The notes under the pieces are model-generated. The model saw only the letters and a list, made by a program, of their open reading frames with translations, was not told the origin of the DNA and did no database searches. The translations under genes were made by a program, and so were the position numbers. Of a DNA stretch of 46,504 bases, positions 1-46,504 are shown one piece after another (positions within the stretch are counted from its first letter, which is position 1; each line of letters opens with the position of its first letter). Location of the stretch: assembly GCA_018303625.1 (NCBI GenBank), contig JAGVXV010000014.1, positions 1 through 46,504 of the forward strand, read 5' to 3'. Source of the stretch: Candidatus Woesearchaeota archaeon (GTDB lineage: Archaea > Nanobdellota > Nanobdellia > Woesearchaeales > GW2011-AR4).

Positions 1-165
1 ATCCCCTTGTACTGTCTTTTCAACCTCATCTGGGGTTTTATGCGCCGAATAGATTTTAAAATCAAAGCTTATTTTATTTTTTTTCAGAATTTTAAGTATT
101 GGATCGTATGTTTCATTATCCGATATTGACGCGAACAAAACAAGTATTTTTGGCATTTTAATCAT
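1..165 (-). CDS. purE: PurE-like N5-CAIR mutase / AIR carboxylase, C-terminus cut by window edge
   Basis: Reverse strand reads MIKMPKILVLFASISDNETYDPILKILKKNKISFDFKIYSAHKTPDEVEKTVQGD; the SAHKTP motif and the purine context fit PurE. Start may be 156 or 165. Confidence 0.75.
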   Translation of the reverse strand, partial: MIKMPKILVLFASISDNETYDPILKILKKNKISFDFKIYSAHKTPDEVEKTVQGD

Positions 166-433
166 ATTTTATTGCTCTTTCTTTTCCTTCAACAAACTTT
201 ATTATATCATGAATCTGATAATCCGCAATAATTCTTTCAGCCGAATTAACAACTCTTTCTGGAAAATTAGTAAATTCTATATCCAAAGCAGAGGGACTGC
301 CATCGCCATTTGCATGCGCTTTAAGGCCATCCTCTTTTAAAATTTTAATTAATTCTCTGGCTATAGCCGGGCTTTTCGTAGTTACAGTATAGTATTCTAC
401 AGGTGCTGCAGTTTGACTTGAAGATTGTGCCAT
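158..433 (-). CDS. Hypothetical 91-aa protein between purS and purE
   Basis: ORF in the same orientation as the pur genes and overlapping the purE start; no family recognised. Confidence 0.55.
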   Translation of the reverse strand: MAQSSSQTAAPVEYYTVTTKSPAIARELIKILKEDGLKAHANGDGSPSALDIEFTNFPERVVNSAERIIADYQIHDIIKFVEGKERAIKYD

Positions 434-436
434 TTT

Positions 437-926
437 TTAGCTTAAAATCCTGAATTTCTGATAATTTTCATTCATTAATAAGCTTTTTGCTATTTCAATT
501 GCAGTGTTTTTTGCATTTTCCTCATCTGCATCAATGCTTAAAGCCCACAATACGCCTTTTTCAGCACAATACGCCTTTTTCAGCATTTTTCATATTTTTA
601 AATCCTAATCTGTTTTTTAAGGTTGACAATAATCCTTTCCCATCATCCAAATCCTGCACAAGTATATTTATTTTTTTGATATTATTTTTTTTATTGTTTT
701 TTTCTAATTCAAAACTTAATTGATGCTTGTTCGCATTGATTAAAATATCCACTTTGCTTATTTCACTCTGAAATTTTTTAATATCCCCAAAAAAATCAAA
801 TTTATAATAACCCTTTCTTTCCAATTTTTTCAGCTTCTTGTAGCCCATCCTCTCCAATGTATGAAAGGCTGTTATCGCCACATTGTCTGGCACTTTCAGG
901 CTGACAAATAATTCTGCTGTTGGCAT
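437..926 (-). pseudogene. purS: PurS-like FGAM synthase subunit with two PurS-like modules, frameshifted by a 19-bp tandem duplication
   Basis: ORF 561..926 (AELFVSLKVPDNVAITAFHTLERMGY...ILVQDLDDGKGLLSTLKNRLGFKNMKNAEKGVLC*). After the duplicated 19-mer the frame resumes as AEKGVLWALSIDADEENAKNTAIEIAKSLLMNENYQKFRILS*. Confidence 0.7.
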
Positions 927-932
927 TTTGAT

Positions 933-1442
933 CTATCTTATTCCAAAATTTATTGTTATATCCCGAAATTGATGCTGGAATATGAAAGCAAGCTCCATTA
1001 AACTTTCCGGGACTTTTTGGAATTGGTCCTGCCCCGTACATGTCCTGCTGAATAGCCTCACTAAACTTGGCTCCATTCTTTTTGCATAACCAAAAAGCTC
1101 CTGCAAGCCTCCAACAGGCATACAAGCCCCGGAAAAGGCAGGCACCAAATACCTTTGCCCTACAGGCAGGTAAATATCAAACAGTGAGCGGGCTTGCTCC
1201 AATGACCTTTTATCATGGAGTATCAGCATAGGGTCTTCTATACCCAAAAGCGCTTGGCGCATATAATCATCAGGGAGTTCTATGGAACGCAAGTTTGCAA
1301 CGGTGCTGACACCATCTTCGTGTCTTATGTGAGGATGAATCTGTGTTTTGAAAGGGTGCACGGCAATGTATAAAACCTCGGTTTTTCTGCCTAAGCCTGC
1401 GCCATCTCCAACATACAATTCTTCGGCTAAACCCACTCCCAT
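933..1442 (-). CDS. Hypothetical protein inside the pur operon
   Basis: 169-aa ORF beginning just after the purQ stop; no known family recognised. Confidence 0.55.
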   Translation of the reverse strand: MGVGLAEELYVGDGAGLGRKTEVLYIAVHPFKTQIHPHIRHEDGVSTVANLRSIELPDDYMRQALLGIEDPMLILHDKRSLEQARSLFDIYLPVGQRYLVPAFSGACMPVGGLQELFGYAKRMEPSLVRLFSRTCTGQDQFQKVPESLMELAFIFQHQFRDITINFGIR

Positions 1443-1443
1443 T

Positions 1444-2235
1444 TTATTTCTCCAAAATATAGTTTTTTATTGATTCAAATATTTTGATAGTATTCATTTT
1501 TTTATCTGATTTTTTAAAATCCTGATACTGCCTTTCCCATATTGCCCTTTCAGGATGTGGCATTATTGCAATGACATTGCCTTTTTTATTTGAAATTGCC
1601 GCTATATTAAGCATAGAGCCATTTGGATTAATTGGAAACTTATTTTCAATCTTTCCCTCTTTTGTGCAGTACTGGAATATTATTTGTTTATTTTTTATTA
1701 ATTGTTTAATTAATGCTTTGTCTTTTGTTACAAACCTGCCTTCGCCATGCGCAACTGGAAGGTGCAGAATCTCATCTTTTTTAAACAAGCTGTTAAATGC
1801 ATTTTTTTTATTTGCAGTGTTTTTAATGTAAACCCATGCATTGTAATAGCCTGAAACAAAAGGGTTTTTATTTGGCGCAAGAGCCATCTCAACCTTATCT
1901 TTTAGGCCTGGAATAATTCCTGTCTCAACCAAAACCTGGGCGCCATTGCAAATTCCCAAAACAGGCTTTCCTTTTTCAGCTTCCTGCCTTATGATGCCCA
2001 TAACGGGGTCTTTTGCAGCAATTACTCCAGCCCTTATCCTGTCTTCATAAGCCCATCCGCCCGGAATGACAAACCCGTCATAGCTGCCTAAATTTTCCTT
2101 GGTGTTCCAGTTAAGTATTTTTCCCCGCATACCTGCGGCTATCACAGCTCTTAAAGTCTCTTCCTCGCAGTTGTTGCCCGGGAAGTAAATTACTGCTATG
2201 CTAGGTTTTTGCATTTTGGGTATAATCTTTTGCAA
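1444..2235 (-). CDS. purQ: Phosphoribosylformylglycinamidine synthase, glutaminase subunit PurQ
   Basis: IAVIYFPGNNCEEETLRAV, DGFVIPGGWAYEDRIRAG, VLGICNGAQVLVETGIIPG and C-terminal MPHPERA. The start may be the internal Met (MQKPSIAV). Confidence 0.93.
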   Translation of the reverse strand: MQKIIPKMQKPSIAVIYFPGNNCEEETLRAVIAAGMRGKILNWNTKENLGSYDGFVIPGGWAYEDRIRAGVIAAKDPVMGIIRQEAEKGKPVLGICNGAQVLVETGIIPGLKDKVEMALAPNKNPFVSGYYNAWVYIKNTANKKNAFNSLFKKDEILHLPVAHGEGRFVTKDKALIKQLIKNKQIIFQYCTKEGKIENKFPINPNGSMLNIAAISNKKGNVIAIMPHPERAIWERQYQDFKKSDKKMNTIKIFESIKNYILEK

Positions 2236-2893
2236 TTGTTTCGTAGGCTTGTCCTATTTTATCAAGAATTTCCCTCCTGCCAGTTAAAAATTGATTTCTG
2301 GCTTCTCTAGGAGACCCTCTAACTAACTTACTTTGTATTGAGAACATTCCGTCTAATGCCATATAAAAAAATGTTGTTAATAAGGCAGCACCAAGTTCTG
2401 TGAAGAAAAGAGTGGAGACATATTTAGAGAATTCTTCACCACCCTGAATTAAATTTTTTGTAAAAGAAATTCCATATTGCCATTGATAGAATAATTCTAG
2501 GACCCCATATGCTGCAAAAGCTATTCCAGTAGCAGATTTTCCAAATGATTCTAGCCTAGTTTTTTCATATTCCCTCTTTTTTCTTTGCAGTACAGTGACT
2601 ATATCAATATATTTGGGAATGATTTCTTCCACTTTTTTTTGAATTGGAAGTATGTAGTCTGGGTTAATGTCCGAAATTCTATTAAAATATTGTAGATGCT
2701 TTGAAACTCCTCGGGACAATGTTGTTTCTAAATCTTCCCTTATCTTGACAAATACTGCTGAGTCTGTTTGTTCATTTAAGATTGGGGGGTACTTTAATAA
2801 GGTATCTTCAATACCAATTCTTAATTTTCTAATAAACATATCAATATCGAATTTTACACCCTTTTTTTCTGGCATTATCTTTTCTATTACCAT
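2201..2893 (-). CDS. Hypothetical protein with two probable hydrophobic segments
   Basis: 230-aa ORF starting directly at the purL stop (TAAATG) and overlapping the purQ 5' end. Confidence 0.6.
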   Translation of the reverse strand: MVIEKIMPEKKGVKFDIDMFIRKLRIGIEDTLLKYPPILNEQTDSAVFVKIREDLETTLSRGVSKHLQYFNRISDINPDYILPIQKKVEEIIPKYIDIVTVLQRKKREYEKTRLESFGKSATGIAFAAYGVLELFYQWQYGISFTKNLIQGGEEFSKYVSTLFFTELGAALLTTFFYMALDGMFSIQSKLVRGSPREARNQFLTGRREILDKIGQAYETIAKDYTQNAKT

Positions 2894-5245
2894 TTACTCC
2901 AAAGCCTCCTTAAATCCTGATGTCCATGCTTTTCTTAATTCATCAATGCTCAAATCTATGATTTTTTTATTTGAATTTATGATAGTTAATGATTTTTTAT
3001 TTGTTGTTTTTCCCAATTTATGGATTAATAAATTATATTTTTTGAATATTGACTGGACTTTTTTTATGTTTTTGTCTTCAACTTCAAAAAAAAACCCAGG
3101 GCTTTCGCAGAAAAGGATTTTATCATTTCTCAAGTAAGGGTAATTGAAGTTAATATCAGCACCTATAATGCCGTCTGCATTTCCTCCTAAAATCATTTCC
3201 GCAATAGCCACAGCCATGCCACCATCGCTTATGTCATGGCAGCTTAACAACAACCCATTGCTTATGCATTCAATTACCGCATAAATCCTGCCTTTCTCTC
3301 TTTCAAAATCAATTTGAGGAACATTTTTTCCAATCTGATTAAAAATCTCATAATAAGCGCTTCCTCCTAATTCGTCTTTCCTTTCTCCAGCTAAAAATAA
3401 AGTGCTGTTTGCTTTCTTCAGTTTCATCGTAATTGCTTTGCTATAGTCTTTCATAACTCCAATGCAGGCAATTATCGGGCTTGGGTCGATTGCATTTCCA
3501 GACTTGCTTTCATTGTAAAAGCTTACATTCCCAGAGATAACGGGCACTGGATTTTTTGTTTTATAATAATTGATTTTGCCAGCTGCATCAGCGATGCCCC
3601 TTACACTTTCCTTAAAATCGTAAAATGCCTCCGGCTTTTCCGGATTTCCAAAATTCAAACAATCAGTTAAAGCAGAAGGAATTGCGCCTATTGCCGCGAC
3701 ATTCCTCATTGATTCTGCAACTGCATTAGCAGCTCCCCAATAAGGGTCAATCCTTCCGTATTTCGGGTTGTTGTCAACAGATAAAGCTATTCCATACTTG
3801 CTTCCTTCGGCAGCTTTGATTAATCCTGCATCTGCCTGGCCGGATTCTATAATTGCATTGCCCATGACATTCTTGTCATAATGGCTGAAGCACTTTGCCT
3901 TTGATGCTACGCTGGGGTTTGACAAAACTTTCAATAAGATTTCATTATAATTATTTTTCTCTTTTATCATTGGCTCTTTAAAATTCCTATTTGGCTTTTT
4001 TGCTTCCCGGTCATACCTTATCCCTGCAGTTATAGCTTTAATCGGGACATTGCAGACTATTTTGCCTTTATGGGTTACGACATAATTTTGCTCTTTAGTC
4101 ACTTTTCCAATAACAGATGCTCTTGCATTTTCAGCAATATTAGGCAATTCAAACTCTTCATTATAAATCTCTAAAATTCTTTGGGTAAAGCTTGGTGGGG
4201 AAATCCATGTGAACCTTTCCTGCGTTTCTGAATTGATTATCATAAAAGGTGGAATGTCCATAGAAACATGCACTTTGTCCAAATCAATAAAAGCCCCATA
4301 ATCCGCGTCTGAGCACAATTCCGAAGTGGAGCACATAATGCCTCCTGCTCCCATATCCTTAAATCCTAATTTAACATTATCTTTCTTTGCCTCTTCAAAA
4401 ACCCTGTAAGTTGCCCTTATAATCACATTTTTTAAAAAAGGGTCTGGCACTTGCACTGCACCTCTGTTTGACTCCCTTGCCTCCTCATCCAGAATCAATG
4501 ATGCAAAGGCAGCCCCTCCAAAACCGCTGTTGTCGGTTGCTTTGCCAACTATAATTATATCATAGCCTTCTGAATTTTTTGGGGCATAGCTGTGTATAAT
4601 GTCTTTTTCCTTTACTAAGCCCAAACAAACAACATTTACAAGGCAGTTGTCATCAAAGCTTTCATTAAGGTAAATATCGCCTGCAAGATTAGGAATCCCG
4701 ACAGCATTCCCGTAGCCTGCAATTCCATTGATTACTTCATTTGCAATATACTTTACTTTGTTTTTGTTTTTTCCAAAAGAATTTCCAAACCTTAAGGGGT
4801 CTGCTGTTGCAATGATTTTTGCCCCCATGCACAAGACATCCCTTAAAATGCCTCCAATGCCAGTTGCAGCGCCTTCGTAAGGAACTACCTGAGAAGGATG
4901 GTTATGGGATTCGTGGCTTACAACAATTCCATACCTTTCATTGTTGATTTCTCCCAATTCCACTATGCCGGAATCTTCAACAGGGCCAAGAATGACATTC
5001 GGGGCTTTAGTAGGCAGCATTTTTAATGTATTTCTGCTGCTTTTGTAGCTTGAATGCTCACTCCACTGTATGTTGAAAATATGCAATTCAGTTAAAGTAG
5101 GGTTTCTCCCAATCAATTTTGCAGCTTTCCTTGCCTCGCCAGCCTTTAAAGAAATTGCATTATGCTGCATAAAATTTTGCAGCTCTTTGTCATTCATTCC
5201 GCTAATATTTATCAGCTCAGAGTCAGACTTCCCCACGTTAATCAC
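2894..5245 (-). CDS. purL: Phosphoribosylformylglycinamidine synthase large subunit PurL
   Basis: IQWSEHSSYKSSR, VSHESHNHPSQVVPYEGAATGIGGILRDV, GFGGAAFAS and LLSCHDISDGGMAVAIAEM are all characteristic of PurL. Confidence 0.96.
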   Translation of the reverse strand: MINVGKSDSELINISGMNDKELQNFMQHNAISLKAGEARKAAKLIGRNPTLTELHIFNIQWSEHSSYKSSRNTLKMLPTKAPNVILGPVEDSGIVELGEINNERYGIVVSHESHNHPSQVVPYEGAATGIGGILRDVLCMGAKIIATADPLRFGNSFGKNKNKVKYIANEVINGIAGYGNAVGIPNLAGDIYLNESFDDNCLVNVVCLGLVKEKDIIHSYAPKNSEGYDIIIVGKATDNSGFGGAAFASLILDEEARESNRGAVQVPDPFLKNVIIRATYRVFEEAKKDNVKLGFKDMGAGGIMCSTSELCSDADYGAFIDLDKVHVSMDIPPFMIINSETQERFTWISPPSFTQRILEIYNEEFELPNIAENARASVIGKVTKEQNYVVTHKGKIVCNVPIKAITAGIRYDREAKKPNRNFKEPMIKEKNNYNEILLKVLSNPSVASKAKCFSHYDKNVMGNAIIESGQADAGLIKAAEGSKYGIALSVDNNPKYGRIDPYWGAANAVAESMRNVAAIGAIPSALTDCLNFGNPEKPEAFYDFKESVRGIADAAGKINYYKTKNPVPVISGNVSFYNESKSGNAIDPSPIIACIGVMKDYSKAITMKLKKANSTLFLAGERKDELGGSAYYEIFNQIGKNVPQIDFEREKGRIYAVIECISNGLLLSCHDISDGGMAVAIAEMILGGNADGIIGADINFNYPYLRNDKILFCESPGFFFEVEDKNIKKVQSIFKKYNLLIHKLGKTTNKKSLTIINSNKKIIDLSIDELRKAWTSGFKEALE

Positions 5246-5339
5246 ATGGTTTAAGATAGATAATATGTTTAAAAAGGTTTCTACTGACTTTTAAACTTGT
5301 ACGGGTAGTATTTAGCAATTTTTATAAACTCATGACTTT

Positions 5340-5666
5340 TTGCATGCTAGCGATATGGTTAATGATATTGTGACAAATGACATTGCCGGTTTTGTAAGGG
5401 CGCATTTAAGCGAATCAGGGAAGTTTGGAATGAGGTTATTTGAGGCTGTTAATTCTGCTGATGTTTACTGGATTATTAAAGAAGTGGAAAAGCGAGCAAC
5501 AACTGTAAGGGAGAGTATAGTGATATTCACGGACTGCCCCTTTATTTCCGGCGAAATTGTATCTTACCAGTCCAGAAAAGAATGTTGGAAAAACCCAAAT
5601 TTAGAGTCAGCCTCAGATGTTACTTTTGGCGGCCGCCCAATTTACATACACGAATACGGGCTTTGA
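5340..5666 (+). CDS. Hypothetical protein
   Basis: 108-aa ORF (TTG start; ATG at 5355 possible) preceded by a TATA-like TTTTTATAAA. Confidence 0.5.
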   Translation: MHASDMVNDIVTNDIAGFVRAHLSESGKFGMRLFEAVNSADVYWIIKEVEKRATTVRESIVIFTDCPFISGEIVSYQSRKECWKNPNLESASDVTFGGRPIYIHEYGL

Positions 5667-5717
5667 TTAAATAACCCTGCTCGTAACATAAATGGATCCG
5701 TCAATCAAAACTGACCA

Positions 5718-6209
5718 TCAACTTCTGTTTCCAGCTTCCCTATTATTCGCAAAAACATAAGCAACAATATGTTTTCCATCGGGGGCTGTATGATATGATT
5801 TTCTAAGCAGATTGCTCCCAACCATAGGTTGAAGAGGCACTTCATCATCTTTCTTATAAGGCATAATTATACTACGATTCTTCTCTTCTCCAGAAACATG
5901 CTCTAAAAACCTTATGTAATTAAAGATATGCACTTCACATTTTACTTTGCCCCAATTCTCTTTTTTTTCGCGATAAAAATTGAGGAAGTAAAGTGAATTA
6001 TCAACTACAACATAAACTGATTTTGAGTCCTGCCCCAGCTTTTCGTATAGTGTTTCAGCATCTTTTAAATGAGGCATGCCATTAGACTGGTCCAAATCTA
6101 GTATTGGATTATGCCCTAATCTCAACTGTTCCAAAAGATCACACAAGTGAACATCTTCTTTCGGATTTGGTACACTTCCTACTTCACTTTCCAAACCTTG
6201 TCCTGCCAC
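5718..6209 (-). CDS. Hypothetical protein
   Basis: 163-aa ORF with a GTG start; no recognised family. Confidence 0.45.
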   Translation of the reverse strand: MAGQGLESEVGSVPNPKEDVHLCDLLEQLRLGHNPILDLDQSNGMPHLKDAETLYEKLGQDSKSVYVVVDNSLYFLNFYREKKENWGKVKCEVHIFNYIRFLEHVSGEEKNRSIIMPYKKDDEVPLQPMVGSNLLRKSYHTAPDGKHIVAYVFANNREAGNRS

Positions 6210-6245
6210 AGCTACTTCAATTCTTAATGCACCCCCAAATTATCA

Positions 6246-6464
6246 TCATTTCTCCAAAAATTCTTCCATTTTGTCTTCAGGATTGATTAATTCAAGCTTT
6301 AATTCCATACTATCCACCTCGATTACAATCTTTTTGTTGTTTGCACTCATTATTCTTATCCTCTGGATCTCAATTATTTGGTTATTTTTGGCAAAAAAAA
6401 GCCCTAAAAGCCTTTCATTGTCCTTAAAAAGGGCATAAGTTGCCGTTTTTTGGTTTTGCAGCAT
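6246..6464 (-). CDS. Small hypothetical protein
   Basis: 72-aa ORF MLQNQKTATYALFKDNERLLGLFF... Confidence 0.4.
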   Translation of the reverse strand: MLQNQKTATYALFKDNERLLGLFFAKNNQIIEIQRIRIMSANNKKIVIEVDSMELKLELINPEDKMEEFLEK

Positions 6465-6619
6465 TTTTTAGCACTCACAGCCATTTTTACGAACGTCATT
6501 ATTGAGATTCAATAATGAATCACAAACTCCAGCAAGTATATAAATTTTTCGCTTTTGAAGTACAATATTGAGCCACAATATAGAAAAACTTAAATAATAG
6601 TTCTTGATATCCATTTGTT

Positions 6620-7666
6620 ATGGGGGCAGAAAATGATATTATGGAGTTTCTGAGGGCGAAACCCGAGGGCGCTTCCATAACCGAGATTTCAGGCGCTACA
6701 GGGCATACAAGGGCGACTGCCGCAAAATACCTTGAGATGATGAACCTGCAAAATAGGGTCGCTTTCAGGGAGATAGGCAAAGCAAAGCTATGGGCAGTTG
6801 CGGAAAAAAGGAAAAAAATCCTCATTGCTGAAGATGAAGAGCATATCAGAAGGCTTGTTAAGGCTATACTTGGGCAGGAAAAATATGATATTATTGAAGC
6901 AAAAGACGGCAGGGAGGCATTGGAAAAAGTAAGCGAGGAAATGCCTGATCTGATAATTCTGGACTTAATGATGCCAAAGGTTGACGGCATTGAGGTTTGC
7001 AGGCAATTGAAAAGCAATGCGCTGACAAAGAAGATCCCAATTATAATGCTGACTGCAAAAACAGAGATGACTGACAAGATAGTTGGGATAAAGGCAGGCG
7101 CCGACGATTACCTTACAAAGCCGTTCGAGCCCAATGAGTTAAGAGTCAGGGTGAAAACTTTTGTCAGTAAAGAGGCAAGAGAGAGAAACCAGATTACAAA
7201 TCTGCCGACATTTTATTATGTCCTGAACAAGCTTAAAAAATTAGACGGGGACATGGAATTTTTTTATTTGTTTTTCAAAAACCTGGAGCCATACAAAAAA
7301 AATTACGGCTATTCAAAAACCAACGAGCTTATCAGGCTAGCCTCGCAGATGATAACACACAGCATGGAGAGGCTAAGCAATAAAAATTTTGTCGGGCATG
7401 ACGAGGAAAACAATTTTGTCATGGCAATTGACGACAAGGATGCGAAAAATGTTCTGGACAATATTCAAAGCGAATTTAAGTCCACAATCCCATTTTTCTA
7501 TGATATTGACTACGAGAGTATAGACCTCAAAAAGAATGTTATTGTGAAAACCGGCGCTAAAGGGAAGATAGAGCAGCTGCCGTTAATCCAATTGGAAATT
7601 AAAAAACTGGATAAAGGCGATATCGGCAGTTTAAGCCAAAAATTAAAACAAATCCGGGAGGGATAA
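6620..7666 (+). CDS. Response regulator: N-terminal winged-HTH, REC domain, C-terminal degenerate GGDEF-like domain
   Basis: HTH (SITEISGATGHTRATAAKYLEMM); REC (ILIAEDEEHIRRL...LIILDLMMPKVDGIEV...PIIMLTAKTE...GADDYLTKPF); C-terminus ITNLPTFYYVL...FKNLEPYKKNYGYSKTNELIR...VGHDEENNFVMAI. Confidence 0.88.
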   Translation: MGAENDIMEFLRAKPEGASITEISGATGHTRATAAKYLEMMNLQNRVAFREIGKAKLWAVAEKRKKILIAEDEEHIRRLVKAILGQEKYDIIEAKDGREALEKVSEEMPDLIILDLMMPKVDGIEVCRQLKSNALTKKIPIIMLTAKTEMTDKIVGIKAGADDYLTKPFEPNELRVRVKTFVSKEARERNQITNLPTFYYVLNKLKKLDGDMEFFYLFFKNLEPYKKNYGYSKTNELIRLASQMITHSMERLSNKNFVGHDEENNFVMAIDDKDAKNVLDNIQSEFKSTIPFFYDIDYESIDLKKNVIVKTGAKGKIEQLPLIQLEIKKLDKGDIGSLSQKLKQIREG

Positions 7667-7667
7667 A

Positions 7668-8033
7668 ATGAAGAAAAAAATTCTGGTTGTTGAGGACGAG
7701 CCGCACATCTCAAAGCTTGTCAAGTTTATTCTGGAAAAAAACGGCTTTGAAGTGATGCAGGCTTTTGTAGGGCAGGAGGGCATAGAAATGGCCAAAAGGG
7801 AAAAGCCCGGCCTGATAGTTCTAGATGTGATGATGCCGAATATGGACGGCTTTGAGGTTGCAAAGATACTGACTGCAGCGAAAGAAACAAAAGACATACC
7901 GATAATAATGCTCAGCTCGGCAGCCCAGTTCAAGGACAAGATGAAGGGCATTGACTCAGGAGCAATAGACTACATAACAAAGCCCTTTGACAAGGACGAG
8001 CTGGTTGCGAAGGTCAAGGAATACATACAATAA
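7668..8033 (+). CDS. Single-domain response regulator (CheY-like)
   Basis: ILVVEDEPHISKLVKFIL...LIVLDVMMPNMDGFEV...PIIMLSSAA...GAIDYITKPFD. Confidence 0.93.
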   Translation: MKKKILVVEDEPHISKLVKFILEKNGFEVMQAFVGQEGIEMAKREKPGLIVLDVMMPNMDGFEVAKILTAAKETKDIPIIMLSSAAQFKDKMKGIDSGAIDYITKPFDKDELVAKVKEYIQ

Positions 8034-8048
8034 CTTAATATAGAGCAA

Positions 8049-10304
8049 ATGGCTATAAATAAAACAAAATCAGAAGAAAAAAGACTGAAGATTCTTCTTG
8101 AAGTTGCAAAAGCGATAAATTCTCCCCTAAATATAAATAAAATACTAAATTATGTTGTTGATGCTGTGAAGCAGTTGGGCTATGATTTATGCTCCATACT
8201 TCTCAGGGAAGAAGAATTTATTGCGGTAAAAGCCGCTTATGGATTGCCTGAAAAACAAGTAGAGAAAATTAGGATTAAAATAGGGGAAGGTATAACGGGC
8301 AGTGTAGCCAAATCTAAAATGCCAGAAATGGTGAATGATGTAAGTAAAGATAAAAGGTACATTAAATTTGGGGAGCGTTTAATGACTGGTTCGGAACTTG
8401 CGGTTCCGATTATAGCAGGCAACGAACTTATAGGAGTTTTCAACTTGGAGGACAGGAGAAAAAATGCTTTTAATAATGAGGATTTGAAGATTGTAACTGC
8501 ATTAGCCGATCAATTGGCTATATCAATAAAGAATTCCAAATTGCTTTTTAGTTTAAGACATACAAATGAAAATCTTTCTATAATATACGAAACAGGGAAT
8601 ATCATTAATTCGACTTTAGTATTAGATAAAATTTTAAAAAATATATTAAATTTAGTAGTCAAGAAATTAAATTATGATAATTTTTCAATATTGCTATTAG
8701 AGGGGGATAAATTATTTCTGAAAGCAGCTTATAAACATCCAAAAAAGTATGATAAAAATTACTATATTAAGGTTAATGAAGGCGTTACAGGCTATGTTGC
8801 TAAAAACGGTAAACCGCAGATAATCAATGATGTAACAAAAGATAAAAGATACATCCCAGTAAGAAGAGGTATAAAATCCGAGATGGCAGTGCCTTTAAAA
8901 ATAGGAGATAATGTAAAGGGTGTTTTAAATGTAGAAAGTAAAAAATTAAACGCTTTTGATGAAAATGATTTATTTTTACTGTCAACCGTGGCTGATCAAG
9001 CAGCTATTGCTATCCAAAATGCTACTATAAACAAATTTTTAGCTCAATCAAACCAAAAATTGAAAATTATAAATGAAATAGGCAAAGTTATAAATTCAAG
9101 TTTGGATCTGGATAAAATTTTTAGTAGATTCCTGCATTTTATGTCTAAACAATTAAATTATGACTTTTGCGCTATACTCTTGATAGAAAACAATAGGTTG
9201 TATTCCAGGGCAGGAATAGGATTTACGCCGATGGAAATAGAAGATTATGGTGCTGATATTGGGGAAGGCATTTGTGGTATGGTAGCTAAAACCGGCAAAC
9301 CAGTTATAACCAATGATGTATCAAAAGTTCCATTTTATAAAAAACAATCTCTAAAAACTAAATCTGAAATTAGCGTTCCGTTAAAAGTCGAAGGCAAGGT
9401 TATTGGTGTGGTGAATGTCGAAAGTAGAGAATTAAATGCCTTTGATAAAGAAGATTTAGTATATTTATCCGCCCTTGCTGACCAAGTGACTGTTTCAATA
9501 AGAAATGCTCAGATGTATAATAAAATCAAAAATTTTAATATAGAACTGAAAGAAAAAGTTGATAGAGCGACTACAGAATTAAGAAGTGCTAATAAAGAAT
9601 TAGAAAGGCTAAATCAAGTAAAATCAGATTTTGTATCTACTGTATCTCATGAACTTAGGACACCAATAACAAGCATACAAGGTTACGTTTCATTGATTCA
9701 TGATGGAGATGCAGGCACAATAAATGAGGAACAGAAAGAATTTTTGGGAATTGTAAAAAGTGAGAGTCAAAGGTTAACAAGACTTATTAGTGATTTGCTG
9801 GATATTTCAAAGATAGAAGAAGGAAGAATGCAGTTAATTTTTGATGATTTTGACCTTTTGGATTTTCTGAATAATTATAAGAAAGAAATTCAAAACATGG
9901 CTCTATCTAAAGATATAAAAATTCACATTTCGATGCCCCTTAAACTGCCAATTATAAAGGCAGATTCTGATAAAATTAAACAAATATTCAATAATCTTAT
10001 TGGCAATGCAATTAAATTTTCAGATAAAAATACAACTTTGGAAATAGTTGTAAAGGAAAATTCTAATAATATTCAGATTGAGATTACAGATCAAGGAATC
10101 GGCATAGCGAAAAAATATTTGAAAAAAATTTTTGAGAAATTCCAGCAAGTTGACAATAAAATGACTAGGAAAGTCGGGGGAACTGGTTTGGGATTAGCTA
10201 TTATAAAGCATTTAATTGAAGCTCATGGCGGCCACATTCGTGTAAAATCAAAATTGGGTGAAGGAAGTACTTTTAGTTTTACTATAAGTAAGAATTTGAA
10301 ATGA
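8049..10304 (+). CDS. Histidine kinase with three GAF domains, HisKA and HATPase_c
   Basis: Three GAF repeats (GEGITGSVAKS..., NEGVTGYVAKNGKP..., GEGICGMVAKTGKP...), H-box SHELRTPITSIQGY, N-box NLIGNAIKFSD, G-boxes DQGIGIA and GGTGLGLAI. Confidence 0.94.
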   Translation: MAINKTKSEEKRLKILLEVAKAINSPLNINKILNYVVDAVKQLGYDLCSILLREEEFIAVKAAYGLPEKQVEKIRIKIGEGITGSVAKSKMPEMVNDVSKDKRYIKFGERLMTGSELAVPIIAGNELIGVFNLEDRRKNAFNNEDLKIVTALADQLAISIKNSKLLFSLRHTNENLSIIYETGNIINSTLVLDKILKNILNLVVKKLNYDNFSILLLEGDKLFLKAAYKHPKKYDKNYYIKVNEGVTGYVAKNGKPQIINDVTKDKRYIPVRRGIKSEMAVPLKIGDNVKGVLNVESKKLNAFDENDLFLLSTVADQAAIAIQNATINKFLAQSNQKLKIINEIGKVINSSLDLDKIFSRFLHFMSKQLNYDFCAILLIENNRLYSRAGIGFTPMEIEDYGADIGEGICGMVAKTGKPVITNDVSKVPFYKKQSLKTKSEISVPLKVEGKVIGVVNVESRELNAFDKEDLVYLSALADQVTVSIRNAQMYNKIKNFNIELKEKVDRATTELRSANKELERLNQVKSDFVSTVSHELRTPITSIQGYVSLIHDGDAGTINEEQKEFLGIVKSESQRLTRLISDLLDISKIEEGRMQLIFDDFDLLDFLNNYKKEIQNMALSKDIKIHISMPLKLPIIKADSDKIKQIFNNLIGNAIKFSDKNTTLEIVVKENSNNIQIEITDQGIGIAKKYLKKIFEKFQQVDNKMTRKVGGTGLGLAIIKHLIEAHGGHIRVKSKLGEGSTFSFTISKNLK

Positions 10305-10308
10305 ATTA

Positions 10309-11802
10309 TTATAAGGGTATCTTAAATTTATAAACAGAGGTTATTTCCGAATCTATCCTTTTATGTTCAATAACGACGCCTTGCTCGTTTAATAAGTCTA
10401 GAAAATTTTTCTTAATTATGCCTGTAATAGGTAAATCTTTGTTAGTTTTTACGCTTATCTCTAATTCTAGACACATTCTATCTAATTTTTCATATTTCAC
10501 TATACATGGAATTTGTCCATTTTGGGCTCTGTATTTTGCTGCGTAAGTAAACACCTCTCTTAATATACCCTGAACATCTACAACTGTTGATTCTTTTTCA
10601 ATTTCTTTTTCATTTCCTTCTAGATGCACCATTATTTCATAATCATCACCTATGAGAATTTTGTTATAGCCTAGCGCTATAAATTGCTCATTTAATATCG
10701 ATGTGAGGTCATAGTGGCTTATTTTTTTAGGTGGCATTTTAGATTTTTTCCTAACTGCAACTATATAGTTATTAAACTGGCTGTACTCCCACGGTTGACC
10801 CTCCTTCCATTTACCCTTGCCTATAATCCTAATAAATTCTTTCTCAATTTCTTTCCATATATGGGCTTTTCTTTCTTTGCCATAATGTGGCACGGATCTC
10901 AAAAATGCATCCTGGCCATATGTTTCAACTGCCTTAGAATACTCCCTCGGATCATTATAAGCTATACTCTCTTGTAAAGTAACTGAGGAAACAACTTGAA
11001 AACCGTTACTTTCAATCATATTTACAATCTCATCTAAAGGCCTGCTGCCTATTGGGTCATCCTCAAAATCTTGAACTCGGAAGCCTTGTTCGTTGGCGTG
11101 GATATCATAAAAACCTAAGCCTTTAAAGACATTAATATATGCAGCTCTGAAATCCCGAGCCGTGCCCCCAGAGGACATGCTTATGCAAAGAACTCCTCCT
11201 TCTTTCATCACAGAATAAAACTTTTCCAAGGCTGCGTATTTTTGTCTAGGCTCTTTAATCCAATGAAACATGGAATTTGACCATACCATTGCAAATTTTG
11301 GCATATTGGCTTTTTGTCCATAAAAAATCAAATTTTTTGTGTCCATCTCTGCCAGGTCTTGCGGATCTTGAACTTGGTATACCAAAGAAAGCCCTGTTTT
11401 TTGTCGATAATTCTCACTGACTGTATTGGCAACTTGTCTTGCTTTCCAAACTTTATTCTTATCTATATCAACACCTACAATAGTTCTTCTGCCTATGTCT
11501 TGTCTAGAAAAGACCATATGGGGCGCAATAGCAAAGAGTATACCATCACCGGCTCCTGCATCCAAAATTGGCCCTTCTGGAAGAGGCAATCCTGTTCTGA
11601 TGTATATTTCCCATAAAGTTTTTTGGTTTTCTAATTGTAACCCATGGGAAGTACTAGTAAAAAATGGTTTGCCATTAGACTCTAAAGCAAGTTCCTCCAA
11701 AGGAGGAATCTCAAATGAATGTTTAATAAGTTGTACTACCAAAATGTTCCACCTCTTCATTAGAATTAAATTATGGCTTATAAAGCTTTCGTTTTTTGCC
11801 AC
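10309..11802 (-). CDS. SAM-dependent class I methyltransferase with extra C-terminal domain
   Basis: Motif I LDAGAGDGILFAIA, VGVDIDKNKV, WSNSMFHWIKEP, MKEGGVLCISMS. The true start is probably 11760 because a TATA box lies inside the predicted N-terminus. Confidence 0.8.
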   Translation of the reverse strand: MAKNESFISHNLILMKRWNILVVQLIKHSFEIPPLEELALESNGKPFFTSTSHGLQLENQKTLWEIYIRTGLPLPEGPILDAGAGDGILFAIAPHMVFSRQDIGRRTIVGVDIDKNKVWKARQVANTVSENYRQKTGLSLVYQVQDPQDLAEMDTKNLIFYGQKANMPKFAMVWSNSMFHWIKEPRQKYAALEKFYSVMKEGGVLCISMSSGGTARDFRAAYINVFKGLGFYDIHANEQGFRVQDFEDDPIGSRPLDEIVNMIESNGFQVVSSVTLQESIAYNDPREYSKAVETYGQDAFLRSVPHYGKERKAHIWKEIEKEFIRIIGKGKWKEGQPWEYSQFNNYIVAVRKKSKMPPKKISHYDLTSILNEQFIALGYNKILIGDDYEIMVHLEGNEKEIEKESTVVDVQGILREVFTYAAKYRAQNGQIPCIVKYEKLDRMCLELEISVKTNKDLPITGIIKKNFLDLLNEQGVVIEHKRIDSEITSVYKFKIPL

Positions 11803-11827
11803 TAGTCAAAAGTAACATAAAACCGAG

Positions 11828-13036
11828 CTATAACAGCTCCCCGGCAACATAAATAGAGCCTGCAACAAGCACCAAGTCTTTCTTATCTGCAATATTTTTC
11901 GCGTATTTCAATGCATTTTTCGGGTTTTTTATTATCTTAAATGGCTTTTTAATAAATTGAGAAATGAATTCCGGCTCTGCAGCCCTTTCATTTTTCGCTT
12001 TCGTTATAATAAAATAATCAGCAACAGGATTGAGCATTTCTATTATTTTTTCAATGTCCTTGTCTTTCATCAAACCTGTAACAAGAATCAATTTCTTATA
12101 ATCCAGTTTTTTTATTTCCTTAATTAAAACCTCAAATCCAGAGGGATTATGCGCGCAGTCAATCAAGATATTTCTTCCTAAGAACTCAAACCTTCCTTCC
12201 CATTTCGCATTCCTAAGTCCATTTTTAATAATGTTTTTATTAATTTTTAGATTATGGAATTTATTTAATGCTTCTATTGCCGTTAGGGCTGTTGAGGCAT
12301 TTTCAAGCTGGAAGTCCCCCTTTAAATTATTTAATTTTAAATTTTTATAATTATTAATATTGAAAGTATTGTTTCTGTTTTTTTTATATTTTTTATTCAA
12401 AATTAATGGGGCATTTCTTTTTTTTGCCGTTTTTTTTATTGTATCTAAGGCCTTTCCTTCTGCCCCAGTGACTATCGGCACATTTCTCTTGATGATGCAT
12501 GCCTTTTCATAGGCAATTTTTTCAATGGTATTGCCCAAAATATCGGTGTGCTCTAATCCTATATTTGTGATAACGCTTGCCAATGGATTTGCGACATTTG
12601 TTGCATCCAATCTTCCGCCCAAGCCTACTTCCAAAACAGCAAAATCAACGTTTTTTTCATAAAAATAAAGAAAAGCCATTGCCGTTGTTATTTCAAAAAA
12701 GCTCTGGCTTGTTATTTTCGGCTTTATCTTAAGGTAATAGCCTAAAATTTCCTTGTCAGTTATTAATCTATCATTAATCCTTATCCTTTCATTGAATTTC
12801 TTCAGGTGAGGGCTTGTGTAAACGCCTACTTTATAGCCAGCTTCCTGCAAAATTGAAGAAATCATCATGCAGACAGAGCCTTTTCCGTTTGTTCCTGCAA
12901 CATGGATTATTTTCAGCCTTTTTTCAGGATTGCCCAATTTTTTTAGCAAAGCTTTAATATTCTTCAGTCCCAGCTTCACTTTGCTTGAGTCAAGGCTGTA
13001 AAGGTATTTCAATATTTTCTTATGCTCCATAAGCAT
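11828..13036 (-). CDS. folC: Folylpolyglutamate/dihydrofolate synthase
   Basis: IIHVAGTNGKGSVCMMISSILQEAGYKVGVYTSPHL, EVGLGGRLDATN, DCAHNPSGF. Confidence 0.93.
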   Translation of the reverse strand: MLMEHKKILKYLYSLDSSKVKLGLKNIKALLKKLGNPEKRLKIIHVAGTNGKGSVCMMISSILQEAGYKVGVYTSPHLKKFNERIRINDRLITDKEILGYYLKIKPKITSQSFFEITTAMAFLYFYEKNVDFAVLEVGLGGRLDATNVANPLASVITNIGLEHTDILGNTIEKIAYEKACIIKRNVPIVTGAEGKALDTIKKTAKKRNAPLILNKKYKKNRNNTFNINNYKNLKLNNLKGDFQLENASTALTAIEALNKFHNLKINKNIIKNGLRNAKWEGRFEFLGRNILIDCAHNPSGFEVLIKEIKKLDYKKLILVTGLMKDKDIEKIIEMLNPVADYFIITKAKNERAAEPEFISQFIKKPFKIIKNPKNALKYAKNIADKKDLVLVAGSIYVAGELL

Positions 13037-13069
13037 GGATAATGCAGAACTTGTTAATAAATGTTTATT

Positions 13070-14269
13070 CTAATTATTGGGCCTATAATCTCTAAATCTT
13101 TCAAATATAGGAACGACAATAGTTTTACCCTCTTTAGCTGCTATTCTACTCGCAATTGATAGGGCTCCAGCACTCGTCAATCCAATATCAAAACCTTTAT
13201 CATGCAAATATTCCAAAACTGCGCCATCTATGTTTGGAGCTATATGATAAATTCCACTTACTTTCTCCCAGAAATCTTCTGGAATGAATGGATTTAATTG
13301 AAGCTGTCTTGAAATTATCCCTCTTGCTGATGAATATTTTCCTTTTGTATTTAATATAGTTTCTGAAAGTATTATTTCTGGGTAATCGTTTATTATACCC
13401 TTGAATCTATCAGGAATTCTATTTTTTACCGGGGTGAACTCTATATACTCTCCAATCACGATTTCAGTTCCATACGCATTCTGCAGAGGCTCTCCAATTC
13501 CCACTAAAGTAGTCCCTGCGCCAACCGGAGTTAAAAATATTTCTGGAACAATCCCTTCTCTTTCAAATAAGCTTACAAAACTTCTACCTATTGGATAAGT
13601 TGAAAAAAAACCCAATTCTGCATGGCCCAGGTAAAAAGCTCTTTCTCTAAAACTTGGTTCTTGAAGTTTTCTCAACAAAGCTCGGTATGTTGCATTTTTT
13701 TTATCACGTCCCTGCTCATTAGGCAATAAGACTCCAATTACCTCAAAATTCTGACCCTCGGGTACTAAACTCTTCGGCGTATCTTCAGGAATATAATAAA
13801 CTCCTTTCAATCCAAAATTCTTTGAGTATGAATAAACAGCATTAAGAGAATTGGCAATACCTGAGTCTACCAGCGTATTGAGTCTTTCTATTGGTAATCC
13901 TCTAGTCATCAATTTCATGGCTAAAAGAGAAGCAATTGCAATATCTTTATGAGAACCACTTGGTCCCATAAGCCTTAACTCTAATCCATATACTTTTCCA
14001 CTTCTTAATCCAAGTAAATTGCTATAATCGGTGATTTGAGGCTGTTTCAATCTTAATAATCCCTTAACTTCCAGATTGTTAAAGTGTTCTTCAAAAAAAT
14101 CAATTGTTTCTGTTGACCCTCTTCCTCGTTCTTCAAGTATTTTTTCTCTTAATGGCTTAATCCACTTAGTACCAAAATGATTGGGGAAATCTATTGGAAA
14201 TAATTTTTCTTCCCTCTGCAAAATTTCTACTAGTTTTTGAAATTTTTTGTTTCCAAACATATTAATCAT
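13070..14269 (-). CDS. PLP-dependent fold-II enzyme (threonine synthase/dehydratase-like)
   Basis: GPSGSHKDIAIASLLAMKL (PLP-lysine motif), TLVDSGIANSLNAVYSYSK, PVGAGTTLVGIGEPL. Confidence 0.75.
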   Translation of the reverse strand: MINMFGNKKFQKLVEILQREEKLFPIDFPNHFGTKWIKPLREKILEERGRGSTETIDFFEEHFNNLEVKGLLRLKQPQITDYSNLLGLRSGKVYGLELRLMGPSGSHKDIAIASLLAMKLMTRGLPIERLNTLVDSGIANSLNAVYSYSKNFGLKGVYYIPEDTPKSLVPEGQNFEVIGVLLPNEQGRDKKNATYRALLRKLQEPSFRERAFYLGHAELGFFSTYPIGRSFVSLFEREGIVPEIFLTPVGAGTTLVGIGEPLQNAYGTEIVIGEYIEFTPVKNRIPDRFKGIINDYPEIILSETILNTKGKYSSARGIISRQLQLNPFIPEDFWEKVSGIYHIAPNIDGAVLEYLHDKGFDIGLTSAGALSIASRIAAKEGKTIVVPIFERFRDYRPNN

Positions 14270-14348
14270 CTATTTATAATTACTAGGCAGTAAGAACTAT
14301 AGGACTATATCAATTTTCCAGCGACATATATCGTCTTTTTACCAAGAA

Positions 14349-14999
14349 TTAAAGCTCTTTATAGATTTGGGGCACTATCCTGCCCTCTGCTTTCCTCAGA
14401 TGCGCCTGGAATGTAGAATATGAGATTTTCATGATTTTTGCTAATTTCTCTAATTCAATCTTTTTTGGGTAATCATAATAGCCATACTGAATTGCCAATC
14501 CCATAGCATGTTTTTGCTTTTCAGTTAATTCAGGCAATAAATGAGTTATTGAGATATTTGATATTTTCTCTTCCTTGAATTTTAACATTTCTACTCCCAG
14601 GTATTTTTTTGCAAACTTGTAAACTTCCATAAGTATTTTCTTGTCAAAGCTTGCAAGGTGCCATGTATGCTTTTTTTCCCTATGGTTTATTACAACAGGC
14701 ATTGGCCTTATTATTTTTGGGTTCCAGACTGGCTCTGTAAACAAAGGCTGTTTTGTAACAAGCAATGCAAAATCATTTTTTACTTCCAACTCGACCAATT
14801 CAGGCTGCTTTTTAATGTCCTTATATAGCTGTTTTTTGTTTTTTTCATTTCCGAACATAAAGCCGCATTGAATCAAATAAACCCATTTATTATCCTTGTA
14901 ATAAGAAAGAGGATAGCCAGTCATTGAAACCTTATGCTTTATTGCCATTCTTCCAAGAAACTGGTTCTTGGATTCCAGCTTTAATTTCATGACCCACAT
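14349..14999 (-). CDS. Archaeal HTH regulator, bat-type HTH_10 domain
   Basis: C-terminal LTEKQKHAMGLAIQYGYYDYPKKIELEKLAKIMKISYSTFQAHLRKAEGRIVP. Confidence 0.85.
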   Translation of the reverse strand: MWVMKLKLESKNQFLGRMAIKHKVSMTGYPLSYYKDNKWVYLIQCGFMFGNEKNKKQLYKDIKKQPELVELEVKNDFALLVTKQPLFTEPVWNPKIIRPMPVVINHREKKHTWHLASFDKKILMEVYKFAKKYLGVEMLKFKEEKISNISITHLLPELTEKQKHAMGLAIQYGYYDYPKKIELEKLAKIMKISYSTFQAHLRKAEGRIVPQIYKEL

Positions 15000-15007
15000 A
15001 TTAACAT

Positions 15008-15021
15008 ACGATAATTATCGT
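15008..15021. promoter_or_regulatory. Perfect 14-bp palindrome ACGATAATTATCGT, candidate operator
   Basis: Reverse complement equals itself; lies between the TATA-like ATATTTAAAAAC (minus strand) and the start of the bat-type HTH gene. Confidence 0.5.
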
Positions 15022-15083
15022 TTTTAAATATTTTGCTAAAATTTCAATAAATTAATAAACTTTGTCAAAAAATATCAACTAAA

Positions 15084-16139
15084 ATGCAATTTGAATCTAA
15101 AGAACATGAAAAATTCAGCAAAAAAGATTACAATTCATTTATTCTGGCGGGGGATATTGGCGGAACAAACACAAAACTGGCAGTATTCGGCATCAAAGGC
15201 AAAAAAGCGCGTTTGCTTCTCGCTTTTCATTTTGGAAGCAGCGAGCTTAATTCATTGGAGCAGCCAGTCAATTATGTCCTTTCTTATATTGGCGAAAAAT
15301 ACAAAATAAAAACGGAAAAAGCATGCTTCGGGGTTGCCGGCATGATTTCTGAGAAAAGGAACAAATGCATTATCACAAAGCTAAAATGGAATGTTGACAA
15401 AAACCGCCTTTTGAAAAACACAAAGCTGAAAAAAATATTCCTTATGAATGATTTTGAGGCAGTAGGCTATGGCATAAATCTGCTGGAAAAAAAGGATATA
15501 AAAACAATAAAAAGCGCAAGGAAAGTCCAAAAAGCGCCTATTGTTGTCATAGGCCCTGGAACTGGGATAGGGAAAGCAACGCTTGTCTTTAACGAGGAAA
15601 AAAAGCTGTATGTGCCGATGCCTTCTGAAGTGGGCCATAGCGACTTTGCCGCCCAAGATAAATTTGACATGGAATTAATTGATTTTATCAAAAAAACAAA
15701 AAAGATTAAGGAAAGCATAAGCTATGATGAATTAGTGGCAGGCCATGGGTTGAGCAGCATTTACCTTTTCCTAAAAAAAGTAAAAAAATTCAATGACTCA
15801 AAATTCTCAAAAGAGATTGAAAACAGTGATTACAGCCCTGAAATAATATCAAAATATAGAAATCATGACAAGACGTGCAGCATTACATTCAAAATCTACA
15901 AAAATTATTTTGCAAGGCTGGCAAAAAACTGCGCCCTTGACGCCATACCTTTGGGAGGGCTGTATTTTGTAGGGAATATTTCAAATATCAATAAGGAAAT
16001 ATTTGACAAAGAATTTGTAAAGGCTTTTGAGAGTAATTACCGGGTAAAGGAGCTTCTGAAAAAGACTCCAATATACCTTGTTTTGAATACCAATATTGGG
16101 CTGTTGGGAGCTGGATTTTTTTGCGCGAAGGGGCTATGA
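15084..16139 (+). CDS. glk: Glucokinase, bacterial Glk (PF02685) type
   Basis: LAGDIGGTNTKLAVF, VIGPGTGIGKATLV, PMPSEVGHSDFA, SYDELVAGHGLSSIY. Confidence 0.85.
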   Translation: MQFESKEHEKFSKKDYNSFILAGDIGGTNTKLAVFGIKGKKARLLLAFHFGSSELNSLEQPVNYVLSYIGEKYKIKTEKACFGVAGMISEKRNKCIITKLKWNVDKNRLLKNTKLKKIFLMNDFEAVGYGINLLEKKDIKTIKSARKVQKAPIVVIGPGTGIGKATLVFNEEKKLYVPMPSEVGHSDFAAQDKFDMELIDFIKKTKKIKESISYDELVAGHGLSSIYLFLKKVKKFNDSKFSKEIENSDYSPEIISKYRNHDKTCSITFKIYKNYFARLAKNCALDAIPLGGLYFVGNISNINKEIFDKEFVKAFESNYRVKELLKKTPIYLVLNTNIGLLGAGFFCAKGL

Positions 16140-17201
16140 CTATGCGCTCTTAGCCAGATCTTTTCTTAATTTTTCCAGTTTTCCGACTGAAAGCTTATTG
16201 TGAATTGCTAAATGCCAGTCGTCAATTCTGCGACATGTCTTTCCATCTGTAGTGGGCAACAGGCGATTCTTAAGCCAATTCTTGGGAAGCCTGCCTTTAT
16301 TATTTAGCCGCATCATTTTAATTATTTCAGTATTGCTCATCGGGTTTGTATTGGTGAAGATTTTCAGAATAGTCGGATAATCCCGATTGTGCACAGCATA
16401 TATACTTGCGGAGGCAATGCTTATGGATACAGTGTTATATCTTTCTTCATCCTTGATCAGCCGCGCAAAGGTTACGGGAATAAAGTAGACTCCGTCAATC
16501 TTTGGCAATGGCGCCATGTTGTCTCTGGTATATACACCGAATGCAAAATCCCAACAGACAAGAGCTTCTGCAGTCCCGCCAATATGGACATCTTTAGCAA
16601 CAGCGAGGTACATTCTGTGTGAACTTTCCATATCCGCATAATAAAGTTGCCTGTATACATGTTCACTGATAACAGTTTCAATGCTGGAATAAAAGTCATT
16701 TTGAATGATTGGATTCCAAGGGCTATAGATGGTGATGTTTTTTTCCATTTTGTCTGCAATCATTCTTGAGCTTATTTCCACATCCTTATCTGCCGTGGCG
16801 ACACAGACATCTTTCCCATCCAGAAGGCTCTCTTCTACTATCTTCACAAGCTTCTTATCCACTACTGAAAGACTCTTTGGGGTTCTAAGATAGACTCTCT
16901 CCTTAGTTAGCCGGTCAATCCCATCAGAAAATTCATCGCTATACCTAGTATCAGTCACTGAAAGCCTGCCTTGGATGACCAGCTTTTCTATATCTCTGTC
17001 GGCTAGGGGTATTTGGCATTCATTACTCGCAGACATTGCGTATTTTTTAAACTCTCTCTTTACATCTAACGGCACTAAAATAGGGCAAGGAGGATAGTTT
17101 GTTTGGTATGCAGCATGATTTGCCCATAATTCCCCATTTACATAGCTAATAAATAAGGATGTGTCCATTACAAAACATCTTTTCTGTGACAACTCAACCA
17201 T
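16140..17201 (-). CDS. Probable PIN-like nuclease domain protein with C-terminal extension
   Basis: Spaced acidic residues: FVMDTSLFISYVNGE near the N-terminus, KKLVKIVEESL, DVCVATADKDVEISSRM. Confidence 0.5.
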   Translation of the reverse strand: MVELSQKRCFVMDTSLFISYVNGELWANHAAYQTNYPPCPILVPLDVKREFKKYAMSASNECQIPLADRDIEKLVIQGRLSVTDTRYSDEFSDGIDRLTKERVYLRTPKSLSVVDKKLVKIVEESLLDGKDVCVATADKDVEISSRMIADKMEKNITIYSPWNPIIQNDFYSSIETVISEHVYRQLYYADMESSHRMYLAVAKDVHIGGTAEALVCWDFAFGVYTRDNMAPLPKIDGVYFIPVTFARLIKDEERYNTVSISIASASIYAVHNRDYPTILKIFTNTNPMSNTEIIKMMRLNNKGRLPKNWLKNRLLPTTDGKTCRRIDDWHLAIHNKLSVGKLEKLRKDLAKSA

Positions 17202-17287
17202 GGTGAAATCATTTTGGGTATTCTTATTTAGCTTAAAAAGCTTTCAGTATTCAAGCCTCAATATTTATAAATAAGGAGATAATCCTT

Positions 17288-18172
17288 TTGTATATGTCAG
17301 ATAAGAAAAAAATGCCCCTGAAGTTCAGGGCTTACCAGGCAATTTACCCTGCAAAAATAAAATTAAAGCAGCTCAAAGAGAAATTAAAAGGTGGAAAAAA
17401 GATGGCTAATTTTAATCTGGAAGGAAAAAAAGCAGTTGTTTTTGGAGTTGCCAATGACCAAAGCATAGCTTGGCATATTGCAAAGGCGCTTAATGATTCA
17501 GGCGTAAGGGTAGCTTTAGCTTACCAGGAAAGGATAGAGAGCCTTGTAAAGCCTTTATTGGGAATGCTTAACAATCCTGTTGCTGAAAAATGCGATGTTG
17601 TTGATGATGCTTTGCTTGACAGTTTTTTTGAAAAAATAAGAAAAGAGTTCGGAAAATTTGATTTCTTGATACATAGCATTGCTTTTGCAAAAAAGGAGCA
17701 TCTTGAAGGCGATTTTTACAGTGTTGACAGGAGGGGCTATCAGGTTGCAAATGAAGTCAGCTCTTACAGCCTGACAGAGCTTGCAAGAAGGGCATTGCCT
17801 TTAATGAACAATGATGGAAGTATAATAGCAATGACTTATTACGGCTCTAAAAAAGTTTTTCCGAATTATAACATAATGGGCGTTGCAAAAGCCGCTTTGG
17901 AAGCTTCTGTAAGGTATTTGGCCTATGACTTGGGCAAAAAAGGCATAAGGGTTAATGCAATTTCAGCAGGACCTGTAAAAACCCTGGCAGCTTCTGGAAT
18001 TAGCGGCTTTGACAAAATGCTGAAGCACGCCGCTGAAAAAGCCCCATTGCAGAGGAACATAGATGCCGATGATGTCGCAAACATGGCTTTGTTCTTATGC
18101 TCTGGTTTAAGCAGAAACATAACAGGGCAGGTAATTTATGTTGACGCAGGATACAGCATTATGGGGATTTAA
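17288..18172 (+). CDS. fabI: Enoyl-ACP reductase FabI-like, with possible N-terminal extension
   Basis: NLEGKKAVVFGVANDQSIAWHIAKAL, IHSIAFAKKEHLEG, NYNIMGVAKAALEASVRYLA, SAGPVKTLAASGI. Alternative starts at 17294 and 17402. Confidence 0.9.
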   Translation: MYMSDKKKMPLKFRAYQAIYPAKIKLKQLKEKLKGGKKMANFNLEGKKAVVFGVANDQSIAWHIAKALNDSGVRVALAYQERIESLVKPLLGMLNNPVAEKCDVVDDALLDSFFEKIRKEFGKFDFLIHSIAFAKKEHLEGDFYSVDRRGYQVANEVSSYSLTELARRALPLMNNDGSIIAMTYYGSKKVFPNYNIMGVAKAALEASVRYLAYDLGKKGIRVNAISAGPVKTLAASGISGFDKMLKHAAEKAPLQRNIDADDVANMALFLCSGLSRNITGQVIYVDAGYSIMGI

Positions 18173-18178
18173 GCGAAG

Positions 18179-18826
18179 ATGGGATTAATCAGCAGTTTAA
18201 TAGATTCTATTTTGCATCTTGACAGGTATCTCAGCTTAATAATTCAAAATTTCGGGCTATGGACTTACCTCTTTCTTTTTGCAATAATATTTGCCGAGAC
18301 AGGCTTAGTGGTAACGCCATTCCTGCCAGGAGACTCTTTGCTTTTTGCGGTAGGCTCTTTTGCGTCAATAGGCGCTCTAAATATTTTTTGGGCGTTCCTT
18401 ATTTTAGGTGCGGCTGCAATACTTGGCGACAGCCTTAATTATTCGGTCGGAAAATTTTTGGGGAAAAAGGCAATTGAGCATGAAACAAGGTTTATAAAAA
18501 AAGAGTACATTGAAAAAACGCAGCATTTCTATGAAAAATACGGCACTAAGACAATTGTGCTTGCGAGGTTTGTGCCCATAGTGAGGACTTTTGCGCCGTT
18601 TGTCGCCGGGGTTGCAAGAATGAATTACTTTAAATTCCTGCTGTATAATGTTGCCGGAGGCATTGCATGGGTCGCAATTTTCCTTTTTGGCGGCTATTTT
18701 TTCGGCAATATACCGATTGTTAAGAATAATTTCACTGTTGTGATATTCATCATCATTCTGGCATCATTTGTGCCGCCTTTGGTTGAATACTGGAGGCACA
18801 GAAGGATGAAAAATAGGGCTGTTTAG
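18179..18826 (+). CDS. DedA-family membrane protein
   Basis: FAETGLVVTPFLPGDSLLFAVG, LGDSLNYSVGKFLG, RFVPIVRTFAPFVAGVARM. Confidence 0.93.
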   Translation: MGLISSLIDSILHLDRYLSLIIQNFGLWTYLFLFAIIFAETGLVVTPFLPGDSLLFAVGSFASIGALNIFWAFLILGAAAILGDSLNYSVGKFLGKKAIEHETRFIKKEYIEKTQHFYEKYGTKTIVLARFVPIVRTFAPFVAGVARMNYFKFLLYNVAGGIAWVAIFLFGGYFFGNIPIVKNNFTVVIFIIILASFVPPLVEYWRHRRMKNRAV

Positions 18827-18964
18827 ATTTTTTAATAATTTTATTAAGAACCAAAATTAATGACTTCCTTCATAGGTTTGTGGTTCATAAGGTTTACGAA
18901 CGCGGATGCTATATGCCTGTTCACAGGGACTAACCAATATTTAGTTTTGACTATAACTACCTTA

Positions 18965-19576
18965 TTATGGCCTAGAAGTGAGTATCTCAACCAATTGTTT
19001 TGGAGATTGGCCTTGAGAAACCAATCTCGCTGGCTTCATTATTGTCTGATAGTATTCAGCCAGCCCTTCACTGGCATTTTTAAGTTTTGTTTTAGCTTCT
19101 TTATACAACATACTGGCTAAAATAGGCCAATGGGAATCATGTATGCGCCCGTAGTCGGTTGGAGTTAACCGAAGAGTAGACTCAGCAATCTTTTCAACAA
19201 AATCTTCTACAAATGAGCCATGCGGCAATGTCCTGAGGTTTTCTGCGTCTATTATGCTCTCCCAGCCATCAGCTTCAGGTGAGCACCAGCCTACATCAGC
19301 TACAACATCCGGATGAGAATTTGCTTTAAGGCGTCTTGTTATTTTTGGATATTCCCTATCAAAACTTGTTGCAGGCGTAACTCGGACACGGTAGTCACTG
19401 CCTCCACCAGCCCCATTCTCCCAAGGCATGAAAGCACGACCTGGAAGATTTATAAATATTATTGTGTCAGGATATTCACCGTGAATATTATCTATAACAC
19501 CCGCTGCTCCCTCAACTTTCTTGAGCAAAGTATCTGGAATTTTGAGCATTCCAGTTGGTGCATAAATTGTTTTCAT
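18965..19576 (-). CDS. Hypothetical protein
   Basis: 203-aa ORF with upstream TATA-like TTTTTAAA (minus strand); no family recognised. Confidence 0.5.
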   Translation of the reverse strand: MKTIYAPTGMLKIPDTLLKKVEGAAGVIDNIHGEYPDTIIFINLPGRAFMPWENGAGGGSDYRVRVTPATSFDREYPKITRRLKANSHPDVVADVGWCSPEADGWESIIDAENLRTLPHGSFVEDFVEKIAESTLRLTPTDYGRIHDSHWPILASMLYKEAKTKLKNASEGLAEYYQTIMKPARLVSQGQSPKQLVEILTSRP

Positions 19577-19614
19577 TACAAAGTAAAAATTAGATACGAT
19601 TTAAAAACTTATCG

Positions 19615-19956
19615 CTAAATTATCTCAGCCAGCTTTTTTGAGAATTCCGAGCGGGCATAAACATTGTCGAAGCCGATTTTCAAAGCCTTATTTTTTAATT
19701 CTACTTCAACGTGGGGGATAAAACCTATAATCTTTACTTTTGAAAGGCTCAGATTGCTTCTTATATCTTTTACAATGCCCAAGTCCAGAGCCTTATTGCT
19801 CAAGTCAAAGATGATAAGCTCTGTTTCCTTGCTTAGATAGTCAAGCAGTTCATGCTCGCTTCTCACAAAAGTAATCTCGGCATTGTTGAGCCTTGCAGTT
19901 TCGGCTATTTTTGTAGCGAAGAATAGGTCATTGACAAACGCGATTATCCTTGACAT
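19615..19956 (-). CDS. Degenerate receiver-like (CheY-fold) protein
   Basis: MSRIIAFVNDLFFATKIAETAR...ELIIFDLSNKALDLGIVKDIR...KIIGFIPHVEVELKNKALKIGFDNVYARSEF. Confidence 0.6.
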   Translation of the reverse strand: MSRIIAFVNDLFFATKIAETARLNNAEITFVRSEHELLDYLSKETELIIFDLSNKALDLGIVKDIRSNLSLSKVKIIGFIPHVEVELKNKALKIGFDNVYARSEFSKKLAEII

Positions 19957-19991
19957 GATTACCTCTTTTTTATTGGTTTAGCTGAAATAAA

Positions 19992-20300
19992 TTATTTTGA
20001 TTCTACCTTGACTTCATCGCCTTCAATTTTGACCTTGAAGGTTTCTATCTTAGCTTGGGGATTTACAGGGCTGACCCCCGTTTTCACATTGTATTTCCAT
20101 CCGTGCCACGGGCATGTTACAATTGTGCCGTCAAGCATGCCTTCCCCCAGAGGGCCGCCGTGATGGAGGCATGAATTATCAGTAGCATAAAAATTTCCAT
20201 CCACGTTGTACAAGGCAACTCCTTTGCCATTCACATCAACAACCTTGCATTCCCCTGCCTTAAGCCCGTCTTTTTTCGCGACAGCAACAAATTCACCCAT
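19992..20300 (-). CDS. Rieske-type [2Fe-2S] ferredoxin
   Basis: SCLHHGGPLGEGMLDGTIVTCPWHGWKYNVKTG carries C-x-H...C-x2-H-type ligands. Confidence 0.94.
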   Translation of the reverse strand: MGEFVAVAKKDGLKAGECKVVDVNGKGVALYNVDGNFYATDNSCLHHGGPLGEGMLDGTIVTCPWHGWKYNVKTGVSPVNPQAKIETFKVKIEGDEVKVESK

Positions 20301-20416
20301 ATAACCACCCTTTTGGCTTTAGTTTGTTTTTAATATAAAAACCTTTTGATTTTGCTGAATGAAGTTTCTAAATGGGCATTAAATCCGTATTTTTAATTAA
20401 TTTATTTTAAAAAATT

Positions 20417-20474
20417 AAGGGGGAATAGGTTTATGTCATTCTCTTAATGTTAGAGTAATGTTCCCCACCCCCTT
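20417..20474. ncRNA. Candidate structured RNA or leader element
   Basis: Outer stem AAGGGGG (20417-20423) with CCCCCTT (20468-20474); inner hairpin CATTCTCT (20437-20444) with AGAG-T-AATG (20452-20460). Confidence 0.35.
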
Positions 20475-20561
20475 GTGTTCCTTTAGTTTAATTGGCACTT
20501 TCGGCTGCTAAGAACAAGCTTTTTATAATATCAACATTTTCTTTAAACGGAGGTGTTTTGA

Positions 20562-20894
20562 ATGAAGACAATAATCGCTAAAGAGCTGAAGAGGAAAATT
20601 GACGCGAATGAGGATTTTATACTGGTAAATGTGCTGAGCAGGGAAAGCTTTGAAATAAGGCGCATTCCAAAATCAATAAACATCCCTGTTGATGAGATTG
20701 AGAAAATGGCTTCTAAAGAGCTGCCAGACAAAAACAAAGAAATTATTGTTTACTGCACAAGCCTTGAATGCCAGGCATCACCAACAGCTGCAAAGAAATT
20801 AATTAAAATGGGCTATAAGAATGTTTATGACTTTGAGGAAGGCATTGCAGGCTGGCAGGATGCAGGCTTTGAGTTTGAAGGGGATGTTGTTTAG
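20562..20894 (+). CDS. Rhodanese-domain protein
   Basis: DFILVNVLSRESFEIRRIPKSINIP, IIVYCTSLECQASPTAAKKLIKMGYKNVYDFEEGIAGW; preceded by GGAGGTG ribosome-binding site. Confidence 0.92.
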   Translation: MKTIIAKELKRKIDANEDFILVNVLSRESFEIRRIPKSINIPVDEIEKMASKELPDKNKEIIVYCTSLECQASPTAAKKLIKMGYKNVYDFEEGIAGWQDAGFEFEGDVV

Positions 20895-20898
20895 GTTT

Positions 20899-22011
20899 TT
20901 AGGCTAAGCATACTAAAGAACGCAGGCTTACAAAATTGTCAATTGCTATCTTAGTGCAGGTCCTGTCTCCGGCATTAGCAGGCTTTCCTGTTAATTTATC
21001 TAAAATCTGGGCGCATGTGCAGCCGCCAGTGCCTCCTGAAGAGGCTATGGTATAACTGCTGTCGACAATCTCTTTTGTTTGCGCATTTTTTGTCTTGAAG
21101 AAAAGGCCTCCAAGCCAGGAATAATGGTTTTCTGCTGGAGCATCATCAAAAACTGAGTTGGAGCAGACATCATTTGTGTCAGGAACATTATCGTTATCGT
21201 CATCAGGGTCGCAAACATCCCCTAGGTTATCATTATCAGTATCTTCCTGGCCAGGATTAAAATCGGATGGGCAGTTGTCTATTCCATCCAGTATGCCATC
21301 GTTATCACTATCGGCTTCGGCTAAAGAAGATAAGTCAAATTGCGTCAATTTATATATCCATGAGCCCCCTCCGCCTGTTGCGTAAGCCAATACAGCAACA
21401 TGCAGCTCACTTGAGCCTATAAACCCGCTTACATCCACGCTCCGCAAAAACATATCCTGGTAAAATACATCAGCTGTCCATACGCTCCCCTCTCTTACCA
21501 AGTCTATCCTTATTTTATGCTCGGCTGCACCAGATTCCTTATCTATCGAGAATTGGAATAATCTGGTAAAAAATGCGTCATCCAGTAAGAGCGAAGTGCC
21601 GCTCCTGCAAGTCAAACAAGTATTTTCATCCACAAACACAATATCTATATGGTCATGCACTGTTGCCATATCCGCTTGAGTGAAAATAAATTTCATGCTG
21701 AAGTTTTTGTCCTCAATCAGATTATGGTTTACCTTGAACACAAAATCAGATTCGCTGTTTATGGATGCTACCATGAATTCGCCATTTGATAAAATCGGTA
21801 TGACTTCAGGCGAAGAGCTATAAGTGAAGAAAGAGGCACTATCTAAAACTGAACCTGAGAAATCATCAGAGATGATAGGAGTTCCTACTCCTAATGATAC
21901 ACTAATTGAAAAGACAAAGATTATCATGACAATAATCATAAGCAGAAAACTACGGGGAACCTTCCCCATGTTGCCTAATTTATTTTTTAATTTAATCGTA
22001 AGCACCACCAC
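20899..22011 (-). CDS. Secreted or membrane-anchored protein with thrombospondin type-3-like Ca-binding repeats
   Basis: N-terminal hydrophobic segment; DSDNDGILDGIDNCPSDFNPGQEDTDNDNLGDVCDPDDDNDNVPDTNDVC. Confidence 0.85.
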   Translation of the reverse strand: MVVLTIKLKNKLGNMGKVPRSFLLMIIVMIIFVFSISVSLGVGTPIISDDFSGSVLDSASFFTYSSSPEVIPILSNGEFMVASINSESDFVFKVNHNLIEDKNFSMKFIFTQADMATVHDHIDIVFVDENTCLTCRSGTSLLLDDAFFTRLFQFSIDKESGAAEHKIRIDLVREGSVWTADVFYQDMFLRSVDVSGFIGSSELHVAVLAYATGGGGSWIYKLTQFDLSSLAEADSDNDGILDGIDNCPSDFNPGQEDTDNDNLGDVCDPDDDNDNVPDTNDVCSNSVFDDAPAENHYSWLGGLFFKTKNAQTKEIVDSSYTIASSGGTGGCTCAQILDKLTGKPANAGDRTCTKIAIDNFVSLRSLVCLA

Positions 22012-22193
22012 AACCCCAATTACTATTTGTATAGCTGATTCATTTATAAATTTTTTTATTTTTTAATTCTATTAAGCTAGCATTAGTTTGGCATATATAT
22101 TGATTTTAATAAACCCTAAAAATTTAAAATTTACCATTTTTAAGTCATAATTTGAGGAGAATATTTTTAAAGAGAAGGAATTTCCATAAATAA

Positions 22194-22754
22194 ATGGCAG
22201 ATAATACCTACACTAGAAGAGATCTTGGTATGCTTATTAGTGAGGGCGTGAGCAATATTATCCAGGAAAGGGACTTAAAAGTTTATGATTTTGCTGATAA
22301 GTTGCACGCCTCTATGGGTTATAAAAGCAGGGAGAGCGCAGTAAACTTTATTGATCATGTAAGAAAAGGGTTTGAATATCCTTGGATGATACGATACTAC
22401 TTGCCCCACACTCCTATAACACCAACTGGAGAAAAAAGGCATAATAATGCGCTTCGCAAGCTCTCAATATTACTTAGTCACATTAGTATAAGTCCGAATG
22501 ATGAATTAATTCAACAAGTAAAGGAGACGTACCCTAATTTTGCCTACCCTCCTGATAGCTTTGAGGGTGAAGCCAGTAGTCTTACAACAAGTCTCATAGG
22601 CTTCACTAGTAAAGGGGGCTATACTGGAATAAAAGTATCAGAAGAGGTACTTAGAAGTGAGTTGGGATTGATACATTCCAAAGATCCTAGGTCATTTTTT
22701 TTGCTATTAATGTTAGTAGAGCGCTTAGCATACTTAGGATCAAAGGGTAAATAA
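22194..22754 (+). CDS. Hypothetical protein
   Basis: 186-aa ORF with an upstream TATA-like ATTTTTAAAG. Confidence 0.5.
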   Translation: MADNTYTRRDLGMLISEGVSNIIQERDLKVYDFADKLHASMGYKSRESAVNFIDHVRKGFEYPWMIRYYLPHTPITPTGEKRHNNALRKLSILLSHISISPNDELIQQVKETYPNFAYPPDSFEGEASSLTTSLIGFTSKGGYTGIKVSEEVLRSELGLIHSKDPRSFFLLLMLVERLAYLGSKGK

Positions 22755-22815
22755 CGATTTTTAATTAAATCTCAATTCTCAAAAAATAATAAAAATCAAA
22801 AAAATAAAGATTATA

Positions 22816-23343
22816 TCAGCTTACTATCAAAGTCCCTTTCATGTCTCTATGCCCTGCGCCGCAGGCGATATCGCAGAAGAAGCTAAAGCTTCCTGCCTTG
22901 TCAACGGTAAATTCCACTGTCGCTGTTTCTCCGGGGTTTAAATCTGCTCGTAGATTGAAATCTGGAAGGTTAAAGCCGTGCTTGACATCAACGCTTGTTA
23001 TTTTCAGCCTTACCTTGTCACCTTTATTCACTTGTATCGGATTCGGGCTGAATTCCCATCGCTTTGCAGTCACTTCTATTTCTTTAACTTCAGCTTTTGT
23101 TTCTGTTGTTACTGTCCCTTGTGCTTGCCCTGCTTCAGTTTTAACAGCTTTTTCCTCCACAGATCCAGCATCTTCGCCTATGGCTGGAGTCCTAGCCTGC
23201 ACAGGAGTTCCCTGGCCTATAGGAGGCTGCTGCTGAGCGCAGGCTGCCAGAATAATCAAGCTTAAAATTCCTAAAACAAACAATATATTTTTCATTGAAA
23301 CCGCCCTTTTTATTAAAATTTTTGAATTTTTAAAAAAAAACAA
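22816..23343 (-). CDS. Cupredoxin lipoprotein with CuA-type motif (COX subunit II-like)
   Basis: Lipobox LIILAACAQ; HGFNLPDFNLRADLNPGETATVEFTVDKAGSFSFFCDIACGAGHRDMKGTLIV has C-x3-C-x3-H-x2-M. Start may be the internal Met (MKNILFVLG). Confidence 0.88.
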   Translation of the reverse strand: MFFFKNSKILIKRAVSMKNILFVLGILSLIILAACAQQQPPIGQGTPVQARTPAIGEDAGSVEEKAVKTEAGQAQGTVTTETKAEVKEIEVTAKRWEFSPNPIQVNKGDKVRLKITSVDVKHGFNLPDFNLRADLNPGETATVEFTVDKAGSFSFFCDIACGAGHRDMKGTLIVS

Positions 23344-23362
23344 TAATCATATTTAAGATTTT

Positions 23363-23572
23363 CTATTTTCTTGTTCTTGCTTTTCCCCCCTGTTTATAAG
23401 GGTTGTACTCTGCTTTTGCCTTCTGGCTTTTGTTTTCTTCAGGAAACACATTATACTCCTTAGTTTCATCAAAACCGCATTTGCTGCATATTACTGCTTT
23501 AATGCCTAAATAATCAACCTGCCTTATGTTTTCAGAATCGCATTGAGGGCATTTCTTATTGGTCATATCCAT
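23363..23572 (-). CDS. Small zinc-ribbon protein
   Basis: CPQCDSENIRQVDYLGIKAVICSKCGFDE: two CxxC knuckles. Confidence 0.75.
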   Translation of the reverse strand: MDMTNKKCPQCDSENIRQVDYLGIKAVICSKCGFDETKEYNVFPEENKSQKAKAEYNPYKQGGKARTRK

Positions 23573-23587
23573 GGCTGGCTTGGTTAT

Positions 23588-23827
23588 TTAGCCTTCCTTC
23601 TCCCAGTTTGATGAAGAAACATGCATCCTGGCGCTTTGTTTGGGAAAAACCTTGAATGAGCGGTAGTGGCTTCCCGTATCAATATTATATTGCTTATGGG
23701 AATTGTCGCAATAAGGAAGTTTTTTGCTTTGCCCGCATGTGCAAAAGCTGTATTTTTTCCCCGCCTCGGCATTTATTTCAACCGCGGTTTCCGGCAATTC
23801 AGCCTTGCTGTCTTTCTGCGCTTCCAT
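23588..23827 (-). CDS. CDGSH-type iron-sulfur protein
   Basis: CTCGQSKKLPYCDNSHKQY matches C-x-C-x2-S-x3-P-x-C-D-x-S-H. Confidence 0.85.
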   Translation of the reverse strand: MEAQKDSKAELPETAVEINAEAGKKYSFCTCGQSKKLPYCDNSHKQYNIDTGSHYRSFKVFPKQSARMHVSSSNWEKEG

Positions 23828-23894
23828 TCTTTTTATTTTTCTTAAGTGCTTAAAAACTTAGCGAAGCATAACCTTACAGGATATAAAAGAATTT

Positions 23895-24179
23895 TTAAAT
23901 GATTTTTTCTCCAGTATCCTTCCTGACAAGATGAATGACATTTACAGGGCACGAGTCAGCAGCTTCCTTATTTGCCTGGAAATCCTTTTCTTCCAGATCA
24001 AGCTCCTGCCAGCCGTCATCACGGTTTTTGCCGTCCTTGATGTCAGATTTCCCGTCTGAGTTCATTTCCCAGAATTCAGGGGAAACCGCTTCGCAGGCAG
24101 CGCATCCTATGCAGTTGGGCCTGTCATGCTGCAGCATATACTTGCCTGCCTTTTCCTGCACCTGCTGTGTTTCTTCCAT
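23895..24179 (-). CDS. Ferredoxin
   Basis: NCIGCAACEAVSPEFW...ADSCPVNVIHL. Confidence 0.9.
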   Translation of the reverse strand: MEETQQVQEKAGKYMLQHDRPNCIGCAACEAVSPEFWEMNSDGKSDIKDGKNRDDGWQELDLEEKDFQANKEAADSCPVNVIHLVRKDTGEKII

Positions 24180-24222
24180 TTTTAGCTGGTTTTTGGCATT
24201 ATATTTAAATTTTTTTGGTTGT

Positions 24223-24362
24223 CAAAAACACTACGCACTAAAGTACGTCGCGTGTTTTTGAGCATGCTCGGAAATCGCTAGCTTTCTCTACACTATAAAT
24301 AATAAGGTGTACACTTTAGTGATTTCCGACATATTAACTATTGTTAACTTCATAATTGAAGT
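24223..24362. repeat. Cluster of interlocking inverted repeats in a divergent intergenic region
   Basis: CAAAAACAC/GTGTTTTTG; GAGCATGCTC; CGGAAATCGCTA/TAGTGATTTCCG (11/12); CACTAAAGT/ACTTTAGTG; TTAAC-TATT-GTTAA; ACTTCA-TAAT-TGAAGT. Confidence 0.65.
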
Positions 24363-24668
24363 GTATATATAAAGTTTTTTGTTTATTGTGGCTTTGCACA
24401 TAAACTGATTTTTGCACATAATTAGAAGGCTTTTGCATAGAAATTAAACTTAGACTAGAATAAGAGCACTGGACATTTCCCATATACCACTGGACATTTG
24501 CCCACGTAAGATATTTAAATGATGTTACTTCCTTTAATAAGTGAAAAAACCGATAGATTTATAAAGGTGCTGGCGAATAATATTGATATTGTTTATTTGT
24601 CAATTAAATGCAAAATACAATAAAGCTAACCAAAAACTTTATAAATTTTCAAAAAATCCAAAAAAAAG

Positions 24669-24929
24669 ATGGTAGAAAACGAGGAGGTGAAGGTGATGAA
24701 GAATATAGTAACCTTCGATAAAGAACTTAAGGAGCAAATTCTTGACATTTTTGACAAGACTGTTGATGGGCAAGGACTCATAGTAGAGAAAAGTAACCCA
24801 AAGCAGCTTGTGTTAACTCAAGACGGAGAAAACTTAAGCATAGAAGAATTTGCAGGAATAACCAAGGGATCGGAGATTTTCATAAAATCTGACCTAATAT
24901 CCCTAATTGACTTTTCAAAGAAAAAATAA
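24669..24929 (+). CDS. Small hypothetical protein
   Basis: 86-aa ORF with TATA-like TTTATAAA upstream; pairs with the downstream ORF. Confidence 0.6.
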   Translation: MVENEEVKVMKNIVTFDKELKEQILDIFDKTVDGQGLIVEKSNPKQLVLTQDGENLSIEEFAGITKGSEIFIKSDLISLIDFSKKK

Positions 24930-24962
24930 CGGCTTAATCTCGCCTTGGGGGTTTAGGCGATT

Positions 24963-25781
24963 ATGGGATTTTTAGAAGCTTTAAAACAGATTATTAATAT
25001 TGATCTAGACCTAAGTAATTTTATCAATATAAAAATAATAAGAAATTCCCAGAACAATCAAAAATTCATTCCTTCTAGGGATGCTAAGACTCTTAGCATA
25101 AATTACCCTCAGCTTGAGGGTAAAGAAAAGCAAGCTGTAAATAAAGCATTGAAAGATGGCTTTGAATCAGGGGAAATTGACCATTTTATGGAATCCTTTT
25201 CAGAAAAGAAGGTTGAAGATATAAAGGAAAAATTAAACCTTAAAAACACCAAGGAAATCCTAGAATTTTATAAAGATAAGATTCCCCTAAACTATTATAG
25301 GGCTCTTGAAGCTTCGTTATATGCCAGAACTAATTTTTCTGCAGGTAGGTCAATTGCAGAAGACAAGCGAGATATAAAAAACAAATTCGGAGAGGAGGGA
25401 AACAATATATGCAACTTATGTACTGCAGGTTACTTTGAAGGCTACATAAAAGAAGCCTATGAGGAAATGGAATCTTCTAATAATTTCTCAATAGATGAAT
25501 GGCAGAAATATTTCAAACTGATTGTAAGAACAAGCCCCTTTGCAGTCTTTGTTTATAGGGATATGAGTGAAGAAGAGCTTTCTGGTATAATAATGTATAG
25601 GCTGGATACAAATATAAAGTACGGCATAAAGTTTGTTGACATACATGGAATTGGATGGGACAATGTCAAAAAAATTAAGAATATCCTAAGAGAATTACAA
25701 AAGGAGAGAGATTTAGACCCAGAGATACAATCGCCATCAAAGATGATAATCCATGTCAGGATTTCAATTGATGATAAATAA
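24963..25781 (+). CDS. Hypothetical protein
   Basis: 272-aa Lys-rich ORF 33 bp downstream of 24669..24929. Confidence 0.65.
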   Translation: MGFLEALKQIINIDLDLSNFINIKIIRNSQNNQKFIPSRDAKTLSINYPQLEGKEKQAVNKALKDGFESGEIDHFMESFSEKKVEDIKEKLNLKNTKEILEFYKDKIPLNYYRALEASLYARTNFSAGRSIAEDKRDIKNKFGEEGNNICNLCTAGYFEGYIKEAYEEMESSNNFSIDEWQKYFKLIVRTSPFAVFVYRDMSEEELSGIIMYRLDTNIKYGIKFVDIHGIGWDNVKKIKNILRELQKERDLDPEIQSPSKMIIHVRISIDDK

Positions 25782-25869
25782 GAAGTACTATTTTTTTAAT
25801 TTTTTATTATTGCTTCAATTGTCAAAAACAACAATGATTGAAATAAAATTTTATTAAAAAATCAAAAAT

Positions 25870-27402
25870 TCAGTGCCAAAACAATCTTATTCCCGTGAAC
25901 ACCATCGCCATATTGTGCTCATTTGCCGCCTTGATTACCTCATCATCCCTTATAGAGCCTCCTGGATGTATAATTGCAGTTATGCCTGCCTTTGCAGCTT
26001 CATCAATTCCGTCGCGAAATGGAAAGAACGCATCAGAGCTCATGACAGCGCCTTTTGCCCTGCTGTCGGCCTTTTGGGCGGCTATTTTCACGCTGTCAAC
26101 TCTTGACATCTGCCCAGCGCCGATGCCTACAGTAACATTGCCTTTTGCAAAAATAATAGCATTGGATTTTGTATGGTATGTTACATTAAAAGCAAACATC
26201 ATCTGCCTTAGCTCTTCCTCTGTTGGCTTTCTTTTCGTAACGATTTTGATATTTTTCTTGTTTAATACCGGCTTGTTCCTTGACTGGGCTAATAGTCCGC
26301 CAACAACTTTGCTTGAATAATAGCCTTTTTCAGAGACTTTTATTCCGCCAGTTTCAAGCAGCCTCAAATTCTTTTTTTGCTTCAATATTTCCAATGCGCC
26401 TTTTTCAAATTTAGGGCATACAACAATTTCAACAAATATATTTTTCAAAAATTCCGCGATTTCCTTATTGCAGTTCCTGTTTAATGCCACAACGCCGCCG
26501 AAAGCTGAAATAGTGTCTGCTTCATAGGCTTTTTTAAAGGCATCTTCAATTTTATCTGCGATTGCGCAGCCAGAAGGGTTTGTATGCTTTACAACAGTTG
26601 CCGCAGGCTGCCTGAAAGACTTCACAAGCTCAAATGCATTGTCAATGTCAAGTATGTTATTAAAAGAGAGCTCTTTTCCATGAAGCTGCTTCATTGTTCC
26701 GAGGCCATGCTCATATATTATAGGATCAAGATAAAAAGCAGCCTTTTGATGGGGATTTTCTCCATAGCGCAAATCCTGCTTTTTACTGAATGTAAGGTTT
26801 AATATTTCCGGGAATTCATCTGCATTGAATTTTTCCCTTAAGTAGGAATTGATTATTGCATCGTACCTTGCTGTATGCCCAAAAGCCTTTAACGCCAGTT
26901 TTTCCTTTAATTTCAAGTCAGTTTTTTTATTTTTTAGAGATTCCATTACTGGCTCATAATCTTTTGGGTCAACAACAACTATGACATCATTAAAATTCTT
27001 GGCAGCCGCCCTTGCCATTGAAGGGCCTCCAATGTCTATGCTTTCAACCGCTGTTTTTATATCAGTGTTTTTTCCGATTAAATTCTCGAAAGGGTAAAAG
27101 TTGACAACAACCATGTCAATCGGCAAAATATCTGATTTTTTTAATTCCAGCATATGCTTCTTGTTTTCCCTTACCGCCAGAATTCCTGCCTGTATTTTTG
27201 GATGCATTGTTTTGACGCGGCCGTCCAGCATTTCCCGGGTTTTTATGTAATCAGAAATCAATGTTACGGGAATCTTGTTTTTTCTCAGCAAGTCTGCAGT
27301 CCCGCCGCTTGACAGTATTCTGATGTTTAGCTTTGAAAGCTCTTTTGCAAAATCAACAATGTCTTCCTTGTCCGAGACTGAAATCAATGCTGTCTTAATC
27401 AT
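25870..27402 (-). CDS. purH: Bifunctional AICAR transformylase / IMP cyclohydrolase PurH
   Basis: ALISVSDKEDIVDFAKEL, REMLDGRVKTMHPKIQAGIL, DLRYGENPHQKAAFY, VVKHTNPSGCAIA, SDAFFPFRDGIDEAAKAGI. Confidence 0.97.
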   Translation of the reverse strand: MIKTALISVSDKEDIVDFAKELSKLNIRILSSGGTADLLRKNKIPVTLISDYIKTREMLDGRVKTMHPKIQAGILAVRENKKHMLELKKSDILPIDMVVVNFYPFENLIGKNTDIKTAVESIDIGGPSMARAAAKNFNDVIVVVDPKDYEPVMESLKNKKTDLKLKEKLALKAFGHTARYDAIINSYLREKFNADEFPEILNLTFSKKQDLRYGENPHQKAAFYLDPIIYEHGLGTMKQLHGKELSFNNILDIDNAFELVKSFRQPAATVVKHTNPSGCAIADKIEDAFKKAYEADTISAFGGVVALNRNCNKEIAEFLKNIFVEIVVCPKFEKGALEILKQKKNLRLLETGGIKVSEKGYYSSKVVGGLLAQSRNKPVLNKKNIKIVTKRKPTEEELRQMMFAFNVTYHTKSNAIIFAKGNVTVGIGAGQMSRVDSVKIAAQKADSRAKGAVMSSDAFFPFRDGIDEAAKAGITAIIHPGGSIRDDEVIKAANEHNMAMVFTGIRLFWH

Positions 27403-27748
27403 CTTTGTTCATTATTTTTTTTAATTTTTCAATGCCCTTTTTAGGCAGCACCTTTGTATGGCGGTATGTTCCCCTGACAGTTTCCTTCACATGATAGTGG
27501 ATTCTAGACCGAATCATTTTTACGGTCTCCCAGCCAACCATGAAGATTCCCAAAAACAGCAAGAGCCAGCTGAAAGCCCAGATGGACAGCCCTGTATAGA
27601 GGTAAAAAGGCTCGTAGAATTTGATAATAGACAACCCTTTGCCAAAAAACCCGAGTATTATGCTCAGAAAAACCACTACCACGCCGATTAGGAACTTCAT
27701 GTCCTTCCACCATACAACCTGATTCTGCGCTGTTTGCTTCCCCGTCAT
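27395..27748 (-). CDS. Hypothetical membrane protein
   Basis: Two hydrophobic stretches; overlaps the 5' end of purH and abuts purN. Confidence 0.65.
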   Translation of the reverse strand: MTGKQTAQNQVVWWKDMKFLIGVVVVFLSIILGFFGKGLSIIKFYEPFYLYTGLSIWAFSWLLLFLGIFMVGWETVKMIRSRIHYHVKETVRGTYRHTKVLPKKGIEKLKKIMNKDD

Positions 27749-28353
27749 TTTACCACTACCTTACTTCCTTCCACTCTTATTTTTCCTTCTGAATATAATC
27801 TTATTGCCTTTAAAATTATTTCCTGCTCTGCTTTCTGCACTTTTTCTTTTAATGTGCCGACTGTCTCATTTTCCTCTATTCTGACTTCTTTCTGCAGTAT
27901 TATCGGCCCTGAATCAACATTCTCGGTGACAAAGTGCAAAGTTGCCCCTGTTACTTTAACTTTTGCATTTAAAACTTCCTTATGCACATCTTTGTCCATG
28001 CCTCCTGCAAAAGCAGGCAGCAATGAAGGATGAATGTTCATAATCCTGTTTTTCCATTTTTTTACAAGCCACGGGCTTATTATTTTCATATAGCCGATAA
28101 GCAAGACCAGCTCAACCTTTTCATTTTGCAGGACCCTGCCAATCTCTTTGTCATATTCCCCTTTTTCCTTTCCTGTTGGATCAAGAAATATTGCTCTTAT
28201 ATTGTGCTTTTTTGCCCTCTCAAGCGCATAAGCATCTTTTTTGTTGCTTATAACAACAGAAATCCTTGCATCAAGCTTTCCGGCATTTATGGCATCTATT
28301 ATTGCCTGCATGTCAGTCGCTTTTGTAGATGCCAAAACACCAATGTTAACCAC
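27745..28353 (-). CDS. purN: Phosphoribosylglycinamide formyltransferase PurN
   Basis: LIGYMKIISPWLVKKWKNRIMNIHPSLLPAF, VTGATLHFVTENVDSGPIILQ. Confidence 0.94.
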   Translation of the reverse strand: MVNIGVLASTKATDMQAIIDAINAGKLDARISVVISNKKDAYALERAKKHNIRAIFLDPTGKEKGEYDKEIGRVLQNEKVELVLLIGYMKIISPWLVKKWKNRIMNIHPSLLPAFAGGMDKDVHKEVLNAKVKVTGATLHFVTENVDSGPIILQKEVRIEENETVGTLKEKVQKAEQEIILKAIRLYSEGKIRVEGSKVVVK

Positions 28354-28423
28354 TTAAATCCCCATGAATTTGAGAAAGAATGTCAGTTTATAAAGGTTTT
28401 GGGTTTGCTTATTTTGGCCGATG

Positions 28424-29263
28424 TTACCTTCTGCCAAGCTTCATCGCCATCAGTAAATTGTCCAAAAGCATGGCAATTGTCATCGGGCCTACGCCGCCTG
28501 GGACTGGAGTAATGAAGCCTGCTACATCTTTTACATTTTCAAAATCAACATCTCCTATGATTTTCTTGCCGAGCCTGTTAATGCCGACATCAATAACAAC
28601 CGCGCCTTCTTTGACCATGGCTTTAGTTATTAAATTTGGCTTTCCTGCCGCAACAACCAAAATGTCAGCATTTTTCGTATGCTCCAAAAGATTTTTGGTT
28701 TTTGAATGGCACATTGTCACAGTAGCGTTTCTTTGCAGCAAAAGCAAGGCAACAGGCTTTCCCACTATATTGCTTCTTCCGACAACAACGGCATTTTTTC
28801 CCTCGATTTTGATTCCTGTTGACTCGATTAAGGCAATGCATGCCCTTGCAGTTGCAGGCTCCATCATATTGTTGTCATTGACAAGATTTCCCAGATTTAC
28901 AGGAGTAAAGCCATCGACATCCTTATTCGGCAGTATGGAATCAACAACAAGGCTTTCATCCATCTGCTTTGGCAATGGCAACTGCACTAAAATGCCGTGG
29001 ATTTCCCTTTTCTGGTTCAGCTCATCAACAACTTTCAGCAATTCATTCTGGCTTACATTTTCAGGAAAATTGTATCTTTCACAGTAAAAGCCCGCTTCCT
29101 TGCATGTCTTTTCCTTAAAGTTGACATAAATTTCAGAAGCAGGGTTGTTGCCAGCCAAAACCAAGGCCAAACCGGGCTTTTCCTCCAGGGCTTTGGCTCT
29201 TTTTTTAATGCTTTCAAGGAGCTTATTTGCTTCTTTTTTGCCGTCGAGGATTATAGCAGCCAT
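28424..29263 (-). CDS. folD: Methylenetetrahydrofolate dehydrogenase/cyclohydrolase FolD
   Basis: GILVQLPLPKQMDE, KDVDGFTPVNLG, VVGRSNIVGKPVALLLL, VIDVGINR, FITPVPGGVGPMTIAMLL. Confidence 0.97.
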   Translation of the reverse strand: MAAIILDGKKEANKLLESIKKRAKALEEKPGLALVLAGNNPASEIYVNFKEKTCKEAGFYCERYNFPENVSQNELLKVVDELNQKREIHGILVQLPLPKQMDESLVVDSILPNKDVDGFTPVNLGNLVNDNNMMEPATARACIALIESTGIKIEGKNAVVVGRSNIVGKPVALLLLQRNATVTMCHSKTKNLLEHTKNADILVVAAGKPNLITKAMVKEGAVVIDVGINRLGKKIIGDVDFENVKDVAGFITPVPGGVGPMTIAMLLDNLLMAMKLGRR

Positions 29264-29564
29264 TTTTTATTTTTTTATTGTTTTTTATATTTTAGTTTAT
29301 TGGTTTTTTAAATTTTAGTTATTGGTTGTTTTTATTTTGATTTTTTTGAGTCTTTTATTATTTATTGATAATTTTTTATTGGTACTTTTTCGTTTATTGA
29401 CTTTTTCAACTTTTTTCATTGGTTGTCTTTCCAACAATTTACTGCATTTGGCGCACAAACACATTTATGATTATTTGCGCATTTGACTGTGTTTCAACTT
29501 TTTTATTTAATTCTGATTTAAAAATTTTAAATTAAAAAACTGGCAGTTTTTACTTCTAATTTAT

Positions 29565-30866
29565 TTATTCTAAAACTGTAAAATCCGGATACAAAGGAAA
29601 TTGCCTGCACAATTCCAAAATATCCTTTTTCACATTTTCAATAGTTTTTTTGTCGGTGTAGCCATCAATAATTTTGGCTATGCTTTCCCCTATGACTTTC
29701 ATCTCGCTTTCCTTGAAGCCGCGTGTTGTAACAGCAGGCGTTCCCAGCCTTAGGCCGGATGGGTTGAATGGGCTGCCAGGCTCATAAGGTATTGTATTTT
29801 TGTTCACAGTTATTCCAGCTTCGTCAAGCGCATTCTGCACTTCTTTCCCCTTGCCCGTCAGGCCTTTGTTGACGAGCTTTATAACCATAAGATGGTTGTC
29901 GGTTCCGCCAGCCACCAATTCCAGGCCTTTGTCCATCAAAGTGCCTGCAAGGGCTTTTGCATTCTTCACAATCTGCCTGCAATAATCCTTATAGCCGGGC
30001 TTTAAGGCCTCTCCAAAAGCTACTGCCTTTGCAGCATTGACATGGTCATGAGGGCCTCCTTGCAATCCTGGAAAAATAGCAGAGTCAATTTTTTGCGCCA
30101 GGTTTTTTTTGCCATTTTTATCGAACTTATCCTCTATCTTGCACATAATCATGCCTCCTCTTGGGCCCCTTAAAGTCTTATGGGTTGTTGTTGTGGCAAC
30201 ATCTGCAAATGGGACAGGATTTTGATGCACTCCTGTTGCGCACAAGCCCGCTATATGCGCAATATCTGACATATGGTATGCATTTACTTCATCGCAGATT
30301 TCCTGGAATGCCTTGAAGTCTATTTTTCTTGGGTAGGCTGTCAGGCCTGAAATAATTAATTTTGGCTTTACTTCTTTGGCCTGCTTTCTTATTTCATCAT
30401 AATCAAGAAGCTCTGTCTCCTTGTCAACATTGTAGGCAATGCAATTATACTGCCTGCCTGAAAAATTGACAGTGCTTCCATGTGTCAAATGGCCACCGGC
30501 ATTTAAGTCAAGTCCCATGAAAGTATCTCCCAGTTTCAATAAGGCGAAGAAAACAGCCTGGTTGGCAGGGCTTCCTGAGTATGGCTGAACGTTGACATGC
30601 TCAGCGCCGAACAATTTTTTTGCCCTTTCTATGGCAATATCTTCCATGCTATCAACAAATTCATTGCCGCCGTAGTATCTTTTATGGGGGTACCCTTCAG
30701 AATACTTATTTGTAAAAACAGAGCCCATTGCCTGCAAAACAGCTATGCTGACAACATTCTCGCTTGGAATCAATTCGATGCCATTGCTTAGCCTTTCCCT
30801 TTCTTTCCTAATCAGGCTATAAATTTCAGGGTCAGTTTTATTAATAGAAGCCATCATGTCATGCAT
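29565..30866 (-). CDS. glyA: Serine hydroxymethyltransferase
   Basis: [60 protein letters not shown]. Confidence 0.97.
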
Positions 30867-30962
30867 AAAACCACCTTAACAGCAAATAAACTGAAAATGG
30901 CTTATTTTAAATAGTTTTCTGTTGAAAAATCTTTAATTTGAGCAAAGTTTAAAAACAAAGCT

Positions 30963-31355
30963 TTGTTACCCAATAGCATGAACGACGAAAATAAAGCAAC
31001 TGTGCCTGTTGCGCCTTTGTTTAATCATGTGGATGATGGAGTTGGAGTCCCCAGCCTACCACATACCAATGAAAGAAAAATTGGATTGAGAATTAACAAA
31101 GAATTGAAAGACCCTGATTACCGAAAAAGGAATGGCATAATAAGTTTCTGGCAGATAGGGCTTGGCAGCCTGAAAATATCATATGATGCTCCCTTGCCTA
31201 CAAGAAAATATGATGGCGGAATTGAGCAAGTTGTCGGGATGGAGACTAGGCACGACCCTGTGTATACTGCGCATATAGTAAATGAGCCATGGGAAAAGGC
31301 TTATGCATACCGCTTTTCCAGAAAAGAGAGCAACGGTATGGGAATAGACAGCTGA
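30963..31355 (+). CDS. Hypothetical protein
   Basis: 130-aa ORF (ATG at 30978 likely) with upstream TTTAAAAAC. Confidence 0.45.
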   Translation: MLPNSMNDENKATVPVAPLFNHVDDGVGVPSLPHTNERKIGLRINKELKDPDYRKRNGIISFWQIGLGSLKISYDAPLPTRKYDGGIEQVVGMETRHDPVYTAHIVNEPWEKAYAYRFSRKESNGMGIDS

Positions 31356-31937
31356 TTAATGCTGATTTTTATTGCAGATTGCAATTTCCTTTTCAGTCAG
31401 AATTATATCAACAGGAACATCATGCCTTTCTTCAGGAATTTTTTCTATCAGCTGGAAATCATAAGCCAATCCGATTTTTAGGGTTTCTTTCCTTATTGTC
31501 TTGAGAAACCTATCGTAATAGCCGTAGCCATATCCAATCCTATGGCCGTTCTTGTCAAAAGCAATGCCCGGAACAATGACAATATCCAGCTTGTCAGGGT
31601 TAAACTCTCTTTGGTAAGATTCTTTAGGCTCCAAAATGCCGAAGGTTTTTGGCTTCAATTCATTGAAATTTTTCAATTCGGAAATGTAAAGCTTTAGGTC
31701 GCCTTTAATGGTGTAAGGCACAATTATTGTCTTTTCCTTATTGCTTAATAATTCCTTTATGATTTTCTGCGTATCCACTTCATTATTAGTTGAAACATAG
31801 AACATTATGTTTTTCGCATTTTTAAATTCCTTTAAGGAAAATAATTTTTGCTTAATTTTATTGCTTTTTTCCTGCATCTCCTTTTTCTGCAGCTTATTCC
31901 TTTTTTCAAAGATTTGGGATTTTAGTGAGAGTTTCAT
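31356..31937 (-). CDS. 5-formyltetrahydrofolate cyclo-ligase
   Basis: IVPGIAFDKNGHRIGYGYGYYDRFL is the family signature. Confidence 0.93.
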   Translation of the reverse strand: MKLSLKSQIFEKRNKLQKKEMQEKSNKIKQKLFSLKEFKNAKNIMFYVSTNNEVDTQKIIKELLSNKEKTIIVPYTIKGDLKLYISELKNFNELKPKTFGILEPKESYQREFNPDKLDIVIVPGIAFDKNGHRIGYGYGYYDRFLKTIRKETLKIGLAYDFQLIEKIPEERHDVPVDIILTEKEIAICNKNQH

Positions 31938-31968
31938 AAGAAAAATAAATCAAGTGCCATATAAAAAC

Positions 31969-32385
31969 TTATTGCTGCCCATTATTTTGTTGCGCCAGCG
32001 AGACCAAAGAAAAGCAGAAGTCAAGCGTCCTTCTAGCCAATTCACGATTAGAGGATGTTCCTACATCACGCAAAATTATCTTGTACTGGCGCTTGTAAGT
32101 TTCTCCGTCTTTTGGACTTGCGTAAACCTCGATTAACTTACCTACTTTATGGGATATGTCTGAAATCTGTTCATCATCAACAGGCCCATCTTCGCCGTTT
32201 AAATTGATAGGTGCTACCCTGGAACTGCCAGATACTTTCCTTCCCAATGATGATATTACATCACGCATAGCACCGTACATGCCTATAATAGTATCAAGAT
32301 ACTCTGGCCAGTTATATAAATTAACATCAGGTACTACTATTTGCCCTTCATATTCCTCTACCATAATAATTTTAAGTCGTACCAA
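31969..32385 (-). CDS. Hypothetical protein
   Basis: 138-aa ORF; start probably the internal ATG (MVEEYEG) because of TATA-like TTTTTAAATT placement. Confidence 0.45.
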   Translation of the reverse strand: MVRLKIIMVEEYEGQIVVPDVNLYNWPEYLDTIIGMYGAMRDVISSLGRKVSGSSRVAPINLNGEDGPVDDEQISDISHKVGKLIEVYASPKDGETYKRQYKIILRDVGTSSNRELARRTLDFCFSLVSLAQQNNGQQ

Positions 32386-32412
32386 TCAATTTAAAAATTT
32401 TATGGAAAATAA

Positions 32413-32505
32413 ATTATTCAGGACCTAATCAAGTTTGCTGATTCAATTGTCTGGAATTATACGAATGAGAATGTTTTGAGGAAGGGGAAGAAGGTTGTGG
32501 TTTGA
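32413..32505 (+). pseudogene. Orphan C-terminal-like gene fragment
   Basis: Open frame without start: IIQDLIKFADSIVWNYTNENVLRKGKKVVV*. Confidence 0.3.
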
Positions 32506-32671
32506 TATTTACAATAAAAAATATGTTTGATTTCTCAAAGAGGAGGAATTCTAATATTCATTTCGTAGTCTGAAGAGTTTCCTGAAAGTTTTTAAGATTT
32601 GCTGTGTTATTTATTTGCAATATTGAAAATATTTATTATGTTACCACTTTAAAGAAGATACAAATAGAAAG

Positions 32672-32690
32672 CTTTATAAATATAGGAATA
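32672..32690 (+). promoter_or_regulatory. TATA-box promoter of the helicase-methyltransferase operon
   Basis: AAGCTTTATAAATATAGG roughly 40 bp upstream of the ATG at 32725. Confidence 0.55.
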
Positions 32691-32724
32691 ACAATTCAAC
32701 AATCAGTAACCTTTTTGGGGAACT

Positions 32725-35700
32725 ATGGATGGGAGTGTAACATTAGATGGAAGAGTAGAAAATGGTACAAGATTTCTTAGTAGATGTGTCCATCAAATTT
32801 ATGATAAAGGATATTTACATGATATTATAGCAGAATCGTATAGACTTCTTATGGCACAGTATCAGAAAAACTATCCTGAAGAATTTCCAACTCGAAAAGG
32901 AGAAATAGAAAGAGAATATGTTAAGGCATTAGAAATATTACCTTTTTTTAGGGATTCAAAACAAGAACCAAGAGAAATTCCTGCCTATGATTCTACCACT
33001 TTTCTGTTGGAATGGGCAAACTCAATAAATAGAGCTTATACTGTATTAACAGATGGTAAAAATGGAGATGTTATAGATATACTTTATGATCCAAGAACTG
33101 TATTTGCCCATACTTCAATATTGATGAGAGATTTTAAGGATAAGCTTCCGTATTTAAGCAGAACTTTGCAAGCGCTTGATACAAGTGCAAAAAGATTTCT
33201 TGTAAATAACCTCCCTGAATTGCGGGAAGAAAAAAAAGCCCAAAGAATACAAGAGTGGCATAAATCTCTTCCGAAAGATTTAGCTGAGATTGTTTATGAA
33301 GGAGATTTAGCTGACATTGCATATTTGGGTTCAAAAGCTATGGCTGATGCCTTTGCAACATATTTTTCCCATCATTGCCTCTCAGGCAGTTTAGGTAAAA
33401 CCTTCTTTGGATCAGGAAATTTTTTCGTTCCATCATATGAATTAGAACAGATTGATGTTCATCATCTCTATTCATATGTCCGAATCTCACAAAGAGTTCT
33501 CTCTAAGTACATCTTAAAAAAAGCAAGAGAACAAGGACTTACAACCAAAGATAAAGAGTTATGGGAAGGTATACTTGCCGAGCTAAATGAAACCCATAGA
33601 ATAAGCAAAGAGTCAGAAACACGAAAAGCAGTGCGTCCTTTATTAGACCTTCTTCACAATGAATTGGTTTCATATGTTAAGAGCCTTTACTCAACTGATA
33701 CATCGGTATTAAGACCAGATATTATTCCCTTTGTATCTCAATTAGATTCCTTGCATATGTTAAGGTCTGAAAAGCCGAATGACACAAAAGACAGAGCGAT
33801 TTTTGCGGACGAAATTGGTACTGGAAAGACGCTTTCTGCAATATTAGCAGATGCGCTGTATAGGAAAGAAGGTCAGGTAAGGAAAACTCTTGTTATCTGC
33901 CGTAATCAAATGAAAGGTGAATGGAAAGAAAGATTTTCAAAATATTTATCAGAAGAAACATTGCAAAAATATTATGGTTTTGGGGAAAATGGAAATAGAA
34001 TAAGAGTGGTATTTGGGTCACATTCAATGAGGGATATTGATGAGAATACCGTCGTTATCGCAAATTATGAAATGGTCAATCGTTCACTTAAATATATCAA
34101 AGATGAAGAAAAGACTCTTATTGAACTAGCCGAACAAGGTTTTGCAAATGGGCTCGATGAAATTTCAGAAGATGATGATATATTCAAAAAAATTGCTGCA
34201 GAATTTGACAATGCCAGAAATCAGTATAATGGAATGCAATTAGAAGATATTAAAAGAGAATTTTCCCATAGACCTAAATGTCTTGAATGGATTGGGGATG
34301 ATAAAGTAAAGGCTCTTTATCTTAAAACAGCAGAAACAGTTCTTAAAGATGAAAAACATACTGTTGAATCGCTCTTTAGCTATCAGGCTGATTATTTAAT
34401 TTTAGATGAAGCGCACGCCATTAAAAATCCTTCTCGAGCAAGAGCTCAAGGAGTTGAATTACTGGCTGAAAACATTCCAAGAATTGCATTATTGACAGGA
34501 ACTTTAATTCCAAACAGATACGAAGACATAACTGTGCCTCTAAGAATTGTTCGTGCTGAATATAAGCCTGAAACAATGGATATGAATGAATCTTTTTCTG
34601 TACTTGGGCCAAAAATCAGAAGGATAAGGCAAGCTCTTATCCCCTACCTAAGCAGAAGCATAAGAGAAGATGTATTGCCGAGAAACTATTTTATCACGCC
34701 TGATGAAGATAGGGTTGAAATTGTTGAGAGCGACGAGCTTACGCATGTTACTTATAGGGCAATTATTGAAAGCCCCTGGATGAGCCACACAAAAAAGATG
34801 AGATTAACAAGGCTTGCTACACTAAACCCTGCCATCGCAATAAATAAATTATTTGAAATGTCCAGAAAAGATACTGCTGCCACACATATTCTTGAGGATA
34901 TTATTGATAATTTGTCTATTGAAACCCTTGAACTTGTTGAAAGTGGAAGATATGTGCCGCCAAAATATAGAAGAATTGCCGAGAAAACTAAAAATTATGA
35001 TGGAAATACAGTAATATTTACTTCACACATTGAGGGTAATACAAGACCAATGAGCCAGCAAATTGTACCTTCAACAACACTAGTTGATTTTCTGTCAGGA
35101 AATACAGAAAGAGTTGTACTTCTCCATGATGGGAAAACACCAGACCATGCGGAAGAAGAAAAGTCTGAAAGAGCATACGTCTTGAGAAGATTTATTGGAG
35201 GAACTAATATAGATTTAGCTGCATCTTATGAAACCCTTGGAGAAAGCAAGGATCTTACTTCAGCCCGAATGGCCATTTCGACAGACTTGCATTTTGTTTT
35301 GCCTGATCAACCAATTGGCCGGGTAGACAGAATAACCCAATACCATGATGTAGAAGTTGCATATCTAACAGTTGCGGATAAAAGGCTTTCCGCTGGCACA
35401 AAATCTGGATTAACCATAGATGAAGCAGTTCTGCAGCTTGGAAGAGATAAAAAGTTAGTATCAAGCATTATTATTGATGGCAAACCACCTGGGGAGGAGG
35501 AAATGGAAGCATACAGGAGAATAATGGCTCAGAGTGGAGAAGCCCCTCAAACTTATACTCCTTTAAAAGATGGGCTTGATGTAGATGTAGATTCTCTTGA
35601 TGACAGTAAAAGACTTACCATATTTATTAGAAAAACAAGGGATGATAAAAAAGGCAGCGAAGAAAAAGTAAGGGATTTTGATGAAAGGCTTAGAATTGCT

Positions 35701-36423
35701 TATATCCAGGATCTTGTACTGGATCCCACCAGTTTTACTTACAAATCAAACCAAATGGTTGCCCAATTAATAGTGCCTTTGTTAGGGGGCAGTTTTGCGG
35801 ATGTTGGTGGAGGCCCGGCATCTTTGGCAATAGCAGGTGGAATAGAAACAAACTATGATAATATAGATGCTATAGATTGGAAAAAATCTTTAGAAGCAGT
35901 ACTATCTGAAAGAGGAATGCAGTTTCCTCATAATGTTAGATTTTATCATGCCTTCCTTTCAGATTTTGCAAAAAATTCTCAGGCACAATATTCTTTTGTT
36001 ACCTGCAATAACATGTTTCACTGGACAAATTTGCAAGAGCGGGAAAAGGTTTTTAGAGATATAAATGTTCTTTTGCCAGAAGGGGGAAAATTCATTCTTG
36101 GACTCCCAGGAGTTTACTCGGGTTTAGCCAAAGATAACCTTGAGTTATTGCTATTAAATGCAGGTTTTGAGCCTGATTTTATAGGGCAAGTATTAACTTT
36201 TCAAGACAGCTCATTCAACCAATTGGTGGCTATTAGCACAAAAGCAGGGCTTCCAGAAATAACACCATTAAAACCAAATGACTTGAAATTAAACGTAAAA
36301 TTAACTTATGGAAGAACAAGTAGAAGGCTACAGCATAGAATAATTAGCAACAGAAGAACAAAAAGGAACAGGGCTGAATCATTTAATATTGAAGGGATTG
36401 ATGTGAGGGAGATTTTAGCGTGA
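32725..36423 (+). CDS. SNF2-like helicase/ATPase fused to C-terminal SAM methyltransferase (1232 aa)
   Basis: Motif I FADEIGTGKT; II LILDEAHAIKN; III LLTGTLIPNRYED; VI-like QPIGRVDRITQ; C-terminal MTase FADVGGGPASLAIAGG and VTCNNMFHW...LLPEGGKFILGLPG. Confidence 0.85.
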   Translation: MDGSVTLDGRVENGTRFLSRCVHQIYDKGYLHDIIAESYRLLMAQYQKNYPEEFPTRKGEIEREYVKALEILPFFRDSKQEPREIPAYDSTTFLLEWANSINRAYTVLTDGKNGDVIDILYDPRTVFAHTSILMRDFKDKLPYLSRTLQALDTSAKRFLVNNLPELREEKKAQRIQEWHKSLPKDLAEIVYEGDLADIAYLGSKAMADAFATYFSHHCLSGSLGKTFFGSGNFFVPSYELEQIDVHHLYSYVRISQRVLSKYILKKAREQGLTTKDKELWEGILAELNETHRISKESETRKAVRPLLDLLHNELVSYVKSLYSTDTSVLRPDIIPFVSQLDSLHMLRSEKPNDTKDRAIFADEIGTGKTLSAILADALYRKEGQVRKTLVICRNQMKGEWKERFSKYLSEETLQKYYGFGENGNRIRVVFGSHSMRDIDENTVVIANYEMVNRSLKYIKDEEKTLIELAEQGFANGLDEISEDDDIFKKIAAEFDNARNQYNGMQLEDIKREFSHRPKCLEWIGDDKVKALYLKTAETVLKDEKHTVESLFSYQADYLILDEAHAIKNPSRARAQGVELLAENIPRIALLTGTLIPNRYEDITVPLRIVRAEYKPETMDMNESFSVLGPKIRRIRQALIPYLSRSIREDVLPRNYFITPDEDRVEIVESDELTHVTYRAIIESPWMSHTKKMRLTRLATLNPAIAINKLFEMSRKDTAATHILEDIIDNLSIETLELVESGRYVPPKYRRIAEKTKNYDGNTVIFTSHIEGNTRPMSQQIVPSTTLVDFLSGNTERVVLLHDGKTPDHAEEEKSERAYVLRRFIGGTNIDLAASYETLGESKDLTSARMAISTDLHFVLPDQPIGRVDRITQYHDVEVAYLTVADKRLSAGTKSGLTIDEAVLQLGRDKKLVSSIIIDGKPPGEEEMEAYRRIMAQSGEAPQTYTPLKDGLDVDVDSLDDSKRLTIFIRKTRDDKKGSEEKVRDFDERLRIAYIQDLVLDPTSFTYKSNQMVAQLIVPLLGGSFADVGGGPASLAIAGGIETNYDNIDAIDWKKSLEAVLSERGMQFPHNVRFYHAFLSDFAKNSQAQYSFVTCNNMFHWTNLQEREKVFRDINVLLPEGGKFILGLPGVYSGLAKDNLELLLLNAGFEPDFIGQVLTFQDSSFNQLVAISTKAGLPEITPLKPNDLKLNVKLTYGRTSRRLQHRIISNRRTKRNRAESFNIEGIDVREILA

Positions 36424-37586
36424 ACGCAAAAGCAAAAACTTTGGAAGAAGAACTCAGCAGGCAGTCAGATATGATTGACTTGGCGGATGCTTGGATGGAA
36501 AAGACTCAGGGAGTGATTGTACCTGGGGTGGTTATTGATAGAGAGGAGTATATTACAAGAATTCAAGAGTTGCCTGTTTGGGATAAAGTAAAAGACGATT
36601 TAGGTTTCTATACTTCCTTACTTAGTAAAACAAAAGTGAAAATTAATAAAAGTGAAGTAAAAGCTAATTTTGCCGCTCTTAAATTCGGTTTGACAATAGT
36701 TGATACTATTAATCATTTCTTATCCGATCCTGATTATAGTGTTGCAGAAAATCGACCTTTTGGATCACCTAGACCATTAAATAGAATATTAGAAAGTTAT
36801 CGCACCGATTTAAATAATGGATCAGGAGGTTATGAACTTAGAAGAGGCAATGCAATTAAGGTTTTCTATTTGCTCAATAATGGCATAATAACTGAACAAG
36901 ACTTACTTGATGTGGTTGGACTAAGAGAGAGATGGGAAGCATATCAAAAAACAACAGGCATTCCGAGAGAATATCGTGAACTTGCGAAGAAGATACTTAA
37001 CCATTTCCTTAATGATCCAGATTATTATCATGATAAACTACATTCTTTGGGTACCCCTAAGACACTTAAAAATATATTGGATAGTTATAGAACTGATCTT
37101 GAAAATGGAGAAGGTGGATATCAAAATAATAAAGGGGAATGTCAAAGGATATACGGCGCCATCAAGCAAGGTTTAATTACCGAGGAAGAGTTACTAGATT
37201 CTATAGGATTACGTGAGCAATGGGAAGCATATCAAAAAACAACAGGCATTCCGAGAGAATATCGAAGAAAAGCAAAAAAAGTTTTAGAACATTTTCTTTC
37301 AAATGTAAGTTATTGTACTGGAGATAGGTGGAATAAACAAGATTCGCCTAGGAAATTGAAATCAGTTTTAGAAAAGTATAGAACTCATATTAATAATGTA
37401 AGAGGAAGTTTTCACAATTCAAAAGGTGAAGCACATAAAGTGTATGACGCGATAAAAAGAGGGCTACTTAAAGCAGATGATTTACTCAAATCCATAGGCT
37501 TATACGAAGCATGGCAAGATTATCGAAAGACGACAACAGGTAATCCGTTCGTTTTTGATCCGAAAAAATACCAAAAAGCGGCATAA
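36420..37586 (+). CDS. Repeat-module protein A (shared N-terminal domain plus three ~96-aa modules)
   Basis: GTG start overlaps helicase stop (GTGA); modules around GSPRPLNRILESYRTDLNNGSGGYE...; C-terminal NPFVFDPKKYQKAA. Confidence 0.75.
   Translation: MNAKAKTLEEELSRQSDMIDLADAWMEKTQGVIVPGVVIDREEYITRIQELPVWDKVKDDLGFYTSLLSKTKVKINKSEVKANFAALKFGLTIVDTINHFLSDPDYSVAENRPFGSPRPLNRILESYRTDLNNGSGGYELRRGNAIKVFYLLNNGIITEQDLLDVVGLRERWEAYQKTTGIPREYRELAKKILNHFLNDPDYYHDKLHSLGTPKTLKNILDSYRTDLENGEGGYQNNKGECQRIYGAIKQGLITEEELLDSIGLREQWEAYQKTTGIPREYRRKAKKVLEHFLSNVSYCTGDRWNKQDSPRKLKSVLEKYRTHINNVRGSFHNSKGEAHKVYDAIKRGLLKADDLLKSIGLYEAWQDYRKTTTGNPFVFDPKKYQKAA
36932..37264 (+). repeat. Two identical 45-bp copies inside protein A gene, 288 bp apart
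   Basis: ATGGGAAGCATATCAAAAAACAACAGGCATTCCGAGAGAATATCG at 36932-36976 and 37220-37264. Confidence 0.9.
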
Positions 37587-37588
37587 AA

Positions 37589-38776
37589 ATGGCAAATGCT
37601 ACAAGAAGGTCACTGGAAGAAGAACTAAGCCAGCAAGCAGATTTGATTGAGTTAGCTGATGCTTGGATGGAGAAGACTGGGGGAGAGATTGTACCAGGGA
37701 TGGTTATTGATAGAGAGGGATTTTTGGAAAGAATAGTTCAATTGCCAATTTGGAGGAAAATTGAAGGAGATATAGGCACTTATGTAAGGTTAATAGGATT
37801 GAAACAAATTAAGAAACTTGGAACTAGACAAAATGATAAAAATGCATATTTATTGCAAAATGCCTTAACAGTTGAATATGTGTTAAGACATTTCTTAAAG
37901 GATCCTGATTATTGTAGTGATAAGCATAATCCTTTTGGTTCTCCAAAAAAACTTTCAACAGTACTTGAATCTTATTCGGTTTCATTAAATGGGGAAGAAG
38001 GAGGATTTAATTCTAGGAAAGGGGATTGTACAAAAATTTATAAGACAATTCGCCGTAGAAAATTGACATATGATGAATTACTTGGAGTCGTTGGGTTAAG
38101 TGAATTATGGATGGAGCACGAGAAAAGCGTTGGAATGCCAAGAGAAATTAGGAAACTTGCTAAAAAAACAATTGAGCATTTCTTGCAAGATCCTGACTAT
38201 AGTAAAGGAGCCCCTAGTGGAGGATATACATTTGGATCTCCAAAAAGGCTTAAATTGGTACTTAGAGATTATTCAATTTCTTTAAATAATGGAGAAGGGG
38301 GTTATAAAACAAGAAGAGGGGATTGTAACAAAATACAAAAATTAATAGAAAGAGGCAGATTAACTGAGCAGCAACTTCTAGATGCTATAGGTCTTGCAAA
38401 AAAGTGGAGTTATTATGAAAATAGTACAGGTATTTCTAAGGATTATAGGACAGTGGCTTATAAAACACTAGTGCATTTTTTGATGAATCCGCATTATTGT
38501 GGCTATATAAAGGATACACGTAACCCAGTTGGTGCTCCTAAAAAACTTTTAACTGTTCTGAGAGATTATTCAACATCTTTTAATAGGGGTAAAGGTAGAT
38601 TCAAGAGTAAAAAGGGAGATTGCTATATGATTCACGGCGCTATCAATGAAAAAAAGATGACCGGTGAACAGTTACTTACAAGAATAGGCCTCAAACAAGC
38701 TTGGAATGATTATCAAAAATCATTTGCTCAAAATCCCTTTGTTTTCAATCCAAAGAAATACAAAATTGCAGCTTAG
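37589..38776 (+). CDS. Repeat-module protein B, tandem paralogue of protein A
   Basis: Same N-terminus (LEEELSQQADLIELADAWMEKT), three modules, and C-terminal NPFVFNPKKYKIAA. Confidence 0.75.
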   Translation: MANATRRSLEEELSQQADLIELADAWMEKTGGEIVPGMVIDREGFLERIVQLPIWRKIEGDIGTYVRLIGLKQIKKLGTRQNDKNAYLLQNALTVEYVLRHFLKDPDYCSDKHNPFGSPKKLSTVLESYSVSLNGEEGGFNSRKGDCTKIYKTIRRRKLTYDELLGVVGLSELWMEHEKSVGMPREIRKLAKKTIEHFLQDPDYSKGAPSGGYTFGSPKRLKLVLRDYSISLNNGEGGYKTRRGDCNKIQKLIERGRLTEQQLLDAIGLAKKWSYYENSTGISKDYRTVAYKTLVHFLMNPHYCGYIKDTRNPVGAPKKLLTVLRDYSTSFNRGKGRFKSKKGDCYMIHGAINEKKMTGEQLLTRIGLKQAWNDYQKSFAQNPFVFNPKKYKIAA

Positions 38777-38815
38777 ATTAACTACCCAATAGTTTATAAA
38801 AAGAATAGTATTACT

Positions 38816-39760
38816 ATGATTAAAATGGATCTTGACCAAGAATTAAAAAAACAAGCCGTAATAGTAGATTTAATTAGAGCATTAAAGGTTGATGAACAAA
38901 GAAAGCTGCACATAAGCGGTGTTCTTTATAATAGAGATATTGATGAACTTGTTAATCAAAAGGATATAGAGGCAATAAAAGCCAAATTGAGTGGCAGGAG
39001 AGTTGTACTAAATCCGCGGCAAAAAGAACTAGCAATTGTTGTTGAGCATTTAGCAGATTTCGATGATTCTATAGGCTCATGGATAACAAACCTCTCTAAA
39101 GGAGACACAGTTTACGCAATTGAGCATGTCCTTATGGGCTATGATGCGAATACTCGTAAATTTGTAGCGGAAGGTACTGGATCACATTTAGTAGGTAAAC
39201 TTAGTTTTCCAGAATTGCAAGTATTGAAAAGATACAGTAAATTTGCAGCAGACATTGAAGGATTGTATAAAAGTGTTAGAGGAAAATTAAATTTCAGTAA
39301 AGATGCCAATACTGTTGCTAAATTTTTAGTAGGAAAATCACTTTATTTGCCCGTATATCTTGCTAAAGGAAAAAGGCCAAAAGATACTTATGTAACCTTG
39401 ATTGAGACAGAAGGTTTTGAAACAGACGAGACTGTAACCAGGCAGAGATATTGCATGCTTGCATCCCCAGGTGAATTGAGGACAATGCCATTTAGGGGTC
39501 TGAATTTACTGAATGTTGGAACGCTTGAAGCAGAAACACCATCATGTGTGATGATCAATGCAATAGCTTTTGGAGACCAATTTATCGAAGGTCCTGGAAG
39601 AGTTGGAAATGTATTAAATGCCACAAGATTAGAAGGTAAAGTTCTTAATAAGGACATAGAAATTATTGGCAATACGGCAAAAAGCGGATATATGCCTGGA
39701 CCTGCTCAATATAGTACAGGAAGATACAGGATGCAAGAACCATTAAAAGCAAACAATTAG
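38816..39760 (+). CDS. Hypothetical protein C of the helicase-methyltransferase locus
   Basis: 314-aa ORF; N-terminus (LDQELKKQAVIVDLIRALKVDEQRKLHISGVLYNRD) resembles A/B N-termini; own TATA-like TTTATAAAAAG upstream. Confidence 0.65.
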   Translation: MIKMDLDQELKKQAVIVDLIRALKVDEQRKLHISGVLYNRDIDELVNQKDIEAIKAKLSGRRVVLNPRQKELAIVVEHLADFDDSIGSWITNLSKGDTVYAIEHVLMGYDANTRKFVAEGTGSHLVGKLSFPELQVLKRYSKFAADIEGLYKSVRGKLNFSKDANTVAKFLVGKSLYLPVYLAKGKRPKDTYVTLIETEGFETDETVTRQRYCMLASPGELRTMPFRGLNLLNVGTLEAETPSCVMINAIAFGDQFIEGPGRVGNVLNATRLEGKVLNKDIEIIGNTAKSGYMPGPAQYSTGRYRMQEPLKANN

Positions 39761-39787
39761 TAATATCTTCTTAAGTTATGGTATCAT

Positions 39788-41095
39788 TCACAACACTCTC
39801 ACATGCCTTACCCTTTTCTCTATAAGCTCTTTTGTTCCAATATCTTTTCTGTGAAAGACATTTCCTTTGATGCTTTTTGTTGCCTCTTCAGCTATTTTTT
39901 CAGCTTCTTCCAGATTGTTTCCTATTCCCAATAATGCAATCGCCCTTGAGCCTGTCATGTACAATGCATCATCTTTTTCCTCAACAGCAGCGTAATAAAG
40001 CCTTGCTTCTTTAGGAATATTTTCAATTGTTATTTTTTCCTTTACAGGCTTTTCCGGATATCCTTTTGGGACAATGTATTTGCATACAGTTGCCTTTTTC
40101 GCAAACTCAACCTTAAAGCGGCTTAATTCCTGCGTTATCATAGCCTGGCAGACAGAAACAAAATCCGTTTTTAATAAAGGCAGAACATTCATCGCTTCAG
40201 GATCTCCAAACCTTGCGTTGTATTCAAGCAATTTAACCCCGTCCCTTGTCAGAATAAAGCCGCCGTACATAATGCCATTGTAGTATTCTCCTGTCTCCAA
40301 ATAGATTGACTGCGCAACCTGCCTCGTTATTTTTAATGCCTCGTCAACATGCGCTTTTTTCAGAAAAGGCAGCAGATGGCTTTCGCATGAATAAGAGCCC
40401 ATGCCTCCCGTATTGCTTCCTTTGTCATCTTCAAAAGCCCTTTTATGGTCCTGCACCGGAGGCGTTGCAATAACAGTTTTTCCATCAGTTAAGCATTGCA
40501 AAGAAAATTCCTCCCCATCAAGCTTTTCCTCGGCAATAACCGCAGGATGCGTTTTTAAGACTTCACTGCAATATTTTAAAGCCTCTTCCTTTGTCTGGAA
40601 ATGGTCGCCCTGGACTTTAACTCCTTTGCCCGCAGTCAGGCCATCGGGCTTTATAACAACAGCCTCAATTCCATTTAAAAAATTTTTAATTTCACCGGAA
40701 TTTTCTTTTGTAAAAACCCTGAATTTTGGGTTTCCGCCAATATGGTACTTTTCCAATAAATTCCTTGCAAAGCTCTTGCTTGTCTCCAATTGCGCCAGTG
40801 TTTTATTCGGGCCTATGCTCGGAATGCTTATTTTCTTCAGCTCATCGACAACGCCCTCATTTAAAGGGTCCTCAGGGCCGATGAAAGCGAAATCAATGCT
40901 GTTTTCTTCCGCGAAGTTTGTTATTTTCCCAAGCTCATTGTAATTTCCAATTGCAGTATATTCGCTTAATTTCGCAATGCCGGGGTTTTTTGACTTCATG
41001 AAGGAAAAAAGCTCCACTAAAGTATTTTTCTTCAGCGCTTCTGCTATTGCATGCTCCCTTGCGCCATGCCCCACTAATAAAACGCGAATCATCAA
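39788..41095 (-). CDS. purD: Phosphoribosylamine-glycine ligase PurD
   Basis: VLLVGHGAREHAIAEAL, FIGPEDPLNEGVVDELK, VIKPDGLTAGKGVKV, GGMGSYS, LEYNARFGDPEAMNVLPLL. Confidence 0.97.
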   Translation of the reverse strand: MMIRVLLVGHGAREHAIAEALKKNTLVELFSFMKSKNPGIAKLSEYTAIGNYNELGKITNFAEENSIDFAFIGPEDPLNEGVVDELKKISIPSIGPNKTLAQLETSKSFARNLLEKYHIGGNPKFRVFTKENSGEIKNFLNGIEAVVIKPDGLTAGKGVKVQGDHFQTKEEALKYCSEVLKTHPAVIAEEKLDGEEFSLQCLTDGKTVIATPPVQDHKRAFEDDKGSNTGGMGSYSCESHLLPFLKKAHVDEALKITRQVAQSIYLETGEYYNGIMYGGFILTRDGVKLLEYNARFGDPEAMNVLPLLKTDFVSVCQAMITQELSRFKVEFAKKATVCKYIVPKGYPEKPVKEKITIENIPKEARLYYAAVEEKDDALYMTGSRAIALLGIGNNLEEAEKIAEEATKSIKGNVFHRKDIGTKELIEKRVRHVRVL

Positions 41096-41140
41096 ACCAC
41101 CAAGAAAAAGAATAAAATAGGCTTATTTATAGGTTTTGGT

Positions 41141-42214
41141 TTAGGCTGCCTTCACTAGACCTTGACTTGTATCGAGCCTATACCTGGCTCCAAGCGCTTT
41201 CATGACAGCTGCGACTGCCTTGGGGCCGCCCCCATAAGCCACTACGCCCAATTGAACATAATCAGCACCAAGTGCAAAGCAATTTGCAATGTCCCTTATG
41301 CCATCTTCTACAGAGCCTTTCAGTGAATCTTTGGCTTCTACCGCAACACCACCGCTTGCGAATATTGGCAATAAATAGTTCATCCTCATTGCAGTGCGAA
41401 GGGCATAATCCCTGTATTCTCTTAACCTTAACCCGGACATTTGAGGTATTTTTTCCTTTGGAATTTTCTTAAAAGGCACTGGCGGCTCTGCTTTGATGCT
41501 GTTTACTAATGTAACAGAATCAAAATATTTCTCTGATGTGTAACCAAGATGTGTTTCGAGCTCCGGGCTAGGCCATAATTTCGCGATTAAACAATATCTG
41601 TCAGGGGGAAAGATGTCCCTTATCGCGCTAAAAAGTACTTTGAAGTCGGAATTGGCCCTATTTTTTATATACCTTTTTTCTGCTTCATTTAGGTTTGGAA
41701 TGCTATTTAAGTAGTCGTTCAAATATTCATCGCAGTTAACCAATTTATTTCCTAAAATCTCATTTTTATATTTTTGAACAAGGCTCCTATAAGTATACCT
41801 AAAATTGATTTCAATTATAGGTGTATGCTGGTCAGGAAGATATCTTTGCATGTTTACCCATGCATCTGCATCTATGTTCTTACTCCCTATGCTTGGTATT
41901 ACAGCAACGCCTTCGCTAATGAAACCATTAAGCACGCGTCCTATTACTCCATGCTTATGGTAAAAATCCGGGCTTTCGCTGCATGTTGTCCCAGTATGAT
42001 ATAAAGTCTTTTCATCATCCTCCCATTTTCTTTTTACTTTGGGTTTTTCTCCTGCCCTATAGTCATAATCCATCATAGTTTTAGTGATAACATACCCTAT
42101 GCCTGCCTCCCAAAATTTCATTATAAGCTCTTCCTCTTTCTCTATTGAAAATATTGAAGCCAATCCTATTCTGCTCCTTGCTCCAATGGCCATAATTATT
42201 TTTTCTAAATTCAT
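41141..42214 (-). CDS. Dihydroorotate dehydrogenase-like FMN TIM-barrel protein
   Basis: WEAGIGYVITKTM, IIEINF, PIFASGGVAVEAKDSLKGSVEDGIRDIANCFALGADYVQLGVVAYGGGPKAV. Confidence 0.6.
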   Translation of the reverse strand: MNLEKIIMAIGARSRIGLASIFSIEKEEELIMKFWEAGIGYVITKTMMDYDYRAGEKPKVKRKWEDDEKTLYHTGTTCSESPDFYHKHGVIGRVLNGFISEGVAVIPSIGSKNIDADAWVNMQRYLPDQHTPIIEINFRYTYRSLVQKYKNEILGNKLVNCDEYLNDYLNSIPNLNEAEKRYIKNRANSDFKVLFSAIRDIFPPDRYCLIAKLWPSPELETHLGYTSEKYFDSVTLVNSIKAEPPVPFKKIPKEKIPQMSGLRLREYRDYALRTAMRMNYLLPIFASGGVAVEAKDSLKGSVEDGIRDIANCFALGADYVQLGVVAYGGGPKAVAAVMKALGARYRLDTSQGLVKAA

Positions 42215-42227
42215 TTTCTAACAATTT

Positions 42228-42302
42228 TTAGAATGATTCCTCCAATTCACCAAATAATTCTTCAATGCTCATGTCCAAATCAAATTCCTGTTCATATGGC
42301 AT
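42228..42302 (-). CDS. Possible 24-aa acidic microprotein
   Basis: MPYEQEFDLDMSIEELFGELEESF* immediately upstream of the TIM-barrel gene on the same strand. Confidence 0.3.
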   Translation of the reverse strand: MPYEQEFDLDMSIEELFGELEESF

Positions 42303-42364
42303 CTTAATCCTAACACAAGTTTGCAAGAAAAAGCAGAGTAAGTAAAAATACTTGGTTCATCAAA

Positions 42365-42452
42365 AAATCAACTATAAGTTTACTTTTTTAAACAAAAAGA
42401 TTAAGTAAAAAATCAACCAAACATTTATAAATAATCAAAAATTAGTTGATTT
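42365..42452. promoter_or_regulatory. Three AAATCAAC-type sites around the regulator TATA box
   Basis: AAATCAAC at 42365-42372 and 42410-42417; inverted GTTGATTT at 42445-42452 touching the ATG; TATA ATTTATAAATA between. Confidence 0.5.
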
Positions 42453-43304
42453 ATGGTACTGAATGTAACATTGCCGCAGCTTGAGCAGCAAAAAAAGGCA
42501 AAAGACCTTATCATCAGCATTCTTTCTATGAAGCATCCCTTAAGCTCCAAGAGAATCTATAACGAGATCAAGAGAAGATATGGCTATAGTGCAACATACC
42601 AAGCAATTCATAAGAGCATTTTGCAGCTGCTTGAGCAAGGGGTTCTTGTAAAAGAAGATATGGAATATTCTATCAATATGCAGTGGATTGATGAGATAAG
42701 CAATTTTGTTGACAGAATGAAGGAAAACTATGAGACGCAGAAAAAATACCCTTTCGGAATTTTGGATATGCAGACAAGCGAAAACATGCAGATGATAATT
42801 TTCAGCGATTTCCTTGGGGCAGAGCTTTTTAACATGAAGCTTTTGGACAAATATTGCTCAAACCTAAAAAATAAGGAGCCTTTTTGCGCACATATACAGC
42901 ATATAAAAAGGCCAGTATTCCAGTCAGGGCAGGCCTTCGAGACATTAAAAATTTTTAAAAAGGCCAAGATAGGAAAGTATATTTTGGTAAGGGGTGATAC
43001 CTTAATTGACAAATGGTGCGTTAAGTTCTATGAAGGGGTTTTTAATTATGCTTTAGGGGTTGATGTTGCAAAAGACTATGAAACTTATATTTTAGGGGAT
43101 ACTGTAACCCAGCTGTACATACCCCAAGAGATAGCCAAAAAAATTGAGTTTATATACAATAACAATAAGAGCATTGATGACATTAAAGTCCCTGAAATCT
43201 ATAGGGATGTTTACGAAAAGAAGTGCAGAGTGCAATTGCTGATATATAAAAACCCGGAAATTGCGGAGCAGCTAAGGCAGAAAACATTAAGTTATTTCAA
43301 ATAG
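42453..43304 (+). CDS. Winged-HTH transcriptional regulator
   Basis: AKDLIISILSMKHPLSSKRIYNEIKRRYGYSATYQAIHKSILQLLEQGVLVKE. Confidence 0.75.
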   Translation: MVLNVTLPQLEQQKKAKDLIISILSMKHPLSSKRIYNEIKRRYGYSATYQAIHKSILQLLEQGVLVKEDMEYSINMQWIDEISNFVDRMKENYETQKKYPFGILDMQTSENMQMIIFSDFLGAELFNMKLLDKYCSNLKNKEPFCAHIQHIKRPVFQSGQAFETLKIFKKAKIGKYILVRGDTLIDKWCVKFYEGVFNYALGVDVAKDYETYILGDTVTQLYIPQEIAKKIEFIYNNNKSIDDIKVPEIYRDVYEKKCRVQLLIYKNPEIAEQLRQKTLSYFK

Positions 43305-43392
43305 AATTTCTATTTTTATATAATTTATATAAATTTTGAAACACAGAAACATTTAAATATTACTGCCACCTATATTACAATTAGGGGGTTTT

Positions 43393-44937
43393 ATGTCAGA
43401 AAATCTTCATGAGAATTGCGGAATTGCAGCTGTCTACATCAAGGAGAATGGCAATGGGGAGGCTGCAAATAAGGCTCTGTTCTACCTTTATAAACTGCTG
43501 CTGAACCTGCAAAACCGCGGCCAATTAAGTGCAGGCGTAACAACATACAACCCTCACAGGGAGCAACTGCTGGATACGCACCGCGACCTGGGACCCGTCA
43601 ATGAAGTCTTTAAAACAAGCGACAGGGAGCAAAGCCTGAAGATATTCAAGAGGTATGCTGGCACAAAAGGCATTGGCCATGTAAGGTATGCCACTTCGGG
43701 CAGTGAGGAAAGGGGCTATGCGCAGCCCTTTGAAAGGCACCATGGCAAATTGTGGAAATGGTTCAGCTTCTGCTTCAACGGCAATCTTGCAAATTACACT
43801 GTCCTGAAGAAAAACCTTGAAAAATTAGGCTATTACATGACGCACCAGGCAGATACAGAAGTCATTATGCATTACCTTTCAAAGGAATTCGCGCCCAAGA
43901 AAAAGCCTGATTTGGTTAAGGTGTTTTCAAATCTGGCAAGGATTTTTGACGGCATGTACAACATTGCATTCATAAATGCCGATGGAGACATAATTGTTGC
44001 GCGCGACCCCTATGGCTTCAGGCCTTTGGTTTACGGCTTTAATGACAGCATTTTCATGGCTGCCTCTGAAAGCAATGCCTTGATTAACTGCGGCATAACT
44101 GACTACAAGCCTCTGGAGCCCGGGCATTTGATCTGGGTCAGGAACGGCAGCATAAAAGTGCATAAATTTGCCGAATCAAAAGGCACTGCGCATTGCATGT
44201 TCGAGTGGGTTTATTTCTCAAATGTAAGCTCTGTGAATGACGGAAAGCCTGTTTATGTCAGCAGGACAAAGCTTGGCAAAGAGCTGGCAAAATTAGAGAC
44301 AGAAAAAGCAACTAATGAGCATATTGTTGTCCCTGTGCCTGATACTGCAAAAGCAGCAGGGGATGCGTTTGCCTATGAATTGGGAATTCCTTCACGCGAG
44401 GGCCTGATAAGAAACAGGTATGTTGGAAGGACATTCATTGAAGGCTCAAGCAGGGATGACCGCGTCCAGAACAAGTATACAGTCATCAAGGAAGTTGTTG
44501 AGGGGAAAAAGGTTTTTCTTGTTGATGACAGCATTGTCCGCGGCTCCACAACAGGGCAGATTGTAAGGTATTTGAAAAAAGTCGGAGGCGTAAAGGAAGT
44601 GCATGTAAGGGTCACGTGCCCTCCAATCCGCGGCCCGTGCTTTTACGGCATTGACATGTCAACTGTTTCCGAGCTTCTTGTCCCGAAGTTTGAAAAAAAT
44701 CCCAACTCAGGGGAAATTTCAAAAGAAACCTGCGATAAAATCGCAAAGGAAATGGGCGCTGATTCTTTAATCTATCAGACAGTTGGCGGGCTTGTAAGAT
44801 CAATAGGCTTCCCGAAAAGCCAGCTCTGCACTGCCTGCATAACAGGCGAATATCCAACACTATGGGGAAAAAAGCTCATTAAAGTCGCGTGGGACAACTA
44901 CAAGAAAGGCATAAAGGAAAGGACTTACAGCTGCTGA
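43393..44937 (+). CDS. purF: Amidophosphoribosyltransferase PurF
   Basis: ENCGIAAVYIKE (N-terminal Cys after short propeptide), LQNRGQLSAGV, GHVRYATSGS, VFLVDDSIVRGSTTGQIVRYLK. Confidence 0.97.
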   Translation: MSENLHENCGIAAVYIKENGNGEAANKALFYLYKLLLNLQNRGQLSAGVTTYNPHREQLLDTHRDLGPVNEVFKTSDREQSLKIFKRYAGTKGIGHVRYATSGSEERGYAQPFERHHGKLWKWFSFCFNGNLANYTVLKKNLEKLGYYMTHQADTEVIMHYLSKEFAPKKKPDLVKVFSNLARIFDGMYNIAFINADGDIIVARDPYGFRPLVYGFNDSIFMAASESNALINCGITDYKPLEPGHLIWVRNGSIKVHKFAESKGTAHCMFEWVYFSNVSSVNDGKPVYVSRTKLGKELAKLETEKATNEHIVVPVPDTAKAAGDAFAYELGIPSREGLIRNRYVGRTFIEGSSRDDRVQNKYTVIKEVVEGKKVFLVDDSIVRGSTTGQIVRYLKKVGGVKEVHVRVTCPPIRGPCFYGIDMSTVSELLVPKFEKNPNSGEISKETCDKIAKEMGADSLIYQTVGGLVRSIGFPKSQLCTACITGEYPTLWGKKLIKVAWDNYKKGIKERTYSC

Positions 44938-45002
44938 TTAAGCCTATGATAGTTTAGTATTCTGAATCAATACATTCGCTTCGCTCACGAAATTTAGGCT
45001 CA

Positions 45003-45031
45003 GCAAAAATTGCCCTGCCACTAATTTTTGC
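45003..45031. terminator. Hairpin downstream of purF
   Basis: GCAAAAATT (45003-45011) / AATTTTTGC (45023-45031), 9-bp perfect arms, 11-nt loop. Confidence 0.3.
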
Positions 45032-45269
45032 CTCGGATTTGCCAATAATTAAAAATTTATTCCAAAGCTTCATTTTACTCCATCTTCAAAAACTCATCAA
45101 TATATTTCATTGTTTTTTCCTTCATTTCAACATTAATTGAAACCTGCTTTCAATAGACCGTTTTCTTCAGATGCAAAATGCTTTCTCTAAATAAGTCCAC
45201 CAAAATAGACTTCGAATAATAATATTTATATAAGCAAGTAATTTCACATATATACTGAGGCAGGATACT

Positions 45270-45674
45270 ATGGGCTATTTTGAAACAAAATATGGAGATA
45301 ATTTGTATGTGATTTTTCGTGCAGGAATAGGCGTATTGTTTCTCATGCTGGGATTTATGAAGTTGTTAGGATTATGGGGCATGCCCGGCGGCCCTGCTGC
45401 TGTTGGAACTTTAATGTGGTATGCCGGCATCTTTGAATTGATGATTGGCTCATCCATGGTAACCGGTGTCCTGGTAAGATTAGCATCTGCTTTTGGCATC
45501 ATCATGATGATTGTTGCCTATTACCTTGGCCATGTTAAAGTTGGCGGTTGGAATCCTGCTGTTAATTTTGGAATGCCTGCTCTCGTGTTCATGCTTGCAT
45601 TCCTGGTAACATTAGCTTATGGCGCGGGAAAAGCCAGTTTAGAAAAAGCAGCCTTTGGAAAAGAGCTATTCTGA
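45270..45674 (+). CDS. DoxX-family membrane protein
   Basis: FRAGIGVLFLMLGFMKLLGLWGMPGGPA...YAGIFELMIGSSMVTGVLVRLAS. Confidence 0.85.
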   Translation: MGYFETKYGDNLYVIFRAGIGVLFLMLGFMKLLGLWGMPGGPAAVGTLMWYAGIFELMIGSSMVTGVLVRLASAFGIIMMIVAYYLGHVKVGGWNPAVNFGMPALVFMLAFLVTLAYGAGKASLEKAAFGKELF

Positions 45675-45694
45675 GTTTAATTTTTTATTTGATT

Positions 45695-46504
45695 TTATCC
45701 TGTATCCATCTCGATAACTTCCTTGCACTTCTTGCCGATAAGGCAGTTTAGAAAACACGCATCCTGCTCAGCAGTTAAGGTGTTTGAATCCGGTGTTTCA
45801 CAGGAGGTGTCACAAGCACTCGTTTGAGTGTTAGAGCATTCAGGCCATGAGCGTGTGTCAATTACCTTGATATTCTGGTCTGCCACAACACCTTGCCCAA
45901 AAACCCTTAAAGCGTTCTTGTATCCAACTGCTTCCTGATGCTCTTCATCAAATCCTGCTATTACAAAACGTGAAATTTTAATCGCGCGGTCAAATACCTC
46001 TGGATCAAAAGCGTATTCAGGGCCTATTTCAGTGCCCCACATTACTTTATCCGGAACTGCATCAACAAGAGGCTTATATGCTTTAATCGCATCGTTAATC
46101 ATGGATTTCTCCCTGCTGTTATAAGCGGAAACAAATTTGCTGATGGATAACTGTTTGTCTTTGCTGTCAAATATATATACTAGATCCCCACCGAGAGAAT
46201 TCACAAAAACTATATGTGCCGCATCCATGCTGAAATACAGGTTGTCATGCTCCTGCATTATTTTAATCAGCTTGTCTCTGCTCTTGTCTAAATCCTCCCT
46301 GTACATGTGTATTAAAAAAATAGTATTGGGGTACGCTTCAATAATCTTTTTCACATCATCGATTTTGCTGGCAACAGGATGAAACATAAAATTAATGCTG
46401 TTATCCTCAGCCAGCTCAATTAATTCAATGATTTTGGGATCATTATGCCTTGCCTTCCATTCCTGCGTCTCAACTTCCCCAAAACCCCTTATGAAATCAT
46501 TTCC
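45695..46504 (-). CDS. Amidohydrolase-like metal-dependent hydrolase, N-terminus beyond window, Cys-rich C-terminal tail
   Basis: Frame stays open to the edge (GNDFIRGFGEVETQEWKARHNDPKIIELIELAEDNSINFMFHPVASKID...), then FLIHMY, MWGTEIGPEYAF; tail CSNTQTSACDTSCETPDSNTLTAEQDACFLNCLIGKKCKE. Confidence 0.7.
   Translation of the reverse strand, partial: GNDFIRGFGEVETQEWKARHNDPKIIELIELAEDNSINFMFHPVASKIDDVKKIIEAYPNTIFLIHMYREDLDKSRDKLIKIMQEHDNLYFSMDAAHIVFVNSLGGDLVYIFDSKDKQLSISKFVSAYNSREKSMINDAIKAYKPLVDAVPDKVMWGTEIGPEYAFDPEVFDRAIKISRFVIAGFDEEHQEAVGYKNALRVFGQGVVADQNIKVIDTRSWPECSNTQTSACDTSCETPDSNTLTAEQDACFLNCLIGKKCKEVIEMDTG

What the first reader, a model, noticed from the sequence alone, without database searches (positions are those of the whole stretch)
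32672..39760. Candidate undescribed system: SNF2-like ATPase fused to a SAM methyltransferase, coupled to repeat-module proteins
One operon-like block inside the folate/purine gene region. The 1232-aa protein has a ~350-aa unknown N-terminus, SNF2-type motifs (FADEIGTGKT, LILDEAHAIKN, LLTGTLIPN, QPIGRVDRITQ) and a C-terminal class I methyltransferase (FADVGGGPASLAIAGG, NNMFHW). The methyltransferase lacks an obvious DPPY/NPPY adenine-methylase motif, so the target may not be DNA. Its stop overlaps the GTG of a repeat protein (GTGA), which is followed 3 bp later by a paralogue, then by a fourth protein. ATPase + modifier + variable repeat proteins suggests a defence, remodelling or modification system; that function is inference.
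Basis: partly seen in the sequence, partly recalled or inferred. Interest (0 to 1): 0.85.

Follow-up and report, generated by a model that had tools for sequence, protein, structure and literature searches.

The report
SNF2-methyltransferase, repeat-protein, glycosylase-fold gene cassette
A tiny archaeon carries a transplanted gene cassette that pairs a DNA motor fused to a methyltransferase with swappable repeat proteins and a relative of a DNA-repair glycosylase; the same kit recurs in other archaea and looks like an undescribed machine for modifying or attacking chosen DNA.

Summary
In detail: four co-directional, nearly touching genes at 32725-39760. It carries a methylpurine-DNA-glycosylase (AAG/MPG)-fold domain. 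A profile of its family retrieves human AAG from the PDB at E=3e-14, and a tree separates the family from ordinary AAGs with 100/99 support. Searching with it showed that the block is one instance of a recurrent cassette in Woesearchaeota and related archaea. I found 15 SNF2-methyltransferase loci in 14 genomes. All have adjacent repeat proteins, and 12 have the AAG-like gene next door. The window's own genome has a second, highly divergent copy. The repeat modules come in several unrelated kinds (about 100-aa units, HTH repeats, HNH_repeat) that swap between related motors. In the window the cassette splits purD from 5-FTHF cyclo-ligase, which are adjacent in at least seven relatives, so it was inserted. 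The AAG catalytic Glu is kept here but lost in most relatives. The best reading is a horizontally acquired, sequence-targeted DNA modification or interference system. The motor, the repeat modules and the insertion are well supported. Chemistry and biological role are inference. No known defence or modification system matches.

The parts
32671..32680 (+). TATA-like element (GCTTTATAAA) 45 bp upstream of the first ATG; candidate archaeal promoter of the block
   Evidence: Direct reading; the pattern is not enriched over chance in the window (12 found, 9.6 expected), so only its position supports it
32725..36423 (+). SNF2-methyltransferase fusion, 1232 aa: N-terminal ~350 aa of unknown fold, SNF2 core aa ~355-910 with intact motifs I, II, III, VI, class I methyltransferase-like domain aa ~1009-1145
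36420..37586 (+). Repeat protein A, 388 aa, three ~96-aa units (about 36717-37004, 37005-37292, 37293-37583); start codon overlaps the stop of the previous gene
37589..38776 (+). Repeat protein B, 395 aa, three ~96-aa units (about 37892-38179, 38180-38476, 38477-38773); paralogue of A (45% identical)
   Evidence: AlphaFold2 model pLDDT 85.8, three repeated helix/hairpin/helix units
38816..39760 (+). AAG/MPG-fold protein, 314 aa: helical N-terminus, then the glycosylase-like domain at aa ~160-307 (about 39293-39736); AAG catalytic Glu kept (IETEGF), His/Tyr pocket region shortened
31969..32385 (-). 138-aa ORF of unknown function inside the inserted stretch, opposite strand; membership uncertain
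   Evidence: no Pfam match; no match in relatives' loci
31938..39787 (.). Whole stretch that separates 5-FTHF cyclo-ligase (31356-31937) from purD (39788-41095); these two genes abut in relatives

Best explanation
The block is a horizontally acquired cassette that encodes a sequence-targeted, ATP-driven DNA-modifying or DNA-interfering complex. The repeat proteins are interchangeable DNA-recognition subunits: each unit has a conserved linker and a variable, basic block that contacts DNA. They load the SNF2 motor on chosen sequences. The motor remodels or tracks along DNA. The AAG-fold protein flips out or senses a base; in Glu-retaining members such as this one it may also excise it. The fused methyltransferase marks the exposed base or the cell's own DNA. 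The role I judge most likely is discrimination against foreign DNA (restriction-modification-like defence). Shown here: the gene set, its recurrence, the domain folds, the module exchange and the insertion. Inferred: DNA binding by the window's own type of repeat, complex formation, the chemistry and the defence role.
For: Recurrence: 15 SNF2-methyltransferase loci in 14 genomes, every one with adjacent internally repetitive proteins. Known DNA-binding repeats stand in the same slot in relatives: HTH_23, HNH_repeat 100.6 and 57.4 bits. Repeat type changes at least twice on the motor's tree. Linkers inside one protein are nearly identical (pS 0.14-0.31) while the adjoining variable blocks are saturated (pS 0.67-0.79, pN 0.47-0.56), which is the mark of cassette exchange. 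In G523's HTH repeats the recognition helix is the most variable of all 40 nine-residue windows. The variable block is more basic than the linker. AAG-fold partner. Motor motifs are intact in nearly all members. Insertion into purD/cyclo-ligase with empty sites in relatives; only 2 of 36 family genomes carry the window type; two highly divergent copies in one genome.
Against: No functional data exist for any member. The methyltransferase lacks a DNA amino-methyltransferase motif, and motif I is degenerate in G147 and G013. The AAG catalytic Glu is replaced in 9 of 13 AAG-like members. G572 has no AAG-like gene beside it and G190 has no SNF2 gene. The model of the window's repeat protein matches no known DNA-binding fold. 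PADLOC gives only generic helicase or HTH matches. There is no clear defence-island context.
Confidence: 0.5

Rival explanations
1. A targeted epigenetic (gene-control) modification machine, not a defence system. The repeat proteins direct the SNF2-methyltransferase to chromosomal loci, and the AAG-fold protein (and in some loci a 2OG oxygenase) reads or erases the mark, as DNMT5, JBP2 or TET/TDG do in eukaryotes.
For: SNF2 fused to or paired with a DNA modifier is a known route to ATP-dependent modification (DNMT5, PMC7862722). 2OG-oxygenase-like genes sit in the G336 and G517 cassettes (26% identical, E=1e-14). Loss of the glycosylase Glu fits a reader role.
Against: Sporadic distribution, insertion between metabolic genes and fast exchange of recognition modules are more typical of conflict systems than of housekeeping gene control.
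Confidence: 0.22
2. A DNA base hypermodification pathway: the AAG-fold protein and the methyltransferase (with a 2OG oxygenase in some loci) build an unusual base at targeted sites.
For: An enzyme set of methyltransferase, 2OG oxygenase and altered glycosylase fold. metK (SAM synthetase) flanks two loci.
Against: The 2OG oxygenase is in only 2 of 15 loci and metK beside only 2. No known hypermodification transferase or kinase is present. Motif I of the methyltransferase is degenerate in two members.
Confidence: 0.12
3. An alkylation-damage repair unit: an AAG glycosylase helped by a SNF2 remodeler.
For: AAG fold with catalytic Glu in the window type. Rad54-like archaeal SNF2 is the closest solved ATPase.
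Against: The system AAGs are a separate clade from ordinary AAGs (100/99), lack the His/Tyr pocket segment and mostly lack the Glu. Genomes such as G190 hold an ordinary AAG as well. Repair does not call for variable, exchanged recognition repeats.
Confidence: 0.06
4. Part of a selfish mobile element: repeat DNA-binding proteins (HNH_repeat is named from homing endonucleases) that direct integration or maintenance of the cassette itself.
For: Clear insertion. HNH_repeat modules.
Against: No nuclease, integrase or transposase in the cassettes. No flanking direct repeats were seen around the window block.
Confidence: 0.1

Closest known systems
Type I restriction-modification (HsdR/HsdM/HsdS)
   Same: SF2 ATPase motor, methyltransferase and a separate modular specificity subunit whose recognition parts are exchanged
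   Different: No nuclease domain found; SNF2-type motor fused to a UbiE-like methyltransferase without the NPPY/DPPY motif; specificity by tandem repeats; AAG-fold protein added
DISARM, BREX, Zorya, Dpd (SNF2 proteins DrmD, BrxHI, ZorD, DpdE)
   Same: SNF2-family ATPase; profiles of these proteins match the helicase part
   Different: None of their other defining genes are present; matches cover only the helicase core
MADS (methylation-associated defence system)
   Same: mad2 profile matches the methyltransferase part (E=2e-5 to 4e-9); mad1 profile matches the HTH repeats
   Different: Only generic MTase and HTH domains are shared; no other MADS component was matched
Fungal DNMT5 (DNA methyltransferase fused to SNF2)
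   Same: A methyltransferase and a SNF2 ATPase in one chain; in DNMT5 ATP hydrolysis drives methylation (PMC7862722)
   Different: DNMT5 is a C5-cytosine DNMT at the N-terminus with a RING finger; here an unrelated class I methyltransferase lies at the C-terminus
Brig1 and related antiviral DNA glycosylases (PMC11078745, PMC13160076)
   Same: Precedent that a DNA glycosylase can be a defence effector
   Different: Those papers mention neither SNF2 nor AAG-type (3-methyladenine) glycosylases in the searched text; here several partner genes surround the AAG-fold protein
Alkyladenine DNA glycosylase (AAG/MPG, PF02245)
   Same: Same fold family
   Different: Separate clade, shortened pocket region, catalytic Glu often lost, linked to SNF2-methyltransferase genes

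Membership tests
SNF2 ATPase family | Helicase motifs I, II, III and VI of the SF2/SNF2 core | tested here: met
   PF00176 69.8 bits (cut-off 24.9); GTGKT, DEAH, TGT, QxxxRxxRxxQ intact
Class I SAM-dependent methyltransferase | Methyltransferase profile and Gly-rich motif I | tested here: met
   Window: DVGGGPASL; Methyltransf_25 24.0 bits, cut-off 27, so slightly short by itself; relatives pass (C9 44.8, G336 55.2, G572 48.2 bits). Motif degenerate in G147 and G013
DNA adenine/cytosine-N4 methyltransferase | [DNS]PP[YFW] catalytic motif | tested here: not met
   The corresponding position reads CNNMFHW; no DPPY/NPPY in the domain
AAG/MPG fold family | Significant profile or fold match to PF02245/AAG | tested here: met
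   Family profile to human AAG E=2.6e-14; PF02245 above cut-off in C9, G336, G486, G147, G265; top PDB fold hit is AAG with prob 0.99, though E=0.016 and the model is weak. Window protein alone is below the Pfam cut-off
Active AAG glycosylase | Catalytic Glu125 and pocket His136/Tyr159 (human numbering, from general knowledge) | tested here: inconclusive
   Glu kept in the window, G244, G382 and G336; replaced in nine others; His136 segment deleted and Tyr159 changed in all
Type I restriction-modification | HsdR nuclease-translocase, N6-adenine HsdM, HsdS with two TRDs | tested here: not met
   No nuclease, no NPPY methyltransferase and no HsdS match in Pfam or PADLOC
DISARM / BREX / Zorya / Dpd | Co-occurring core genes (drmABC; brxABC-pglZ; zorABCD; dpd set) | tested here: not met
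   None among the cassette genes; only helicase-core matches
MADS | mad1-mad8 gene set | tested here: not met
   Only partial mad1 and mad2 domain matches
HNH_repeat / HTH repeat DNA-binding proteins | Profile match in the repeat proteins | tested here: inconclusive
   Met for relatives; the window's own ~100-aa repeats match no family and no solved or viral fold
Antiviral defence system | Demonstrated reduction of virus or plasmid propagation | not testable with these tools
   Needs an experiment

The most novel reading that the evidence does not exclude
A new class of DNA-targeting system. Tandem repeat modules of several unrelated folds act as an exchangeable recognition code for a SNF2-methyltransferase. 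A glycosylase fold, stripped of its catalytic Glu in most lineages, has become a base-flipping subunit that presents or senses a base for the motor-linked methyltransferase.
Probability: 0.2. Interest if true: 0.92.

Novelty: categorically new. Interest (0 to 1): 0.77.

Why it matters
If right, this is a previously unnamed multi-gene DNA-targeting system in host-dependent archaea whose defences are little known. It would show a DNA-repair glycosylase fold turned into a non-repair component, and a specificity layer that can be swapped between unrelated repeat families. The HTH-repeat versions suggest a modular protein-DNA recognition code that could be tested directly with binding assays.

Tried and rejected
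Viral origin: six scans of IMG/VR with SNF2-methyltransferase, repeat and AAG queries found no relative, and tblastn against phages gave only weak SNF2 or ordinary AAG matches. Plasmid hits were ordinary 3-methyladenine glycosylases. Known defence systems: PADLOC and NCBIfam gave partial helicase matches only. Native part of the purine/folate cluster: rejected by the empty sites. tRNA-gene or structured-RNA association: none in the window. Target-site duplication or terminal repeats: none convincing. AlphaFold model of the AAG-like protein: too weak to stand alone (pLDDT 54). Fold search of the repeat protein: no match. In the C9 HTH repeats the recognition helix is not unusually variable (rank 12 of 40), so the G523 pattern is not general. 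The first C9 figure used a misplaced window and is superseded. Papers combining SNF2, glycosylase, methyltransferase and archaea: none describes this set.
Full report
CHECK OF THE OBSERVATION. Four + strand ORFs lie at 32725-36423 (1232 aa), 36420-37586 (388 aa, GTG overlapping the TGA stop), 37589-38776 (395 aa, 2 bp later) and 38816-39760 (314 aa). Pfam finds the SNF2 domain at 69.8 bits (cut-off 24.9) and class I methyltransferase profiles at aa 1009-1145 just under their cut-offs. The two middle proteins are truly repetitive (self-alignment z 93 and 84; flanking genes below 0), with three ~96-aa units each.

WHAT THE FOURTH GENE IS. The 314-aa protein has a weak Pfam match to methylpurine-DNA glycosylase (PF02245, E=6e-4). 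A profile made from it and its G244 homologue finds further relatives at E=1e-20, and several of these pass the Pfam cut-off by themselves (45.3, 43.4, 36.5, 60.4 and 88.8 bits). A profile of 11 members retrieves human AAG from the PDB at E=2.6e-14. A weak AlphaFold model (pLDDT 54) still has human AAG as top fold hit with probability 0.99, though at E=0.016. In a tree, 12 cassette-linked members are split from 24 ordinary AAGs with 100/99.5 support. All cassette members lack the segment that carries AAG His136. The catalytic Glu (second Glu of ETEAY; human numbering from general knowledge) is kept in the window, G244, G382 and G336 members, is Asp in G265 and is Ala, Gly, Pro or Ser in the other eight.

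RECURRENCE. The same order (SNF2-methyltransferase, repeat proteins, AAG-like gene) occurs in G244 (also JACPMT010000054.1, Woesearchaeota) and UBA10204, with one and three repeat proteins respectively. The window's own genome has a second cassette on contig C9: AAG-like, HTH-repeat protein and 783-aa SNF2-methyltransferase, following metK. Profile searches added G523, G190 (AAG-like and HTH only), G486, G147, G132, G013, G571, G336, G265, G517, G572 and G624. Altogether there are 15 SNF2-methyltransferase loci in 14 genomes. All have adjacent repeat proteins. Twelve have the AAG-like gene next door; G517 and G624 sit on contig ends, and G572 lacks it. In G265 the AAG-like gene is followed by a run of six small, mostly overlapping genes, several of them repeat proteins, leading into the SNF2-methyltransferase gene. 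Control: of nine cassette-type AAGs found from the AAG profile alone, eight have a SNF2-methyltransferase beside them, against none of eight ordinary AAG loci with long flanks (five checked by tblastn, three by ORF lists; Fisher about 4e-4 by hand, and one search gives 2e-4 with G265 included). The loci were partly ascertained by the genes tested, so this figure is indicative. The carrier fraction is small: 2 of 36 family genomes for the window type, and about 8 of 378 class genomes for strong AAG-like matches.

THE REPEAT PROTEINS. In the slot of the window's ~100-aa repeats other loci have HTH repeats (HTH_23 and others) or HNH_repeat modules (100.6 and 57.4 bits). On the motor tree the repeat type changes at least twice (for example G571 HTH inside an HNH_repeat-type clade), so modules are exchanged. 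In the G244 protein, linkers of repeats 1-3 are nearly identical (pS 0.14-0.31, pN 0.05-0.12), whereas the adjoining variable blocks are saturated at both classes of site (pS 0.67-0.79, pN 0.47-0.56). That points to exchange or conversion at the linkers, not to simple drift. Variable blocks are mostly basic, linkers neutral or acidic. In G523 the HTH recognition helix is the most variable 9-residue window of 40; in C9 it is rank 12, so this is not general. The window repeat protein B model is good (pLDDT 85.8, pTM 0.76) but matches no solved or viral structure. DNA binding by the window type is therefore inferred from position, charge and equivalence to the other types.

THE METHYLTRANSFERASE. 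Motif I is GGGPA in the window type, ASGPF in C9 and G523, GGGNG in G336, canonical in G572, G265 and G624, SGP-type in G486, G132 and G571, TGP-type in G517, and DAAAQ (degenerate) in G147 and G013. No DPPY/NPPY motif exists. The substrate is unknown. In at least two members the domain may have no catalytic role.

INSERTION. In relatives G304, G282, G199, G306, G298, G290 and G281, purD and 5-FTHF cyclo-ligase overlap or are separated by only a few bases on one strand. In the window 7.85 kb separates them: the four-gene block on the opposite strand plus a 138-aa ORF. The rest of the neighbourhood (purL, purH, folD, glyA, purD, purF) is an ordinary purine/folate cluster. No terminal repeats were found. 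The G244 copy also lies beside purD, but that contig may be a contaminant of its bin, because the bin holds two purD genes and the one on this contig is the closer to the window's.

MECHANISM. I propose that repeat proteins select DNA sequences, the SNF2 motor acts there with ATP, the AAG-fold subunit flips or senses a base (and may excise it where the Glu is kept), and the methyltransferase marks DNA. Horizontal acquisition, sporadic presence, two highly divergent copies in one genome and module exchange make a defence role the likeliest, but gene control by base modification remains a serious rival. In two loci (G336, G517) a related 2OG-oxygenase-like gene joins the set, which would suit a write/erase scheme.

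COMPARISON. Defining features of type I restriction-modification, DISARM, BREX, Zorya, Dpd and MADS were tested and not met. DNMT5 (SNF2 plus DNA methyltransferase in one chain, PMC7862722) and the antiviral glycosylase Brig1 (PMC11078745) are functional analogies only. JBP2 and TET/TDG are named from general knowledge.

LIMITS. Sampling is confined to the window's phylum plus pattern scans of GTDB representatives and IMG/VR; MAG contigs are short; there is no experimental evidence. 'Categorically new' refers to the gene system as a set; each domain belongs to a known fold except possibly the window's own repeat unit.

Noticed in passing
L019:3646-7844 (own genome, contig C9): A second, only ~21% identical cassette in the same genome, directly downstream of metK (SAM synthetase).
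   Followed up: yes
L008:8593-9765 and L019:8003-9220: metK lies beside two of the cassettes that are otherwise unlinked; could be chance or SAM supply.
   Followed up: partly
L020:4945-5661 and L149:7092-7736: Related 2OG-Fe(II)-oxygenase-like genes (26% identical, E=1e-14) inside two cassettes.
   Followed up: partly
window 31969-32385 (-): 138-aa ORF without Pfam match, inside the insertion but on the opposite strand to the block.
   Followed up: partly
L008 (G244:C50): This contig may not belong to its genome bin: the bin has two purD genes and the one here is closer to the window's.
   Followed up: partly
window 8049-10304 (+): Hybrid sensor histidine kinase with three GAF domains, HisKA and HATPase in a small archaeal genome.
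   Followed up: no
L055:8465-9853 (G190): Cassette remnant: AAG-like and HTH genes with no SNF2-methyltransferase in the genome, next to what looks like a transposase gene.
   Followed up: partly
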